NCBI RefSeq assembly: GCF_015265455.1
Contig: NZ_CP054492.1
Span: forward strand, 496,001-560,000
Direction of reading: 5' to 3'
Length of the DNA: 64,000 bases
Source: Candidatus Sulfurimonas baltica
GTDB taxonomy: Bacteria; Campylobacterota; Campylobacteria; Campylobacterales; Sulfurimonadaceae
Below are positions 1 through 64,000 of this stretch, one piece after another. Below the pieces are notes generated by a model, which had not been told where the DNA came from, did no database searches, and saw only the letters and a program-made list of their open reading frames with translations. The number at the start of each line of letters is the position of its first letter. Positions within the stretch are counted from its first letter, which is position 1. The position numbers and the translations under genes are program-made.

Positions 1-5
1 GTTAT

Positions 6-209
6 ATGACGTGGGAAGATAAAGATAAAACAGAGCTGATATCTACATGTAAGAAAGAGAATAATGAAACATTGTGCAACTGTTTGGATGATAAAATTTT
101 TAAAGAGTATACGTATGATGAGTTTAAAAATATAGATAAAAACGGCACAGAATTTAAAGCATTTGTAAAAGAGGCAAAAGAGGAGTGTTTAGATGATTCA
201 TGGTTCTAA
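6..209 (+). CDS. Small Cys-containing protein, unknown function, possibly cut by window edge
   Basis: A 67-residue reading frame begins at the ATG at 6, but the same frame is open to the first base of the window, so the real start may lie outside it. The product is acidic and lysine-rich, with cysteines at about residues 15, 23, 25 and 61 (a C-N-C pair in the middle). That pattern would suit a small exported protein whose signal peptide is cut off by the window, but no signal is visible. It overlaps the next frame by 17 bases, which suggests co-translation. I do not recognise the family. Confidence 0.5.
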   Translation: MTWEDKDKTELISTCKKENNETLCNCLDDKIFKEYTYDEFKNIDKNGTEFKAFVKEAKEECLDDSWF

Positions 210-468
210 AGAAATAAACAATTTTGATGAAAAGCTTACATGCGAGGGCATTATTGGCGATGGTTGTGGCGGTGGCAGACTTTTCACAATAAACGAAAAT
301 AAGCTCAAAGCTTACGATCCACAAAGTAAAACTACTATAATACTATTAGAAAATATTTATAAGCCAATCTCAATAAGTAAGAGAGGGTGCACTATTTTTA
401 TTACATGTAAAGATGAAAACATTGAGTTTGACCTTTCAAGCATGAGTAAACTAAACCATAACCTATAA
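193..468 (+). CDS. Hypothetical protein, 91 aa
   Basis: This 91-residue frame overlaps the preceding small gene by 17 bases on the same strand. It has a Gly/Cys patch (G-D-G-C-G-G-G near residues 22-28) and a beta-rich remainder with two further cysteines. There is no signal peptide or membrane segment. No family is recognised. The coupling to the gene before it is the only clue to its role. Confidence 0.5.
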   Translation: MIHGSKEINNFDEKLTCEGIIGDGCGGGRLFTINENKLKAYDPQSKTTIILLENIYKPISISKRGCTIFITCKDENIEFDLSSMSKLNHNL

Positions 469-539
469 AGTCTATTTAACTATATTATTGATATACTTCA
501 CCATAAATCTAACATAACAAACCATAAGGAAATAGATAA

Positions 540-1829
540 ATGATAAAAAAGTTACTACTGATTGTTACGGTTGCTTTAACATCTTTCGCATATGAAATAG
601 TTGTAAATGAGACAATAAAACTTGAAAAAAAATCTACTCTAACAAGAGATGATTCAAGTAATATAATAACTGATAGTACGACGGGTATGATGTGGAAAGA
701 TGACTATAAAGTACAAAAAACGTGGAGTGAGGCAAAATCCTATTGTGAAGATTTAGTGATGAGTGGATATGAAGACTGGAGACTGCCAGCTATTAATGAA
801 CTTGAGAGTATTGCTGATTACACTATGCATAAACCGGCAATAAAAACTGGTTTTGACAATGTCACTTCTCACATTTACTGGTCATCATCTACTGACGTCT
901 CAAACAACAATGATGCATGGTACCTCCTTTTTGAAAATGGTCGTTCATATACCCTTGATAAGTCAAATAGTTATAATGTTAAGTGTGTTAGAACACAGCA
1001 GAAGAAGCCATCAGAAATAAAGAGAAAAGGTGATATTGTTACTGATAGTGATACAGGGATAATGTGGCAAGATAACAGCGAAACTGCAAGTTTACAAAAA
1101 GATTACAACGGTGCTAAAAAGTATTGTGAAAATCTGGCGTTAGATGGGAAAGACGATTGGTATTTACCGACAGTAGAACAACTTCTGACAATAACAGATA
1201 AAGAAAAGATTAATCCATCTGTAAGAAAAGGGTTTAATAGCACCGCTTCTGAAGGCTATTGGTCATCATCTATACATGCCTCACATCAAGAGAGAGTCTG
1301 GTATGTACACTTTGGTTACGGTTTTTCCAGTGACTACGGCAGTAAAGAGGATAATCGTCATGTGAGATGTGCAAGAGCAGGAAATCACAATGGCTTAAGT
1401 TTTAATAGTTTGGTTTCAAAATTGGTTGAAGAGGAGATGCAAACTATTCCAAAGCCATCAACTAGAAAACATCTTGAAGATAGAGTCTTGAGAAAAGCTA
1501 TCGAGATAACCTGGGGTAAACCAATACTCACAAATTTTGAATATAACGGAAGAAAAGGTTATTTTACTGCAAGTTTGTCTTTTGAAGGAAAGTTAGATTT
1601 TGAGCAAGAAATTTCTATAGATGTAAGTAAAAAAGAGCACATAAGCTTTAAGAGAAACTTCAAAACATTAAAACCAGAGGCAGTTTTTGAGTATGATGGC
1701 AGCAGCGTAACACTTAAAGATGTGAGAGTTTTATATGAAGCAAAGTCTTACTCAATGAAGTTTGTAAACAAAAAAATAGAAAATATTAAAGAGGCTGTAA
1801 GCATCAGTAATGATATTAAGTTTGATTAA
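540..1829 (+). CDS. Secreted protein with two DUF1566 (Lcl_C-like) domains
   Basis: The 429-residue product starts with a Sec signal peptide (about residues 1-17, ending S-F-A-Y). Two DUF1566 domains follow at about 41-151 and 164-280. Each shows the family signature in order: T-G-x-M-W near the start, a Y/A-x-x-Y-C segment, D-W-R/Y-L-P, Y-W-S-S-S, and a terminal V-K/R-C-V/A-R. These domains adopt a C-type-lectin-like fold and usually occur in exported or surface proteins; no enzymatic role is known. Residues about 290-429 are a beta-rich tail of unknown type. The start has an AAGGAA ribosome site 7 bases upstream. The same domain occurs in the giant lipoprotein at 42470-47026. Confidence 0.8.
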   Translation: MIKKLLLIVTVALTSFAYEIVVNETIKLEKKSTLTRDDSSNIITDSTTGMMWKDDYKVQKTWSEAKSYCEDLVMSGYEDWRLPAINELESIADYTMHKPAIKTGFDNVTSHIYWSSSTDVSNNNDAWYLLFENGRSYTLDKSNSYNVKCVRTQQKKPSEIKRKGDIVTDSDTGIMWQDNSETASLQKDYNGAKKYCENLALDGKDDWYLPTVEQLLTITDKEKINPSVRKGFNSTASEGYWSSSIHASHQERVWYVHFGYGFSSDYGSKEDNRHVRCARAGNHNGLSFNSLVSKLVEEEMQTIPKPSTRKHLEDRVLRKAIEITWGKPILTNFEYNGRKGYFTASLSFEGKLDFEQEISIDVSKKEHISFKRNFKTLKPEAVFEYDGSSVTLKDVRVLYEAKSYSMKFVNKKIENIKEAVSISNDIKFD

Positions 1830-1861
1830 TTATAAAAAATAAACACTAAAAGAGAATAGTT

Positions 1862-2359
1862 ATGGAAAAAGTTGAACCTATGACTCTGTTTGGATATGAA
1901 AAACTCCAAGCAGAAGTAAAAAATTTAAAAGAGGTAAAAAGACCTCAAGTTGTCAGAGATATAGAAGAAGCATTAGAACATGGTGATTTAAAAGAAAATG
2001 CAGAGTACCACGCGGCAAAAGAGCAGCAAAGACACATTGACGGGCGACTGCAAGACCTTGCCGACATTATAGGGTGTGCAAAAATTGTCGATCCATCTGA
2101 GCTTACACACTCTCGCATTAGTTTTGGTTCGACAATTATGATGACAGACATGAACACTGATGAAGAGATAGTATATACTATAGTCGGTGGATGTGAGAGC
2201 AACCCTGATATGGGGCTAATATCATTTGGTTCGCCTTTGGCAAAACAACTTTTAGGAAAAGTTGAGGGTGATGAGGTAAAGGTTAGATTGCCAGGCGGCG
2301 AGAAAGAGTTTGAGATAAACGAGGTTAGATACCAGGAGATAGTCTTTGAGTGTAATTAA
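1862..2359 (+). CDS. greA: Transcription elongation factor GreA
   Basis: GreA rescues backtracked RNA polymerase by stimulating cleavage of the extruded 3' RNA. The 165-residue length is typical. The N-terminal coiled coil carries G-D-L-K-E-N-A-E-Y, with the acidic tip that enters the polymerase secondary channel. The C-terminal globular domain ends with I-S-F-G-S-P-L-A and the P-G-G-E-K-E-F-E-I motif. It overlaps argC by 14 bases, so the two are probably co-transcribed and translationally coupled. Confidence 0.95.
   Translation: MEKVEPMTLFGYEKLQAEVKNLKEVKRPQVVRDIEEALEHGDLKENAEYHAAKEQQRHIDGRLQDLADIIGCAKIVDPSELTHSRISFGSTIMMTDMNTDEEIVYTIVGGCESNPDMGLISFGSPLAKQLLGKVEGDEVKVRLPGGEKEFEINEVRYQEIVFECN
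2334..2348 (+). promoter_or_regulatory. Ribosome site that fixes the TTG start of argC
   Basis: AGGAG at 2334-2338 lies 7 bases before TTG at 2346. No ATG or GTG in the argC frame precedes the conserved N-terminal G-I-I-G-A-S-G-Y-T-G segment, so translation very likely starts at this TTG inside the end of greA. Confidence 0.65.
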
Positions 2360-3350
2360 TGTAGGGATAATCGGAGCTAGCGGTTATACAGGGCTAGAGC
2401 TTGTTAAAATACTTATAAAGCATCCAAAATTCAATCTATCTTACGTTGCAAACTCTGAGGGTGGAGTAATGCTGAGTGATCTTCACCCATCTTTGAGCGG
2501 AGTTTATGAGTGCAAGGTTTTAAAAACTGATGTTGATGAGTTGGCACAAGAGTGTGAACTTGTATTTTTAGCAGTTCCTCATCAGACCGCTATGGCTTAC
2601 GTGAAACCACTTATAGCAAAAGGTGTTAAAGTGGTTGATTTATCTGCCGACTATAGACTTACACAAGATTTATATGAAGAATTTTATTGTCCTCACACAG
2701 ATGTCCAAAATTTATCACATGCAGTCTATGGACTTCCTGAGATTAACCGTGAAGCTTTAAAGAGTGCAAAACTTGTGGCAAATCCAGGGTGTTTTCCAAC
2801 TTCTGCAATTTTAGGACTTTTACCTTTTATGGAAAAAAGACTGAAAAATACACCTATTATTATAGATGCAAAAACAGGCGTAAGCGGAGCAGGAAAAAAG
2901 CTTAGTGATGTAACGCACTTTGTAAATGTAAATGATAACTTATTCGCATACAATCCACTTATGCACAGACATGCTCCGGAGATTGCACAAAAGCTACATG
3001 TAGATTTTGACGAGGTTAATTTTGTCCCATATTTAGTGCCTGTAACACGCGGTATGATAAGTTCTATATATATACAAGTTAGTGGTGATTTTGATGCTTT
3101 TGAACTGTTGAGAGAGTTCTATAAAGACGAACAACATGTAAGAGTATGTAAGAATCCTGTAGATATGAAAAGTGTATCTGGTACAAATTTCTGTGATATA
3201 TATGTAAAACAAAAAGGTAGTGTTCTCTTTATATCGAGTGCAATTGACAACTTAATGAGAGGGGCTTCATCTCAAGCAGTAGTTAACGCAAATATTATGA
3301 TGGGAGTTGATGAATCAGCTGGAATTCCAAATATAGCCTATGTCCCATAG
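2346..3350 (+). CDS. argC: N-acetyl-gamma-glutamyl-phosphate reductase
   Basis: ArgC catalyses the NADPH-dependent reduction of N-acetylglutamyl phosphate to the semialdehyde in cytoplasmic arginine biosynthesis. The N-terminus shows the dinucleotide-binding G-A-S-G-Y-T-G. The active-site cysteine sits in V-A-N-P-G-C-F-P-T at about residue 148, and the H-R-H-A-P-E-I segment near residue 206 is typical. The 334-residue length fits the family. It uses a TTG start overlapping greA, and its 3' end overlaps the next gene by 11 bases, so three genes form a tight operon. Confidence 0.95.
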   Translation: MSVINVGIIGASGYTGLELVKILIKHPKFNLSYVANSEGGVMLSDLHPSLSGVYECKVLKTDVDELAQECELVFLAVPHQTAMAYVKPLIAKGVKVVDLSADYRLTQDLYEEFYCPHTDVQNLSHAVYGLPEINREALKSAKLVANPGCFPTSAILGLLPFMEKRLKNTPIIIDAKTGVSGAGKKLSDVTHFVNVNDNLFAYNPLMHRHAPEIAQKLHVDFDEVNFVPYLVPVTRGMISSIYIQVSGDFDAFELLREFYKDEQHVRVCKNPVDMKSVSGTNFCDIYVKQKGSVLFISSAIDNLMRGASSQAVVNANIMMGVDESAGIPNIAYVP

Positions 3351-4077
3351 TATAGAAGTTTTAGAGGGTGCATTTATTGTTTCAGATGCACACTACTCAA
3401 ATATGCGACCGGAACTTTTAGATTTTATAAAAGATATCCATTCAAAAAAATTGAAACCAACTCAACTGATTCTTATGGGTGATATATTTGATGCTCTGTT
3501 TGGCGGAGTTTTTTACACTCAAAAAATAAACACTCAAGTAGTAAAGCTTATAAATGAAATCTCTAAAGATGTAGAGGTGATTTATCTAGAGGGAAATCAC
3601 GACTTCAATTTAAAGAAAATATTTCCACAAGTAAAAATATTTCCAATTTCATTACAGCCGGTTACATGTGATTATAATGGTAAAAAAATTTTACTAGCAC
3701 ATGGAGATATAGAGTCTGATTTTGGATATAGAATTTATACATCTATGATTAGAAACCATCTTATTGTTTATATATTAAACATAATAGACACTTTGTCTGG
3801 GCACTACATATTAAAAAAATTAGATAAACATTTAAGTAAAAAAAATGATTGCAAAGAGTTTACTGGGTTTACTAAATATATATCAGACAGGTTAGAAAAA
3901 AAATACAGTTGTGACTGCTTTATAGAAGGGCATTTTCATCAAAACAGAACTATGATACTTGAGAAGTTTACATATATAAATTTAGGTGCTTTTGCTTGCA
4001 ATCAAAGATATTTTATTGTAAAATCTGCGAAAGAACCAGAGTTATTGCAAGAGAAAATTTTCTCTAAAGGGAATTGA
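3340..4077 (+). CDS. Metallophosphoesterase, LpxH-like (UDP-2,3-diacylglucosamine diphosphatase family)
   Basis: The 245-residue product has the calcineurin-type metal-binding motifs in order: D-A-H near residue 18, G-D-I-F-D near 47, G-N-H-D near 85, H-G-D near 127 and G-H-F-H near 203. Such enzymes hydrolyse phosphate esters with two metal ions. This sub-type resembles LpxH, which acts in lipid A synthesis at the inner membrane, but the exact substrate cannot be read from the sequence. The start lies 11 bases inside argC, so it is probably translated by coupling. Confidence 0.75.
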   Translation: MSHSIEVLEGAFIVSDAHYSNMRPELLDFIKDIHSKKLKPTQLILMGDIFDALFGGVFYTQKINTQVVKLINEISKDVEVIYLEGNHDFNLKKIFPQVKIFPISLQPVTCDYNGKKILLAHGDIESDFGYRIYTSMIRNHLIVYILNIIDTLSGHYILKKLDKHLSKKNDCKEFTGFTKYISDRLEKKYSCDCFIEGHFHQNRTMILEKFTYINLGAFACNQRYFIVKSAKEPELLQEKIFSKGN

Positions 4078-4080
4078 AGT

Positions 4081-5031
4081 ATGACAAGAGATGAATCACT
4101 AAAGGTCGGCTCTAACGAGATGGAGCTTGTAGATTTTCGCATTTTTAAGCAAGAGGATGACAACGTATATGAAGGAATTTATGGTATCAATGTATCAAAA
4201 GTTCGTGAAATAATTAAACTACCACATTTAACAGAATTGCCTGGAACACCAGACTACATAGAGGGTATTTTTGATTTAAGAGATATTGTGATTCCTGTTG
4301 TTAATTTAGCTAAATGGATGAAAATCAAAGTGCCAGAGGAAGCTGAGAAAAATTCAAGAGTAATTATTACAGAATTCAATAATGTACTTATTGGTTTTAT
4401 AGTCCATGATGCTAAAAGAATAAGACGAATTAATTGGTCAGAGATAGAGCCAGCATCTTTTGTTGGTGATTCTGGAACACTTGAGGGAAGTAAGATAACA
4501 GGTGTTACCAGAATAGAGGGCGACAATGTACTTCTGATTTTGGATTTAGAGAGCGTTGTTGAAGATTTAGGTCTATATGCACCTGACACACAGAGCGTTC
4601 CTGCTGAGATAGAAAAATTTACCGGATTAGCACTTATTTTAGATGATAGTCCAACTGCTAGAAGGATTGTAAAAGAAGCAGTTGTTAAAATGGGATTTAA
4701 AGTCATGGAAGCCGGAGATGGCAAAGAGGGTCTTGAAAAGCTTGAAGAGATATACAAAGCATATGGAGAAGACGTAGCAAATAATCTTAAAATTATTATT
4801 TCTGATGTTGAGATGCCAAAAATGGATGGTTTCCATTTTGCAGCAAATGTCAGAGATGATGTCAGGTTTAAAGGTATTCCAATCGTGTTCAACTCATCTA
4901 TTAGTGATCACTTTAGTGAAGCTAGGGGTAAAGAAGCAGGCGGAGAGGGTTATTTAGTTAAGTTTAAGGCTAAAACATTTTATGAAGAAGTGTCACGAAT
5001 AATACGTGCACATATGAAAACAGGAGCGTAA
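4081..5031 (+). CDS. cheV: Chemotaxis coupling protein CheV (CheW domain + receiver)
   Basis: CheV links chemoreceptors to CheA and carries its own phosphorylatable receiver. Residues about 15-165 form a CheW-like domain, with the typical V-R-E-I and D-L-R-D-x-V-I-P-V-V stretches. Residues about 180-316 form a receiver with acidic pair D-D near 190 and the phospho-acceptor in I-S-D-V-E-M-P-K-M-D-G near 242. It is followed after 2 bases by cheA and then cheW, the usual Campylobacterota order. Confidence 0.93.
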   Translation: MTRDESLKVGSNEMELVDFRIFKQEDDNVYEGIYGINVSKVREIIKLPHLTELPGTPDYIEGIFDLRDIVIPVVNLAKWMKIKVPEEAEKNSRVIITEFNNVLIGFIVHDAKRIRRINWSEIEPASFVGDSGTLEGSKITGVTRIEGDNVLLILDLESVVEDLGLYAPDTQSVPAEIEKFTGLALILDDSPTARRIVKEAVVKMGFKVMEAGDGKEGLEKLEEIYKAYGEDVANNLKIIISDVEMPKMDGFHFAANVRDDVRFKGIPIVFNSSISDHFSEARGKEAGGEGYLVKFKAKTFYEEVSRIIRAHMKTGA

Positions 5032-5033
5032 AT

Positions 5034-7436
5034 ATGGATGAATTTCAGGAGATACTACAGGATTTCTTAGTTGAGTCTTTTGAGCTGATTGAGCAATTAG
5101 ATCAGGATTTGGTAGAGTTAGAGAGTAGACCTAACGATTTAGAGCTTTTAAATGGGATCTTTCGTGTTGCGCATACTGTTAAAGGTGCATCATCTTTTTT
5201 AAATTTTGATGTTTTGACACACTTAACTCACCACATGGAAGATGTTTTAAACAAAGCTAGACATGGCGATTTAGTAATTGATGCAAATATTATGGATGTT
5301 ATTTTACAATCTATAGATTTGATGAAATCACTTCTTGAGACTATTCGTGATACAAGCCAAGATGCCGGTATAGATGTGTCAGAATGTGTTGCAAGACTAG
5401 ATAGAGTCAGCGGCGGAGATGGAAAGGTAGAAACTCCAGTAGCACAAGTACCAGAACCTGTTGTGGAAGAGACTGCGCCAGAAGCAGCTCCAGAACCAAC
5501 AAGCGATGAGAGTGAGCCTGATTATGACAATATGGGTGCAGATGAACTTGAAGCTGAGATAGAGAGGCTTCTAAATGCCAGACAAGAAGAAGATAAGATT
5601 AAAAGAGCAGCTAAAATAGCAGCAGGTGAGAGTGTTCCATCTTTAGACCCAGACGATGAAGATTACTACTCAGAGCCAGAAATAATTGCTCAGCCTGTAG
5701 CATCAGCTCCAGTACATGTGGCTCCTGCTTCGAGAGCAAAAGCGGAACCAATTGAAGACGTAAAGGCAGCCGCACCTGCAAAAAAATCGAGTACTGTTGA
5801 GCAGACAATACGTGTTGATGTAAATAGACTTGACCATCTTATGAATTTAATTGGTGAGTTGGTTCTTGCGAAGAACAGACTTATTAAGATTAATGATGAT
5901 GTTGAGGAACGCTATGAGGGGGAGGAGTTTCTTGAGGAGTTAAATCAAGTTGTTTCTATTGTTTCTCTTGTTACAACAGACCTACAAATAGCTGTTATGA
6001 AGACAAGAATGCTTCCTATTGGCAAAGTATTTAATAAGTTTCCAAGAATGATTCGAGACTTAACTCGTGAACTAAATAAAAAAATTGAACTTGATATCTC
6101 CGGTGAAGATACTGAGCTTGACAAATCTATTGTTGAAGAGGTTGGTGATCCTTTAGTCCACATTATCCGAAACTCATGCGATCACGGGATTGAGATCCCA
6201 TCAGTTCGTGCTGAACAGGGTAAAGATGAGCAGGGTACCATCAAGTTGACTGCATACAATGAAGGCAATCAGATTATTATTCAAATAGATGATGATGGTA
6301 AGGGGCTTGACGCAGATATCTTAAAAAATAAAGCTTTGGAAAAAGGTCTTATTACTGAGAAAGAAGCTGATAATATGAGCGATAAAGAGGCTTTTGCCCT
6401 TATTATGAAGCCAGGTTTCTCAACAGCAGCTGTAGTTACAAATGTCTCAGGTCGTGGCGTTGGTATGGATGTTGTAAAAACTAATATTGAAAAAGTTAAT
6501 GGAATCATTGATATTGATAGTGAAATTGGAATTGGAACATCTATTAAGTTAAAGATTCCTCTAACTTTGGCTATTATTCAGGCACTTTTAGTTGGTGTTC
6601 AAGAGGAGCATTATGCTATTCCTCTTGCGTCAGTTTTAGAGACTGTTAGAATTTCCAAAGATGAGATTTACACAGTTGAAGGGCGCTCAGTTATGAGACT
6701 TCGTGATGAGGTTCTCTCTCTGGTTCATATTGGAGATATTTTTGAGGTTGAGCGTATATTGGACTCAAGCGAGCATGCTTATGTAGTTGTTCTCGGTTTG
6801 GGAACAAGCAAGCTTGGCTTGATAGTAGATATACTTGTTGGACAAGAGGAGATTGTTATTAAATCTCTTGGTGATTTCCTAAAAGGTATAGAAGGTGTTG
6901 CTGGTGCAACTATCCGTGGCGATGGAGGCGTTACACTAATTGTTGATGTAATAGCTCTTATGGATATAGCCAAAAAAGTAAAATCAACAGTTCGTAATGA
7001 CAGTGCAGAAAAAGCGGCTCTATTGTCACGCGACAAGACTAAAAGAAGTGATTACACAGTTATGATTGTAGATGACTCTAAAACAGATAGAACAATTATG
7101 AGAAAAGCACTTGAACCACTAGGAATTACTTTAGTTGAAGCGGGTGATGGACAAGAAGCACTAAATATTTTAAAGCAGGGTGATCATAATTTTGATGCAA
7201 TGTTGGTAGATATTGAAATGCCTAGAATGGATGGTTATACTCTTGCTAATGAGATTAAAAAATATAACCGTTACAAAAACTTGCCTCTTATTGCTGTAAC
7301 ATCACGTACTGGTAAGTCAGATCGTATGCGCGGTGTTGAATCTGGAATGGTTGAATATATTACTAAGCCATACTCTGCTGACTACCTATCAAGTGTAGTT
7401 CAAAGAAATATTAATTTTAAATCGGAGTTTTTATAA
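5034..7436 (+). CDS. cheA: Chemotaxis histidine kinase CheA with C-terminal receiver
   Basis: The 800-residue protein has an Hpt domain with phospho-accepting His47 (R-V-A-H-T-V-K-G). A Pro/Ala/Glu-rich linker follows at about 130-255. The dimerisation helices begin near 260 (D-H-L-M-N-L-I-G-E-L). The ATPase domain contains N-S-C-D-H-G-I-E, D-D-D-G-K-G-L and G-R-G-V-G-M-D-V. A CheW-like regulatory domain spans about 520-650. The C-terminal receiver has its Asp near 725 (V-D-I-E-M-P-R-M-D-G). The CheA-receiver fusion is usual in Campylobacterota. No P2 domain is evident; the acidic linker takes its place. The stop overlaps the cheW start. Confidence 0.95.
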   Translation: MDEFQEILQDFLVESFELIEQLDQDLVELESRPNDLELLNGIFRVAHTVKGASSFLNFDVLTHLTHHMEDVLNKARHGDLVIDANIMDVILQSIDLMKSLLETIRDTSQDAGIDVSECVARLDRVSGGDGKVETPVAQVPEPVVEETAPEAAPEPTSDESEPDYDNMGADELEAEIERLLNARQEEDKIKRAAKIAAGESVPSLDPDDEDYYSEPEIIAQPVASAPVHVAPASRAKAEPIEDVKAAAPAKKSSTVEQTIRVDVNRLDHLMNLIGELVLAKNRLIKINDDVEERYEGEEFLEELNQVVSIVSLVTTDLQIAVMKTRMLPIGKVFNKFPRMIRDLTRELNKKIELDISGEDTELDKSIVEEVGDPLVHIIRNSCDHGIEIPSVRAEQGKDEQGTIKLTAYNEGNQIIIQIDDDGKGLDADILKNKALEKGLITEKEADNMSDKEAFALIMKPGFSTAAVVTNVSGRGVGMDVVKTNIEKVNGIIDIDSEIGIGTSIKLKIPLTLAIIQALLVGVQEEHYAIPLASVLETVRISKDEIYTVEGRSVMRLRDEVLSLVHIGDIFEVERILDSSEHAYVVVLGLGTSKLGLIVDILVGQEEIVIKSLGDFLKGIEGVAGATIRGDGGVTLIVDVIALMDIAKKVKSTVRNDSAEKAALLSRDKTKRSDYTVMIVDDSKTDRTIMRKALEPLGITLVEAGDGQEALNILKQGDHNFDAMLVDIEMPRMDGYTLANEIKKYNRYKNLPLIAVTSRTGKSDRMRGVESGMVEYITKPYSADYLSSVVQRNINFKSEFL

Positions 7437-7930
7437 TGAGTGATAAATTAAAACAGATAATTGATAAGCAAAGTGCACAACAAAATAATACAGGCATTAT
7501 TACTGATAATGTAGTTCAACTTGTCGGATTTGTTATTGGAGAAGAGGAATATGCTATTCCAATTTTAGCAATTCAAGAAATTATTAAGCCTTTTCCATGG
7601 ACAAGAGTTCCTCAGGTTCCAAAACATGTTGTTGGTGTTTTTAATATGCGTGGGGCAGTTATCCCACTAATAGATCTTCGTATAAAATTTGGGCTAACTC
7701 CTAAAAAGCATACTGACGAGACACGTTTTATTGTTATGAGAGATGGGCATGATATTGCAGGTTTTGTAATAGACAGACTTACAATGGCAATAAGAATTAA
7801 AAAATCAGACATTGGTCCAGCTCCAGATACAATGAATGGTGACGACACAGCTATTGATGGAGTTGGTAAACAAGAGGATAGAATTATTACTATTCTTAAA
7901 GTGAACAAACTGCTAGAAAGAGATTTTTAG
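7436..7930 (+). CDS. cheW: Chemotaxis adaptor CheW
   Basis: A single CheW domain fills the 164-residue product from about residue 28. It contains the conserved E-E-Y-A-I-P-I, the P-x-x-V-x-G-V-F-N-M-R-G segment and the I-P-L-I-D-L-R strand that pack against receptor and kinase. It starts on the last base of cheA and is the last chemotaxis gene in this cluster; the Mla genes start 10 bases later. Confidence 0.94.
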   Translation: MSDKLKQIIDKQSAQQNNTGIITDNVVQLVGFVIGEEEYAIPILAIQEIIKPFPWTRVPQVPKHVVGVFNMRGAVIPLIDLRIKFGLTPKKHTDETRFIVMRDGHDIAGFVIDRLTMAIRIKKSDIGPAPDTMNGDDTAIDGVGKQEDRIITILKVNKLLERDF

Positions 7931-7940
7931 TAGTTTTTAC

Positions 7941-9062
7941 ATGTATCACTCATCTCTTGAAATTGAACATTCAGACAATAAGCTCTCCTTAGCGTTCACG
8001 GGAGAGCTTACTCTTTATAATATTTCAAAATATCAGAAACAGATAACTTCTATAAATTTTAATGGTGTTAAAATCGTAGAGATAGACTTTTCAAATCTTT
8101 TTTTTTTAGACAGTGCCGCTTCAATTTTTATATACAATTTACAAACCCAACTTTCCTCAAAAAACATACAAATCAATCTGCTTTGCAACAATAAAGAAAT
8201 ATTGGAAATATTAGAATTAATAAAAAAGCAAAAACAAAAAACAATTAAAATTTCACCCAATAAAGATATAAGTATTATAGAAAAGATAGGAATTAAAATT
8301 CATAGAAGCTATAAAGGATTTTTATCTTTAATGGCTTTTATGGGTGAGTTATTTATAAATATACTCTATTACTTTTTTTCAATTAAAAATATAAGGTATA
8401 AAGAGATTGCTTTTGAGATAAATGAAAGTGCTATAAAAGCAGTTGGCATTGTAGCTATAACTAGTTTTTTGATAGGCATAGTAGTAGCTTATCAGTCAGC
8501 ATTTCAATTGAAATTGTTCGGGGCAAATGTATTTATAGTTGATATACTAGGGTTGTCAATACTTAGAGAGATATCACCACTTATTACAGCTATAGTAATT
8601 GCAGGAAGAAGCGGTTCGGCTTTTACTGCTCAAATAGGTGCTATGAAAATCACTGAGGAACTTGATGCCATGAGAACTATGGGTTTTGACCCATATAAGT
8701 TTTTAGTACTTCCTCGTGTAATTGCTTTAATGATAGCCATGCCAATACTTATTTTTTTATCAGATGTAATGGCTATTTTAGGTGGGATGCTTGTGGCAAA
8801 TGTAGATTTGGATATCACTGTAAATCTTTTTTTAGATAGGTTTAGTGATGTTATTGCGGTAAAACACTTTTATATTGGGATTGTTAAAGGACCGTTCTTT
8901 GCTTTTTTTATTGCAACGATAGGAATATACCGAGGATTAATGGTTAAAAATGACACCCAGAGTATAGGATTTAACACAACTAAAAGTGTTGTAGAATCTA
9001 TTTTTGCTGTCATTATTTGTGATGCACTATTTTCAATAGCCTTTACTAACTTGGGGATATAA
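7941..9062 (+). CDS. mlaE: MlaE-type lipid ABC transporter permease with N-terminal STAS domain
   Basis: Residues about 1-95 look like a STAS domain (MlaB-like), with D-F-S-N-L-F-F-L-D-S-A-A. Residues about 120-373 are the MlaE permease, with multiple membrane segments and the hallmark E-I-S-P-L-I-T-A-I-V-I-A-G-R-S-G-S-A stretch and E-E-L-D-A-M. MlaE works with MlaF and MlaD in inner-membrane phospholipid exchange between membranes. The fusion of the STAS and permease parts replaces a separate mlaB. The stop overlaps the start of mlaF by one base. Confidence 0.88.
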   Translation: MYHSSLEIEHSDNKLSLAFTGELTLYNISKYQKQITSINFNGVKIVEIDFSNLFFLDSAASIFIYNLQTQLSSKNIQINLLCNNKEILEILELIKKQKQKTIKISPNKDISIIEKIGIKIHRSYKGFLSLMAFMGELFINILYYFFSIKNIRYKEIAFEINESAIKAVGIVAITSFLIGIVVAYQSAFQLKLFGANVFIVDILGLSILREISPLITAIVIAGRSGSAFTAQIGAMKITEELDAMRTMGFDPYKFLVLPRVIALMIAMPILIFLSDVMAILGGMLVANVDLDITVNLFLDRFSDVIAVKHFYIGIVKGPFFAFFIATIGIYRGLMVKNDTQSIGFNTTKSVVESIFAVIICDALFSIAFTNLGI

Positions 9063-9802
9063 TGAGTAATCTTATAGAAGTTAGAGATGTTAGCACTATT
9101 TTTGATGATAGATTGGTGCATAATGGAGTTAGTTTAAGTGTAAAAGAGGGTGAGATTTATGGGCTTTTAGGTCCAAGCGGATGTGGGAAAACTACTCTTC
9201 TTCGTGAGATGGTGATGCTTCAAAGTAGTTATAGCGGAAGTATAGAAGTATTAGGACATAACTTACATCATATTAAACATGAAGAAGCTCAGCAGTTAAG
9301 ACGAAAATGGGGAGTTTTATTTCAAGGAGGAGCACTATTTTCATCGTTAAGTGTAAGAGATAACATTGCACTTCCTCTTATTGAATATACTGATTTGTCT
9401 GCAAAGATGATCAATGAGATAGTTGAGTTTAAGATAAATATAGTCGGATTGAAATTGCAAGACGCTGATTTGTATCCATCTCAAATAAGTGGCGGAATGA
9501 AGAAAAAAGCAGCCTTGGCACGCTCCTTGGCAATGGATCCAAAACTTCTTTTTTTGGATGAACCCACAAGCGGATTGGACCCTATCTCTGCAAGAGAATT
9601 TGATAATTTAATTTTAAAACTTAGAGACCTTTTAGGCTTAACAATTGTAATGGTTTCACACGACTTACAATCAATTTATGATACACTTGATTCTGTTGCA
9701 ATCATTGACAATAAAAAGATAGTTTATGAAGGAAGTTTAGATAGGATAAAGTCTGTAGAGAGTGAGTTTATACAGATATTTTTTGGGAATCATTATGAAT
9801 AA
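9062..9802 (+). CDS. mlaF: MlaF-type ABC transporter ATPase
   Basis: The 246-residue ATPase has Walker A G-P-S-G-C-G-K-T-T (about 33-41), a Q-loop at F-Q-G-G-A-L-F-S, the signature Q-I-S-G-G-M-K-K-K-A-A, Walker B L-L-F-L-D-E-P-T-S-G-L-D and the H-loop V-S-H-D. The G-G-M-K-K-K signature variant is characteristic of the MlaF/Ttg2A subgroup. It is coupled to mlaE upstream and overlaps mlaD by 8 bases. Confidence 0.92.
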   Translation: MSNLIEVRDVSTIFDDRLVHNGVSLSVKEGEIYGLLGPSGCGKTTLLREMVMLQSSYSGSIEVLGHNLHHIKHEEAQQLRRKWGVLFQGGALFSSLSVRDNIALPLIEYTDLSAKMINEIVEFKINIVGLKLQDADLYPSQISGGMKKKAALARSLAMDPKLLFLDEPTSGLDPISAREFDNLILKLRDLLGLTIVMVSHDLQSIYDTLDSVAIIDNKKIVYEGSLDRIKSVESEFIQIFFGNHYE

Positions 9803-10757
9803 TAGAGTCAATTATAGTTTAGTCGGTTTTTTGGTACTTTTAAGTTTGGCTATGATGCTAGGGTTTGCATATTGGCTTTTAAAACCATCTGCAGAAGATG
9901 AGATGCAAAAATATCTTATATACTTTGATGAATCTGTTTTAGGCCTTAATACTGATGCATCGGTAAAGTACAGAGGTGTTAGTGTTGGTAAAGTTGAAAA
10001 ACTCAGCATTAATCCAAATAATTCCGAACAAGTTGAAGTGCTAATTACCATTTTAAAAACAACACCGATAAAATCATCAACTGTAGCCAAGTTGACTTCT
10101 CATGGTATTACAGGTTTAAGCTACATAAATCTTAGTTTTGGTGATAGCGAAGCAGAACCACTTAAAGCTAATAATGAATATGAGTATCCGGTTATAAAAA
10201 CTATCCCATCACTGTTTAATCAGATTGAATCGTCATTTGGAAGTTTCTCTGACAATTTATCAACAACATTAATGAGAACTAAGGAGTTGCTCGATGATGA
10301 AAATCAGATTCAAATAGCACTTTTACTAAAAAACAGTGCTCTGTTTATGGATAAAATGAATTACATGTTAGACGACAAAACAATAAATGATTTTAAATTA
10401 GCTATGAAAAACCTTAGCAGCAGTACAAAAAAAATTGATGATATGATGCCACGCATAGATATGTTTTTACAAAATAGTGTAGAATGGGAAAATAAAATAT
10501 CAAACTCTTTTGGTTCAATAACCAATAGTTATATTGGAATTAAAGATTCAATGGATGTTTTTAAAGAAGCAGTTGCGAGTGGTGATTTTAATTTTAAAGA
10601 GATTACAAGTGATCTTATTCCAACTATGAACAACACTTTTTTATCTATGCAACAGCTTGTTATAAAAATTGAAGAAGCTATTAACAGATATGAAAGAAGT
10701 CCTGGCGACATGATATTTACTCAAGAAAAAATAAAAAAAGGACCAGGTGAGGATTAA
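9795..10757 (+). CDS. mlaD: MlaD/MCE-domain substrate-binding protein
   Basis: I place the start at ATG 9795, because the mature N-terminus there (M-N-N-R-V-N-Y) leads straight into a membrane anchor at about residues 9-28, and a GGGA ribosome-like site precedes it. A frame starting 33 bases earlier is possible. The MCE domain follows at about 40-120 (K-Y-R-G-V-S-V-G-K-V, T-S-H-G-I-T-G-L-S-Y-I). A long helical C-terminal region is typical of MCE proteins that span the periplasm. The protein would be inner-membrane anchored and bind lipid for the MlaEF transporter. Confidence 0.85.
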   Translation: MNNRVNYSLVGFLVLLSLAMMLGFAYWLLKPSAEDEMQKYLIYFDESVLGLNTDASVKYRGVSVGKVEKLSINPNNSEQVEVLITILKTTPIKSSTVAKLTSHGITGLSYINLSFGDSEAEPLKANNEYEYPVIKTIPSLFNQIESSFGSFSDNLSTTLMRTKELLDDENQIQIALLLKNSALFMDKMNYMLDDKTINDFKLAMKNLSSSTKKIDDMMPRIDMFLQNSVEWENKISNSFGSITNSYIGIKDSMDVFKEAVASGDFNFKEITSDLIPTMNNTFLSMQQLVIKIEEAINRYERSPGDMIFTQEKIKKGPGED

Positions 10758-10760
10758 CAC

Positions 10761-11360
10761 ATGAAACTAATTTTTATAATTGCAAGTTTGCTTTTGCTCT
10801 CAGGCTGTACTACAACTAAACCATCTATTACAGAGTACAGATTAGTTAGTAAAAACATGAGTAAAAACACTAAAGCAGCGTATAGTTGCTCGGATAAATC
10901 ATTAAAGGTATCACAAGCGTTTAGTCCTAGTATGCTGATGTCTTTAAAAATGCATTATGCGCAAGATGAAAATAAAATCTTTTTCTACTCTGAATCTGAG
11001 TGGAGTGAAACACCAAACAATGCGATTACTTTACAAATATATGAAAAAGTTAGGAGTAGTAATCTTTTTGAAAATGTTCAAATATCAAAATCAAGAAGTA
11101 ACGGTGAGTTGATTTTGGAAACAAATATAGAAGATTTTATGCAGTACTACACAGCAGACTTAAAAAAATCATATGCCAATGTTGTAATAAGTTTAACACT
11201 TATTGATTCTAAAACTAGAGAAGTGATTTCAGCTAAAACATTTGAGTCCAAAGTTTACTCAACAACGCTTAATGCAGATGGCGGAGTTGAAGCTTTGAGC
11301 AATGCATTAGAAAAAGTTTTACAACAATCTTTAGAGTGGCTTAATGGAGCATGTACGTGA
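10761..11360 (+). CDS. ABC-type transport auxiliary lipoprotein (PqiC-like)
   Basis: A 199-residue lipoprotein with lipobox L-L-L-S-G-C, lipidated Cys at about residue 16. The mature part resembles the ABC transport auxiliary component family that accompanies MCE systems: residues about 40-100 contain the Y-x-x-D/E...W-S-E-x-P-x-x-A/I-x-x-L pattern. It likely sits in the outer or inner membrane facing the periplasm and assists MlaEFD. It starts 3 bases after mlaD and overlaps pepP by 10 bases. Confidence 0.75.
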   Translation: MKLIFIIASLLLLSGCTTTKPSITEYRLVSKNMSKNTKAAYSCSDKSLKVSQAFSPSMLMSLKMHYAQDENKIFFYSESEWSETPNNAITLQIYEKVRSSNLFENVQISKSRSNGELILETNIEDFMQYYTADLKKSYANVVISLTLIDSKTREVISAKTFESKVYSTTLNADGGVEALSNALEKVLQQSLEWLNGACT

Positions 11361-12637
11361 TAACAGAGAATGAATACAAAAAAAGAAGAGATACGTTAGC
11401 TAAAAAACTTTACAGTGGTTCGGTTGGTGTTATGTTTAGTGCTACATGTAAGAGCAGATCAAATGACACAGAGTATCCATATAGACAAAATAGTGACTTT
11501 TATTATCTTACAGGTTTTAAAGAAGATAACGCAACCTTAGTTTTTGTCAAAGAAAAAAATAGTGTTAAAACTGTGTTGTTTCTACAAAAAAAAGATGAAC
11601 AGTTAGAGCTTTGGAGTGGGAAAAGGTTAGGGGTTAAAGAGGCGAAAAAAAGATTCTTGGTTGATGAAATATATACCACTGATGACTTTAAAAAGAGTAT
11701 AAAAGAGTATCTAGCAAATAAAAAATATTTATATTCTGATCTAGATTCTAAAGACAAAAGGGTAAAAAAGGTTTTGAAGATGGCAAAAAGTATTAAAACT
11801 TTTGCCAATATAGTTTTACATGTACAAAAGATGAGACTAATAAAGTCTGCTTCTGAAATAGATATAATAAACAAAGCAGTAGCTATAACAACAGCGGCTC
11901 ATCATCGGGCAATGCATAGCAAAAAAATAGGTAAACATGAGTTTGAACTTCAGGCAGAGATAGAGTATGAATTTAAAAAAAATGGAGCATACAGCGACGC
12001 CTATACATCTATTGTAGCATCTGGAAACAGTGCTAATACTCTTCATTACACCGATAATAATAACATTATGATTGACGGGGAGCTTGTATTAATAGATGCA
12101 GGCTGTGAGTATGAATATTATGCCAGTGACATAACTAGAACCATCCCTGCAAATGGCATGTTTACACAAGCACAAAAAGAGTTATATAGTGTAATTTTGA
12201 ATACTCAGCTTAAAGTAATAGAGATGATTAAACCAGGCGTGAAGCGAAGTGATTTACAAGCTAAAGCGGAGGTACTGTTAACAAAAGGGATGGTTAAACT
12301 TGGTATTTTAAAGGGTGACTACAAAGAGCTAATTAAAAACAAAAAACACAAAAAATATTATCCGCATGGAATAGGTCATTGGATGGGCCTGGATGTTCAC
12401 GATACGGCTCCTTACTTGGATGATAAAAAGAAAGAAATACCACTTAAAAAAGGTATGGTTTTAACAATAGAGCCTGGATTGTATATAGACAAAGATGATA
12501 AAAATGTGCCCAAAGAGTATCGAGGTATTGGGATTAGAATTGAAGATGACATTCTAGTTACTCAAAATGGATATAAAAACCTCTCCTACGGTATAGCAAA
12601 AACGGTAGAAGAGATAGAGAATAAGTCAAAACTGTAA
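11351..12637 (+). CDS. pepP: Xaa-Pro aminopeptidase (PepP-like, M24B)
   Basis: The 428-residue product has the N-terminal aminopeptidase-P domain (about 1-140, with R-x-N-S-D-F-Y-Y-L-T-G-F) and a pita-bread catalytic domain. The five metal ligands can be placed: D in V-L-I-D-A-G, D in Y-A-S-D-I-T-R-T, H in G-I-G-H-W-M-G, E in T-I-E-P-G-L and E in R-I-E-D-D. It removes N-terminal residues preceding proline. Its start overlaps the auxiliary lipoprotein gene, but a functional link to lipid transport is not evident. Confidence 0.92.
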   Translation: MYVITENEYKKRRDTLAKKLYSGSVGVMFSATCKSRSNDTEYPYRQNSDFYYLTGFKEDNATLVFVKEKNSVKTVLFLQKKDEQLELWSGKRLGVKEAKKRFLVDEIYTTDDFKKSIKEYLANKKYLYSDLDSKDKRVKKVLKMAKSIKTFANIVLHVQKMRLIKSASEIDIINKAVAITTAAHHRAMHSKKIGKHEFELQAEIEYEFKKNGAYSDAYTSIVASGNSANTLHYTDNNNIMIDGELVLIDAGCEYEYYASDITRTIPANGMFTQAQKELYSVILNTQLKVIEMIKPGVKRSDLQAKAEVLLTKGMVKLGILKGDYKELIKNKKHKKYYPHGIGHWMGLDVHDTAPYLDDKKKEIPLKKGMVLTIEPGLYIDKDDKNVPKEYRGIGIRIEDDILVTQNGYKNLSYGIAKTVEEIENKSKL

Positions 12638-12641
12638 AGAT

Positions 12642-12732
12642 GAGATTCCAAATCAAGTTTGGAATGACGACAACACCGCTTTGGAATGACTACAACTACG
12701 TCACCCTGAACTTGATTCAGGGTCTAGTTGGC
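12642..12732. repeat. Inverted pair of REP-like palindromic units between convergent genes
   Basis: Two copies of a roughly 28-bp unit lie head to head at 12642-12669 and 12700-12732, one on each strand. Each has its own internal dyad of the form GATTCC..ATCAAG..GGAATGACG. The pair sits exactly between the 3' ends of pepP and a minus-strand gene. The same arrangement recurs at 40210-40296. A role as a bidirectional terminator or REP-like element is inferred. Confidence 0.7.
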
Positions 12733-13160
12733 TAATTATACGAATAGCTCCACCCTGTAAGCTTATGTGTTTTTGCTTCATAAAAGTTGTCAGAATCAGC
12801 TAGAAAGTCCATCACGTGCATAACGGAGTAGGGTATACTTCTTTGATCTTCTGGTGATACTAAAAGGAGTGGCATTGGAGTATCCTGAGCACTCATTGAA
12901 AATCCAACAGGCATTAACTGGCTCATTACCTCTATTGGGTTTTTCATAGAGTTTTCATCTAAAAACTTATCTAAAATAGCATCTTTAACATCTTGGGGTA
13001 GCTTCTCATCTGTATTTAAAAAGATTGTAAACTGAATAGGGGTGTCTTTAAATTTACTTGGAGCAGGAGCTGCCATAATAATATACTCTACATTTTCAAG
13101 ATGTTTTGAAATTTCATTAAGAGTGAAATACTTGTCCGTCTTTATAGCTTTTGCTTCCAT
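12732..13160 (-). CDS. Conserved hypothetical at the end of the nap operon, 142 aa
   Basis: A soluble 142-residue protein with no signal peptide, membrane segment or cysteine motif. The middle has a Met-rich stretch (M-S-Q-L-M-P-V-G-F-S-M). I do not recognise the family. It starts on the last base of the preceding gene and is the last member of the nap-oriented gene series, so it is probably co-expressed with nitrate reductase. A role in Nap maturation is a guess from location only. Confidence 0.6.
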   Translation of the reverse strand: MEAKAIKTDKYFTLNEISKHLENVEYIIMAAPAPSKFKDTPIQFTIFLNTDEKLPQDVKDAILDKFLDENSMKNPIEVMSQLMPVGFSMSAQDTPMPLLLVSPEDQRSIPYSVMHVMDFLADSDNFYEAKTHKLTGWSYSYN

Positions 13161-13459
13161 TATTTAGACTCCTCATCTATAAGTGGTTTCCCGGTCTTCT
13201 CTTCTATCTCTTTTTGAAGCTTGGACATTTCAAATCTAACAATGTCCATAATATGTGGAGGTACGTTGTCATCTTTACTCCATAGAACTTCATCAATATT
13301 TCCACCGTAATCACGGCCAAGTTCCTCAACTTTTTTAGAGTACTCTTGCAAATCTTTGCAAACTTCTACCCTCTCATCAGCGGTATCTGTAAGTTCTATA
13401 TACCAATCTTCATGACTGCCATCCGCCATTTTGATTATTGATTTAAATATTGCAGACAT
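13160..13459 (-). CDS. Hypothetical protein downstream of napD, 99 aa
   Basis: A charged, helical 99-residue protein that starts 3 bases after the napD stop and overlaps the following gene by one base, so it is co-transcribed with nap. It contains a single Cys near residue 34 and no export signal, so it would be cytoplasmic like NapD. No family is recognised. Confidence 0.6.
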   Translation of the reverse strand: MSAIFKSIIKMADGSHEDWYIELTDTADERVEVCKDLQEYSKKVEELGRDYGGNIDEVLWSKDDNVPPHIMDIVRFEMSKLQKEIEEKTGKPLIDEESK

Positions 13460-13462
13460 CTT

Positions 13463-13852
13463 TTATCTCTTAGTTTCATCGAATTTTTTAGTAAATGTGA
13501 TTAAATCATCTTTTTTCTTTAAATCACCATTATATGTAATATCTGATACTCTAGCACTATCGTCATTTAGTATTTTAGGAACAGCATCACCATTAGCAAT
13601 TACTTCCATATGTGCATCTAACTCATCTTCACTGTATGCCATTTGCATATCAGCCGCAACTACATGTGGAATCTCTTCTATTACTCTAAGTTTTTCCAGC
13701 TCCTCAGCAACACCATTACCCTCTATTGTGATGATGATTCTACCTTTTTCATCGTGCATATGATAATCACACACTTCACAATCTTTTAGACTCTGAACAA
13801 CCTCTTCTAAATATTTTGGTACTGTTTGAACTACTATACTTGATACATTCAT
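13463..13852 (-). CDS. napD: NapD, chaperone for periplasmic nitrate reductase NapA
   Basis: NapD binds the twin-arginine signal of NapA and holds export until the cofactor is loaded. The N-terminal 85 residues match the family: M-N-V-S-S-I-V-V-Q-T near the start, a G-R-I-I-I-T-I-E-G-N strand, then I-P-H-V-V-A-A-D-M-Q-M-A-Y. The 129-residue product is longer than the usual 85-115 because of a charged C-terminal tail. It is cytoplasmic, lies near the end of the operon, and is separated from napL by a PAS gene. Confidence 0.85.
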   Translation of the reverse strand: MNVSSIVVQTVPKYLEEVVQSLKDCEVCDYHMHDEKGRIIITIEGNGVAEELEKLRVIEEIPHVVAADMQMAYSEDELDAHMEVIANGDAVPKILNDDSARVSDITYNGDLKKKDDLITFTKKFDETKR

Positions 13853-13869
13853 TTTGCTTCCTTTATTAT

Positions 13870-14313
13870 TTATTGATATGTTATTTTTCTTATTTTTTCG
13901 CCGTTTTCTTGGCGAATTTTATCATATAACTTCTGATGTTTTAATTTTTCAGCGTGGCTTATAGGAGTTCTTAGTGATTTGTATTCAACTAAAACTCCAT
14001 CATTATAAACACCGGAAACAATTGCTTCAACCCAGTAGTAACCGCCATCTTTACGCATGTTCTTTACAACACCGGTCCACTGTTTTTTACTTTTAATCGT
14101 CTCCCATAAATCTTTGAAAATAGCACTTGGCATATCAGGGTGCCTGACAATATTGTGAGATTTTCCTATAAGCTCTTCAAGCTTATAGCCACTAATCTTG
14201 CAAAATACGTCATTAGCATAAGTAATAAATCCATTTAAATCTGTTCTTGAAATAATAAGCTCATCTTGGGGAACTTCCGTCTCTATTAAAAATTCACTTT
14301 TGTTATAATCCAT
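13870..14313 (-). CDS. PAS-domain sensor protein embedded in the nap operon (Aer-like)
   Basis: A 147-residue cytoplasmic protein made of one PAS domain at about residues 18-125. It shows the Aer-type signature F-C-K-I-S-G-Y, the N-I-V-R-H-P-D-M-P segment, F-K-D-L-W and W-T-G-V-V-K-N. Aer-type PAS domains commonly bind FAD and sense redox state. There is no output domain, only a short helical tail. It overlaps the end of napL by 11 bases, so it is translated as part of the operon. A PAS gene inside nap is not part of the textbook nap set. Confidence 0.8.
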   Translation of the reverse strand: MDYNKSEFLIETEVPQDELIISRTDLNGFITYANDVFCKISGYKLEELIGKSHNIVRHPDMPSAIFKDLWETIKSKKQWTGVVKNMRKDGGYYWVEAIVSGVYNDGVLVEYKSLRTPISHAEKLKHQKLYDKIRQENGEKIRKITYQ

Positions 14314-15277
14314 CTCTTGCTCCTGATTTATTTACACTGTATAGATTAATGATTTTGTCATTACTGGAGACTAAAAAACTATTCTCGTCTATAAACACAA
14401 TATTTGATAGTGTGATTTTATTTCCGCCAAATATCCCTAACGTAGATTTAGTCGTAGTGTCAAATAGAGTTACATTGTTGTTTTCATCACTGGCATAAGC
14501 CACTCTGTTGCCACTTGGTGACAGACCAACACTGTACACTAAAAAATTTGACTGTTTATAGTATGCCAGGTTTGATTGTACATCATATATTACAACCCTT
14601 CTATCTTGACCTGCTGTAGCGATAATTTTATTTTTATAATCAACCTGAAAAACATTATCTAGATTTTGTCCCTCCAGAACTCTTATAAATTTGCCATTTT
14701 TTGTGCTGTGCATCTTTAGATTACCGCTCTCATCTGCAACTACTACTTCACTCTTCTCTTCGTTTAAACAAAAGTCAGAGAACTTAGCGCCACTTACTTG
14801 AATGGACCAGTTTTGCTTAGCAGTTGTCATATCATATGAAATAAGTTCACTACTAAGGAGTCCCAATAAAATTGTGCTTTTATTTAAAAACTTAGCTTTT
14901 GCAATAGTGAGAGCTTTTGAAAAATCAATTAAAAGCTCTGTTTTGTTGTTTTGATGAATATGGACTCTTCTGTACCCTTGTTTTGTTTGTGAAAGAATAA
15001 GTATTTTATCATCAATAATATCAACAGAAAAAACTTTAGAATCAACATCATCACCTATAAAATCTTTTATCTGCTCTAGTTTTATTTGCTTTAGAAGTTT
15101 TTTACTTTTAAAATCAAATATATCAACCGTCCCAGCATCTGTGCCACTGTAAACTTTGCCCTCTTTATATACCAAATCAACAACATTGCCACTGGAGATA
15201 AAGTGTCCAATAGGCTGTTTTATGTCTGCTCCAAACAGAGATGTCAGCAAAATACCTATAAGTATGATTTTATTCAC
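14303..15277 (-). CDS. napL: NapL, periplasmic WD40-like protein of the nap operon
   Basis: I choose the GTG at 15277, which overlaps the napF stop by one base, because it puts a clean Sec signal peptide (N-K-I-I-L-I-G-I-L-L...G-A-D) at the N-terminus. An ATG 36 bases upstream would add 12 residues before the signal. The mature protein has repeating beta-propeller-like segments (G-T-D-A-G-T-V-D-I-F, V-V-A-D-E-S-G-N-L, A-T-A-G-Q-D-R-R-V-V-I-Y, V-A-Y-A-S-D-E-N-N-N-V-T-L-F). NapL occurs in Campylobacterota nap operons; its exact role is uncertain. Confidence 0.85.
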   Translation of the reverse strand: MNKIILIGILLTSLFGADIKQPIGHFISSGNVVDLVYKEGKVYSGTDAGTVDIFDFKSKKLLKQIKLEQIKDFIGDDVDSKVFSVDIIDDKILILSQTKQGYRRVHIHQNNKTELLIDFSKALTIAKAKFLNKSTILLGLLSSELISYDMTTAKQNWSIQVSGAKFSDFCLNEEKSEVVVADESGNLKMHSTKNGKFIRVLEGQNLDNVFQVDYKNKIIATAGQDRRVVIYDVQSNLAYYKQSNFLVYSVGLSPSGNRVAYASDENNNVTLFDTTTKSTLGIFGGNKITLSNIVFIDENSFLVSSNDKIINLYSVNKSGARDGL

Positions 15278-15762
15278 TACCGCACCTTTATATCTATAGC
15301 ATTTGTCGGACATTTACTTATACAAAATCCACAAGATGTACAATTTGAATTAATTTCAGGCATAAACATTGCCTTGAAATCTATGGCGTTGTCTAAACAT
15401 GGGTCTTTGCAAGAAAAACACATAGTATGATTCCAACTAAGACATGTACTTTTATTAATAGTTACATGTATATTAATTGGCTTTTTATCTTCTACATGTA
15501 GAACTCCAAACTCACAAGCTTTTGCACACTCATCACAGTAGGTACATCCGCTCAAAGAGAAGTTTAAGTATGGAGTTCTGTCATCTGCAATTTTTATTAT
15601 TTCTTCTTCACAAACAGTGGCGCATTTTGCGTCACATTTGCTACACTCATTATGAAAAAGAGATTCATCACCAAAGTAAGGCGGTCTTATAAGCTTCTCT
15701 TGCTTGTTCTTTGTATTTAAAGAAGAAACAAGAGAGCTAAAAAGCTCTCTTCTTTTGTTCAT
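15277..15762 (-). CDS. napF: NapF-type ferredoxin-like iron-sulfur protein
   Basis: A 161-residue cytoplasmic iron-sulfur protein with several Cys clusters: C-S-K-C-D-A-K-C near 37, C-T-Y-C-D-E-C near 72, a C-F-S-C-K-D-P-C group near 118 and C-T-S-C-G-F-C near 141. NapF is thought to assist NapA maturation or electron delivery on the cytoplasmic side. The stop overlaps the napL GTG start by one base, and the start follows napB directly. Confidence 0.88.
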   Translation of the reverse strand: MNKRRELFSSLVSSLNTKNKQEKLIRPPYFGDESLFHNECSKCDAKCATVCEEEIIKIADDRTPYLNFSLSGCTYCDECAKACEFGVLHVEDKKPINIHVTINKSTCLSWNHTMCFSCKDPCLDNAIDFKAMFMPEINSNCTSCGFCISKCPTNAIDIKVR

Positions 15763-16464
15763 TTAATGCTCGTTTAAATAACCGGCAGCAGAATCTTTGT
15801 TTGCAATATCTGATTCAGTTACAAAGTTCTCACCATCTTTAATGGTATTTAAACCATCAGTTAGATTAGAACCACTCCATGTAGATAAGTTCGCACCATC
15901 TTTTGAGGTATACTTAGCTTCGAAAGTGTTTTCAACCGCTAAATTACCTTGAGATTGAGGAGCATGACACAGAGTACAATTAAATCTTGAACCCTGAAGT
16001 TTATCTGTTTTTTTAATCGCAACTTCATTTTTGTAGTTGTCCACTGCTTTTTTGAATACACCATCTACAACACCGTGTTTAGGTCTAAAGTCCGTAAAGT
16101 GCGATACAGGAATTGGCGTAGCGCCCATAGAACTTGCAACATCCGGCATGTGACAGCCTGTACACTGGTTATCAGATATTTTAATAGGCAACATCCCATC
16201 AGTGCCATGGGGAATCATTGGTGGAGCATCCTGAAATGCTCTTGTGATTTTAGCACTTGCGCCGGCCATCTCTGTCCTGTACTCAGTTTTTGAAGCGGCA
16301 GTGCTCTCCTCGCTGTAAATATCAGTCTTTCTAAGACCTAAAGACTCCTCAGTTACAGCTTTAACTGTTTTAGTATCACCTGCTGGAGTGGCTTTATCTG
16401 CACAACCAACTATCAGTAGTGTAGTAGCAACTAAACCAATCGTTATGTTTCTTATTGTTTTCAT
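15763..16464 (-). CDS. napB: NapB, diheme c-type cytochrome subunit
   Basis: NapB passes electrons to NapA in the periplasm. Two heme-binding C-x-x-C-H motifs are seen (C-T-G-C-H near 102 and C-T-L-C-H near 164), with further His residues for axial ligation. The signal region ends L-L-I-V-G-C-A-D, which looks like a lipobox, so this NapB may be a lipoprotein rather than freely soluble. The 233 residues exceed the usual 150-180 because of a long linker between signal and first heme. Confidence 0.92.
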   Translation of the reverse strand: MKTIRNITIGLVATTLLIVGCADKATPAGDTKTVKAVTEESLGLRKTDIYSEESTAASKTEYRTEMAGASAKITRAFQDAPPMIPHGTDGMLPIKISDNQCTGCHMPDVASSMGATPIPVSHFTDFRPKHGVVDGVFKKAVDNYKNEVAIKKTDKLQGSRFNCTLCHAPQSQGNLAVENTFEAKYTSKDGANLSTWSGSNLTDGLNTIKDGENFVTESDIANKDSAAGYLNEH

Positions 16465-16465
16465 C

Positions 16466-17293
16466 TTATTCTCCCGTTGTTTTATTTTTTGCTAGTTTTC
16501 GTATTGAAAAATTAAGAGCGTCATCATCACACACTTCAATACATCTAGCACAATTTGTACATTCACCTGATAGTACAGATAAACTCTCTTTGCCAACCAT
16601 ATGTAGTACTTGGTGCTCAGGGCAAACAGTTTTACACTTCATACATAAAGTACAATTCTCTTCTGAATGACTCACTCTTATTAGACTAAAATTGCCTAAC
16701 AGTGAATAGAATCCACCAAGAGGACATACATGTCCGCACCAACCATTCTTTAAGACGAATAAGTCAAAAAGAAATATTATGAGCATTGCTGCCCAACCAA
16801 AACCTAAACCAAACACTATACCTCTATGAAGCATAGATATTGGTGATATAAATTCAAAGGCTGTAATGCCCATAGCAGCTGAGATAATCAAGCTTAATGC
16901 TAAAACCCAGTATCGCATATTTCGCGAAGCTGGTTGTCTTCTTGAAATATCATCTACACCAAGCTTTCTTCTAAGCAGTGCTGCTGCATCTGTAACTATA
17001 TTCACAGGACAGACCCAGCTACAAAAGACGCGACCGCCAATAAGTAGATAAAATATAGCAACTATAAATACACCAATAAGTAAGTCTATGCTTAAAATAG
17101 CACCTGCTGCAAGCATTTGTAGTGCTGCATATGGATCACTTAAAGGAACGGTATTTAAAACAAGAGATGAACTAAGGTTACCCTTTAAGATACTCCATCC
17201 CCAAGCATTAGCCGAAAAATATAAAACTAATATACTTATTTGTGTAAATCTTCTAAAAAACAGATATCGGTAGTTATTCCATAGCGTAGCCAT
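16466..17293 (-). CDS. napH: NapH, membrane quinol dehydrogenase subunit
   Basis: The 275-residue protein has about four membrane helices and the paired C-x-x-x-C-P motifs C-S-W-V-C-P and C-G-H-V-C-P typical of NapH. Two [4Fe-4S] ferredoxin clusters follow near the C-terminus (C-T-L-C-M-K-C and C-T-N-C-A-R-C). NapH oxidises quinol in the cytoplasmic membrane and hands electrons to NapG. Its start overlaps the napG stop by one base. Confidence 0.93.
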   Translation of the reverse strand: MATLWNNYRYLFFRRFTQISILVLYFSANAWGWSILKGNLSSSLVLNTVPLSDPYAALQMLAAGAILSIDLLIGVFIVAIFYLLIGGRVFCSWVCPVNIVTDAAALLRRKLGVDDISRRQPASRNMRYWVLALSLIISAAMGITAFEFISPISMLHRGIVFGLGFGWAAMLIIFLFDLFVLKNGWCGHVCPLGGFYSLLGNFSLIRVSHSEENCTLCMKCKTVCPEHQVLHMVGKESLSVLSGECTNCARCIEVCDDDALNFSIRKLAKNKTTGE

Positions 17294-18081
17294 TAGTACA
17301 ACTCCTCTTTGCTATTTAAAGAATCAATAGCACTCTCTTTGCTTATCTCAGTTTTCGTTTTGATTTCCATTGCGTTTTCTAAACGTTTTTCATCATCTTT
17401 GTCCCAACCTTTGATATAGTAATCACCGGCTTTACCTTGAGCGACCTCTCTTGGAAGTATAAATATAGATGCTTTTTCTGTAACACAGGCTCTTTCACAT
17501 AAACCACAACCAGTACAGATATTAGCATGAACAACCGGCTTCATAAAGGCATGCTTACCAGTTCTCTCATTCTTTTCATATTTAATTGATATAGCCTCGC
17601 CCAGTAAAGGACAAGCTCTATAACAAGCATCACATTGGATGCCCCAAAATGCTATACAGCTCTCACTGTCAATAATAGCTAGACCCATATCAGCCACGTT
17701 TATATCGAGTTTTGCATCTGTTGTAACACTAGATTCATCAAGGGCTCCCGTAGGACATACAGGGACACATGGAATATCTGTGCACATATAACAAGGTATA
17801 TCTCTAGGGATAAAATATGGAGTTCCTAGAGGTTTATTGTCACCTGGTTTAGCAAGCAATAGCGTATCGTACGGACAAGCTAAAACGCATAGCCCACACT
17901 TTATACATGTTTTAAGAAAATCATCTTCTTTTATGGCTCCAGGTGGGCGGAGTAAAAGTTGTGAAGCTGTAACTTCGTCAACATATGCACTCCAAATAAA
18001 ACCACCAAGTGCTGTTATACCAGCACTCCTTGCTATATTGAGGATAAATTTTCTTCTATCGCTTACTAGTTCAGTTTTCAT
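17293..18081 (-). CDS. napG: NapG, periplasmic four-cluster ferredoxin
   Basis: NapG receives electrons from NapH and passes them on towards NapB/NapA. The 262-residue product starts with a twin-arginine-like signal (D-R-R-K-F-I-L-N). Four cysteine clusters follow: C-I-K-C-G-L-C near 59, C-Y-M-C-T-D-I-P-C near 96, C-D-A-C-Y-R-A-C near 151 and C-T-G-C-G-L-C near 190. It sits between napA and napH in the order usual for Campylobacterota. Confidence 0.93.
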   Translation of the reverse strand: MKTELVSDRRKFILNIARSAGITALGGFIWSAYVDEVTASQLLLRPPGAIKEDDFLKTCIKCGLCVLACPYDTLLLAKPGDNKPLGTPYFIPRDIPCYMCTDIPCVPVCPTGALDESSVTTDAKLDINVADMGLAIIDSESCIAFWGIQCDACYRACPLLGEAISIKYEKNERTGKHAFMKPVVHANICTGCGLCERACVTEKASIFILPREVAQGKAGDYYIKGWDKDDEKRLENAMEIKTKTEISKESAIDSLNSKEELY

Positions 18082-18097
18082 TTTTTAGTATAACCTT

Positions 18098-20941
18098 TTA
18101 TGCTTTGTAGATTTTTACAGCACATTTTTTAAAGTCTGTCTGTTTTGACATTGGACACGTCGCATCTAAACAAACTTTGTTGATAAATACTTTTTCATCA
18201 AACCAAGGTACAAATACTAAGCCTTTTGGCGGTCTGTTTCTACCACGAGTTTCAACTCTGGCTTTAACTTTGCCACGTCGAGACTCAATCCAGCACAAGC
18301 CACCTTGAGTAAGATCTTTATTTTTTGCATCGCTAGGGTGCATATAACATAGTGCTTCTGGAACTGCACGATATAGTTCAGGAACACGCATAGTCATAGT
18401 TCCTGAATGCCAGTGTTCTAACACACGCCCCGTATTTAACCAAATATCATACTCTGCATCCGGCATTTCTGGAGGATCCATGTACGGACGAGCAAAAATC
18501 TTGGCTTTATTAGCGAGTGATTTTTTCTCAGAATCTTTATCTTTCCCACCTAGAGTACCACTTTGAAGTGCCTTTGCAATAGTTCCATAGAATGCATGTG
18601 AGTTACCACTCTCTTTAGTTGCTTTTGCTGCATATGGGTCATATTTAGCATTAAATCTCCATGCTGTCTCTTTACCGTCAACAACAGGCCATTTAAGACC
18701 ACGAACTTTATGGTACATGTCAAATGGTGCTAGGTCATGTCCATGCCCACGTGTAAATGCAGCATACTCTTCCCAAAGATATTTTTGGATGAAGAAGCCA
18801 TAACCTTTAAATACTTTTCCATCTGAGCCAACAACATTTCTGCTGTCTCCGTAACCCTCAGTATTGTCATACCCTTTTTGAATTGGGTCGTTTTGGTCAA
18901 GTTTATAAGTTTTAGCAACTTTATTTGCAAATAAAATATCAAACATTGTTGTATCTTCGCTGTAACCCATAGCCTTTGCTTGCTCTATAACACTAGGAAG
19001 CGCATCTTTTCTCGGACCAGATGGTGCCTGCGCACCCCATAAATCTTTAACTGTAAATCTCTTTGAGAGTTCAACCCATTGCCAAGTATCAGACATTGCA
19101 TCGCCAACCGGAAGTACTTGCTGTCTCCAGTGTTGAGTACGGCGTTCAGCATTTCCGTATGCTCCCCATTTTTCATAAATCATAGCCGTTGGAAGGATAA
19201 GGTCAGATACTTTTGCGGATATACCCGGATACCCATCAGATGTAACTATAAAGTTATCCATTTCACGCGCTGCTTTTAACCAGTGAGTTGCAGATCCTGA
19301 ATCTTGATAAGGATTACAAACATTTACCCAAGCAAATTTAATTAAGCCATCTTGGATATCACGGTGGATTTTCATAATATGTTGTTTTCCAACACCATTT
19401 AGTGTCCCATTTGGAACCATCCATTTCTCTTCTGCTATTTTTCTGTGAGCAGGATTTGCAACCATCATATCTGCTGGAAGTCTATGTGTAAACGTACCAA
19501 CTTCACGCGCCGTTCCACATGCAGAAGGCTGGCCTGTTAAACTAAATGCTCCCTCACCAGGATTAGCTTGTTTATTTAATAAAAAGTGAACATTGTAAGC
19601 AAGTGTATTAACCCAAGTACCACGTGTATGTTGGTTCATACCCATTGTCCAAAAAGATACTACTTTTCGTCCCTTTTCAATATACAAGTTAGCTAACTCT
19701 TGAAGTTTTGCTTTGAAGCTATCAAGAGACTCATCGGGATTGCCTTTTGTAATAGTTGCAGTATATTCCAGTGTATATGGTTCTAAAGATTTCTTATACT
19801 CTTCAAAAGAGATTTCCCAGTGACCTAATGTACCAGCAGTATGATTCATAGTGTCACCAGCTTTATAACCAAAAGGCTCTAGTGCTGGTCCCTCTTTATC
19901 AGAAACAGTTGTTTTCATCTCTTTATTGATTGTTTGCATCTCTAAAGCAGAATATTGACCAGCACTACCATCAGCATTGACAGGAGACATAGATTTTTCA
20001 CCGGCTCTTCTCATACCGTAACCGATATTTACCGGACCAGCAGCAAATACCATATGTTTCTTAACAAAATCCCAGTCTATAATACCTTCAGCTTCATCTC
20101 TCATTACAATTTCTCTTGCAATGTAGTTCCATAGAGCTATATCAGTATTTGGAGAGAATATGATTTCCGTATCAGCCAAATCTGAAGTTCTGTGGGTATA
20201 AGTTTGAATACTTATAACTTTTACTCTCTCAGGGTCTGAAAGTTTTCTATCAGTTACACGAGACCATAAAATAGGGTGCATCTCTGCCATATTTGAACCC
20301 CATGTAACTATTGTATCAGTTAGTTCAATATCATCATAACAGCCAGAAGGTTCATCAACACCAAATGTTTGGTAAAAACCAACAACAGCTGATGCCATAC
20401 AGTGACGTGCATTTGGATCAATAGCGTTTGATCTAAAACCTGCTTTCATCATTTTTTGAGCTGCATAACCTTCCATAATAGTATATTGACCAGAGGCGAA
20501 AATACCAATTCCTTCAGGTCCACCATGCTTAAGTGCTTTTTTGATGTTTATCGCCATCTCATCAAAAGCTCTTTCCCAAGATATAGGTGCAAATTTACCT
20601 TTTTTGTCAAAGTTGCCATTTGCATCCATTCTAAGTAATGGCTTGGTTAGCCTGTCGGCACCGTACATAATCTTTGCATTAAAGTAACCCTTAATACAGT
20701 TTAGACCACGATTAACCGGTGCCGCAGGGTCACCTTTAACAGCTACAATCTTACCATTTTTAGTAGCCATCATAATACCACAACCCGTACCACAGAAACG
20801 ACAAGCTGCCTTGTCCCATCTCCAGTCGCCTTCAGCTTGAGCTGCTGCTGCTTGTAGGTCTGCCGGTACACTCATACCAATTGCCGCTGCCGCAGATGCC
20901 GCCGCTGAACTTTTAAGAAATTCTCTTCTAGAAAGTGTCAT
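18098..20941 (-). CDS. napA: NapA, catalytic subunit of periplasmic nitrate reductase
   Basis: NapA reduces nitrate to nitrite at a bis-MGD molybdenum centre. The 947-residue protein begins with a Tat signal (S-R-R-E-F-L-K, then an Ala-rich core). The [4Fe-4S] motif C-x2-C-x3-C-x27-C starts near residue 47 (C-R-F-C-G-T-G-C). The Mo-ligating cysteine is in P-S-G-C-Y-D-D near 199. Conserved Nap blocks such as N-M-A-E-M-H-P and M-G-M-N-Q-H-T-R-G are present. AGGAGA precedes the ATG. It is the first gene of the operon, with its own promoter region upstream. Confidence 0.96.
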
Positions 20942-20985
20942 ATTCTCTCCTGTTAGATAATATTTTTTGTTATGTATAGATTAAC

Positions 20986-21034
20986 AAGAAGAAGTATAGC
21001 ACAGTTTTTTTTTAATGCACTTGACTTGTGTCAA
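20986..21034 (-). promoter_or_regulatory. napA promoter with Crp/Fnr-type palindrome at about -41.5
   Basis: Plus-strand 21021-21034 is a perfect dyad, TTGAC-N4-GTCAA. On the minus strand, TATACT (plus 20993-20998), preceded by TGC, makes an extended -10 box. A start about 7 bases downstream falls near 20986, which puts the dyad centre close to -41.5, the class II activator position. That leaves a 45-base leader with AGGAGA before napA. The half-site fits the recognition class of regulators with an E-x-x-S-R helix, such as the one encoded at 22108-22776. Confidence 0.65.
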
Positions 21035-21100
21035 AATCTTAGTCTTTTAAATTAAGTTATATTTTATATATTGAAAAATGAGGCTGATTTATGGGGATAT

Positions 21101-22111
21101 TTATGGTTTAACTATTTGGCAACTTTTAGTAAGTTTCTCTAACTCTTTTTTTAGGTTTGAAAGTTTATGTGTTGAGTTTATTAAAACTTCTGTTGATTCT
21201 ATAACAATATCTTCACTATTATTGAGGTGTTTGGATGCCAATGAATTGTCTTGCAGTTCATTTATTATAGTATCAAACTCATCTGTTAGCTCCTCTAGTT
21301 TGGAAGATGCGTATTGTGATTGTCTCAGAGCTTCGTCGGAATGCTCTATGGCAGAGTTTATTTTTTGAATAAAGCAATTAATAGTACCCCCAACTTCAAC
21401 TATTTCACTTTCGCTTTCAGGTTTAATTTTTATTGGTGTAATCTTGGATATGTTTTCATTATTAATCAGTGTTTTGGAGTGTTGTATAAAAGAGTCTACA
21501 TGTGACTCCATGGCTCTAAGTTGTATAAGTGAATATAAAAGCAAAATGAAAAATGTAAAGGCTGATAAGTATTGAAAAGTTTTTATAAAGTCAGATTTTT
21601 CTTCACTATGGTTTGTGTATAGTGTTACAAGTTTATCTACACTCTCAAGCAGTATGGTATTTTGGTTATATATAGATTTAACCACTTCTTCTAGCTCTTT
21701 ACTTGTGTTTAACTTTGAACTACTTAGAAGTTTAAACTTTTGAATGTTTTCATAAAAGTCATCCCAAAGTTTATTTACACTATTAAGTTGTGTCAAAATA
21801 CTATATGTATCAACTGCTGATATCTCTTTATCTTTGTCCCCGTATTTTAAAATTTTGAGACCATTAATAAACTCAGCAGCAGCGGAATCTAACTCAATAA
21901 AATCTTTATTTGAACTATGATATATATAAAAAACATTTTTAGCAATTTTTTGAGTCAACATTCTTTGTTTTCCAACAATATTTACTACTAGAGCGTCTTT
22001 TGTATTTTGCTGGTTTAGGTATATTGTCGTTGCTATTACGCTGATCATTAGCATTGTTAGCATCGCGCCTAAGAGCTTGATTTTTGTGCTCATTTTTGTA
22101 GTTTTTTTCAT
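21101..22111 (-). CDS. Membrane sensor with PilJ/NarX-like periplasmic domain, no kinase
   Basis: The 336-residue protein has two membrane segments, at about 10-30 and 178-197. Between them is a helical periplasmic domain starting with V-N-I-V-G-K-Q-R-M-L-T-Q-K-I, the signature of the type IV pili/NarX N-terminal family; in NarX the equivalent P-box binds nitrate. The cytoplasmic part (about 200-336) is HAMP-like and coiled coil, with no histidine kinase, GGDEF or methyl-accepting signalling domain. The start overlaps the stop of the Crp/Fnr gene by 4 bases (ATGA). With nap directly downstream, nitrate sensing is a reasonable inference. Confidence 0.75.
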   Translation of the reverse strand: MKKTTKMSTKIKLLGAMLTMLMISVIATTIYLNQQNTKDALVVNIVGKQRMLTQKIAKNVFYIYHSSNKDFIELDSAAAEFINGLKILKYGDKDKEISAVDTYSILTQLNSVNKLWDDFYENIQKFKLLSSSKLNTSKELEEVVKSIYNQNTILLESVDKLVTLYTNHSEEKSDFIKTFQYLSAFTFFILLLYSLIQLRAMESHVDSFIQHSKTLINNENISKITPIKIKPESESEIVEVGGTINCFIQKINSAIEHSDEALRQSQYASSKLEELTDEFDTIINELQDNSLASKHLNNSEDIVIESTEVLINSTHKLSNLKKELEKLTKSCQIVKP

Positions 22112-22776
22112 GATAATCCACCATTATATATATTCTGAAGTAACTTTTTATCAAGAATAGTGACGATTGAGTTTTCAATATTAATGATAGAACTTCTTTT
22201 TAATTTTTTTAAAACTCTAGATAGTGTCTCCGGTTGAATATGTAACATAAAAGAGACTTCAGTCCTTTTAAGTGTGTTAAACATTTCCAAATCATCACAC
22301 AGGGTAAAAGCAACTTTTGCAGTTGCATCAAATACCAACTCCCTGTTTACAACACAGTGAAGTTGCTGAGTTTTTGAGAGTATCTCATTTATGAACTCAC
22401 TGTTTAGTATGTTTTTAGATAAGAACTGTGTTTTAAACTCTAAAAAATCAACTTCAAGTATAGTACTGTCTTCCATAAATTCAGCATTGGAAAAACAGTG
22501 AATTATATTATTGTCTAGAGTGGTTAGTTCTGAAATAAGAGAGTTTTTATGTATATTGTAAAGAAAGATTTCATTCTCAAACTTATCTATTTTATAAACT
22601 TTTAAAAGTCCTGAGACTAAAAAAAATATTTTATTATTAGTGTCATTCTCATAATAGAGTATTGATTTTTTTGGGTACTTAACTACCGTTGAGATGCTAT
22701 CAATTATATTTAACATATCACTATCAAGTGAAGCAAAAAAAGATAGTTGTCTTATATGATATTGTTTTTCATTCAT
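22108..22776 (-). CDS. Crp/Fnr-family transcription regulator
   Basis: A 222-residue protein with an N-terminal cyclic-nucleotide-binding-like beta-barrel (about 10-125), a dimer helix and a C-terminal HTH at about 165-205. The recognition helix reads P-E-T-L-S-R-V-L-K-K-L; the E-x-x-S-R pattern is that of FNR, which reads TTGAT half-sites. There is no N-terminal Cys cluster, so it is not an oxygen-labile FNR. It is the first gene of a pair with the NarX-like sensor, upstream of nap, and a matching palindrome lies before napA. Candidate regulator of nap. Confidence 0.85.
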   Translation of the reverse strand: MNEKQYHIRQLSFFASLDSDMLNIIDSISTVVKYPKKSILYYENDTNNKIFFLVSGLLKVYKIDKFENEIFLYNIHKNSLISELTTLDNNIIHCFSNAEFMEDSTILEVDFLEFKTQFLSKNILNSEFINEILSKTQQLHCVVNRELVFDATAKVAFTLCDDLEMFNTLKRTEVSFMLHIQPETLSRVLKKLKRSSIINIENSIVTILDKKLLQNIYNGGLS

Positions 22777-22909
22777 AATTTATACTTTGTATTTATGACT
22801 ATTTTTGTTCAATAGATTAACTTTTACGTATTCTACCATCAATTTAAATTAAATTTCTATATTTGGCATAGTGTTTGCTTTGGTTAATTGATGTTTAACA
22901 GGGAGAAAA

Positions 22910-24196
22910 ATGAATTTTATAGAAGCATTAAAGCTTAAAAGTAAACTTTTTTTTATATTTGTACTTATAGCAGTTGGTCTGTTCTTTATCGGTATCATGG
23001 GTACAATAAATCTTAATTCAATGAAAAAAAACTTAGATGCCTTATACTTTGGTTCTTTAGTCCCTGTTATAGAACTTAATTCAATCTTACAAATATATCA
23101 TTCAGGTTTGGCAAATACAATATACAGGGCTAAAAATTCTGAGATTACCCCTAGCGAAGTTGAATCAAAGATTCAACTTTCAGTAAAAAACATTAGCAGA
23201 GAGTGGGAAAAGTATGAATCTCACTTTAAAAGAGACAAAGAGCTTGACTATGTTGAGTATACAGCACTGGAAATCAAGGCGACGAATAAATATTTTTATA
23301 AAATAATAAAAGCTTTGTCTGATGGTCACGATATTAAAGAGATATCTATAGTAAGTTTAGAGAAAAAAATCTCACATATCAACAAAGTAGTTAATAAACT
23401 CATTGCTTATGAAGTGAGTGTCGCCAAGTATGAGAGAAAGAAATTTATAGATGTTTATGATTATTTACTCGTGCAAGTTGGTTTTATACTGGCAGTTGTA
23501 ATCTTGGGAGTTATGCTGATATCATATTATGTCTTTAAAAGTATTCAAAAAGATCAGACAGCATTAGAGGTGGCAACAAAGAGATTGAAGATAGCAAATA
23601 AAAAACTGGAAAATGTCTCATATACAGACTCATTAACAAATCTTTACAACAGAAGATATTTTAATCTAGTTTATGACAGAGAGTTAAAGAGAGCAAAGAG
23701 AAGTAACACATATATAACTTTTATGATGTTGGATATTGACTTCTTTAAGCAGTATAATGACACTTATGGGCATATTGAGGGAGATTTTGCTCTTAAGAGT
23801 GTTGCAAAAGTATTGCAAGATATACTAAAAAGACCCGGAGATTTTGTATTTAGACTTGGCGGAGAGGAGTTCGGAATATTACTCACTGAGACAGATGAAT
23901 CCAATAGTGCAAAGTTGGCTAGAGATATCTGCAACTCTGTTAGAGGAAGAGAAATCAAACACTCAGGCTCTAAAGTCAATGAGTTTGTCACCATCTCTAT
24001 CGGTGTTGTTTGCTGTATCGCTGATGAAGCATTAAATGATGAGATACTTTTGTCTCGTGCTGATGAGATGCTATATAAAGCAAAAGACAGCGGAAGAGAC
24101 CGTTATAATATAACTACAAATGTAAGTGAAGCAAAAACTGCCAAGGTAAAGAGTGAAGAGAAAAAAGAAGATGGGAAAAAAGAGTTTATTGCTTAG
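22910..24196 (+). CDS. Diguanylate cyclase with membrane-bound sensor domain
   Basis: The 428-residue protein has two membrane helices (about 14-34 and 188-210) enclosing a four-helix-bundle-like periplasmic sensor domain. A GGDEF domain fills about 235-405. The active site is G-G-E-E-F. An inhibitory R-x-x-D site (R-P-G-D) lies five residues before it, so the enzyme should make cyclic di-GMP and be subject to product inhibition. The tail is Lys/Glu-rich. It is transcribed divergently from the Crp/Fnr-sensor pair; its signal is unknown. Confidence 0.9.
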   Translation: MNFIEALKLKSKLFFIFVLIAVGLFFIGIMGTINLNSMKKNLDALYFGSLVPVIELNSILQIYHSGLANTIYRAKNSEITPSEVESKIQLSVKNISREWEKYESHFKRDKELDYVEYTALEIKATNKYFYKIIKALSDGHDIKEISIVSLEKKISHINKVVNKLIAYEVSVAKYERKKFIDVYDYLLVQVGFILAVVILGVMLISYYVFKSIQKDQTALEVATKRLKIANKKLENVSYTDSLTNLYNRRYFNLVYDRELKRAKRSNTYITFMMLDIDFFKQYNDTYGHIEGDFALKSVAKVLQDILKRPGDFVFRLGGEEFGILLTETDESNSAKLARDICNSVRGREIKHSGSKVNEFVTISIGVVCCIADEALNDEILLSRADEMLYKAKDSGRDRYNITTNVSEAKTAKVKSEEKKEDGKKEFIA

Positions 24197-24537
24197 TGTC
24201 CACTCTTAAACCTGAACTTTTCTGCTATGAGTAGAGCTCTAAGCTTATCTTTTAATTCTCCTTGAAACTCCATCCACCCATCTTTAAAAGCTCCACCGCA
24301 GCCAAGTTTTTTCTTCAAAATTTTCAGAATTGCTTCGGAATCATTTAAAGGGAGATGGAACTCACCGACGAGTGTAACGGTTTTGCCACGACGCTTCTCT
24401 TTTTTAAAAATTAAGAAGTGCTTTGAGGGGTCTAAAATTTCATCTGAGACAGTCGTTTTTCTTGATGATTGAATCTCTGCCCACCCATCATCAATATCTG
24501 CACCTATAAAGATATCGAGTTTTTTGCCTCTAGACAT
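24193..24537 (-). CDS. SUI1/YciH-family translation factor-like protein
   Basis: A 114-residue protein with a C-terminal SUI1 domain: a basic loop (K-K-E-K-R-R-G-K-T-V-T-L-V), then L-G-C-G-G-A-F-K-D-G-W-M-E-F-Q-G, the bacterial version of the eIF1 core. Bacterial YciH proteins are implicated in translation initiation fidelity. The 3' end overlaps the convergent diguanylate cyclase gene by 4 bases, and the start overlaps the next gene upstream by 8 bases. Confidence 0.85.
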   Translation of the reverse strand: MSRGKKLDIFIGADIDDGWAEIQSSRKTTVSDEILDPSKHFLIFKKEKRRGKTVTLVGEFHLPLNDSEAILKILKKKLGCGGAFKDGWMEFQGELKDKLRALLIAEKFRFKSGH

Positions 24538-24745
24538 TTTCGCTGCCTATATATCTAAATCTAGGAACTAATGTATTGTTAACTTCAACTTCTTCAAAAA
24601 ACATAGTATATGGTCTTGCCCACAGAGTTTCATCGCCGTACATCGCGCGGTAAAGGACCATAAGCTCCTCTGTCTCACTATGTCTTAGTGTATCTATGAC
24701 TTCATAGCGGTTACCCTTGTAATGTTCATAGATTCCTGTCTTCAT
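24530..24745 (-). CDS. DUF1653 protein
   Basis: A 71-residue protein with the DUF1653 pattern: G-I-Y-E-H-Y-K-G-N-R-Y-E-V, E-L-M-V-L-Y-R-A-M-Y and W-A-R-P-Y-T-M-F. Function is unknown; it is small, soluble and widespread. It starts one base after the DUF5718 gene ends, in a four-gene minus-strand run. Confidence 0.85.
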   Translation of the reverse strand: MKTGIYEHYKGNRYEVIDTLRHSETEELMVLYRAMYGDETLWARPYTMFFEEVEVNNTLVPRFRYIGSENV

Positions 24746-24746
24746 A

Positions 24747-25607
24747 CTACAAAACTTTTTGAGCTAATACACTCATGTTGTCGGTGTCATAAGAACTGTT
24801 TTTTACACTTTGAAGAACCTCTGCATGTGAGATGTTTTTAGCGTTGTATACAACTATTATAACTTCATCGGAAGATTTTAAAAATGTACTCTCCCCGTAA
24901 GGTGTATATCTAGTCGCCCCTATGCTGATAATCGCCTCTTTGGGATTGTTACATGTAGAGATATATTCACTTAAATTTTCTAGCGGTCCAAAATCTTCTT
25001 GAGTGTTTATCTGATTTATCATCCAGTCAAGAAGTTTCTCATAAAAGTAGCTATAACCGGTTAGTTCTACATCCTCGCCATACGAGTGAACTTCACCATC
25101 TCTTCTTAAAAAGCTGCATATTGAGTAGTTGTCCATAACTCCGCCAGCGCTAAATTTGTCAATGGCAATTAAGTTGTCACTAATCCCTTTAGATGCTTCA
25201 CCCCAGTTTTTTTTATCACTAATCTTACTGGCACCTGCTACTCTGATAGAGCAGTCGTTATAGGCTCCAAAGTGCGTAGGGATGATTTTAGAGAGTTTGT
25301 TGTTTATATATTCAAGTCTACATGTAAGTCCAACTTCAGGTTCAGCCTGAACATTTACATCTTTGTTTGGAAGTTTAATGGTAGTACTTGAGAGAGGGTA
25401 GGTTTTTAAAATGGCTTTTGCCTTAAAGGATGACACAAGGGCCTCATTCTCTACATGTAGAGGGAGATAAAAAGGGAACATCCCTTTTGGGGCTGCTTCA
25501 TCGGCTGTTATAATATCTTTAAAATCTTCTAGTTCGCCGGCTTGAGCCAGGTGAAGTGCAAAGTTACCTGCAATTCCCAGCCCTAAAAAATCTCTATAAG
25601 TGTCCAC
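24747..25607 (-). CDS. DUF5718-like conserved protein
   Basis: I choose the GTG at 25607 (product V/M-D-T-Y-R-D-F-L-G-L-G-I-A-G-N-F, 286 residues), with GAGG about 9 bases upstream. A frame from 25670 would overlap the ABC-F gene by 77 bases. The G-x-G-x-A-G-N-F start, the M-F-P-F-Y-L-P region and the later N-D-C-S-I-R-V segment match a conserved family common in Campylobacterota, which I believe is DUF5718. The layout faintly recalls fumarylacetoacetase-like folds, but no catalytic role is established. Confidence 0.65.
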   Translation of the reverse strand: MDTYRDFLGLGIAGNFALHLAQAGELEDFKDIITADEAAPKGMFPFYLPLHVENEALVSSFKAKAILKTYPLSSTTIKLPNKDVNVQAEPEVGLTCRLEYINNKLSKIIPTHFGAYNDCSIRVAGASKISDKKNWGEASKGISDNLIAIDKFSAGGVMDNYSICSFLRRDGEVHSYGEDVELTGYSYFYEKLLDWMINQINTQEDFGPLENLSEYISTCNNPKEAIISIGATRYTPYGESTFLKSSDEVIIVVYNAKNISHAEVLQSVKNSSYDTDNMSVLAQKVL

Positions 25608-27198
25608 TTGCTTTGGCCTCAACAAACTCTTCATAAGTACCTTTGAAATCTGTATAACTTCCATCAGCATGTAGCTCGATTATGCGGTTAGCAAAAGCGT
25701 CCAGTAGCTCACGGTCATGAGATACACAGATAACATTTCCTTTGAAGTTGTAAAGAGCTTCACCAAGTGCTACGATAGCCTCAAGGTCAAGGTGATTTGA
25801 AGGCTCATCTAGAAGTACAAAGTTTCCACCCTCTAACATCATCTTACTAAGCATCATTCTGTGTTTTTCACCACCGGAGATACTTACAACAGATTTCTCT
25901 TGCTGTTCGCCATTAAAAAGCATACGGCCAAGACAGTTTCTAACCTCTGCCATATCTCCTTTAGGATTAAACGATTTTAACCAATCATAAAGAGTACCAT
26001 CACCTTTAATAATGTCTGCCGTATCTTGTGGAAAGTAACTATTCTCGATTGTAGCACCCCAGTGAATTTCGCCGGAAGTCGGTTTCATCTCTTCCATCAT
26101 AATTTTCATAAGAGTTGTTTTTCCAACACCATTTGGTCCGATTAGTGCAACTTTTTCATCTGGAATAAATTTAAGACTTATATCTTTTAAAACTTGATTG
26201 TCTCCAAAAGAGTGATTGATGTTTGTAATGTTAAGTGCTTCGTCACCCATTGCTCTTTTTGCCTTAAAAACAATGCTTGGGTCTCTTCTTGAGGATGGTT
26301 TGATATCGTCAATTACAAGTTTGTCAAGTTGTTTTTGTCTTGAAGTTGCTTGTTTTGCCTTAGAAGCATTTGCACTAAATCTTCTAACGAAAGCTTCAAG
26401 TTGTTCTTTCTCTTTCTCTTGTTTAGCGTTGTTAAGTTCATTTTGCTTAGAAATAACATTTGCAGCTATATACCAGTCGTTGAAGTTACCTGTAAATTCA
26501 CGAATCTTTTGGTAATCTACATCTAATATATTTGTAACAACGGCATTTAAGAAGTGTCTATCGTGAGAGATAACAACCATAGTTCCCTCATGTCTTTGAA
26601 GCTCGTTTTCCAACCATGTAATCGTTTCAATATCTTGATTGTTGGTAGGCTCATCGAGGAATAGTACATCAGGTTTTGGGTATAAAACTTGAGCTAAAAG
26701 AACTTTAAATTTGTCAGCACTATCAAGAGTTGACATAAGGTCGTTATGCTGATTTGCAGGGATACCAACATTTTCAAGTATCTTTGCAATATTTACATCG
26801 TACTCATAAGTAGGATCTTCTTCTACACAAATAACTTCTAACTCTGCAAGACGGTCATTTACAGCATCATCTTCAAAATCACCAGTTGCATAGATAATCT
26901 CTTTTTCTTTTATTGCATCATAAAGTCTTTTATTGCCGTATAAAACAGCATCCATAATAGTAAACTCTTCAAAGGCATATTGATTTTGCCCGAGAACACC
27001 GACTTTATTAGTTTTTGGGATTATTACTTCACCGTCATACTCATTTATTTGTCCACACAGGATTTTTAGAAAAGTTGTTTTTCCAGCGCCGTTAGCACCG
27101 ATAAGACCATATCTTTTATGACGATCAAGCTTTAGATTTATATTTTCAAACAAGACTCTATTGCCATAACGCATTGTTAAATTTTGTACAGTTACCAT
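25594..27198 (-). CDS. ABC-F family ATPase (YbiT-like)
   Basis: The 534-residue soluble protein has two ABC domains without membrane segments. Walker A motifs are G-A-N-G-A-G-K-T-T (about 36) and G-P-N-G-V-G-K-T-T (about 360). The second signature is I-S-G-G-E-K, followed by L-L-D-E-P-S-N-H-L-D. In the first domain the usual signature is degenerate (L-D-S-A-D-K-F), while L-F-L-D-E-P-T-N-N-Q-D is intact. The inter-domain linker is Lys/Gln/Ala-rich. Such proteins act on ribosomes in translation control or antibiotic protection. Confidence 0.9.
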   Translation of the reverse strand: MVTVQNLTMRYGNRVLFENINLKLDRHKRYGLIGANGAGKTTFLKILCGQINEYDGEVIIPKTNKVGVLGQNQYAFEEFTIMDAVLYGNKRLYDAIKEKEIIYATGDFEDDAVNDRLAELEVICVEEDPTYEYDVNIAKILENVGIPANQHNDLMSTLDSADKFKVLLAQVLYPKPDVLFLDEPTNNQDIETITWLENELQRHEGTMVVISHDRHFLNAVVTNILDVDYQKIREFTGNFNDWYIAANVISKQNELNNAKQEKEKEQLEAFVRRFSANASKAKQATSRQKQLDKLVIDDIKPSSRRDPSIVFKAKRAMGDEALNITNINHSFGDNQVLKDISLKFIPDEKVALIGPNGVGKTTLMKIMMEEMKPTSGEIHWGATIENSYFPQDTADIIKGDGTLYDWLKSFNPKGDMAEVRNCLGRMLFNGEQQEKSVVSISGGEKHRMMLSKMMLEGGNFVLLDEPSNHLDLEAIVALGEALYNFKGNVICVSHDRELLDAFANRIIELHADGSYTDFKGTYEEFVEAKASGHL

Positions 27199-27293
27199 GA
27201 TTTTTATCTCTCGCTTAGGTACAATTGGCTGTACCTATTAATTTTCGCGATTATAGCTGAAAGTAGTTTAAAGCTTGATTTAATAACTAGTTA

Positions 27294-28793
27294 TTATTTC
27301 AGTTTACTATGCGGTTTGTCCCAGAAACTATCTTCTGGTTTATTTTTATTCATATTTTTAAAATATTTTTCATCTGTTCTTGCAATCTCTGCACGAATAA
27401 GGTTAACAATAGCTTTTTGAGATGCAATAGGCTCTGGAAGTGCACAGTACTCACCCTCTGTAAGCTCATCATTAAATTTTTCTTCATCAAAGTTTTTACC
27501 AATGTATTTACAAATATATTTTAAATCTCTCTCCGCATTGCCTAAACATGAAGTTGCACCCGGAGATGGCGTCATGTTGAAAATTAGACCCTCTCCCGTA
27601 AAGATAGAAGCCTCACCTAGCATCAATTTTTGTTGCTCTTTATCTAAAACTTGTGGACGAACACCACCAAAACCAGGAGCATAGTTGAATTCATCAAGCT
27701 TAAGCCCAGGTACAATTTTTCTAGCATCTCTTAAAAATAGATACTTATTGAAAAATGGAATCTCATAAAGAAAATTTCTAAAAAGATAGTTACGGATATC
27801 ACTCTCTTTTAGAAGTTTCCACAATGCTGTAGCAATTTTTGTGTCAAATCTAAGAGTTTTCCAGAAGTCCATGTATGTTCCGCTTTTGTAACGCTCTAGT
27901 TTTGGCAGAACCAAAGCAGTTGGTCCAAAACGGGTGTTTCCATCGGCAAGTACATCTGGGTCACCATGAAGAGCTGCAAATGGGAGTTTCGGATTTTGAA
28001 CCATGTATACTTTTCCATTTAAGAGCTTTTGTTCAGTCATATAAAAACTGCCCGCAACCGGTAAACAACCTAGTTCTAAACCAAAGCCCATTCTGTGTGC
28101 TAAAAACAAAGAGTGTGCTCCGGCATCTACAACAACAAAATCTGCATAGTAAGTATCGTTAGCAGTTTTAACAACATAACCACGTTTTTTACTTTTTTCT
28201 ATGTCTAGAACTTGAGTATTTAAAAATAGTTCAACATCAACATCTGATTCATGTTTGGCATTTTCTATAAATGACTTTGATAGTTTTCCAAAATCAACGG
28301 TCGTCCACTGATCTTTTGTACCAATAGCAACAATATTTTCTTTTCTCTCATTTCCATCTTTATCAAAAACAACACGAGGCTCAAGCTCTTTTAATCTCTC
28401 TTTGCTCCATACCTCTAAATATGGGAATAGCTCAGAGAACTCTTCGTAGCGGTGAAGTAAAAACTCAACCTCTTTTTCCCCAACACCCAAAGCCATTTTT
28501 TGGTGTGAAAATATTATCTCATTTTGATAATGGTGTTGAAGGCAGTATCTCTCAACCATCTTTGCAGTACGTTTTGTAACTGCCGCTTTTTCCAGAGTAT
28601 AGTTAGTTTCAATATCCCCAACATGCATTGTTTGAGAATTTCCTTTTGGACTAGAGTTTAAAGTTGCTATATCTCCATACTTCTCAATTATACCAACAGA
28701 CTTAATGTCAGTATATCTTGCAATCTCGTATGCTAATGCTGTCCCGGAAACGCCAGCACCTACGATAATAACTTCAAAGTTCTTTATTGCCAT
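27294..28793 (-). CDS. mqo: FAD-dependent malate:quinone oxidoreductase-type dehydrogenase
   Basis: I place the start at 28793 (M-A-I-K-N-F), preceded by AGGA, rather than 14 codons upstream; it leads directly to the FAD motif V-G-A-G-V-S-G. The 499-residue product shows family features such as S-P-K-G-N-S-Q-T-M-H-V-G-D, W-T-T-V-D-F-G, V-D-A-G-A-H-S and the C-terminal T-P-S-P-G-A-T-S. Mqo oxidises malate to oxaloacetate and reduces quinone at the membrane. The substrate is inferred from family membership; related dehydrogenases could be confused with it. Confidence 0.75.
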   Translation of the reverse strand: MAIKNFEVIIVGAGVSGTALAYEIARYTDIKSVGIIEKYGDIATLNSSPKGNSQTMHVGDIETNYTLEKAAVTKRTAKMVERYCLQHHYQNEIIFSHQKMALGVGEKEVEFLLHRYEEFSELFPYLEVWSKERLKELEPRVVFDKDGNERKENIVAIGTKDQWTTVDFGKLSKSFIENAKHESDVDVELFLNTQVLDIEKSKKRGYVVKTANDTYYADFVVVDAGAHSLFLAHRMGFGLELGCLPVAGSFYMTEQKLLNGKVYMVQNPKLPFAALHGDPDVLADGNTRFGPTALVLPKLERYKSGTYMDFWKTLRFDTKIATALWKLLKESDIRNYLFRNFLYEIPFFNKYLFLRDARKIVPGLKLDEFNYAPGFGGVRPQVLDKEQQKLMLGEASIFTGEGLIFNMTPSPGATSCLGNAERDLKYICKYIGKNFDEEKFNDELTEGEYCALPEPIASQKAIVNLIRAEIARTDEKYFKNMNKNKPEDSFWDKPHSKLK

Positions 28794-28855
28794 AATAATT
28801 CCTAATTTTAAATATAATTGTCGCAATTGTAACAAACTTATTATAAAATGCCCGC

Positions 28856-29275
28856 ATGCAAATAAGAGAACTAGATTTAAAAGAGCTTTTCACCGCCTAT
28901 GAAGTTGTATCTCAACTTAGAACAAAGTTGTCATATAAAGAGTTTGAAGACTTGATTTATGACATGAGAGATATGGAGTATAAAATGATAGGGATTATGG
29001 ATGGGGAAGAGCTAATCACCTACGCAGGTGTTGCCGTTTCTACTAACCTCTACCATAAAAGACACCTGTATGTTTATGATTTGGTAACAGATGTAAAGTA
29101 CAGAAATAGTGGGTATGGAAAAATGATGCTTGAATATTTGCTAGATTATGCAAAGATGGGGATGTGCAAGAATATAGTTTTATCTTCAAGTTTTGAAAAA
29201 GAGGATGCGCATTGTTTTTACGAAGCAAATGGCTTTAGTAAAAAAAGCTTTGTTTTTTTTAAAAAAACTTACTGA
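28856..29275 (+). CDS. GNAT-family N-acetyltransferase
   Basis: A compact 139-residue GNAT protein. The acetyl-CoA loop is V-K-Y-R-N-S-G-Y-G-K-M-M (about 80-91) and the following helix L-E-Y-L-L-D-Y-A is typical. The C-terminal F-Y-E-A-N-G-F is the usual closing motif. Substrate unknown. It is transcribed alone and divergently from the mqo-like gene. Confidence 0.88.
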   Translation: MQIRELDLKELFTAYEVVSQLRTKLSYKEFEDLIYDMRDMEYKMIGIMDGEELITYAGVAVSTNLYHKRHLYVYDLVTDVKYRNSGYGKMMLEYLLDYAKMGMCKNIVLSSSFEKEDAHCFYEANGFSKKSFVFFKKTY

Positions 29276-29325
29276 ACAAACTTTTTAGTTGTTTTGGTGT
29301 TACATGTAACACCTCTAGAGTGTGT

Positions 29326-29619
29326 TTATAAATATCTTTCTATCGCTAAAGCTCCATGAAATACACCTAGAATATCAATGGTCTCAGTATCTTTGATAAG
29401 ATAAGCAATTCTATAATGTCCATAAAGCAAGATTCTAACTTCGTTATTTGAATCATTTTCGTATGCATAACCAACTTTTGGGAATGTAGATAAAATTTGA
29501 GTTTTTGTAAAAATTTCATTTACAACTTTTTTAGCTATTTTAGGATTGTCTTGTGCAATATAGTCATGGATGTCTTTTAACCAAAAACTGGCTTCATCAG
29601 TCCAGTTGATAGTTACCAT
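29326..29619 (-). CDS. ParE/RelE-superfamily toxin
   Basis: The 97-residue protein has the ParE layout: W-T-D-E-A-S-F-W-L near the start, D-I-H-D-Y-I, a helix with I-A-K-K-V-V-N-E-I, then P-K-V-G-Y and the strand V-R-I-L-L-Y-G-H-Y-R-I-A-Y. ParE toxins act on gyrase; RelE relatives cut mRNA, and the two cannot be separated here. Its start overlaps the end of a 59-residue upstream gene by 7 bases (ATGGTAA), the usual antitoxin-toxin coupling. Confidence 0.85.
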   Translation of the reverse strand: MVTINWTDEASFWLKDIHDYIAQDNPKIAKKVVNEIFTKTQILSTFPKVGYAYENDSNNEVRILLYGHYRIAYLIKDTETIDILGVFHGALAIERYL

Positions 29620-29792
29620 TGTTTGATTCTATGTTCCATTTCTTTACTTGAAATAGTTTTTCCATTTTCAGAATCTTCTAAACCTTTTTTTATCATTCTA
29701 TCAAAAGCAAGTTCTTTTATGATTTCATCATATGAAGTGTCTGTAGGTAGTGAGTTTATGATGTTTTTTGCCATAATGATTGGTGCAGTCAT
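29613..29792 (-). CDS. Antitoxin partner of the ParE-type toxin, 59 aa
   Basis: A 59-residue frame runs from ATG at 29792 to TAA at 29613. It begins M-T-A-P-I-I-M-A-K-N and contains a central Y-D-E-I-I-K-E-L-A-F-D-R-M segment, then a charged C-terminus. Size, order and the 7-base overlap with the toxin start support an antitoxin. No ribbon-helix-helix motif is clear, so its DNA-binding role is uncertain. Confidence 0.7.
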   Translation of the reverse strand: MTAPIIMAKNIINSLPTDTSYDEIIKELAFDRMIKKGLEDSENGKTISSKEMEHRIKQW

Positions 29793-29949
29793 GATTAAGC
29801 CTTAATTGAATTATGAATAAATTATAGCAAAACTTAAGTGAAAAGCACTTAAGTTTTTATTGCTACCATTATTCATTCTTTGGTAAGGTGGAAATTCAAC
29901 CCCTGAGGTTTATTCTGTAAGTGTAAAGGTAGATGTTAAATAACTGTAA

Positions 29950-30942
29950 TTATTTAAAGCTCAAAACAGAATCTTTGAAATATTTATTTGGTACAACTAA
30001 ATCATATTTAGGTGTGCTTTCTATACATTTTATTCCCCTTGTGAAGAGGTTATTGTTACTAGCTATAAGAGTAACTTTATTATCTTTAAGCTCACCGAGA
30101 TAAAAATAATTTGCTTGATGAATCCCTCCCATCACTTTATTCCCAAGATAGAGTTTAGTAGAGGATGCCTTTCTTGTGACAATTTCATCTTCACCACAAT
30201 TAATAAGATGATGATGAATTAAACGACCTTCTTTAACTTGCTTACTTCTAATAATAAAAAAAGAAATCAAGGTAATAATAACTATAATAGAAGTAATAAT
30301 ATATAAAGAAGGTATTTGATAGATTTTCTTTACCCTTTCACTTTTTACATTTTCAATTTCAGGTTGCTCTTTTTTCTTTTCATTTTTTACAAGTAAATAA
30401 ATATTAGCACCATTAATAGATACAGTTATAAATATCCAAAAAGCACTAAGGAGAAAGAAAAACATCTTTATTGCTTCACTCCCACCATGACCTAATCCAG
30501 CACCAAGCATTATAAGTGCAGCTGGAATACTCCAAGGTAGCCCAATTATGACAGGAAGAAGTGATAATAACACTAAGTGTTGTATATCTGCAAGAATAAT
30601 GTATATACTAAACCCAACAGTAGGTATGCTCAGCCAAAAACCACTTATGATATACCATATATATTTTTTTATTTTCGTTATTGGTTCAACATTCTGTTTG
30701 TCTATTGAATCTATATGCTCTTTCTCATTGCTGTTATCATTAGTGTTTTTGTACATAGTATATCCAGCAATTGTAAGAAAAATTCCTATGAGAAAATTAA
30801 TCCAAGATGCTCTAATCGCTAGATTGTAATTACCTTCTAATGCTAAAGCAAATCCATTCATTATTCCAAAAAACAAAAATGAAACACCAAAAATAAAACT
30901 GAATCCAATTGTCATATATCTCATAAAAGCTACATAATTCAA
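29950..30942 (-). CDS. Multi-pass membrane protein of unknown function
   Basis: The 330-residue protein has about six hydrophobic segments (near residues 8-30, 42-60, 92-115, 122-150, 158-182 and 212-232). A soluble C-terminal domain of about 95 residues follows (H-H-H-L-I-N-C-G-E-D-E-I ... K-Y-F-K-D-S). I do not recognise the family. It stands alone, with no obvious operon partners. Confidence 0.6.
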   Translation of the reverse strand: MNYVAFMRYMTIGFSFIFGVSFLFFGIMNGFALALEGNYNLAIRASWINFLIGIFLTIAGYTMYKNTNDNSNEKEHIDSIDKQNVEPITKIKKYIWYIISGFWLSIPTVGFSIYIILADIQHLVLLSLLPVIIGLPWSIPAALIMLGAGLGHGGSEAIKMFFFLLSAFWIFITVSINGANIYLLVKNEKKKEQPEIENVKSERVKKIYQIPSLYIITSIIVIITLISFFIIRSKQVKEGRLIHHHLINCGEDEIVTRKASSTKLYLGNKVMGGIHQANYFYLGELKDNKVTLIASNNNLFTRGIKCIESTPKYDLVVPNKYFKDSVLSFK

Positions 30943-31037
30943 CTATTTATTAAGTAAACATTATAGCAAACAATATTCATATATTAAAAATTAACTACAC
31001 CCCGATAACTACGCACCTGAGGTTAAATCTCTACTAT

Positions 31038-33243
31038 TTAAAAAAACTTCTTAATAAGTCCATCCGCACCACCAGATGACTTAGAGCTTGTGTTAATTCC
31101 ATCTAAAGAGTTTTGCTTAGAGTTTAAAAGTGAGCTTATGTCTCCTATGTCTGTACTAACCCCAGAAGTTGAGCCTGTTGCTTTGCTCATCACACCAGCA
31201 GTTAGTTTCTTCTCAAACTCTTTGGCTGTTTTTGTTGCTACTGAAGATAAGCCTTTTGATAGTTGTTTGTCTAAGTCACTTGCGACTTTTATAGATGGTT
31301 TTTGTATATCTCCATCTAGTGCAATATCTATTTTAAAACTTGAAATCTCCGATAAAAGCTCATTAACAAGTTTTTGGGAAGCCATTTTTAGTTGAACTTT
31401 TGTTACATTAACCTTTGAAGTAGCATCTATATTCATATCTTTTATCAGACCGTTCGTTGTAGCGTTTAAAGAGATATTATCCATACTCAATGCTTGCATA
31501 TCTAACTTGTCTACTTTATATTCAGATACTTTTATGTCGAAACTTGTTTTCGCTAAATCACCCATTCTGTTGTCAATTACATCGGCAATTATATTTTTGT
31601 AGTTTGCACTTTTTGCATCTACATGTATAACCATAGGTTTCGTGTACATTTTTTGGTTTGTTGAAAAATCTTTCATAGTTATCTCAAGGTTGTCGCTCTT
31701 TAGTTTTAAACCTATTTTTGCATTTTGTATCACTACACTAGGTGTATTTGAGAAATTTGCAAACTTAATCCATCTTCCTTGACCGCGAGGTGGCACTTGT
31801 CCTTCTATTTCTGTTTCTTCGCTTGATTTCATATATGGTTTGAGTATTTCATAGTATTTTAACGCTGTTTGTATATGTCCTCCAACTTCATCATTTATAA
31901 GTGCACCAACTATATTAGCTCCACCATTAGCATCTAGAGAATACTTTTGTTTTAGTCTTGAAATATCTTGTTTTGGCAAGTCTTTAAGAGCAGTTGCATT
32001 TTTTTGGATTCTTTTTTGGTCAGCGTTAAAATCTTTTTGCAAGTTTTTATACTTAGCTTTCAAGTTTTTGATTTTTGATTTTAGTTTGTCTAAATCTTTT
32101 TTCGCGGTCAATATTTTGGTAAAATCTTTACTTTTTAAAACATCTTGAAGTTGTGAGGCATCTCGTTTAATATCTTCAACTTCATTTGAGTCTTTAAGCT
32201 CGGCAGATATTTTGCTCCACTTTTGTTTCTTCAACATCAGCCTTAAATGCTTTCGCCTCTTCAATTGACTGTAGTTTTTCTTTTGCCAAGATGTCATCAA
32301 CATTAGGCATGGTAAAAGGGTTTGACATGTCAGATGATTTTTCTTGTTTATCACTTTGCTCTTTAGTTGTTTTTGAAGAAGAACTTTCAGAGTATGCTTT
32401 AGCTGCACTTGCTCTTTTTTCATCAAAAGACAGAGCATCTACATGTAGAGTCTCAATAAATGCTTTTTTTTGAATAAGTGCAGAAAAACCAAGGTCAAAA
32501 TCAATCTTGTTTAGCTGAACTAAATTGTGTGTTAGTTTGTCTTTATCTGCAATTTCTATCCCTGATATCTCTACATGTAGATTGAAAAAGTCAGAAGAAA
32601 AACTTTTGATATTTACTTGAGTTTCAAGAGCACGAGAAAGCTCTTTTTCCATTGTACTTTTTACAAGTGGGTCAAATAAAAAAACAAAAATAATAGCGAT
32701 TAAAATAACAGAAACTTTAAAAACACCAATTCCCCACCAGCGAAAAATAGATGTATTTTGGGCTTCTTCATTAAAAACACCCATCCACTTTGTAAACTTC
32801 CATTCATTTAGCTTTTGTCCTATTTGCACTCTGTAAAGAGTTATAAGCTTGTTTAAAATCATCATCATAGGCACTACTAAGATTAAAGAAACAACTAATG
32901 CACCAGTAACTAAAGTGTAGTTAAAAGCAGACCATTTCCAGATTGTAGAATTATACATGTCAGTAAAGATTGAGTTTAAACCTTCACTTGTTAAGATGCT
33001 GTAACCAATAGACTCAAAAAGAGGGTCAAACAAATATCCAACACCACTAAAAATTAAAGTAAATACTAAAAATAGACTAAAGTTTATATTTAATACTAGA
33101 GATATGAAAAGGATAAATAATAGTATTAGCGTAGAAGATGGTAAAAACCCTGAAAACATTGCTAAAACAATGGCTCCTGATATTTGCCAAGATTTGCCTG
33201 AAGAGTTTAATGCTTTAAATAGTTTTTTGATTGTTTTATACAT
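31038..33243 (-). pseudogene. Fused TIGR03546/TIGR03545 membrane protein, broken by a frameshift
   Basis: Two overlapping minus-strand frames, 32194-33243 and 31038-32438, together make one protein. The first holds a membrane domain of the TIGR03546 type (about 1-125), then a TIGR03545-type anchor (R-W-W-G-I-G-V-F) and the start of its periplasmic region, ending abruptly at E-T-K-V-E-Q. The homologous remainder continues in another frame from K-W-S-K-I-S-A-E-L-K. The switch falls at the A4 run (plus 32221-32224); removing one A restores the frame. The usual two-gene pair is fused here. It may be a real mutation, programmed slippage or a sequencing error. Confidence 0.75.
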
Positions 33244-33270
33244 GTCTATTCCTGTTGGTTTTTTTTGATT

Positions 33271-33351
33271 TTATATTGTAGCACAACACTTTTTAAATTT
33301 CTTCCCACTTCCACATGGACAACTTTCATTTCTCTGTACTTTAGAGATGAT
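33271..33351 (-). pseudogene. SEC-C motif fragment, duplicated gene 3' end
   Basis: A minus-strand frame without start codon reads K-V-Q-R-N-E-S-C-P-C-G-S-G-K-K-F-K-K-C-C-A before a stop. At base level it nearly matches the last 60 bases of the intact SEC-C gene at 34449-34886. It looks like a leftover from a duplication flanking the two genes at 33441-34374. Confidence 0.65.
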
Positions 33352-33391
33352 TTAGAAGGAAAAATACGAGTAAAATTAAGCTATGTTGAAT

Positions 33392-33401
33392 GGGGGGGGG
33401 G
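33392..33401. repeat. G10 homopolymer upstream of a small gene
   Basis: Ten consecutive G on the plus strand end 39 bases before the start of the gene at 33441. In an AT-rich Campylobacterota genome such tracts are the classical slippage sites for phase variation. Here the tract sits in the likely promoter or leader rather than in a reading frame. Confidence 0.8.
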
Positions 33402-33440
33402 TGTTAGAATACTATTAAATTAATTTTAAGGAAGAAAAAA

Positions 33441-33689
33441 ATGGTTGGATTATATATTCAAGATAATGAAGGGGGCAAGTTTGTACTCACAAAGGGAGAT
33501 TCAGATGAATATCCAGATTTAAAGCAATGCGACAATCAAGGGGAATTAAAATCGTTAAAACAAGACCGAGAGGCAAAAGATACTGCAAAAAGATTGTATC
33601 AAGAGATAACAGGAAATATGTATCCAGCTAATGGTAGCAATACTCATAAAGTATTAAAGCATTTATTTAGTAAAGTGATAGGAGAATAA
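33441..33689 (+). CDS. Hypothetical soluble protein, 82 aa
   Basis: An 82-residue charged protein with no signal peptide, preceded by AAGGAAG. It begins M-V-G-L-Y-I-Q-D-N-E-G-G-K-F and ends in a helical segment. No family is recognised. It lies one base before the next gene, so the two are co-transcribed, and the G10 tract upstream may vary their expression. Confidence 0.55.
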   Translation: MVGLYIQDNEGGKFVLTKGDSDEYPDLKQCDNQGELKSLKQDREAKDTAKRLYQEITGNMYPANGSNTHKVLKHLFSKVIGE

Positions 33690-33690
33690 T

Positions 33691-34374
33691 ATGAAAAAGA
33701 TATTAATCTTACATATACTGCTTATATCCTTCTTATATGCAGAACTATCTGTTGAAGAAAAAGTACTTCAATTTACTGGTTTTATTAAGGCAGGTAATCC
33801 TTTAGATAGATCATTTTGTATGGTGGAATTCGTGGCAAATGAGCCTTTACCTATGCTAGAAATTGTTAAGAAGCTAGATACTGATAAAAAATACAAGAAG
33901 AAACTGACGCAAAAGCTTGATGTTAGCTGCTATAAAGATAAACCTTTCCGAATAGACTATTCAGGTAATTTGAAGAATATGTGTCAACAAATTTTTACTG
34001 TAGATGGAGTAAATTGTCCAAAAGAAATATTTATGATGGCAATGCTTCAAGGCTGCGACACGATTTCAACAACTACTTCTAAAGAACTACTTGTTGGGAA
34101 AAGAGCTTTAATGTTTGAAAAAGCTGATCCATATTACAATGAAAATGAATGTTTTGCATTCAATGCAACTTTAACACAAAGGTTAGATAAAGATACGGCA
34201 TTATTTTCATCAGATAATGGTGTTTTCTTATTAGAATTACTAAAAGATAAGTATAGTGAAGGTTCATCATATATTGGAGTGGCTAGGGGTACGGGAATGT
34301 ATAAATACACAACTGTGTTAGGATCAAAAAAGACTATACCTAAAGGGAAGATGCTTTCTTTCAAAAAAAACTAA
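33691..34374 (+). CDS. Exported protein of unknown function, 227 aa
   Basis: The N-terminus is a typical Sec signal peptide (M-K-K-I-L-I-L-H-I-L-L ... L-Y-A, cleavage near residue 17). The mature protein contains eight cysteines and a G-C-D-T-I-S-T-T segment in the middle, suggesting disulfides in the periplasm. No family is recognised. It forms a pair with the 82-residue gene before it. Confidence 0.6.
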   Translation: MKKILILHILLISFLYAELSVEEKVLQFTGFIKAGNPLDRSFCMVEFVANEPLPMLEIVKKLDTDKKYKKKLTQKLDVSCYKDKPFRIDYSGNLKNMCQQIFTVDGVNCPKEIFMMAMLQGCDTISTTTSKELLVGKRALMFEKADPYYNENECFAFNATLTQRLDKDTALFSSDNGVFLLELLKDKYSEGSSYIGVARGTGMYKYTTVLGSKKTIPKGKMLSFKKN

Positions 34375-34402
34375 AACAAGTTAAACTATTTTTTTTTATT
34401 TT

Positions 34403-34427
34403 GAGACTGTATAAACAATGCAGTCTC
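34403..34427. terminator. Hairpin between convergent genes, weak terminator candidate
   Basis: A 7-bp stem GAGACTG/CAGTCTC with an 11-base loop lies between the ends of two convergent genes. Only TTTAATGG follows on the plus strand, and the minus side is A-rich, so termination strength is doubtful. Confidence 0.4.
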
Positions 34428-34448
34428 TTTAATGGTCAATTAAAAAAT

Positions 34449-34886
34449 CTAAGCACAACACTTTTTAAATTTCTTCCCGCTTCCACACGGACAACTTTCA
34501 TTTCGTTCAATTTTAGAGTTAAAAAGTTCACCATCAACGTATAACCACATGTCATCTTTGAAAATAAAGTTACTCTTCTCATGTAGTACATTAATCTTTT
34601 CATTTTCTTTGTAATAAGCCTTAAATTCAACTATATTTTTTTCTACATGTAGAACATCAAGTTTTAGCCACTCGACAGAGTTGCTAAACTCTTCTATCAG
34701 TTTTGCATCATCTACATGTAGATTCTCTTTGAGGGCTGTTTTTAAAAGATAAGCACTATCTCCCTTTACATAAGCACTATATCTGCTTCGCATTAACTCC
34801 TCAGCAGAGTTTGCTTTTGTTTTAGAATTTATAATTGCTCCACAACACTCATTATAATCTTTTTTATTCCCACATATACAGCTCAT
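34449..34886 (-). CDS. YchJ-like SEC-C motif protein (UPF0225)
   Basis: The 145-residue protein starts C-I-C-G-N-K-K-D-Y-N-E-C-C-G, a zinc-binding SEC-C-like motif. A YchJ-type NTF2-like middle follows (A-E-E-L-M-R-S-R-Y-S-A-Y), and it ends with a second SEC-C motif, E-S-C-P-C-G-S-G-K-K-F-K-K-C-C. Function is unknown. Its 3' end is copied as a fragment at 33271-33351. Two TACATGTA sites lie inside the gene. Confidence 0.88.
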   Translation of the reverse strand: MSCICGNKKDYNECCGAIINSKTKANSAEELMRSRYSAYVKGDSAYLLKTALKENLHVDDAKLIEEFSNSVEWLKLDVLHVEKNIVEFKAYYKENEKINVLHEKSNFIFKDDMWLYVDGELFNSKIERNESCPCGSGKKFKKCCA

Positions 34887-34979
34887 AAGTTTTCCATTTT
34901 TTTTTGTAATCCTACCACAATACAGCAGGTATTAACATATAAATTTGTATTATTCAAATATATTATTTAAGGTTTTTTA

Positions 34980-37064
34980 ATGAAAATAAAATCACTATAT
35001 ATATCAGCACAAGAAAAAGATGCAGGGACTATTTTTGTCTCCATGGGGATGATGGAAATACTAAAAAGGAACATTGACCGCGTTGCTTTTTTTCGCCCCA
35101 TAATATTTAAAAAAGATAAAAAAGATAATGACATAAGCTTAATATTGAAGCGTTACAACATTGATATGGACTATGAGGACAGCTATGGCTTTGATATAGA
35201 CTATGTTGAAAAAATGATATCAGAACACAAAACCAATGAGCTTATAAACCAGCTTATACAAAAATTTAAAAAACTTGAAGACAAATATGATTTCGTCCTT
35301 TGCGAAGGTGTCCGCCGTTCTTTTTTAACAACAACAATAAACTATGATCTAAATATAAAAATAGCACAAAATTTTGGTTCAGCAGTCATAAATATTATCA
35401 ACGCAAAAAACAGCACAGTCTTGGATGTATATGAAAATATACTTATAGAAAAAGAAAATCTCAAAAGTGAGGGGTGTACTCATTTCGCAACATTTATAAA
35501 TAGACTAGATAGTGAAAAGCATAAAAACTTGCAGCTTACTCTTAAAAGCAGTGATAAAAATTGTTATCTTTTAAAAGAGGTGGCAGAACTTGACATGTTG
35601 ACAATTCAAGATGTAATAGAGGGTATTGGTGCAAAGAGTGTTTCTATGAGGGAGAAGGACCACACAAGAATAATAAGAGATGTTAAGGTTGCGGCACTTA
35701 CTCTAGATAATTTTCTACAATACCTTGAAGAGGATGATTTAGTAATTGTCCCTGCCGACAGGTCCGATATCATCTTGGGACTATTCGGCTCTCTTTACTC
35801 TAATAATTATCCAAACATATCTGGGATAGTCTTTCCATTTAATATGAAAGCCCACCCAAATATCAATAAATTGCTCGATGGGCTAGATGGCTTTAATATT
35901 CCGATAATGAGCATTGATACAAATACATATGAAACAGCTAGAAATATTTCTAAAATATCTGCAAGAATTAGAGTGACAAGTGAGAGAAAAATAGCTCTTG
36001 TCCTTGGTATGTTTAATGCAAATACAGACATAGAATCAATAGAACGGAGAATTACCAGTACTTACAGTACAACAATGACACCTGTAATGTTTGAGTATAA
36101 ACTTTTTGAGATGGCACGTTCTAATAAGAAAAGAATTGTTTTACCAGAGAGTAAGGATGAGAGAATATTGCGAGCGGCAGAGATTATTATCCGTCGTGGG
36201 GTTGCAGATGTAATACTTCTTGGTAATGAGAAAGAAGTAAGAGAAAACTATTTGAGACTAGGGGTTGATTTAAGTGGTGCTACTATAATTGATTACATGA
36301 ACTCAAAACTTTTGGATGAGTTTACAGATGCCTTTTTTAAGCAAAGAGAAGCAAAGGGTTTAAGTAAACTTGCGGCTAGAGATGCAATGCAACACGTTAA
36401 TTATTTTGCAACAATGATGGTTCACCTGGGATATGCAGATGGGATGGTAAGTGGTGCAATCCACTCAACCGGTGAGACAATCAGACCTGCTCTTCAAATT
36501 ATAAAAACAACACCAGACACCTCTGTGGTCTCTAGTGTCTTTTTTATGTGTCTTAAGACAAAAGTTTTAGTCTACGGAGATTGTGCTGTAAATCAAGATC
36601 CGGATGCAAACACTTTGGCACAAATAGCATATTCATCTTCTAAAACGGCAGAAGCCTTTGGAATTAAACCTAAAGTTGCAATGTTGTCATACTCAACAGG
36701 CGAGAGTGGAACAGGAGCTGATGTAGATAAGGTAAAAGAGGCAACTAAGATTTTAAAATCTTTACACCCAGAAATTTTAGTTGAGGGTCCTATACAGTAT
36801 GATGCAGCAATAGATGCTGATGTTGCAGCCAGCAAGCTTCCAAATTCAAAAGTTGCAGGAAAGGCTACGGTTTTTATTTTCCCTGATTTAAATACTGGAA
36901 ACAACACATACAAGGCTGTTCAGCGCTCAAGCGGTGCTGTGGCAATAGGTCCTATACTTCAGGGTTTGAATAAACCTATTAATGACTTAAGCAGAGGATG
37001 CTCAGTTGATGACATTGTAAACACAGTAGCAATTACAGCAATTCAGGCAGGGCAAATAAAGTGA
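34980..37064 (+). CDS. pta: Phosphate acetyltransferase, long form
   Basis: Pta interconverts acetyl-CoA and acetyl phosphate. The 694-residue length is that of the long type: an N-terminal P-loop-like domain (about 1-200), a DRTGG domain (about 205-320) and the catalytic PTA/PTB domain (about 368-694). Catalytic-domain landmarks include I-V-L-P-E-S-K-D-E-R and S-G-A-I-H-S-T-G-E-T, with L-S-Y-S-T-G-E-S-G later. The stop overlaps the ackA start, so the two are a coupled pair for acetate production or assimilation. Confidence 0.95.
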   Translation: MKIKSLYISAQEKDAGTIFVSMGMMEILKRNIDRVAFFRPIIFKKDKKDNDISLILKRYNIDMDYEDSYGFDIDYVEKMISEHKTNELINQLIQKFKKLEDKYDFVLCEGVRRSFLTTTINYDLNIKIAQNFGSAVINIINAKNSTVLDVYENILIEKENLKSEGCTHFATFINRLDSEKHKNLQLTLKSSDKNCYLLKEVAELDMLTIQDVIEGIGAKSVSMREKDHTRIIRDVKVAALTLDNFLQYLEEDDLVIVPADRSDIILGLFGSLYSNNYPNISGIVFPFNMKAHPNINKLLDGLDGFNIPIMSIDTNTYETARNISKISARIRVTSERKIALVLGMFNANTDIESIERRITSTYSTTMTPVMFEYKLFEMARSNKKRIVLPESKDERILRAAEIIIRRGVADVILLGNEKEVRENYLRLGVDLSGATIIDYMNSKLLDEFTDAFFKQREAKGLSKLAARDAMQHVNYFATMMVHLGYADGMVSGAIHSTGETIRPALQIIKTTPDTSVVSSVFFMCLKTKVLVYGDCAVNQDPDANTLAQIAYSSSKTAEAFGIKPKVAMLSYSTGESGTGADVDKVKEATKILKSLHPEILVEGPIQYDAAIDADVAASKLPNSKVAGKATVFIFPDLNTGNNTYKAVQRSSGAVAIGPILQGLNKPINDLSRGCSVDDIVNTVAITAIQAGQIK

Positions 37065-38167
37065 AAATAGCAGTAATAAACTCTGGAAGTTCTTCTATTA
37101 AATTTCAGCTCTTTGACATGAGTGAAGAATTAGTTTTAGCAAGTGTTTTGGTTGAAAAAATAGGAGAGTTCAGTTCTTCAACAACATTGAAGCACAATGA
37201 TAAAAAGGTTGTAATTACCTCAGTTATAGAGAATCATCACGAGGGGTTAGAAAATATTATTACTCTATTGTCCCAAAACGATATACTTAAAAGCTTTTCA
37301 TCGTTGGATGCAATTGGGCACAGAGTTGTTCATGGCGGTGAAGAGTTTAATAAATCAACTCTTATTGATGAATATGTTATGAAAAAGATAAAAGAACTTA
37401 TACCGTTAGCTCCACTGCACAACCCTGCAAATTTGGATGGGATTATAATCAGTAGAAAAAAAGCACCGTTTGTTAAGCAGATAGCTGTTTTTGATACAGC
37501 ATTTCACTCAACTATGCCAAAAGAGGCCTACATGTATGCATTGGATTATGAGATGTATGAAAAACATAAGATAAGGCGATACGGTTTTCATGGAACATCA
37601 CACTCTTATGTATTAAAACAAGCAGCAAGAGAGTTAAAAAAAGATGTTGATAAGCTAAACATAATAACTCTACATCTTGGAAATGGTGCAAGTGCGTGTG
37701 CAATACAAAATGGAAAAAGTATAGATACATCTATGGGATTTACTCCATTAGAAGGTCTTGTTATGGGAACAAGAAGTGGTGATATAGACCCTGCTATTAT
37801 CATCTATATGCAAAGAGAATTGGGGATTAGTGTTGATGAGGTGGATAATCTTTTAAATAAAAAATCTGGTTTACTTGGTATTTGCGGTAGCAATGATGTA
37901 AGAAGCATATTAGATAGTGATAGCGAAAAATCAAAATTAGCACTAAATATGATGATAAGAAGAATTAAAAAATATATTGGCTCGTATATGGCTCTTTTGG
38001 GTAGAGTAGATGCTATAGTTTTCACAGGCGGTATAGGTGAAAATTCTCAGTACATAAGAGATAAAGTTTTAGACAACCATTTAGCAGATGGAGTTAAAAT
38101 ATTAGTAATAAAAACTGATGAAGAGTTAGAAATAGCTCGTGAATGTATAAAGGTTTTAGAAAAATAG
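37061..38167 (+). CDS. ackA: Acetate kinase
   Basis: AckA makes ATP and acetate from acetyl phosphate. The N-terminus carries I-N-S-G-S-S-S-I-K-F-Q. Other landmarks are G-H-R-V-V-H-G-G, A-V-F-D-T-A-F-H, R-Y-G-F-H-G-T-S-H, H-L-G-N-G-A-S and F-T-G-G-I-G-E-N. At 368 residues it is about 30 shorter than many homologues, mostly at the C-terminus, but all catalytic blocks are present. It starts inside the end of pta. Confidence 0.94.
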   Translation: MKIAVINSGSSSIKFQLFDMSEELVLASVLVEKIGEFSSSTTLKHNDKKVVITSVIENHHEGLENIITLLSQNDILKSFSSLDAIGHRVVHGGEEFNKSTLIDEYVMKKIKELIPLAPLHNPANLDGIIISRKKAPFVKQIAVFDTAFHSTMPKEAYMYALDYEMYEKHKIRRYGFHGTSHSYVLKQAARELKKDVDKLNIITLHLGNGASACAIQNGKSIDTSMGFTPLEGLVMGTRSGDIDPAIIIYMQRELGISVDEVDNLLNKKSGLLGICGSNDVRSILDSDSEKSKLALNMMIRRIKKYIGSYMALLGRVDAIVFTGGIGENSQYIRDKVLDNHLADGVKILVIKTDEELEIARECIKVLEK

Positions 38168-38196
38168 ATAACTTTGTGTTAAGTTTTTAGAATAGA

Positions 38197-38240
38197 TAGA
38201 AAAAAAGAGTAGTAGACTGCCAACAAATGTTGGAGTCTAC
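38197..38240 (-). terminator. Rho-independent terminator of the cold-shock gene
   Basis: On the minus strand an 11-bp stem (GTAGACTCCAA pairing with TTGG-C-AGTCTAC, with one bulged base) is followed by a T-rich run (CTTTTTTTC). It lies just after the end of the cold-shock gene and between it and convergent ackA. Confidence 0.7.
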
Positions 38241-38250
38241 GGCGCAAAAC

Positions 38251-38469
38251 CTATAGAGGTGTTACGTTCTCGGCTTGAGGACCTTTTTGACCTTCGCCAA
38301 CTTCATAAGTTACCTTTTGACCTTCAGCAAGAGACACACGTCCTTGACCTGTTCTGTTTACTTGACGAAAGTGAACAAAAATATCACTCCCACCATTGTC
38401 TTGTTGAATAAAACCATAACCTTTTTCTTCGTTGAACCATTTAACTGATCCGTCTAGCAATTCTGCCAT
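38251..38469 (-). CDS. csp: Cold-shock domain protein
   Basis: A 72-residue single cold-shock domain that binds single-stranded RNA or DNA. RNP1 is K-G-Y-G-F-I and RNP2 is D-I-F-V-H-F. It resembles CspA-family RNA chaperones. A leader of roughly 115 bases precedes the start, as in cspA genes whose mRNA leader responds to temperature, and a clear terminator follows. Confidence 0.93.
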
Positions 38470-38597
38470 ACTGTTGTACCTCTTTGGTAAAAAATCACTT
38501 CTATTGAAGCGGAGTCTGAAAATGGAGAGAGTCGTTTGTCTAGCAGAATATACTAAAAGATGTTCTCACACGCAATTCTTTCATCGCGGTTATTATA
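38470..38597 (-). promoter_or_regulatory. Promoter and long leader of the cold-shock gene
   Basis: A TATAAT box on the minus strand (plus 38592-38597) predicts transcription starting near 38585, which gives a leader of about 115 bases before the ATG at 38469. Long structured leaders are known for cspA mRNAs. An AGAGGT ribosome site lies just before the start. Folding was not computed. Confidence 0.5.
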
Positions 38598-38744
38598 ACT
38601 TAAAATTTTAAATTCACAAAATAAATCACAAAATAAATCACAAAAAAATTAAAAAATTAATTTAAGTTAATTATATGTCGATATTTATACTTAATAAATA
38701 TTAGTGTAAGCTAGTGTATTGTAAATAATTATAAAGGATTTGTT

Positions 38745-39287
38745 ATGCAGATTTCATCTAATGTGGCTACTTTAAGTAGCACTGGTAAGCCGTCGGCTAT
38801 TAAACCTCTTTTTACAGAAAAATTATCAAAAGACGAGGTAAAAGAGATAAGAGAGCAGATTCAGCAAAATGCTAATGCAATTGCTTTTAACTCTACATCA
38901 GTACAAGGTTCGATTTTAGGTTCTAGTGATAGTTTTTCACAAGATTACAAAGATTTTCAAAGTTTTTTGAGCAATATTGGTTACGATGGAAAGCCTATTG
39001 CTGAACTATCTCAAGAGGAAGCTACAGCACTTGTAAGTGAAGATGGTTTTTTTGGAATAACACAAACATCTGAGCGTATTGCAAACTTCGTTATAAATGG
39101 ATCAGGCGGTAATGAAGATATGTTGCGAGCTGGTAGAGAGGGGATGATTGCAGGTTTTAAAGAAGCTGAAGCTATGTGGGGAGGAAAACTTCCTGAAATT
39201 TCTCAAGAAACAATGGCAAAAGCAATAGAGATGGTAGATAAAGCCATGTATGACTTAGGTTTTTCTATAATAAATAAAGAAGTTTAG
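38745..39287 (+). CDS. Conserved hypothetical protein, 180 aa
   Basis: A soluble 180-residue protein beginning M-Q-I-S-S-N-V-A-T-L, with a Gln/Ser/Asn-rich first half and a helical C-terminus (G-F-K-E-A-E-A-M-W-G-G-K-L-P). AAAGGATTTGTT precedes the ATG. Similar proteins are, as I recall, widespread in Campylobacterota and sometimes labelled hydrogenase-4 component G, but nothing in this sequence supports a hydrogenase role. Its 3' end overlaps the convergent protease gene by 4 bases. Confidence 0.65.
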   Translation: MQISSNVATLSSTGKPSAIKPLFTEKLSKDEVKEIREQIQQNANAIAFNSTSVQGSILGSSDSFSQDYKDFQSFLSNIGYDGKPIAELSQEEATALVSEDGFFGITQTSERIANFVINGSGGNEDMLRAGREGMIAGFKEAEAMWGGKLPEISQETMAKAIEMVDKAMYDLGFSIINKEV

Positions 39288-39925
39288 GCGGGAACATCAA
39301 TCCTGCTCGGCTCTTCTTTTTCGTTGTTGTTCTTCTCTGCCTCACTTTTGTAAGTCTCTTTACCTAACAACTCGTTTTGAATTTCTTTTGATTTTTGTTG
39401 CTGAGCTTTCATCATCATTACTCTGGCACTCGAAGCAACAGCAAAGTCTTGACTACTTGGATCTGAAGGAGCCATAGCTGATGCTATAACCGCCATAGCA
39501 TTGCGTATAGATTCATCAGGAGTTGAGCCTCCGCGCATAGAGACGCTAACTTCTCCACCTATGGCATACATTTTGCCATCAGGACCTTGCTGATAAGTGT
39601 AAGAAGCACCACCGGTTGCTGCACCTCCAGATTGATGTGCCGCTTCATGCGAACGAACTTCCATATCTCGTGCTTGCAGGTCTCCGACAAGTCTCTTCTC
39701 ATCTTGACTGAGCTCTTTGCTTGATTTAGACTTTTCTAATTCTTTTTTTTGGGAGGTGTTCTCTTGTTTTTTTTCGTCTGTAGTTTTATTTTTTCTAAGC
39801 GGGTCATCTTCATAAACCAATATTTCATCTTTATTAAGCTTAATAGAGTAGTTTGAGCCAATATTGTATAAAGTATTTAAACCTATTTCCATAATATTCA
39901 TTGTACAGTCTTGGAATTTAAACAT
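39284..39925 (-). CDS. Putative metalloprotease of the SprA/CJM1_0395 family
   Basis: The 213-residue protein has a Lys/Glu/Ser-rich linker (about 35-70). A conserved domain then begins V-G-D-L-Q-A-R-D-M-E-V-R-S-H-E-A-A-H, which contains an H-E-x-x-H zinc motif. Conserved G-G-A-A-T-G-G-A-S-Y-T-Y-Q and A-I-G-G-E-V follow. No signal peptide is seen. The start is uncertain: the ATG at 39925 has no good ribosome site, and another ATG lies at 39901. Proteolytic activity is inferred from the motif only. Confidence 0.8.
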   Translation of the reverse strand: MFKFQDCTMNIMEIGLNTLYNIGSNYSIKLNKDEILVYEDDPLRKNKTTDEKKQENTSQKKELEKSKSSKELSQDEKRLVGDLQARDMEVRSHEAAHQSGGAATGGASYTYQQGPDGKMYAIGGEVSVSMRGGSTPDESIRNAMAVIASAMAPSDPSSQDFAVASSARVMMMKAQQQKSKEIQNELLGKETYKSEAEKNNNEKEEPSRIDVPA

Positions 39926-39981
39926 TGCTTTTATAAAAGAGCTAATTATTTGATATTATTGCATTAACAAAAGGATAATTT

Positions 39982-40185
39982 ATGAAGTATGAGTTAAAAG
40001 ATGATTACATAGAGCTTTTTAAGCTCTTAAAGGTTTTAGATTTAGTTGATAGCGGAGCACAAGCTAAGATGCTCGTTGGCGATGGACATGTAAAGAGAAA
40101 TGGTGAAGTTGAGCTTAGAAAAAGAGCTAAAATAATTAAGGGTGATATTATCGAGGTTGCTGACGTAACTATTGAAGTATGTTAA
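39982..40185 (+). CDS. S4-domain RNA-binding protein (YbcJ-like)
   Basis: A 67-residue single S4 domain. The segment L-V-D-S-G-A-Q-A-K-M-L-V-G-D-G-H-V-K-R-N-G is the classical S4 loop-helix, and K-G-D-I-I-E-V closes it. It likely binds structured RNA, as in the YbcJ family. AAAGGA precedes the start. It is the last intact core gene before the recombinase island. Confidence 0.9.
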   Translation: MKYELKDDYIELFKLLKVLDLVDSGAQAKMLVGDGHVKRNGEVELRKRAKIIKGDIIEVADVTIEVC

Positions 40186-40209
40186 TCTAGACTTTAGAAT
40201 AATTAGCAA

Positions 40210-40296
40210 CTAGATTCTGGATCAAGTCCAGAATGACGGAATTATCGTTATTTTAAGGCGGAACTATCGTCATTCCAAGCTTGACTTGGAATCTAG
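40210..40296. repeat. Second inverted pair of REP-like units
   Basis: Units at 40210-40238 and 40268-40296 face each other and match the pair at 12642-12732 in sequence, orientation and spacing. Each unit has the form CTAGATTC..ATCAAG..GAATGACG. It lies after the S4 gene and before the 3' end of a minus-strand remnant, again between convergent reading directions. Confidence 0.75.
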
Positions 40297-40322
40297 TTTA
40301 TGAATTATTAAAAAAAGCTCAA

Positions 40323-40454
40323 TTATAAAACAGTAGAGCTAATTAATCCAATAAGTCCACCAAAGACTATAATCCCTACTTTCTCAACCCCTTTCAATCC
40401 TCTGTAAATCCCTACAAATAGGGTTTTGAATGACACTTTCGATTTAGCTGTCTT
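40323..40454 (-). pseudogene. 3' remnant of a membrane-protein gene next to the integrase
   Basis: A minus-strand frame of 43 codons without start runs to TAA at 40323. It reads F-K-T-L-F-V-G-I-Y-R-G-L-K-G-V-E-K-V-G, followed by a hydrophobic glycine-rich end. It looks like the C-terminus of a chromosomal gene cut by the island; the rest is not in this window. The parent family is not recognised. Confidence 0.45.
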
Positions 40455-40493
40455 TTACAGTTATTAGCACTTTTATGCTATTATTATGCAAAA

Positions 40494-40579
40494 TGTAGTA
40501 AAACTTTGTAGTAAAATAATACGGCTACAAGGTGTGTGCAGAGAATCAAAAATTTTACTACATTAGATTTGTAGTAAAA
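40494..40579. repeat. Four copies of TGTAGTAAAA before the integrase
   Basis: Direct copies lie at 40494-40503, 40507-40516 and 40570-40579, and an inverted copy at 40553-40562. All are within 90 bases of the integrase start. They look like arm-type recombinase or excisionase binding sites, or part of an attachment site; that role is inferred. Confidence 0.6.
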
Positions 40580-40588
40580 AAGGTAAAA

Positions 40589-41803
40589 ATGATGGGTTTT
40601 AGAAAGTTAAAAGGCAAAAAATACAATAGTATCTATGAGTATTTTAAAGACTCCGATAAAGATAAAAGAACTATTGCCTATTACATTCAATACAGAGATA
40701 TTGACAACAATCCAAAAAAAATCAAATGTGATGCAAGAAACAAAGATGAAGCTCTAAAAATCTTAAATGATAAAAAAGCTGAGATTGCAAAAGATAGAAT
40801 AGCAATACAGAAAGATGCTTCATTATTACATCAAAAAGTCATGAACAATAATCTGACATTAGAGGATGTTGCAAAACTTTACTTTCCAACAAAGACAGCT
40901 AAAACGGTAGATATGATTAGTTCGGGTTTTTATAGCCATATTAATCCAACATTGGGAAGTTTGAAAATATCAAAAATTAAAACAGATGATATAAAAAAGC
41001 TTAGCGAAGAGCTTAAAAAGAAGCCAGCTAAAAGAGGTGCTCAATCTAAAGCCAAGAGTGATGCCTCACCACTTAATCCACGAACAGTAAAAAAACAAAT
41101 TAGTAATCTAAGAGCTTTGTTTAATTGGGCAATAAAAGAGGGCTATGTTGATAAAAATCCTGTTGTTATCAAAGATATTATTAAAGTAGATAACAATGAG
41201 CCTGGACGAGTTATGTCTGATGATGAACTTGAGAAACTATGGAATTTGGATGAATTTATACTCAAGCCAAGATTGCTACTTTTCTTAAAAGCGTGTTATC
41301 ACACAGGAGCAAGACCTTCAGCAGTTATGGATATACGAGTAAAACATATAAACTTTGATAAAGGCATAGTACATATTAAAGCAATGAAGCAAGGGAAACC
41401 GTATGAAGCTAGAGTAAGTAAAGAGTTGTTGGATGTACTTAAAAGCTGGATTAGTGAGCATGAACTTGTTCATGATAACTTTATTTTTTATCCTTTACAG
41501 TTGTATAAAAAAGCAACTACTGATAAAGAGAGAATAGCTATAAAAAACCGTTCAACGAGATATCAGGGGTATGCTGAACTGTTAAGAAAAATATTTGACA
41601 TACATTTCAATCAAAATATAGGTCCTTATGATCTTGCATATAGAGTGACAGTTTACACAATGCGTAGAACTGCTGCAACTAATGTGTACAAAAGATTAGG
41701 GATTGTACACGCAAAACGATTTTTAAACCACACAGAGATTGATACAACAATGAAATATTTGAATATAGATGATGATATGGAATTGGTGGATTATGGATTA
41801 TAA
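40589..41803 (+). CDS. Tyrosine recombinase (phage-type integrase)
   Basis: I choose the ATG at 40589, with an AAGG-type ribosome site, instead of a GTG 57 bases upstream. The product of about 404 residues has an N-terminal Arm-DNA/SAM-like region and a C-terminal catalytic domain with H-T-G-A-R-P-S-A (first Arg), K-A-M-K-Q-G (Lys), T-M-R-R-T-A-A (second Arg) and H-T-E-I-D-T-T-M-K-Y (His and the nucleophile Tyr). It would integrate and excise the island. A copy of its last ten residues recurs at 51575-51607. Confidence 0.9.
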   Translation: MMGFRKLKGKKYNSIYEYFKDSDKDKRTIAYYIQYRDIDNNPKKIKCDARNKDEALKILNDKKAEIAKDRIAIQKDASLLHQKVMNNNLTLEDVAKLYFPTKTAKTVDMISSGFYSHINPTLGSLKISKIKTDDIKKLSEELKKKPAKRGAQSKAKSDASPLNPRTVKKQISNLRALFNWAIKEGYVDKNPVVIKDIIKVDNNEPGRVMSDDELEKLWNLDEFILKPRLLLFLKACYHTGARPSAVMDIRVKHINFDKGIVHIKAMKQGKPYEARVSKELLDVLKSWISEHELVHDNFIFYPLQLYKKATTDKERIAIKNRSTRYQGYAELLRKIFDIHFNQNIGPYDLAYRVTVYTMRRTAATNVYKRLGIVHAKRFLNHTEIDTTMKYLNIDDDMELVDYGL

Positions 41804-42012
41804 TTTAATAAATAATACTACTAAATACTGTATTTGCGGAGTTTTCAAAAAATATATTTATAAAAGAAGAGTTTTTTAATAGTAATAAATAGCACCGAGT
41901 TGGCACTGAGAAGATGATTGACTTTGTCTAGTTAAGATTTATCTAAATTGTATAGCTTATATATGCGTTACAAAGAGTAGTTTTTGAACGAAAGAAAAGT
42001 TAAGTATGCATC

Positions 42013-42031
42013 ACCAAGCGTGGAGCTTGGT
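42013..42031. repeat. REP-like hairpin ACCAAGC/GCTTGGT
   Basis: A 7-bp perfect stem with a 5-base loop is followed by AACGAG, the form of many REP-type repeats (palindrome plus GAACGAG-like tail). Only one copy was seen in this window. Confidence 0.45.
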
Positions 42032-42043
42032 AACGAGGGAAAA

Positions 42044-42124
42044 ATGGTAAATCTTCTGGTTATATTTTTTGAAAGGATATTGGATGAAGCTTTAAATATT
42101 TTTCAGAATATAGCTGAGATATAA
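42044..42124 (+). pseudogene. Tiny frame resembling an IS256 transposase C-terminus
   Basis: A 26-codon frame with GAGGG upstream contains V-I-F-F-E-R-I-L-D-E-A-L-N-I. The intact IS256 transposase at 53379-54581 ends I-H-F-E-G-R-L-D-D-A-L-N-L. A similar fragment lies at 53299-53325. It is most likely a relic of an older IS256 copy; a functional micropeptide is less likely. Confidence 0.35.
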
Positions 42125-42426
42125 GTACTTTTGGGCTTAAAAGAGCTTTAATAACTATATATTCTGAATGATAAAGGCTTTAAAACACTGAAATATACCC
42201 CTTTATTGTACTTATTCAACTTAGTATCAGACAGTTGATCACTTAAGCCACAGCAAAAGTGCTAATGAAAGAGTTTTAAATCTTACAAAAGAATTATTAT
42301 ACTGATTATTCTTGCGCGATATGAAGACAACAGAGAGATATAAAAGAAGACCTCAATAAGATGGCTTTTTTAAGTATTTGCATGGTAAATTTTGAATCAT
42401 TTCAGAAATAATAAAACTTATATATA

Positions 42427-42453
42427 CACTCCCATGCTTTAAGCATGGGAGTG
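42427..42453 (-). terminator. Perfect 12-bp-stem hairpin after the giant lipoprotein gene
   Basis: CACTCCCATGCT, a TTA loop and its exact complement lie 17 bases past the stop of the minus-strand lipoprotein gene. A moderately T-rich stretch follows on that strand. A terminator is the simplest reading; an IS200/IS605-type end hairpin is an alternative, because of the GCTTTAAGC-type apex. Confidence 0.5.
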
Positions 42454-42469
42454 AGTAATATACTAAGCT

Positions 42470-45400
42470 CTAATCTTTTATACAACGAACAGGATAACCA
42501 TCTGCTCGACCTATATGGTTTGGATATGAGTGATTAGTGTAAAAAAAGAAGTCATAAGAACCTGAAAAATTACTAGAACTTGTCCAATAATATCCGAATG
42601 TACCTTCCTCCAACATCGAACCTCCTGAATGACCGTAACGATAACCAGCAGATGGTAGTTTTAGAAAGTGATTATATGCATCTAAACTAGAATTAGAAAT
42701 ATTTTCTAATCGTATTTCTTCTATTGTTGGTACCTTATATCCTATAGGACAAATAGATGTTCCATCTGTCTTAGACCAATTTGTATTCCTAATACTTCCA
42801 TTGCTATCTACTGATGACCAATCAGCTACTGACCAATCAGTACCCTTAACAATAAAGTTTGCTCCTGCATTATTTACATCTATAGCCTGTGTCATAATTG
42901 TAGTACTAGTTGATATTTGATGACCATCAGTACCTCTACCCCATTGATAATAATCTCCATAACAAGCAGTATCATTATAAGCTGTACAAGCTTGAGATGC
43001 TCCTAAGTTTCTATCTAACCAAACTCTTCCTGTATATGGCGATATTGCAGTTTCGTAGACTAAGCCTTTCCAAGTATTTCCACTTTGAAATATAGTTAGT
43101 GTTTGTGCATTTACAGTAACTACAACTGTGTCCGTAGCAGTGGCTCCACCATTATCCGTAACCGTTAAAGTTATAGTATGTGTTCCCACTGTAAAATCTG
43201 ACTTTGAAAAAGATACAGCTGTTGATAAAACAGTAGTTCCATCTTTCCATTCATGACTCGCAATAGTTCCATCACTGTCACTGCTTGCTGTTGCATCTAA
43301 TGTTACACTTGTACCTTCTGTGACATTTTGGTCTGCACCTGCATTTGCTGTTGGAGCTGTATTATATTGTGTGGTATCTTGGATACAGCGAATAGAATGG
43401 GCTCTAGATCGTCCGTAACTACCAAATGACATTCCAACAGGACCGAAGACCAAGCCCCTTGAATAGGAAAATTCTGGTGAATTTACCCAATACTTTCCAT
43501 CTGAAGCTTCTTCTCGAACAATTCCGTCTGTGTACAAACGCCAACCAGCAGCAGGAAGTTTTAAAAAATCATCAAAAATATTTTGTCTACCACCTAAACC
43601 TTCAATTACATCAGTAGTTTCTGCTTTTAATTCAACTTCTGTTGGTACTCTGTATCCTACTGGACATATACTACTACCATCGGTTGCTGACCAGTTAAGT
43701 AATCGTACACTTCCATTACTATCGGTGCCTGTCCAATCATAAGGATAAGATGAATTTTTTATATAATTATCCCCTACACTAGTAATGTCACTAGCTTGGG
43801 TAGATGTAATAGTAGAATTTGACTTCTCATGTCCATCAGCTTCTCTTCCCCATTGATAATAATCTCCGTAACATGCTGTGTCATTGTAAGCTGTACAAAC
43901 CTTAGACGCTCCTAAGTTTCTGTCTAGCCATACTTTTTGTGTGTATGGGGATGTTACTGTTCCGTATGTTACTCCATTGTGAGCTATATAAGCTATTGTA
44001 TCTATAACTAAAGGATTAGTTCCGTCTTGATACTCAAATAAATTATTTCTTCCATCGCCATCATTATCAAGTGAAGCATCATCAGCCAATGGGTCTAAAC
44101 CATTTGCTATTTCCCATTTATCAGGCATACCATCATTATCATCATCTGTATCAATAAGATTTGGGATAGTATCTCCATCTGTATCAAACTCTGTGCCATC
44201 TACTGAAAATATTTCTGTATATAATTGTCCAGACTCGTATAAAACATTTAATGTATGCTCAGCTAAAAACATTTTGTAAGATGATTCAATATCTCGTTGC
44301 AAATTACTAGAAAATAAAGCTTCACGAACTTCATTTATTTTTCTAAACATATCAAATGCTCCATCTCCTGTAATGGATGCTAGATAATCTGATAGTCTAA
44401 AGTTATCACTAGAAGTTAAATTTATCATTTCAGTTTCTAATATATTATCTTCTTCTTCAGCCATAGCTCTTATTGTAAAAGTAGCTGCAATTTCAAGTAT
44501 ATTCTCTCTTGATAATTCATTTATGCTTGTAGCTTGGTAATTATTTTGTAAGACATATAAATTGTTTAAATATTGATAAAATACATCATCACCCATTAAA
44601 ACATCGCCATTACTCTTATTTATAAAGTAATTTTTCAGTATATTGGAAAAGACTGGAATCATATCTGACGCTGGCTTTTCTGGGGTTGTAACATAATCTA
44701 TAGTACTTTCAATATATGCTTCAACAAGTTTATTGATATAGAACATTCTCATATCGCTGTTTGTCTGATGTCTAGTAATGTATGACTCTAATATAGTTTG
44801 AAGTTCTGTATCTCTAAACACTGTATAGCCACTCATAATAGCACTAGCCAAACTTGATGTTATATTTATTTTAGATGTACCAGAAAGAACTTGACCTAAA
44901 AGACTAGAACTTGCTATTTTAACAGAAGCTAATGAAGCACCTAGTGTTATTCCGTCTAGTCCTATACTGTAACTCTCTAGACCAGCAGCTACATAATTTC
45001 CATCTTGCAAATGACCCCAAGCATTATAACCCCCAATAATCATTCCCAATCCAGTTAAACCATTCGCAAAAGATTCAGAATTTTCAATATAGTTATCGTA
45101 AAAAAGCTTTTTCTGTGTAGCGTCTCCTGCTAAGGCATTAAATTGTTTTGCTTCTTCATCAAATCTAAATGCTTCTTTGATAGTGAAGGAATTCCAGTCA
45201 GATGATTGGTTAAATGCCACGCTAGACCTATAGTATAAAATATCAGCAGTATTTTTATATGCTGAGCTTGTATCACCTGCCATTGTTGCTAAAGTTTTTA
45301 ATCCTTCCGCACTAGTATCAGCAAAGAGTTTGCTTATTGTTATTGTTCCAACTAAGTCTGCTATGGCTGAGTTTGCTTCTGGACTTGCAGTAGTATTAAT

Positions 45401-47026
45401 TACAATTGGAGTGAAGTTAATATTAGGTCTATTTCGTACACACCTTACAGATGCTTCTTTATCTTTTTTACCGATTTCTTCTTGCCCAAAAAGATAGCCA
45501 TATCCATACAATGAATTTTTCATATCTACAGCCCACGAATAAGCACCCGATATATCAGAAGCACTCGTCCAATAGCTATAATCAACACCACCTAGACTAC
45601 TGTCTTCTGTAATAGTGTTTTGGAATGTGCTAACACCTTTTTCTTCCTGTATAAGCATTGACATTTCATCTAAAGTTGGAAGTTTCCAATTATCATAACC
45701 ACCGAGTACTAGATTATTACAATAATCTATAGAGTTATAGAAGGTAGCTTGTTTAACATTACCTCCATTGTCATTATAATTATCTTGCCAATCTAAGTTG
45801 TTTTTATTATCAATAACTATACCAGTTATACTGTTTCTTTGATATTGATGTGGTGCCTCTTCTATCTCTGTACCTCTCACACATTTAACGATAGCGATAG
45901 AACCATCACTTTTTGTACCAACTCCTTTTATAGCACTGATTTTCCAAATATCATCATCTGTTGTGGTAGCTTTATCATAAGATGAATAAGCATGCATCCA
46001 TTCCATAGCTATAGCACCTAATAAGCCTGTTGTATATTGTTCCTGAAATATATGATTTAATGCAGGCTCTTTTGTTAAATCAATTATAGATTTTAATTCT
46101 GTAAAATTAGGTACTCTCCAATCACTTAGACCTCCAAGTGTTAGTTCAGAACAGTAACTTTGAGCCTCTTCAATTGTAGCTGTTTTAATCTTATCTTCAT
46201 TATCTGGATAACTGTCTTGCCACTCTAGTTTTGTTGTATTATCAACGATAATTCTATCACTTCTATTTAATAGTTCGTACTTAGGCTCAACTGAAAAAGC
46301 GATAGTCTTAATTGTCCCATCCCCAGCTTTATAACTAAAGCTATCATTACCAATAAAATCAGTATTTGGTGTATATGTATAACTTCCATCAATATTTAAT
46401 GCAACTTTTCCATTTTTTGGTTGAGTTATAACTTCAAGTACCATATCACTTGCCGAAACTTGTTCCGCAGAGGCTGATTCTAAACTATTATTTACGATAA
46501 TATGTTTAACAAAATCATCCATATGATTTTTTGCTTCATCTTCTGTTACCAAGGTAATATTAAGAGCATTCTCAATATTAGTTACAAAAGTATTACTAGC
46601 AAAGTTAGTGTCAGTTGGTAATAAAATAGCCTTTACTTCATTGACTTTTAGTCCGTTACTTGGATCACTGTCTATATCTAATGTTTGTAAAAGTCTAGCA
46701 AGATTAAGCGCAGATATATCATCGTCAGGAAATAATGAATAAGGTGTGATAAAATCATTTTGGGCTTTAACACTACCTATTACAACATCACCTATTTTAA
46801 ATGTAACAGTATCACCCACATTACATGTGTATTCACCTTCGCTATTTGTTATACCTGCCTTACCTGATGAACAATCATAATTTAAACCTTCAACGGGACT
46901 ATCAATAAATTGACCAGTCACTGTAGTGATAGCGCTACTATCGCTACTGCTACCACTACCGCCACAACCACTTAAGACTAAACCAAAAGCCAATAAAAAG
47001 CCAATAAATATATTATTTGTTTTCAA
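42470..47026 (-). CDS. Giant surface lipoprotein with DUF1566, TSP3-like, FISUMP and PKD domains
   Basis: The 1518-residue protein has a lipobox (L-V-L-S-G-C) with lipidated Cys near 21. Next comes a cadherin-like Ig segment near 200-250 (N-D-S-F-S-Y-K-A-G-D-G). Two DUF1566 domains lie at about 260-385 and 392-532, then a long helical region at about 540-940. Calcium-binding TSP3-like repeats follow near 950-1000 (D-T-D-G-D-T, D-N-D-G-M-P-D). Two FISUMP-type lectin-like domains (about 1012-1219 and 1315-1517; W-L-D-R-N-L-G-A-S) flank a PKD domain (1225-1309). It is likely an outer-membrane adhesin or ligand-binding protein. It is cargo of the island; no secretion partner is adjacent. Confidence 0.85.
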   Translation of the reverse strand: MKTNNIFIGFLLAFGLVLSGCGGSGSSSDSSAITTVTGQFIDSPVEGLNYDCSSGKAGITNSEGEYTCNVGDTVTFKIGDVVIGSVKAQNDFITPYSLFPDDDISALNLARLLQTLDIDSDPSNGLKVNEVKAILLPTDTNFASNTFVTNIENALNITLVTEDEAKNHMDDFVKHIIVNNSLESASAEQVSASDMVLEVITQPKNGKVALNIDGSYTYTPNTDFIGNDSFSYKAGDGTIKTIAFSVEPKYELLNRSDRIIVDNTTKLEWQDSYPDNEDKIKTATIEEAQSYCSELTLGGLSDWRVPNFTELKSIIDLTKEPALNHIFQEQYTTGLLGAIAMEWMHAYSSYDKATTTDDDIWKISAIKGVGTKSDGSIAIVKCVRGTEIEEAPHQYQRNSITGIVIDNKNNLDWQDNYNDNGGNVKQATFYNSIDYCNNLVLGGYDNWKLPTLDEMSMLIQEEKGVSTFQNTITEDSSLGGVDYSYWTSASDISGAYSWAVDMKNSLYGYGYLFGQEEIGKKDKEASVRCVRNRPNINFTPIVINTTASPEANSAIADLVGTITISKLFADTSAEGLKTLATMAGDTSSAYKNTADILYYRSSVAFNQSSDWNSFTIKEAFRFDEEAKQFNALAGDATQKKLFYDNYIENSESFANGLTGLGMIIGGYNAWGHLQDGNYVAAGLESYSIGLDGITLGASLASVKIASSSLLGQVLSGTSKINITSSLASAIMSGYTVFRDTELQTILESYITRHQTNSDMRMFYINKLVEAYIESTIDYVTTPEKPASDMIPVFSNILKNYFINKSNGDVLMGDDVFYQYLNNLYVLQNNYQATSINELSRENILEIAATFTIRAMAEEEDNILETEMINLTSSDNFRLSDYLASITGDGAFDMFRKINEVREALFSSNLQRDIESSYKMFLAEHTLNVLYESGQLYTEIFSVDGTEFDTDGDTIPNLIDTDDDNDGMPDKWEIANGLDPLADDASLDNDGDGRNNLFEYQDGTNPLVIDTIAYIAHNGVTYGTVTSPYTQKVWLDRNLGASKVCTAYNDTACYGDYYQWGREADGHEKSNSTITSTQASDITSVGDNYIKNSSYPYDWTGTDSNGSVRLLNWSATDGSSICPVGYRVPTEVELKAETTDVIEGLGGRQNIFDDFLKLPAAGWRLYTDGIVREEASDGKYWVNSPEFSYSRGLVFGPVGMSFGSYGRSRAHSIRCIQDTTQYNTAPTANAGADQNVTEGTSVTLDATASSDSDGTIASHEWKDGTTVLSTAVSFSKSDFTVGTHTITLTVTDNGGATATDTVVVTVNAQTLTIFQSGNTWKGLVYETAISPYTGRVWLDRNLGASQACTAYNDTACYGDYYQWGRGTDGHQISTSTTIMTQAIDVNNAGANFIVKGTDWSVADWSSVDSNGSIRNTNWSKTDGTSICPIGYKVPTIEEIRLENISNSSLDAYNHFLKLPSAGYRYGHSGGSMLEEGTFGYYWTSSSNFSGSYDFFFYTNHSYPNHIGRADGYPVRCIKD

Positions 47027-47093
47027 ACTTTACCCCTTATAATTAAACAATGGATTCAGTATAGCTAATCATTGTTATATTTAATGTTACTCA

Positions 47094-48571
47094 ACTTTCG
47101 CACATAGATTTCACTAAATCCACGAACTTAATTTGAGTATTAAAGCCCATAAATAGCCACTTTTTAGTATAATTTTGTCACCACAACATCAAAAATACAA
47201 GGCTATTTTATGGAACTTGACAATTATATACAAACTGCAGTGAGAAGCATATTAAAGAATCCAATACTTGAAGTGCTAACAGAGATAAAAATCACAAAAA
47301 TACTTAAGCAGAGCAACTTCATTAAACGAAATGTTGGCTATCCACCATTTCAAATAATATTACACTTCGTTTATATGTTAGTGATGCAAAAACGCCAGTC
47401 AACATTTATAAAAAAGAGCGATAGTGCATTTGGGAAAGATGCCTATTACAGATTTATCAAAGATAGTCGTTACAACTGGCGAAAGTTTTTAATGCTAAGT
47501 ACTACTGCACTTTTGCAAAGAATAAAACCACTACATAAAAATGGTGAACATCGCTTACTCATTATTGACGATACAGTAGAGTCTAAGAGAGGTAAATACA
47601 TTGAGGGAAGCTGTAAATATATTTGGAGCAATAAAGAACATAGGAGTATCAATGCGCTCAATATCGTATCTCTAAATTATGCAGATTCACATTCAACTTT
47701 TCAATTAGATTTTTCTATAAAAATGAATGGTAGCAATAGAAAAGATATTTCAGAGTTCACAAATAAGCTACATCACAGAAGTAATGCATATCAGAGAAAG
47801 AGTGAAATTACTAAAGGCAAAAATATACTAGCTATTGAGATGCTGCAAAGAGCTTTGGATAACGGTGTTGATGCAGATTACTTGCTCGTAGATAGCTGGT
47901 ATGCTAAACCGAATTTCATACATCAAGCTAATGAACTTGGTATGCCAGTAATAGCAAGACTTCCAAACAATAAACTTATTTGGAACTTTAAAGGCAAACA
48001 TAAAACTATGAATGCAATCTATGACAGTATGAAAAACTATCGTCACAAAAGTAGTGGTAAACATGGCAAAATATCGTACAAATATTTCGATGCCATTGTA
48101 GAACATGCAGTTTTAGGTAAAGTCAAGCTCGTATTTTTACACACAGGTAAAGAGTTGTTAGTTTTTATCTCAAGTGATATTACTATTGCAGGCAAAGAGA
48201 TTCTAGCAACTTATAAAAAGAGATGGAATATTGAACAAGGCTATAAAGATCTCAGAAACCTCTTCGGTTTTGGAAAAGAAGAAAATCGTATCTATGAATC
48301 ACTAATTGCAAAAATAACACTATCTATGTTTGCATATAACATTGTAAGTTATATTAACCGTATAAAGCATGAACCACAAACTCTTGGAGAACTCTTTAGA
48401 GATTTAGAATGTGAGCTTGAAACACTGGCAATATCAATGCAACTCTTTATTAAAATACTGACAAAAATCTCTGAAATCCAAAATGTTGTCAAGGATAATA
48501 AAAATTTACTCAATATTATCGCTGTGCTCAGTGCTTATACTCAAAAAGAGTTAGGTTTTATGTGCGAAAGT
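47094..48571 (+). mobile_element. IS4-like insertion sequence
   Basis: A 13-bp perfect terminal inverted repeat, ACTTTCGCACATA, lies at 47094-47106 and inverted at 48559-48571, enclosing one transposase gene. No target duplication is evident. A third, solitary copy of the repeat lies at 49813-49823. Confidence 0.8.
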
Positions 48572-48583
48572 CGCCACGTTTAA
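47210..48583 (+). CDS. IS4-family transposase
   Basis: The 457-residue DDE transposase has first Asp in L-L-I-I-D-D-T, second in Y-L-L-V-D-S-W-Y and the IS4 signature around the Glu (W-N-I-E-Q-G-Y-K-D-L-R). The N-terminal half is basic and would bind the ends. The coding sequence runs 12 bases past the inner edge of the right inverted repeat, so the repeat encodes its C-terminus. The gene appears intact. Confidence 0.9.
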   Translation: MELDNYIQTAVRSILKNPILEVLTEIKITKILKQSNFIKRNVGYPPFQIILHFVYMLVMQKRQSTFIKKSDSAFGKDAYYRFIKDSRYNWRKFLMLSTTALLQRIKPLHKNGEHRLLIIDDTVESKRGKYIEGSCKYIWSNKEHRSINALNIVSLNYADSHSTFQLDFSIKMNGSNRKDISEFTNKLHHRSNAYQRKSEITKGKNILAIEMLQRALDNGVDADYLLVDSWYAKPNFIHQANELGMPVIARLPNNKLIWNFKGKHKTMNAIYDSMKNYRHKSSGKHGKISYKYFDAIVEHAVLGKVKLVFLHTGKELLVFISSDITIAGKEILATYKKRWNIEQGYKDLRNLFGFGKEENRIYESLIAKITLSMFAYNIVSYINRIKHEPQTLGELFRDLECELETLAISMQLFIKILTKISEIQNVVKDNKNLLNIIAVLSAYTQKELGFMCESRHV

Positions 48584-48626
48584 CTTCCTTTAAAAATGAT
48601 ACCGATAGTAACAATTCTCTTCAATT

Positions 48627-49625
48627 TTATTCCATATCAGAAGCTTCATGAGTATTATAATTTTCATTATATTTTCTATTATTTTTATAAAGAGAATGTG
48701 CAGTAAGTATTATTTTTCGCATGACAGCAATTTGAGCAGATGTTGTATGTTTTCCTTTAGATTTCAATCTCTCATAAAAACTTTTAAAATTTTTATCATG
48801 TTGTACAGCAGTAAGAACTGACATAAAAATCACACTTCTATATAGACTTGCGCCTGACTTTGCTATTTTATAACCTGATTGAATTGATGTACCGGATTGT
48901 CTATAAATTGGATTTAGACCTGTTAACGAGGTAATCTGCCTTTGATTAGCTTCTGGGTATTTTAAAAAGAGATGTAAAAGTACAATGGCACCAATTTGAC
49001 CAACTCCTTTTATTGATATAATATTGTCATATGCAATTTTATATTCATCCGTAGAATCAATTAAAGTTTGTACTTGTTCAATAATTCTAAGCTCTTTTTC
49101 TTTCGATTCTTTGATAGACTTTTTAAGTTCTTTAATTGAGAAGTTATCACCATCTTTACTTGTCAATGCTTCAAGATGATTCTTCTGTTGTGTTGTTTGT
49201 TTTTTCGTGAATTTATAAAAACTCATCAACTCCTTAATATGTTCTATATCTTCGTTATATACAGGAACCTTGATCTGATTATCTTTAGCTAAATGAAGAG
49301 CTTTTGAAAGAACTCTAGCATCTTCAATATCATTTTTTACTTCCACTCCCAATGCTTTAGCATAATTACTAAACTGCTTAGGATTTATGATAAAACACTT
49401 GATATTTTGTTCTGAAGAATATTTTCTAAGTGCTTCAGAATAACTACCTGTTGGCTCAAAAATAAAGACAATATTCTCCATCTCTTTTTTATATATTTTT
49501 TTTAATTTAGAGATAAGAGACCTGAAACCTTTAATGCTATTCTCTAAAACTAAATCCTGCTTATTCTTTGCTATATGAATATTTATACTTGCTTTTGATA
49601 CATCAATTCCGATACAATTTGACAC
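48627..49625 (-). CDS. IS110-family DEDD transposase
   Basis: The 332-residue protein has the N-terminal RuvC-like DEDD domain (C-I-G-I-D-V-S-K, V-F-I-F-E-P-T-G-S-Y, then N-D-I-E-D-A-R-V-L). A coiled-coil middle and the C-terminal Tnp_20 domain follow (I-K-G-V-G-Q-I-G-A, L-T-G-L-N-P-I-Y-R-Q-S-G, then the catalytic Ser region). IS110 enzymes recombine DNA guided by a structured bridge RNA from the element's non-coding end. The gene seems intact; element ends cannot be set by eye because this family lacks inverted repeats. Confidence 0.92.
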   Translation of the reverse strand: MSNCIGIDVSKASINIHIAKNKQDLVLENSIKGFRSLISKLKKIYKKEMENIVFIFEPTGSYSEALRKYSSEQNIKCFIINPKQFSNYAKALGVEVKNDIEDARVLSKALHLAKDNQIKVPVYNEDIEHIKELMSFYKFTKKQTTQQKNHLEALTSKDGDNFSIKELKKSIKESKEKELRIIEQVQTLIDSTDEYKIAYDNIISIKGVGQIGAIVLLHLFLKYPEANQRQITSLTGLNPIYRQSGTSIQSGYKIAKSGASLYRSVIFMSVLTAVQHDKNFKSFYERLKSKGKHTTSAQIAVMRKIILTAHSLYKNNRKYNENYNTHEASDME

Positions 49626-49812
49626 CGTGAACCTCCTACTATTTTAAGAGAGTTCGTTAGCATAGGAGTAAACTCCTATGTGACTTTTAAGCAATAATAC
49701 TACACATAACTTTGCCTCGTGATTCAATCCGATCTAGCTTCAACTTTTTCTTGCAAAAAAAAGATATTAGAAACCGATCCACTCGCCACTCAAATTTAAA
49801 GTGTAATTATCC
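49626..49812 (-). ncRNA. Candidate bridge RNA region of the IS110 element
   Basis: The 187 bases upstream of the IS110 gene hold no coding frame. They carry a strong hairpin (CATAGGAGT/ACTCCTATG at 49661-49680) close to the gene and further partial dyads. In the IS110 group the bridge RNA is transcribed from the long non-coding end upstream of the recombinase. The call rests on position and one hairpin; the guide loops were not resolved. Confidence 0.45.
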
Positions 49813-49823
49813 GACTTTCGCAC
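49813..49823. repeat. Solitary copy of the IS4-type terminal repeat
   Basis: ACTTTCGCACA matches the first 11 bases of the IS4-like terminal repeat at 47094, in the same orientation, but no partner or transposase adjoins it. It may be the scar of a deleted copy. The remaining 49824-49944 shows no feature. Confidence 0.55.
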
Positions 49824-49944
49824 AAGCTAGACTATGCCGCTTTAGTTAAGTACCGATACATTACTTCTAACGAACAACTCAAAAGAAGTATAAACTAAAA
49901 ATTTACAAAAAAAAGAACATACGAGTTGAGTAATGTTATATTAT

Positions 49945-51444
49945 GAGACCACTGCACAGTAAATAACCCCAGAACATCAAGGAAAACTCCCTAAAACAAG
50001 CACTTTAACAGCACTTTTTGGCTAAAATATCTGCTATAAACAAGGTAGAGACATGGCATTTAAAGATACAAACAACACATTTTCAGATATAGCAATAACA
50101 TCAAGACTCCATAAGGTAAATTCGTTTCTTAAAGAGTTAGATTCAATAATAAACTTTGAGAAACTAAGACCAATACTAAATAAAAATGGTAGAGGCGGAA
50201 AGAATGCTACTGGCTCGCCTGCTTATGACAATGTGTTAATGTTTAGAATACTCCTCGTGCAAAAATACTACAACCTCAGTGATCAATCAATGGAAGATGC
50301 ACTTTATGTCAATTTATTGTTTATAAGGTTTGTTGGACTTAGTTTAGAAGATACCGTACCAGACGAATCTACAATTTGTAGATTTAGAAACTCACTACTT
50401 GCAAATAAACTATATGATAAGCTTTTTAATGCAGTCAACAAACAACTAGAAGATAATAACTTTATCGCCAAAGAGGGTAAATCAGTATTAGTAGATGCTT
50501 CTCTTATCAAAAGTGAAAACACTCAAATCAACAATAAAACTAAAGAGCAAAAAAGTGAAGATAAATTAAAAGTAGAAACTGATAATAGCAAACTAGACAT
50601 TCAAATAAATGAAGAGCTAAAATCAAGAACACCTTCAAAAAAGAAAATAGAAAAATTGTTAAACGCTAAAGAATACAATTCAAAAACAATGAAAAACGCT
50701 CAACTGGACACACTTCAAGATATAGATACTAAAGATGTAAAAATTTCTCAAGAGATTATTGAAAATGAGAAAGATAGCTATGAGCATAAGAATAAAATAG
50801 ATACAGATATAAGAATAGGTTACCAATCCTCAAAAAAACAATATACACAAGGATATAAAACTCATATTGCATCAGATGAAGAGAGCGGAGTGATTCTAAA
50901 AACAATGACTACATTTGCTAACACTTCAGATATAGATGTGCTTGAACCATTTATAGAATCAATTCCAAATGTAAAAGCTTGTTATGCCGATAAAGCCTAT
51001 AAGTCCAAAGAGATAGATGAGCTTCTGCAATCAAAAGATATTGAGAATATGATATGTCTTAAAGAGAAGCAGAAAATGAGCAGTGATGAGAGAAAAATCC
51101 AGCGAGAAGATGAGAAACCAAAACACAAGATAAGAGCAAAAGTTGAACATAGATTCGCAGATTTGAAAGTTCAAATGAAAGGACATACTACAAGATTTAT
51201 AGGTTTGGTTAGAAACAATATGAATTTTACCATCGCTTGTATAGCAGCTAACCTAAGATTATTGGCATATAGACAGATGAACATGAGAAAGAGTGTTAAT
51301 AGATGAAAGAGATAGAAGTAAATATCTCAAATATCCATAATATTAATGGAATATATTATCAATTTGGAATATACGAAAGTGTATTTTTTTAAATATTTGC
51401 AAAATTAGATGCAAATGAACTTCTTGTTGTTATGCAGTGCTCCC
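49945..51444 (+). mobile_element. IS5-like insertion sequence with 5-bp ATTAT flanks
   Basis: The left end is GAGACCACTGCACA at 49945 and the right end (reverse complement) is GGGAGCACTGCATA ending at 51444; 11 of 14 bases match. Both ends are bordered by ATTAT (49940-49944 and 51445-51449), a possible target duplication, although the AT-rich context weakens it. Confidence 0.65.
50053..51306 (+). CDS. IS5/IS1182-type transposase
   Basis: The 417-residue protein has the N-terminal DUF772-like region (R-I-L-L-V-Q-K-Y-Y-N-L-S-D ... F-V-G-L-S-L, P-D-E-S-T-I-C-R-F-R). The DDE residues are D in V-L-V-D-A-S-L, D in C-Y-A-D-K-A-Y and E in A-K-V-E-H-R-F-A. A Lys/Glu-rich insertion spans about 165-250. 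It appears intact. Confidence 0.9.
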   Translation: MAFKDTNNTFSDIAITSRLHKVNSFLKELDSIINFEKLRPILNKNGRGGKNATGSPAYDNVLMFRILLVQKYYNLSDQSMEDALYVNLLFIRFVGLSLEDTVPDESTICRFRNSLLANKLYDKLFNAVNKQLEDNNFIAKEGKSVLVDASLIKSENTQINNKTKEQKSEDKLKVETDNSKLDIQINEELKSRTPSKKKIEKLLNAKEYNSKTMKNAQLDTLQDIDTKDVKISQEIIENEKDSYEHKNKIDTDIRIGYQSSKKQYTQGYKTHIASDEESGVILKTMTTFANTSDIDVLEPFIESIPNVKACYADKAYKSKEIDELLQSKDIENMICLKEKQKMSSDERKIQREDEKPKHKIRAKVEHRFADLKVQMKGHTTRFIGLVRNNMNFTIACIAANLRLLAYRQMNMRKSVNR

Positions 51445-51574
51445 ATTATGTAAATATAGGTGGGGGGGTGAATTTATTGTGTATTTATGATACAAAAGTA
51501 ATACAGTCTTCATATATAAAATACTACGCCATCGACCCATAAGATAGATGCTTTTTAGTCAGTTAATGCTGTAT

Positions 51575-51607
51575 GATGATATGGAATTAGTAGATTATGG
51601 ACTTTAG
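51575..51607 (+). pseudogene. Duplicate of the integrase C-terminal end
   Basis: Eleven codons, D-D-M-E-L-V-D-Y-G-L and a stop, repeat exactly the last ten residues of the tyrosine recombinase ending at 41803, with a few silent base changes. The sequence before it has diverged. The rest of 51307-51744 shows no gene, only the IS5 end and a G7 run. Confidence 0.7.
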
Positions 51608-51744
51608 TAGTAAGTATGTTCTGTAATCATATAGTTAATTGCTATATTGGCAATTATTTATTTTTAAGCAGTATATTTGATTGAAAATACTATAATTGTA
51701 TAGAAAGTTGCTTCTTTGGCATTTTTTATAACGAAAGGAAGACT

Positions 51745-52392
51745 ATGGATATAGCTATTGAAAAAAGTTTACAACAATGCAAAACTCATATTATAGACCA
51801 TGCTACACTATCTTCAATAATCCTAAATAATGGCTATACTGGAATAAATGATAAGATAAACAAGTTAAAGAGAAAAGGGCATATAGAGACTCTAAAAAGA
51901 GGCTTATATCTACATATATCTCCTTTTGTTGAAAACCCTATCTCAAAAGAGATCATTGCTAATACGATGTTAAGCCCATCATATATATCATTTGATTATG
52001 CACTCTATTATTATGGACTGATTCCAGAGAGTGTATTTGATGTAACTTCTGCTACAACAAAAATATCTAAATCATTTAAAACTACTAATGGAACCTTTAG
52101 CTTTAGACATGTAAAAAAAGAGTTATTTTCTGTCGGATTAGTAATAGAGTCAACAAAAAATGGCAATTTTTTAATAGCTACGAAAGAAAAAGCACTCTGT
52201 GATAAAGTTTACTATACAAAAGATATCCAAATTACTTCTAAAAAATCTATGATTAGCTTTCTAGTTGATGACTTAAGAATAGATGTAGATGAGCTTGAAG
52301 ATTGTGATATAGATATATTTGTAAAATATTTTGAAATAAGCAAATCAAAGAAAATCAAGTTTTTAATAGAAGCGTTAGAGGATATAGCATGA
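51745..52392 (+). CDS. AbiEi-type antitoxin
   Basis: The 215-residue protein has an N-terminal winged-helix (about 10-65, K-L-K-R-K-G-H-I-E-T-L-K-R-G-L-Y), then the AbiEi core (S-Y-I-S-F-D-Y-A-L-Y-Y-Y-G-L-I-P, T-K-E-K-A-L-C-D-K). AbiEi proteins repress their operon and neutralise the AbiEii nucleotidyltransferase in type IV toxin-antitoxin systems, often with phage abortive infection. GAAAGGAAGA precedes the start. The stop overlaps the toxin start by 4 bases. Confidence 0.85.
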   Translation: MDIAIEKSLQQCKTHIIDHATLSSIILNNGYTGINDKINKLKRKGHIETLKRGLYLHISPFVENPISKEIIANTMLSPSYISFDYALYYYGLIPESVFDVTSATTKISKSFKTTNGTFSFRHVKKELFSVGLVIESTKNGNFLIATKEKALCDKVYYTKDIQITSKKSMISFLVDDLRIDVDELEDCDIDIFVKYFEISKSKKIKFLIEALEDIA

Positions 52393-53264
52393 ATATAATA
52401 GAACAGATGTTGTCAAACTATGACATAGCGAATGAAGCTGATCTCATTAATGCTTTAAAAGAAGTATTTCAAGAGATTGCACTTCTAGGGCTATACCATG
52501 GTGGTTTTTTTGAAAAAGCTGCTTTTTATGGCGGAACTGCTTTACGAATATTGTACGGTCTTCCAAGATTTTCAGAAGATTTAGATTTTACGCTTTTAGA
52601 AAAGAATAGTGACTTTGATATAGAGCAATACTTTAGTTCCATAATAGATGAGTTTGAAGCATTAGGGATTAAGATAGATATAGCAAAAAAGGTAAAAAAA
52701 GATTTTGGAAGTGATATAGCTTCTGCATTTTTAAAAAACGGTACTTCTATTCATACACTAAAAATTCAAGCTGATGATTTAGGAAATATTTTAGATGGGA
52801 TACATAGTGGCAAAAAACTAAAAATTAAATTTGAAGTTGATATAAATCCACCTCTTAAATTTCAAACTGAGTCAAAAACTTTACTACTTCCAAAAACATT
52901 TAATATTATTTCAATGACTCTTCCAAATTTATATGCAGGAAAAATGCATGCAGTTTTATGTAGAAAATGGCTCTCAAGAGTAAAAGGTCGTGACTGGTAT
53001 GATTTTGAATGGTATGTAAAAAGAAATACCTCCTTAAACTTGGAGCATTTACAAGAAAGAATGTATGAAAGTGGTGATTTAGATAAAGATACAAAACTTG
53101 ATGAAAAATCATTTAAAGAACTGATGTATAAGAGAATTGAAGAACTAGATGTCGATGGAGCGATTAAAGAGGTTAATCCATTTATCAGAGATAAGAGTGG
53201 ATTTGAGTTTTGGTCGAAAGATTACTTTAAACTATTAACAGACAAAATGATATTTGAAAAATAG
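52389..53264 (+). CDS. AbiEii-type nucleotidyltransferase toxin
   Basis: The 291-residue protein has the DUF1814 nucleotidyltransferase signature G-G-T-A-L-R-I-L-Y-G-L-P-R-F-S-E-D-L-D-F near residues 49-68, with the DxD metal pair. It also has K-x-H-A-V-L-C-R and R-V-K-G-R-D-W-Y-D-F-E-W typical of the family. It would nucleotidylate a cellular RNA or protein when freed from AbiEi. It is translationally coupled to the antitoxin. Confidence 0.87.
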   Translation: MNIIEQMLSNYDIANEADLINALKEVFQEIALLGLYHGGFFEKAAFYGGTALRILYGLPRFSEDLDFTLLEKNSDFDIEQYFSSIIDEFEALGIKIDIAKKVKKDFGSDIASAFLKNGTSIHTLKIQADDLGNILDGIHSGKKLKIKFEVDINPPLKFQTESKTLLLPKTFNIISMTLPNLYAGKMHAVLCRKWLSRVKGRDWYDFEWYVKRNTSLNLEHLQERMYESGDLDKDTKLDEKSFKELMYKRIEELDVDGAIKEVNPFIRDKSGFEFWSKDYFKLLTDKMIFEK

Positions 53265-53298
53265 GATTAAATCTTGTAAAGTTTGAAGTGATAGTAAG

Positions 53299-53325
53299 AT
53301 TGGATGAAGCATTAAATATCTGATT
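53299..53325 (+). pseudogene. Fragment of an IS256-type transposase 3' end
   Basis: The frame R-L-D-E-A-L-N-I followed by a stop resembles the C-terminal R-L-D-D-A-L-N-L of the intact transposase next door, but on the opposite strand. The base sequence matches 42079-42099 at 20 of 21 positions. Likely a relic of an older copy. Confidence 0.45.
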
Positions 53326-53342
53326 TGAAGGTAGTGTTCAAG

Positions 53343-54627
53343 ATTCCGTGTCAGCATCGGATAATTCCTAAAATTGTATCATAAATTTAAAGCGTCATCA
53401 AGCCGTCCCTCAAAGTGGATGGCTAACTGGGAAATTGTTAAGCTCCAGTTTCTAATCGGCATAGTCCATTTTTTCTGAGCATTTTGAATCCCCATATAAA
53501 GCAATTTCAGCAGGCTGTCATCATTTGGAAAAGCTCCTTTGGTTTTAGTAAGTGTTCTAAATTGGCGATGGACTGATTCGATAATATTGGTTGTGTAAAT
53601 GACCCTGCGTATATCTTCAGGATACTGAAAATACACAGATAAATTATCCCATTTATTTCTCCATGATTGAAAAACGATAGGATACTTTTTACCCCATTTT
53701 TCTTCAAGTTTATCAAGCTCAAATTCTGCTTCTTCTTTTGTGAAAGCTTGATAAACCGCTTTTAGTTCTTTTGCAAATTGTTTTTGATAAGCCGAGCCCA
53801 CATATTTCAGACTGTTGCGTATTTGATGCACTATGCAGAGTTGAACCTGAGTATCTTGAAATACAGAATTGATGGCTTCAGGGAAGCCTTTAAGTCCATC
53901 TACGGATGCGATGAGTATGTCTTTGACTCCACGGTTACTCAAGTCGGTCAACACTTGCAGCCAGAACTTAGCGCCTTCACTTTCATTGAGGTATAAACCA
54001 AGTATCTCTTTCTTTCCATCAACTCTGATACCAAGAACTGTATAAAATGCTTTTGAGATATAACGACCGTCTTCTTTTACTTTGTAATGGATGGCATCTA
54101 AAAATATGAATGGATAAACAGTCTCTAAAGGTCTAGTTTTCCATTCCTGAAGCATAGGTATTATTTTATCTGTTACAGCGCTTATGGTGGCTTTAGAGAA
54201 ACCTACACAGTAAAAATCCTCTATGTGTTTAGCTATCTGGGAATAGCTGTTGCCAAGTGCAAAGAGTGAAAGTATTTTCTCTTCAATTTCACCTGTCATA
54301 CTCGTTTGATTTTTCTTAACAATTTCAGGCTCAAAGCTACCGTTGCGGTCCCTTGGAACATCTAGCTCAAATGTTCCATGATCACTCTTCATAGTTTTTG
54401 AGTTGTAGCCGTTCTTACGGTTTCTATTGAGGTCTTGCGAGAGGTGAGAATCTATCTCAGCCGCAAGAGCGGCTTCTGTGAGTTGTTTGATAAGGGAGCC
54501 TAAAGCTCCATCAGAACCGCCAATACTTTTACCAGCTTTTATATCACGAGCAAATTGCTCTACATCGATTTCTATTTTCATGTGTCATTCCTTGAGTAAA
54601 TATAATTTTACCCGATTGACACGGAAT
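53343..54627 (-). mobile_element. IS256-family insertion sequence
   Basis: Terminal repeats ATTCCGTGTCA at 53343-53353 and its complement at 54617-54627 bracket the transposase; a further ATCGG matches with small gaps. The flanking 8-9 bases do not match, so no target duplication is visible. Confidence 0.8.
53379..54581 (-). CDS. IS256-family (mutator-type) transposase
   Basis: The 400-residue transposase has the family's catalytic layout: the first Asp in P-F-I-F-L-D-A-I-H-Y, the second in I-A-S-V-D-G-L-K-G-F, C-I-V-H-Q-I-R-N-S, and the Glu in T-N-I-I-E-S-V-H-R-Q-F-R. The N-terminal region binds the ends. It is full length and the gene appears intact. Confidence 0.93.
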   Translation of the reverse strand: MKIEIDVEQFARDIKAGKSIGGSDGALGSLIKQLTEAALAAEIDSHLSQDLNRNRKNGYNSKTMKSDHGTFELDVPRDRNGSFEPEIVKKNQTSMTGEIEEKILSLFALGNSYSQIAKHIEDFYCVGFSKATISAVTDKIIPMLQEWKTRPLETVYPFIFLDAIHYKVKEDGRYISKAFYTVLGIRVDGKKEILGLYLNESEGAKFWLQVLTDLSNRGVKDILIASVDGLKGFPEAINSVFQDTQVQLCIVHQIRNSLKYVGSAYQKQFAKELKAVYQAFTKEEAEFELDKLEEKWGKKYPIVFQSWRNKWDNLSVYFQYPEDIRRVIYTTNIIESVHRQFRTLTKTKGAFPNDDSLLKLLYMGIQNAQKKWTMPIRNWSLTISQLAIHFEGRLDDALNL

Positions 54628-54872
54628 TATGAACGGTCCCGATTTGAAAGGTCTCTTTATTTGTTCCATAATCCCTTAGGGTTTGTGGAACTTTGCAGTT
54701 TTTACTTTTTGAACACTTTGTGGAACACGGAAAGCTTTTAATAGCTGAGTATGTTCCAAAAATAAGTATTTTTTGGCATACTTTGAGCATATGAAATTTA
54801 TTAGTTAGGTGCTTTATTCAAAAATTACAATTCAATTAGATACAATATATAAATTAATATCAAAGGCTTTAT

Positions 54873-56792
54873 ATGTCTTCTCAATTTAATAAGTTTTATA
54901 AATTTTTACCATTTATTACAATTGTTATTGGAATTTCAGTCAGCATCTTCGTTGGGTGGTTTACCTATCACTACTATGAGGAAAAGGAAAACTCACACCT
55001 AGAATTAGCAAGTAATGAAATAGTTGTCCTAGTAGAAGCCCGTATGGCAGCATATGAGCAAGTTTTAAGAAGCGGTGTTGGTTTCTTTAATGCTTCGGAT
55101 AGTGTCTCTCGCAATGCATGGGCAATATTTGTCAAAGATCACAAACTAAATGATAACTTCAAAGGAATTCAGGGATTTGGTTATTCTGAGGTTGTTTTTC
55201 CACAGAATAAGCTTGTACATGAAGAGCGTATAAAAAAAGAAGGCTTTGCTGATTTCAAAATACATCCAGATGGACAAAGGGAGCTGTATACTTCCATAAT
55301 ATACCTAGAGCCATTTGACGAGCGTAATATTAGAGCTTTTGGTTATGACATGTTCTCTGAAAAAGTACGTAGAGAAGCTATGTTAAAAGCAATGAAAAGT
55401 GGAGAAGCAACACTCTCTGGTAAAATTACACTTGTTCAAGAATTTGACACAAATATTCAGGCTGGTTTTTTGGTCTATTTACCGGTATACAAAAAAGGTT
55501 CAAAGCTAGCCACCCCTCAAGATAGAGTTTCGGCTACTCAAGGCTTTGTATATGCTACATTTCGTGCAAACGACCTTATGGATGGTGTTTTGGGCACTAT
55601 GTTTCCTCACATACATTTTGAAATTTTTGATGGTAATCTCCCTACAAAACAAAGTATTCTCTTTGACTCCAATACTAATAATGAGTTTACATTAGTGTAT
55701 AAAACAACAAATCTGACAATTAATGGGCACACTTGGACACTTTTATTTAGGACAAATAGCATATTAGAAAGTGAAGATATTTACATTGTTTTTATAATTC
55801 CAAGTTTTATCCTGATTCTAACTTTATTGCTATATTTATTGCTAAATTCATTAATTAAGACGAAAGAAAATGCAGTGCAAATTGCAAAAAAAGCTACTCA
55901 AAAGTTGCAGGATTCAGAAGAAAGACTTAGATATGCACTAGAAGGTGCTGGAGATGGATTATGGGATTGGAATTTAAAGACAAATGAGGTCTTTTTTTCA
56001 AAACGATGGAAAGAGATGCTTGGATTTGCAGAAGATGAGATAGACTCAACTTTGGATGAATGGAAAAGTAGGATTCATCCGGAAGAAATTGAACAGGTTT
56101 ATGCAGACATAACAGCACATATTGAAGGTAAAAGTGATGCTTACATAAATGAGCATAGAGTCAAATGCAAAGATGACTCTTATAAATGGATACTTGATAG
56201 AGGTATTATAGTGAGTCGTGATATTGATGGGAATCCAGTACGAATGGTTGGCTCACACAGTGATATTTCTGAGCGTAAACAGTCTCAATTGAGAATTGAG
56301 GCACTTTCTGTAACGGATAGACTGACACAGCTTTATAATCGTCTAAAATTAGACGAGATTTTTGCTATGAAACTAGCGACAGCAGGAAGGTATAATACAC
56401 CTTTTTCTGTAGTTATTATTGATATTGATTTATTCAAGCTTGTAAATGATACTTGGGGACACCAAGCAGGCGATGATGTTTTAAAAGAGTTTTCGGCAAT
56501 TATAAAAAACAATGCCAGAGAAACAGATATTGTTGGCAGATGGGGAGGTGAAGAGTTTTTAATACTATCCTCAGACACAGACCTTGATGGTGCTATTAAA
56601 TTATCTGAAAAATTAAGAGAGATGGTGTCTTCATTTAAATTTTCATTTACAGGACACAAAACTGCCAGTTTTGGAGTGAGCTCATATCATGCAGGCGATG
56701 ATGAAAAGACTATGATAAAACGAGCCGATGATGCTTTATATCGTGCAAAAGAAAATGGAAGAAACAGAGTGGAAGCCGAGGAATATAACTAA
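54873..56792 (+). CDS. CHASE-PAS-GGDEF diguanylate cyclase
   Basis: The 639-residue protein has a first membrane helix at about 11-31 and a periplasmic CHASE-type sensor at about 60-290 (F-K-G-I-Q-G-F-G-Y-S, then R-N-I-R-A-F-G-Y-D-M). A second membrane helix spans about 307-330. A PAS domain with PAC follows (about 345-475; W-D-W-N-L-K-T-N-E-V) and a GGDEF domain closes it (about 480-639). The active site is G-G-E-E-F and the inhibitory R-E-T-D lies five residues before it. It would make cyclic di-GMP in response to an external small ligand. It is island cargo. Confidence 0.92.
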   Translation: MSSQFNKFYKFLPFITIVIGISVSIFVGWFTYHYYEEKENSHLELASNEIVVLVEARMAAYEQVLRSGVGFFNASDSVSRNAWAIFVKDHKLNDNFKGIQGFGYSEVVFPQNKLVHEERIKKEGFADFKIHPDGQRELYTSIIYLEPFDERNIRAFGYDMFSEKVRREAMLKAMKSGEATLSGKITLVQEFDTNIQAGFLVYLPVYKKGSKLATPQDRVSATQGFVYATFRANDLMDGVLGTMFPHIHFEIFDGNLPTKQSILFDSNTNNEFTLVYKTTNLTINGHTWTLLFRTNSILESEDIYIVFIIPSFILILTLLLYLLLNSLIKTKENAVQIAKKATQKLQDSEERLRYALEGAGDGLWDWNLKTNEVFFSKRWKEMLGFAEDEIDSTLDEWKSRIHPEEIEQVYADITAHIEGKSDAYINEHRVKCKDDSYKWILDRGIIVSRDIDGNPVRMVGSHSDISERKQSQLRIEALSVTDRLTQLYNRLKLDEIFAMKLATAGRYNTPFSVVIIDIDLFKLVNDTWGHQAGDDVLKEFSAIIKNNARETDIVGRWGGEEFLILSSDTDLDGAIKLSEKLREMVSSFKFSFTGHKTASFGVSSYHAGDDEKTMIKRADDALYRAKENGRNRVEAEEYN

Positions 56793-57149
56793 AAAAAATC
56801 TTATACTGAAATACTTAAAAAAGGGAGAGTGTTATCTTGGATTTAATTGCGGAATTTTGGTCCGTAAGTGACACTTTCCCACCATTTGTATTACTAAGTC
56901 AATATTCTAATTCTCTAATAGCTCAAAAACCTGTTATATTTGGCAATCTTTAGCTTTAGGATAGAAATACGCAGCACCACCATAGGTGACTGCAAACACT
57001 ACAAGGCTTATTATAGAGTTGCTAGTAAATAATTGTGTAATAGTTACTGCAACTGCTGCTAATGAAAATATGATAAACCACTTATCAAGTTAAATAATCT
57101 GTTAAAACAAGAAGGTAAATATAAAGAAGTTTTAGACATTGAAGCACAG
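56793..57149. other. Gap with a membrane-protein remnant
   Basis: No complete gene is seen. On the minus strand 56934-57089 a frame without start codon encodes L-D-K-W-F-I-I-F-S-L-A-A and a second hydrophobic stretch before Y-F-Y-P-K-A-K-D and a stop. It looks like the C-terminal part of a small two-helix membrane protein. Confidence 0.35.
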
Positions 57150-57281
57150 ATGAAAAAGATACAAGTAAAAAAATATATTACTACTGATGAAATGGTGGAA
57201 ATTTATAATATATCCATATCAAGTCAAAGAGGTTATAGAGAAAGATTAAACGACCACTCCCATTTAATCAAAAGTGTATAG
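57150..57281 (+). CDS. Possible 43-aa HTH-like small protein
   Basis: ATG at 57150 opens M-K-K-I-Q-V-K-K-Y-I-T-T-D-E-M-V-E-I-Y-N-I-S, ending at 57281. The T-x-D-E-M-V-E-I-Y-N-I-S pattern resembles the start of an excisionase-type winged helix. The frame is open further upstream without a start, so it may be a truncated gene. No strong ribosome site. Confidence 0.35.
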   Translation: MKKIQVKKYITTDEMVEIYNISISSQRGYRERLNDHSHLIKSV

Positions 57282-57400
57282 AAACGGGTTAATAATAAAT
57301 ACAAAATCCTTAAATAAGGACTTTAAAGAGGTTTTAAAACTTCCACTTTGGTTATGTGGATTTTTTATTAACTAAGAGAATAGACAAAGTCATAAAATCA

Positions 57401-57604
57401 CTATGCTTCATATAGAAACCTTGCTATTTCATCTAAAGAAAACATAATTTGTCCTAAGACTTTTTTAGAGTTTAATAACCCATTTTGTCTCATTCTATCA
57501 ATTGTAGCCTCACTAACATTAAGCTCGTTTGCAGTCTCTTTCTTAGTAAGTAACATTCTTTTATAGTTCTCTCTGAGCATCGCTATCAAATCAAATTTTG
57601 ACAT
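57401..57604 (-). CDS. Small HTH protein, excisionase/AlpA-like
   Basis: I choose ATG 57604, which has AGGA 6 bases upstream, over a start seven codons earlier. The 67-residue product contains L-L-T-K-K-E-T-A-N-E-L-N-V-S-E-A-T-I-D-R-M-R-Q-N-G-style MerR/excisionase HTH features with the usual G-turn. It is likely a DNA-binding regulator or excisionase of the island. A perfect 19-bp inverted repeat lies directly upstream. Confidence 0.75.
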   Translation of the reverse strand: MSKFDLIAMLRENYKRMLLTKKETANELNVSEATIDRMRQNGLLNSKKVLGQIMFSLDEIARFLYEA

Positions 57605-57620
57605 AGTAAATCCTTTTTTA

Positions 57621-57664
57621 TACAAAACTACAACTATTTTTTAATAAATAGTTGTAGTTTTGTA
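57621..57664. repeat. Perfect 19-bp inverted repeat before the HTH gene
   Basis: Arms at 57621-57639 (TACAAAACTACAACTATTT) and 57646-57664 are exact complements with a 6-base loop. It begins 17 bases upstream of the HTH start, so it could be its operator or an RNA hairpin in the leader. ATGTTGT recurs at 57664-57670, 57712-57718 and 57743-57749, and GTATAT/ATATAC forms another dyad at 57725-57738. Confidence 0.8.
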
Positions 57665-57753
57665 TGTTGTTTAAAGAAGTATATACTATTTTACATTTAT
57701 TGTCAACAATAATGTTGTAAATTTGTATATTTATATACATTTATGTTGTAATT

Positions 57754-58314
57754 TTAATTAAGCCATGATTTTAATATAGTTTTTATAGTGTCTGATTTTT
57801 CAAGTTCTTTTTCTAAATGAACTATTTTAAGATACATTTCAATAGATTTTTCAACTTGCTTGCTAACTTTATTGGTAGAAACAGATGATCTCAAACTGCT
57901 CTCACTCACACCAATAGCATCTGCTAACTGTTGATAAGTCAATTTTTGTTCTATACATGCTGCCTTAATTTTATTATCTTCTAAACCTATTAAGTACTTC
58001 AGTTCATTATGTTTATATACAGTTTGGTACTGTTGATTAATAGCTATTGACTTTTCTTCAACTAGATAATCAAGTTTAGATTTTACACCTTTTGAGTCTC
58101 CGTCGTTATAATCAGCAAGTTTTTCTAAAAAACTTAAAATCATTAAGTCTGGATTATTTGTTGAAAACATACCAAAATCTTTATCGCAATACTTAATGTG
58201 ATAGCCAATTCCATCACTTATGAATTCAAGTTTACATGCAGTATCTTCTTTCAACTTAAATGTCGTAAAGTTTTTTTTATCTGCTGGTTGTATAGTAATA
58301 GTGTTTACTTTCAT
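57754..58314 (-). CDS. Hypothetical protein with C-terminal HTH domain
   Basis: The 186-residue protein has an N-terminal beta-rich part of unknown type (about 1-110). A Cro/C1-like helix-turn-helix follows at about 120-150 (L-T-Y-Q-Q-L-A-D-A-I-G-V-S-E-S-S-L-R-S). The tail is helical. It may regulate the accessory genes nearby, including the repeats upstream of the smaller HTH gene. Confidence 0.65.
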   Translation of the reverse strand: MKVNTITIQPADKKNFTTFKLKEDTACKLEFISDGIGYHIKYCDKDFGMFSTNNPDLMILSFLEKLADYNDGDSKGVKSKLDYLVEEKSIAINQQYQTVYKHNELKYLIGLEDNKIKAACIEQKLTYQQLADAIGVSESSLRSSVSTNKVSKQVEKSIEMYLKIVHLEKELEKSDTIKTILKSWLN

Positions 58315-58654
58315 TTTTTCTCTTATTGTTTAGTTAGACATATGATATCTACTTTCTTGTAAATAAAAGATAAAATAACAACAATATCTTTCTAAATAAT
58401 ACTAAATTTGAACCTTATTAAGAATATTTCTTTTCTTTAGTATAGTCCGGTAACGTTGATGGAGAAATACTAAATAATGCAAATATCTTTTCTATTCATA
58501 GGTGCTCTTTTTATTTATAATCATACGATATTAGTATTAAAATAACAACAAATTAACTTCCAAATTTTTATAACCATATATTATACATATAGATAGAAGA
58601 GCCTTATATTAGGTTCTTCTATACTTAATAGTTGACCACTTTCAGGGGATATTC
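58315..58654. other. AT-rich non-coding gap
   Basis: About 340 bases with no supported gene, between the leftward HTH gene and the rightward DNA-module genes. It must contain the promoters of both. A few AACAACAA runs are seen (near 58376 and 58544), but no clear iteron array. Confidence 0.4.
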
Positions 58655-58798
58655 ATGTTAACACAAAACAAAGATTTACAGCTTCTGTTTTTCTCAAAAC
58701 CACAAGAGTTACTAAAGCGAATGTTACAAGAGCTAAATGATGGGGATTTTATTATCCCTCTAAATAATCCAAACTACTACCCATATCAAGGAGCCTAA
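58655..58798 (+). CDS. Small protein, 47 aa, first gene of the DNA module
   Basis: ATG 58655 with AGGGGA about 6 bases upstream opens a 47-residue frame, M-L-T-Q-N-K-D-L-Q-L-L-F-F-S-K-P, ending N-P-N-Y-Y-P-Y-Q-G-A. It ends directly before the next ATG. Unknown function, but the ribosome site and tight packing support translation. Confidence 0.55.
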   Translation: MLTQNKDLQLLFFSKPQELLKRMLQELNDGDFIIPLNNPNYYPYQGA

Positions 58799-58885
58799 AT
58801 GTTACCGATTCCACAATTAATTACTATAGCAGTAACCGTATGTGCAGTTGTAGCTAAAACAATTGAATGTAAAAAAGAAAATTAG
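58799..58885 (+). CDS. Predicted single-pass microprotein, 28 aa
   Basis: The frame starts immediately after the previous stop. The product is M-L-P-I-P-Q-L-I-T-I-A-V-T-V-C-A-V-V-A-K followed by a short charged tail. A hydrophobic core of about 17 residues suggests a membrane peptide. A similar one lies at 61076-61183. Confidence 0.45.
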   Translation: MLPIPQLITIAVTVCAVVAKTIECKKEN

Positions 58886-58938
58886 TCCCTAAGTCATAAG
58901 ACTTTCAACCTACAAAATATATAAAAGGAAAACACACA

Positions 58939-59760
58939 ATGTCAAAATTACTACCACTTTCAGCTATAGAGCTGATGAATAATTACCCTGTTTTATACAC
59001 TAAAGTTCCACACGAAGATGTTTCTGAAAAATACTCAATAATTTCTAGTATTGATATTATTAACGAATTAAAAGACAAGTTTAACTGGCATGTTACTTCT
59101 GTACAAGTCGCACCCGTACGAGATGAATCACGTGAAGACAAGCAAGTTCACTGTGTCCGTCTTCGTCACTTCGATGATTTAATAGCCCCACAAGAGTCAG
59201 CAGTTGAGATATTATTCTTCAACTCTTTTGACCGTTCTAAGGCTTTTACTATCTCAGTAGGTATCTTTAGATTTTCCTGTGCTAACGGTTTGGTAGTTGG
59301 CGAAACATTTGATAGCTATAAACTCCGTCATATTGGAGATCTTGAAAACAACCTCGATGAAATCATTCAAAAGATTACAGAGTTCAAGCCTAAGCTAGAG
59401 CAAAAGATAAGAAAATTCTCTTCACTTATGTTATCTCAGCAAGAGATGGAAACTTATGCAAAACTCTCACTTCCCTTGAAATTTGCATCTCACTTAGAAG
59501 TTGATTCTAAACAGTTGTTAGTACCACATAGGGAAGAGGATATGCAAGATACAAGTCTCTACACTGTACTTAATATTTTACAAGAAAATTTAATCCGTGC
59601 AAACAATATTACCGGTGTAAATAAAGAGACTGGAAGACGCTTTACATCTCGTGAAATTACCTCTATATCAAAAGACTATGAAATTAATGTTGGTCTATTT
59701 GACTTAGCCGAAAGAATCTACCAAATCAAACAACCTGAAGCCCAAGCTTTAGTAGCATAA
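58939..59760 (+). CDS. DUF932 protein
   Basis: The 273-residue protein shows the DUF932 layout, as I know it from plasmid and phage genes: H-x-x-R-L-R-H-F-D, then F-S-C-A-N-G-L-V-V-G and the R-F-T-S-R-E-I-T segment near the C-terminus. The biochemical role is unknown; members often accompany recombination genes on mobile elements. AAAGGAAAA precedes the ATG. It is followed at 13 bases by the Gp157-like gene. Confidence 0.8.
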   Translation: MSKLLPLSAIELMNNYPVLYTKVPHEDVSEKYSIISSIDIINELKDKFNWHVTSVQVAPVRDESREDKQVHCVRLRHFDDLIAPQESAVEILFFNSFDRSKAFTISVGIFRFSCANGLVVGETFDSYKLRHIGDLENNLDEIIQKITEFKPKLEQKIRKFSSLMLSQQEMETYAKLSLPLKFASHLEVDSKQLLVPHREEDMQDTSLYTVLNILQENLIRANNITGVNKETGRRFTSREITSISKDYEINVGLFDLAERIYQIKQPEAQALVA

Positions 59761-59773
59761 CAAGGAAAAAACT

Positions 59774-60358
59774 ATGCAAAATTTAACAACACAATCATCA
59801 CAGCTAGAACAAGACCTTATTGCTCTTCACTCTGGAACTACCCAAAGCAAAGAGTGGTTTAATCAAAGTGTTATGAACATCTTAAAAGCACCAACTCAAT
59901 CATCATTCGCAAAAGCTGATCGTATAGCAGAAGTCTTTACAAGTATAGATGTAAAGATTGATTATATCAAAGAGCAACAGAAGTTATTAGCAAGTTTGAA
60001 AAAGCAACTTGAACTAGCTAAAACTTATGCGAAGGTAGAGGTGTCAAACTCTCTAGTATCCCTAGGTGTACTAAAACTTGAAGGACTTGCAATCTCTAGT
60101 ATCACAGCCACCAAAGCAACAGATAAAAGTGTAGCTAGGTTAGAGATACTTGATGAGGATGAACTTTTAAATAGAGGATTTTTCAAAGTTGAACTTGACA
60201 AAGAAGCTATTGAAAAGGCTCTCTTATCAGCAGACCAAAGAGATGAAGTTGCAGAATTTGCAGATATGACTATAGAGCTTGTGCATAAGCCTGCAACTAT
60301 CCGTATTAACAAGCGAAAAACTATTGCTCAAGATGAGCCAACACAAATAGCAGCATAA
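59774..60358 (+). CDS. Siphovirus Gp157-like protein
   Basis: The 194-residue protein has a long helical first half (about 1-100), then a beta-rich second half containing I-S-S-I-T-A-T-K and ending L-V-H-K-P-A-T-I-R-I-N. This matches the Gp157 family found beside phage single-strand annealing proteins. Function unproven; some members are linked to phage resistance or recombination. Confidence 0.7.
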   Translation: MQNLTTQSSQLEQDLIALHSGTTQSKEWFNQSVMNILKAPTQSSFAKADRIAEVFTSIDVKIDYIKEQQKLLASLKKQLELAKTYAKVEVSNSLVSLGVLKLEGLAISSITATKATDKSVARLEILDEDELLNRGFFKVELDKEAIEKALLSADQRDEVAEFADMTIELVHKPATIRINKRKTIAQDEPTQIAA

Positions 60359-60367
60359 GGGGATAAT

Positions 60368-61075
60368 ATGTTTAACGATAAAACGAATCAAGTCTTAGGA
60401 TATGAGATAGAAAGCAGTAGAATTAAAAGTCGCCAAAAAGGTAATATCACCCTCTCGTATTTAGAAGGATTTGATATTATTGAAACGGCAAACAGAGTCT
60501 TTGGTTTCGGCAACTGGGACTACTCTACTAAGTTAGAAGTTGTATCTCAAGAGGTCAATCAAAATCAAAATCATGTTATCTGCTATAAAGCTCTTGTAAG
60601 TATATTAGTTCATGATGTTTCTCACTCTAAACAAGTGTCTCGTGAAGATGTAGGATTTGGTACTGGTATTGCAAAAACATTAGCTGATGCACATGAGGGT
60701 GGAGCTAAGGAAGCAGTAACAGATGCAATCAAGAGAACATTAAGAAGCTTTGGTAATCAGTTCGGTAATTCACTCTATGATAAAAGCCGTCAACACCAAA
60801 ACAATCAAATGCAGAATCAACAATCTGCACAAATTCAACAGTATCAAACACCAGTACCCGAACAATTGCCATCTCAACAACAGTCTCATAATCCAAATGA
60901 TTACTCATCACTCTATAATATAGGATTACAAGTGGTTGATGACAACAATGGTAACCTTCTCATAACTGGTGATGACATATACAATAAAAGAGATTCTATA
61001 AAAGCATGTGGTTTTAAATTTGACCCCTCTTCTAAACAATGGTGGAAACCTGTAGAACAACAGCAGGCTGCCTAG
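60368..61075 (+). CDS. Rad52-family single-strand annealing protein
   Basis: The N-terminal 145 residues match the Rad52/22 domain: Y-L-E-G-F-D-I-I-E-T-A-N-R-V-F-G-F-G-N-W-type start, G-F-G-T-G-I-A-K-T-L-A-D-A-H-E, then K-E-A-V-T-D-A-I-K-R-T-L-R. Such proteins anneal complementary single strands in phage and plasmid recombination. A Gln/Asn-rich linker (about 145-185) leads to a C-terminal motif G-D-D-I-Y-N-K-R-D-S-I-K and W-W-K-P, of the DUF5710-like type. Confidence 0.85.
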   Translation: MFNDKTNQVLGYEIESSRIKSRQKGNITLSYLEGFDIIETANRVFGFGNWDYSTKLEVVSQEVNQNQNHVICYKALVSILVHDVSHSKQVSREDVGFGTGIAKTLADAHEGGAKEAVTDAIKRTLRSFGNQFGNSLYDKSRQHQNNQMQNQQSAQIQQYQTPVPEQLPSQQQSHNPNDYSSLYNIGLQVVDDNNGNLLITGDDIYNKRDSIKACGFKFDPSSKQWWKPVEQQQAA

Positions 61076-61183
61076 ATGAAACTGAATATCTATAGAATGC
61101 CTTTAAATAGAGAGCCTATACTTGTTTGTTTAACGATAGGTTTAGCAATAGCTGTATTAACATGTCAAGCTAGAAGGAATTAG
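61076..61183 (+). CDS. Predicted single-pass microprotein, 35 aa
   Basis: The frame starts directly after the Rad52-like gene's stop. The product has a short basic start, then I-L-V-C-L-T-I-G-L-A-I-A-V-L-T and a C-Q-A-R-R-N tail. It has the same build as the 28-residue peptide at 58799. Confidence 0.45.
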   Translation: MKLNIYRMPLNREPILVCLTIGLAIAVLTCQARRN

Positions 61184-61185
61184 TT

Positions 61186-61242
61186 ATGGGTAAATTAATA
61201 CCTGATGAATTTTTATCATCTATATGTCAAGAGCGGAGTTAA
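61186..61242 (+). pseudogene. 5' end of a small gene cut by the IS21 element
   Basis: The frame M-G-K-L-I-P-D-E-F-L-S-S-I-C-Q, with AAGGA-type spacing after the previous gene, runs into the IS21 end at 61233 and stops six bases inside. The native continuation is lost. Confidence 0.5.
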
Positions 61243-61297
61243 ATTCGGCAGTTTTTCGTAAGAAATATTACGAATTGTAACCTTAAGCGACGATGGT

Positions 61298-62104
61298 TTA
61301 ATTTATCCCTTTGATTGATTTTTTGGCTTTAAACTTATACAAGTCTGAATCTACCATTCCCTCCTCTTTTTTTTCTTTCAATCGATATGAATCTCCAAGT
61401 ATATTTATAATATGAGAGTGGTGTAAAAGTCTGTCTAAAATAGCTGTAGTAACAACTTTATCATTTGCAAATATTCCACTCCATTGGCTAAACACAAGAT
61501 TTGAAGTGACAATTGTTGCTCCTCTTTCATAGCGTTTGGATATTACTTGAAAAAAGTGATGGGCATCTTCTTTGCTCATTGGAAAGTAGCCTATTTCATC
61601 TATTACAAGCAGAGATGGTGTCATGATAGACTGACGGATAAAAGAGTCATAGCGTTTCTCTTTTTTGGCATTGCTCATCTGCATAATAAGGTCAGAGATT
61701 GTTATAAATCTGGCTTTGATGCGTTTTTGAACAGCTTGATAAGCAAGTGCTATTGCTAAGTGAGTTTTACCAACTCCAGACTGGCCAAGTAATATAATGT
61801 TCTCTTTGCGTTTGATGAACTCAAGAGTGGAGAGTTCTTCTATCTGTCTACGATTAACTCCGACAGTGAAATCAAAGTCAAACTGCTCAAGTGTTTTTAT
61901 AGTTGGAAATCCTGCCATTTTTGTGAGCGTTGCACGCGAACGAGTAGCTCTGCTGTCTGCTTCGAGTTTTAGCACTTCATAAAGATATTCACTATATTTC
62001 CAACCTTCTTTTGCTGCACGGTTTCCAAGCTCATGATGAAACTCGTTAAACATTGGCAGTTGCAACTCTTTACACAAATATTCTATCTTCTCATTTAGTT
62101 CCAT
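61298..62104 (-). CDS. istB: IstB-type ATPase of the IS21 element
   Basis: The 268-residue AAA+ ATPase helps the transposase in IS21 transposition. Walker A is G-Q-S-G-V-G-K-T-H (about 104-112) and Walker B is S-L-L-V-I-D-E-I-G-Y. The R-G-A-T-I-V-T-S-N segment is sensor 1. The start lies 10 bases inside istA, the usual coupled arrangement. Confidence 0.92.
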   Translation of the reverse strand: MELNEKIEYLCKELQLPMFNEFHHELGNRAAKEGWKYSEYLYEVLKLEADSRATRSRATLTKMAGFPTIKTLEQFDFDFTVGVNRRQIEELSTLEFIKRKENIILLGQSGVGKTHLAIALAYQAVQKRIKARFITISDLIMQMSNAKKEKRYDSFIRQSIMTPSLLVIDEIGYFPMSKEDAHHFFQVISKRYERGATIVTSNLVFSQWSGIFANDKVVTTAILDRLLHHSHIINILGDSYRLKEKKEEGMVDSDLYKFKAKKSIKGIN

Positions 62105-63201
62105 AAAGCACCTCCAACTGCATAAGCAGGAATAAGCATATAAGCCATAACAGGGATAAACTCATCATAGCTTTGTAAATCACGATTTGGAATATGAATG
62201 GTAATTCTATTGGATGTTTGGCTATTTTTTGATACACTTTGTGCTGTAGCTTTTATTGGGTGGATACCGTGATAAGGCTTCGGTAGAGGTAGCAAATGCA
62301 ATTGCTCTTCTGCCAACATATCAAATGGCTTATGCATAGTTGTTTGATGTATTCTAGAGTTAGCTGTGAAATCCAGCCAATCCATAACTTCCGCATTTGC
62401 ATTCTCCAAGGTCATTTTATAACCCATCATAGAGAGTCTAGTTTTAAACATGTTGTGAAAACTGTATCTCAAATAGTGATTAAATCTCTCAACCTTGCCC
62501 TTAGTTTGAGCACGATATGGCTTACAAACTTTAAGTTGCATTCCGCAATGTTTCTCTGCAAAGTCTCGAAACTGCTCATTAAATTTATGCTTACCAAATC
62601 CATAAGCATTTCTTTTAATAATTACTGTCTTCATGTTGTCATATAGACCTTCTTGTGGAACTCCACCGAAGTAACTAAATGCGTTCATATGACATTTTAT
62701 TAGGGTTTCTACTTTTTCATCAGATACATACTCAACATATGACGCTCGAGAATAGCCCATTGTTGCCACAAATGCAGACAAGCCTTCTTTTGGAAATTCT
62801 ACCCAGTCAACTTGCATCTGTTTACCAGGGTCTGTCTCAAACCTAACTAGCGGTTCTTCATCTTTTACTTTTTGGCGGAGCTCATGACGAAGCACAACAT
62901 CATTCATCCAGCGAAGTGAACCTCTATAGCCTAATTTCTGAATCTCTTGATAAATTGACGATGAAGGAATAGAAACACCTAGTTTATGTGCCTCTTCTAG
63001 CATTCTGGCAATATTTGGAAGGTATGGATCAACTGTTGTTTCAACTGCATCTCGTTTAATGACTGGAACATAGCCTTCAGGCATCTTTGCATATTTAGCA
63101 ACTGTATCTCTGTTAATGCCTAGTTTACGAGCTATGGCACTTTTACTAAGTCCATCTTTGAGCATTTTATGAATCATTTTTACTTCACCTTTTTTAAGCA
63201 T
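62095..63201 (-). CDS. istA: IstA-type transposase of the IS21 element
   Basis: The 368-residue transposase starts with an HTH (L-S-K-S-A-I-A-R-K-L-G-I-N-R-D-T-V). The rve-type core has D in M-Q-V-D-W-V-E-F, D in Y-D-N-M-K-T and E in K-G-K-V-E-R-F-N. It is at the short end for IstA (often 390-520), but no motif is missing. Confidence 0.9.
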   Translation of the reverse strand: MLKKGEVKMIHKMLKDGLSKSAIARKLGINRDTVAKYAKMPEGYVPVIKRDAVETTVDPYLPNIARMLEEAHKLGVSIPSSSIYQEIQKLGYRGSLRWMNDVVLRHELRQKVKDEEPLVRFETDPGKQMQVDWVEFPKEGLSAFVATMGYSRASYVEYVSDEKVETLIKCHMNAFSYFGGVPQEGLYDNMKTVIIKRNAYGFGKHKFNEQFRDFAEKHCGMQLKVCKPYRAQTKGKVERFNHYLRYSFHNMFKTRLSMMGYKMTLENANAEVMDWLDFTANSRIHQTTMHKPFDMLAEEQLHLLPLPKPYHGIHPIKATAQSVSKNSQTSNRITIHIPNRDLQSYDEFIPVMAYMLIPAYAVGGALWN

Positions 63202-63282
63202 TCATCTCCTTCCAAATTTTTGAAAAAAGACTTTAACAAAATTAATTTGTTTCTTTAAGCTTTTGGTTGTAAAAACTACTTT

Positions 63283-64000
63283 TTAGCAGCTTTCCGTACT
63301 GCCTATTTTAACTCCGCCGATGACAATAGTTCCAGAAGGGCTGTCCCCTACATTGATTTCATTAATAATGGTTGTAATCATTTGTGAAACTTGCTCTACA
63401 TTTTCTTCTGATTTATCATCTGTATGAAATAGGTTAATAGTGGGTGATAAGTCTTTTTTTAAAATTGGGTCGATTAAAACTAATCTTTCTTTATCGACAA
63501 GTCTAGTTACACTATGAGCCAAATCACCGTGAATATCTAAAAGTATAACACTACAATCATCTCTTAGAATGTCCCTGTAAATCATAGTTTTGAGAAGCTC
63601 ACTCTTACCACTTCCAGTTTTTCCAGTGACATATGAGTGTTTATATCTCTCTTCAGTAGGAATTATCTTCTCGAAGCTATCATCAAATGGATCAAGGATT
63701 GGATTCTGACTATTGTAAGATAAAGCTAGTTCCATTAACTCAGGGTCTTTTAGCCAATTTTTAAAAAGCTCATTATCGGTTTTATAGTCTTTATCTTTAA
63801 AGCTTACGGTGTCGTTTAGGCTAATTTTATTAGAATGATGAATAGCTCTTTGATTTAATACATCTTGCTGACTAAGGTCAAGGTAGTTATATTGATTACT
63901 ATAGCTTTTAACTTTAGATAAATCCAAAGATGCTAATTGTTGTGAGAAGTCTGTTAAGTTCTTGGCTATGTTGTTAACAAGCGAAATTCTATCTGGTTGG
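63283..64000 (-). pseudogene. Conjugation/translocation ATPase, 3' end cut by IS21, 5' end outside window
   Basis: The frame is open to the end of the window, so the start lies beyond 64000 (a TTG at 63927 is internal). It encodes a P-loop ATPase with Walker A G-K-T-G-S-G-K-S and Walker B S-V-I-L-L-D-I-H-G-D, like the VirB4/TraD/HerA group that drives DNA or protein transfer. The native sequence ends at I-V-I-G-G; the last residues are encoded by the IS21 end. The C-terminal half of the ATPase is missing, so it is likely inactive. Confidence 0.75.

Follow-up and report, generated by a model that had tools for sequence, protein, structure and literature searches.

A PilJ-domain membrane receptor without a kinase is encoded with an NssA-type Crp/Fnr regulator upstream of nap in Candidatus Sulfurimonas baltica: a candidate phosphorelay-free nitrate-sensing module

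The window, which here means the whole 64,000-nucleotide stretch of Candidatus Sulfurimonas baltica DNA that was analysed, carries a gene for a Crp/Fnr regulator and a gene for a membrane sensor directly upstream of napA, in the order regulator-sensor-napA on one strand. The two reading frames overlap by 4 bp, as an earlier note on this DNA had stated, and the end of the sensor gene lies 159 bp from napA. The features are given below in window coordinates, with their basis in brackets.

22108..22776, minus strand: Crp/Fnr regulator of 222 aa, NssA orthologue (Pfam, fold, identity to the NssA candidate)
22216..22236, minus strand: recognition helix QPETLSR, regulator residues 181-187 (conservation in paired regulators)
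22108..22111, minus strand: 4-bp regulator/sensor overlap, ATGA (sequence)
21101..22111, minus strand: membrane sensor of 336 aa with a PilJ domain and without a kinase (Pfam PilJ, AF2 model)
22019..22090, minus strand: transmembrane helix 1, about residues 8-31 (sequence; long model helix 7-65)
21950..21985, minus strand: N-box VNIVGKQRMLTQ, residues 43-54, with Arg50 as predicted nitrate ligand
21512..21574, minus strand: transmembrane helix 2, about residues 180-200 (sequence; model helix 137-217)
21140..21232, minus strand: C-terminal motif, residues 294-324 (K..L...SED.VIES.E.L......L..LK..L), candidate output or docking element (conservation)
21021..21034, no strand assigned: TTGACTTGTGTCAA, predicted regulator site upstream of napA (sequence, conservation)
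20993..20998, minus strand: -10-like TATACT, which sets the site at -41.5 (sequence)
18098..20941, minus strand: napA, first gene of napAGHBFL (14303-20941)

Two further genes flank this region. A diguanylate cyclase gene with a predicted membrane sensor part (22910-24196) is divergent from the regulator and is kept there in most Sulfurimonas; a gene for a stand-alone PAS-domain protein of 147 aa (13870-14313) stands right after napL and reappears next to nap in many Sulfurimonas and Arcobacteraceae.

The regulator matches the Pfam families cNMP_binding and HTH_Crp_2, and its fold is that of FNR/CRP proteins (Z 20 to A. fischeri FNR). It combines a Crp/Fnr fold and a DNR-type helix-turn-helix with a lack of Fe-S cysteines; no cysteine occurs in its first 90 residues, so that an FNR-type cluster is absent and FNR-type oxygen sensing by the regulator was ruled out. 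The earlier note had described an FNR-like E-x-x-S-R recognition helix in a protein without a Cys cluster, and this helix was located at Q181-PETLSR-187; Q181, P182 and T184 to R187 are conserved at about 100% among 173 paired regulators, and Q181 is rare among unpaired Nss relatives.

The note's assignment to the Crp/Fnr class stands, with the correction that the protein belongs to a known family. Its identity to the W. succinogenes NssA, NssB and NssC candidates is 46, 30 and 25%, respectively, which by sequence makes it an orthologue of NssA and not of NssB or NssC. For two genomes, G167 and G053, the identity matrix of the Crp/Fnr proteins (43.7/29.6/26.0 and 33.2/50.3/28.4) equals that published for the NssA/B/C proteins of N. 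labii and W. succinogenes (44.8/29.2/26.1 and 33.3/50.0/28.2; PMC11539149) within about one percentage point, and the regulator of the G167 pair was therefore taken to be the NssA of W. succinogenes; its neighbour there is a 460-residue tandem-PilJ sensor (locus L152). In W. succinogenes (Kern and Simon 2016, as seen through PMC6682613, PMC8139620 and PMC11539149), NssA is reported to be required for the response to nitrate and to drive the induction of nap, nrf and nos, and a 2021 review lists the mechanism of nitrate sensing as open (PMC8139620).

No PilJ partner was found at NssB or NssC loci. The gene immediately upstream of nosZ in W. succinogenes encodes NssC and has no PilJ partner beside it (L275), at a position where Sulfurimonas has an NssA-like pair. 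Sulfurospirillum loci (L124, L146 and others) carry an NssB-like regulator upstream of nrfHAI and an NssA-sensor pair downstream, which puts one Nss protein on either side of nrf.

The periplasmic part of the sensor matches PilJ (PF13675) at residues 31-124 (E 7.7e-19; 68.3 bits against a gathering score of 26.6), and no other PilJ protein was found in the genome. A P-box-like V-G-K-Q-R-M-L-T-Q motif between two membrane helices, proposed previously, was recovered within residues 43-54: the box VNIVGKQRMLTQ, which begins at V43, contains Gly47 and Arg50 of the G-x-x-R nitrate motif and departs from the strict published pattern [IVL]-[ND]-x-A-G-x-Q-R-M-L-[ST]-Q only in that Val46 replaces Ala, the other 11 positions fitting. 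The strict pattern fits 59 of 90 single-PilJ relatives, and a relaxed form fits 86 of 90 single-PilJ sensors and 60 of 62 tandem sensors. An AlphaFold2 model (mean pLDDT 76.6) comprises the first transmembrane helix, a periplasmic four-helix bundle, the second transmembrane helix, a HAMP-like connector and helices 235-286 and 292-332; its top PDB matches are the McpN ligand-binding domain and the NarQ sensor-TM-HAMP structure. Box and fold together point to nitrate binding by the periplasmic domain, with Arg50 as the predicted ligand where the two subunits of the dimer meet.

The protein ends about 130 residues past the second transmembrane helix, and the model is weak in this cytoplasmic part (pLDDT under 60 in places), the last helix being of low confidence. 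Pfam found no kinase, MCP or other domain in the window sensor besides PilJ, nor an MCPsignal match that would indicate the signalling hairpin tip. A profile of 98 cytoplasmic positions retrieves the sensors; it also picks up, at weaker scores, the HAMP domain of chemoreceptors together with the helix after it (two genomes, E 1.2e-8 and 5.5e-8), which suggests that the sensor is chemoreceptor-like and stops short of the kinase-control tip. Its earlier description as a kinase-less NarX/PilJ-type sensor is corrected in that the cytoplasmic part is closer to a tip-less chemoreceptor than to NarX minus its kinase.

The same note had described the sensor as lacking any kinase or output domain. Kinase and Pfam output domains are indeed absent, but the C-terminal end forms a conserved candidate output motif, E-D-x-x-I-x-S-x-E-x-L...L-x2-L-K-x2-L, which in the loci examined is unique to these sensors. 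Residues E300, D301, I304, S306, E308, L310, L317, L320, K321 and L324 are common to the nap, nos and tandem sensor types. Among the reading frames of the loci, the corresponding profile matches 186 of 194 paired sensors, and its only other convincing matches are sensor fragments and one sensor overlooked by the pairing step; the 8 paired sensors without a match are mostly truncated or masked; L189 is a 330-residue frame cut at a contig end.

The distribution of the pair was followed in 397 Campylobacterota genomes; the loci retrieved were 120 stretches of about 18 kb each, plus a further 80 named ones. Regulator and sensor are adjacent in well over 100 of the 397 genomes, a pairing rate that is no unbiased estimate because loci were picked by similarity to the window's own proteins. 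In 178 non-redundant loci the two genes are adjacent, codirectional and ordered regulator first; 100 of these pairs overlap or abut, 77 are separated by 1-30 bp, and the -4 overlap recurs in 43 of 115 loci. Of the 142 loci whose flanks extended 4.5 kb or more both ways, 111 had a gene of the nap, nos, nor/nir or nrf type within 4.5 kb: mostly napA, with norB/nirS in some Arcobacteraceae and nrfI/nrfA in Sulfurospirillum. About a fifth of the flanked loci, notably those of Helicobacter-like and gut Campylobacteraceae, have no N-oxide gene within that distance. Genomes with the pair nearly always have napA (exceptions noticed: G117 and G355), and napA occurs in 332 of the 397 genomes, many of them without the pair. 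In two genomes (L165, L166) an NssA-like regulator, nap and the site are present and the sensor was not detected. The expectation that the pair would accompany nap, and not be found routinely away from it, is thus borne out in part: regulator and sensor form a conserved, nap-linked unit, but it often stands at nos, nor/nir or nrf, mostly still inside N-oxide respiration. A divergent version of the pair, with a regulator at 31-33% and a sensor box that reads HIVGKERML, was also seen downstream of nap, adjoining the PAS gene (L182, L183).

Upstream of napA, a perfect TTGAC-N4-GTCAA site occupies 21021-21034, and TATACT at 20998-20993 on the minus strand centres it at -41.5, so that both the palindrome and its previously predicted position relative to the napA promoter were confirmed in the sequence. 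Exact TTGA-N6-TCAA sites precede napA in 71 of 94 genes (1.1 in shuffles) and nosZ in 19 of 21 (0.4 in shuffles), and exact TTGAC-N4-GTCAA has only 2 copies in the 2.74-Mb genome; the napA count and this rarity place the window site above chance. The second copy (1014312) was rejected as a regulatory site, as it falls at the boundary of two overlapping reading frames in a pilus- or secretion-looking cluster with no regulatory link seen. An anchored alignment of 60 napA promoters contains a -10-like element spaced as for a class II site, and the published N. labii sites, which begin 48-49 bases upstream of the transcription start (PMC11539149), have the same geometry as the window site. The stretch from the napA -10 to the ribosome site holds an inverted repeat TTGTTA-N9-TAACAA (20967-20987), and at the same position in loci L065-L079 other Sulfurimonas carry a conserved GTTAATGGACACCTTAAC; this leader element could be a second operator or a 5' UTR hairpin.

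Sulfurimonas, and one relative as well, have a second, paralogous pair that precedes nosZ, as seen in 17 of the 18 loci that had flanks. Its sensor box reads N-x-Q-K-x-F-T-Q-E-I-S-K-N, with Lys in place of the nitrate-binding Arg in 19 of 19 sensors and Asn for Gly in most; the C-terminal motif is retained, and Pfam fails to recognise PilJ in the three such sensors examined. In NarX, Arg to Lys abolishes ligand sensitivity, and NarQ R50K crystallises in the apo form (PMC7247690). The change is not required by the nos position, because intact-box pairs stand at nosZ in two Arcobacteraceae loci (L105, L222), which may derive from the same genome. That N2O might be the ligand of the nos-linked sensor is a guess from position only.

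Evidence for coupling between the two proteins of the pair comes from gene order and from their trees. The regulator tree agrees with the sensor tree at r = 0.82, whereas permutations reached 0.15 at most, and the partial correlation given NapA distance is 0.80 (86 loci). Such congruence, which partly reflects the shared ancestry of neighbouring genes, supports joint inheritance and not contact. Inter-protein co-variation in 173 pairs (mutual information with APC) gave top scores equal to those of clade-preserving shuffles. Seven regulator positions (N97, R145, F149, L163, N167, Q181 and R194) set paired regulators apart from 39 mostly unpaired relatives, a comparison set that contains a few regulators actually paired or cut by contig ends. 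N97, R145, F149 and N167 are invariant in paired regulators and absent from most unpaired Nss proteins. The hinge at residues 143-148, the lowest-confidence part of the regulator's AlphaFold2 model, contains or adjoins R145 and F149, and this area is a plausible candidate for a switch or contact region.

We take direct coupling to be the simplest reading of the pair because it comes without an accompanying kinase, adaptor or cyclase. The proposal of a nitrate sensor signalling to a Crp/Fnr protein without phosphorelay, as first put forward, gains from the nitrate box, the conserved nap-linked unit, the absence of a phosphorelay partner encoded beside the sensor, the gene order and the congruent trees, but draws no signal from co-variation. 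On balance we consider it probable that the pair forms a phosphorelay-free module, in which HAMP and the C-terminal stub would pass the periplasmic nitrate signal straight on to NssA; nitrate binding, direct contact and the sign of regulation are the inferred parts of this model. A dimeric membrane receptor would bind periplasmic nitrate in its PilJ/N-box four-helix bundle, via Arg50 at the dimer interface, and the signal would pass along the second transmembrane helix to the HAMP domain and the short cytoplasmic helical stub, whose conserved C-terminal E-D-x-x-I-x-S-x-E-x-L motif may act directly on the NssA-type partner. With nitrate present, NssA would be released or switched on, bind TTGAC-N4-GTCAA at -41.5 and, from there, activate nap as a class II activator. 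Membrane sequestration of NssA without nitrate is slightly favoured over activation, because no sensor was detected in two genomes (L165, L166) that keep an NssA-like regulator, nap and the site; another sensor may serve there.

Alternatively, the sensor could reach the regulator indirectly, via a soluble component encoded elsewhere (a chemotaxis-like adaptor, c-di-GMP or a nucleotide), the operon providing common control only. The divergent diguanylate cyclase gene and the chemoreceptor-like cytoplasmic helices favour such a route, as does precedent: PilJ of P. aeruginosa acts on the Crp protein Vfr via cAMP. Nevertheless, a search of the genome yielded no class III cyclase, and the regulator sequence lacks the CRP cAMP-binding signature, which led us to reject a cAMP route; the diguanylate cyclase was dismissed as a part of the system because it was not seen beside the pair outside Sulfurimonas, in other families; and the sensor has no CheA/CheW-binding tip. 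We therefore regard an indirect route as unlikely.

Still less probable is that the regulator does its own sensing, through NO/haem as has been suggested for DNR-like proteins, while the sensor tunes another process, such as nitrate chemotaxis or Nap assembly. DNR is among the closest solved relatives of the regulator by sequence, the NssB and NssC loci manage without a PilJ partner, and sensor-less NssA-like regulators occur in L165 and L166. Against this stand the fact that regulators of this type are almost always paired with the sensor, the four invariants of paired regulators that most unpaired Nss proteins lack, and the paralogous pairs at nos, which stay together; a role in chemotaxis would moreover require the kinase-control tip that the sensor lacks. 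That the sensor is a functionless, decayed NarX or chemoreceptor remnant hitch-hiking in the operon, as its want of a recognisable output domain might suggest, is hardly credible given its retention across 178 non-redundant loci, the invariant N-box and C-terminal residues, and the C-terminal motif shared by tandem-PilJ versions.

If direct signalling from receptor to NssA is correct, a periplasmic signal reaches DNA needing neither a kinase nor a second messenger. A wider speculation, which we think improbable as a whole, is that tip-less chemoreceptor-like receptors form a dedicated class controlling Crp/Fnr factors by direct contact of the C-terminal motif, with the nosZ-linked Lys version retuned, possibly to N2O, as a membrane N2O receptor. 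The Arg-to-Lys paralogue in any case offers a natural comparison for N2O sensing, of relevance to N2O-consuming bacteria with clade II NosZ.

Several known systems share parts of this arrangement. NarX and NarQ have the G-x-x-R box and the sensor-TM-HAMP layout of the window sensor (fold matches 5jgp and 5iji), whereas the latter has no Pfam match to a GAF, DHp or ATPase domain and no response regulator beside it. McpN, the P. aeruginosa nitrate chemoreceptor (PMC6381276, 6GCV), likewise combines a PilJ four-helix domain, an N-box and chemoreceptor-like helices; the window sensor differs in lacking the CheA/CheW signalling tip, in being encoded with a Crp/Fnr regulator and in its own C-terminal motif. 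NtcA-PipX (2xko) provides a Crp-family protein controlled by protein contact, as proposed here, but PipX is soluble and unrelated to the window sensor, and no membrane receptor is involved. The Nss system of W. succinogenes is another, of which the window regulator is the NssA orthologue, with the same TTGA-N6-TCAA site and nap linkage. A full-text literature search returned no paper treating NssA together with PilJ, and the open literature searched mentions no membrane receptor partner for the W. succinogenes proteins; the window pair includes a candidate for one, and this conserved, usually adjacent nitrate-box receptor offers a concrete, testable two-gene answer to how NssA perceives nitrate.
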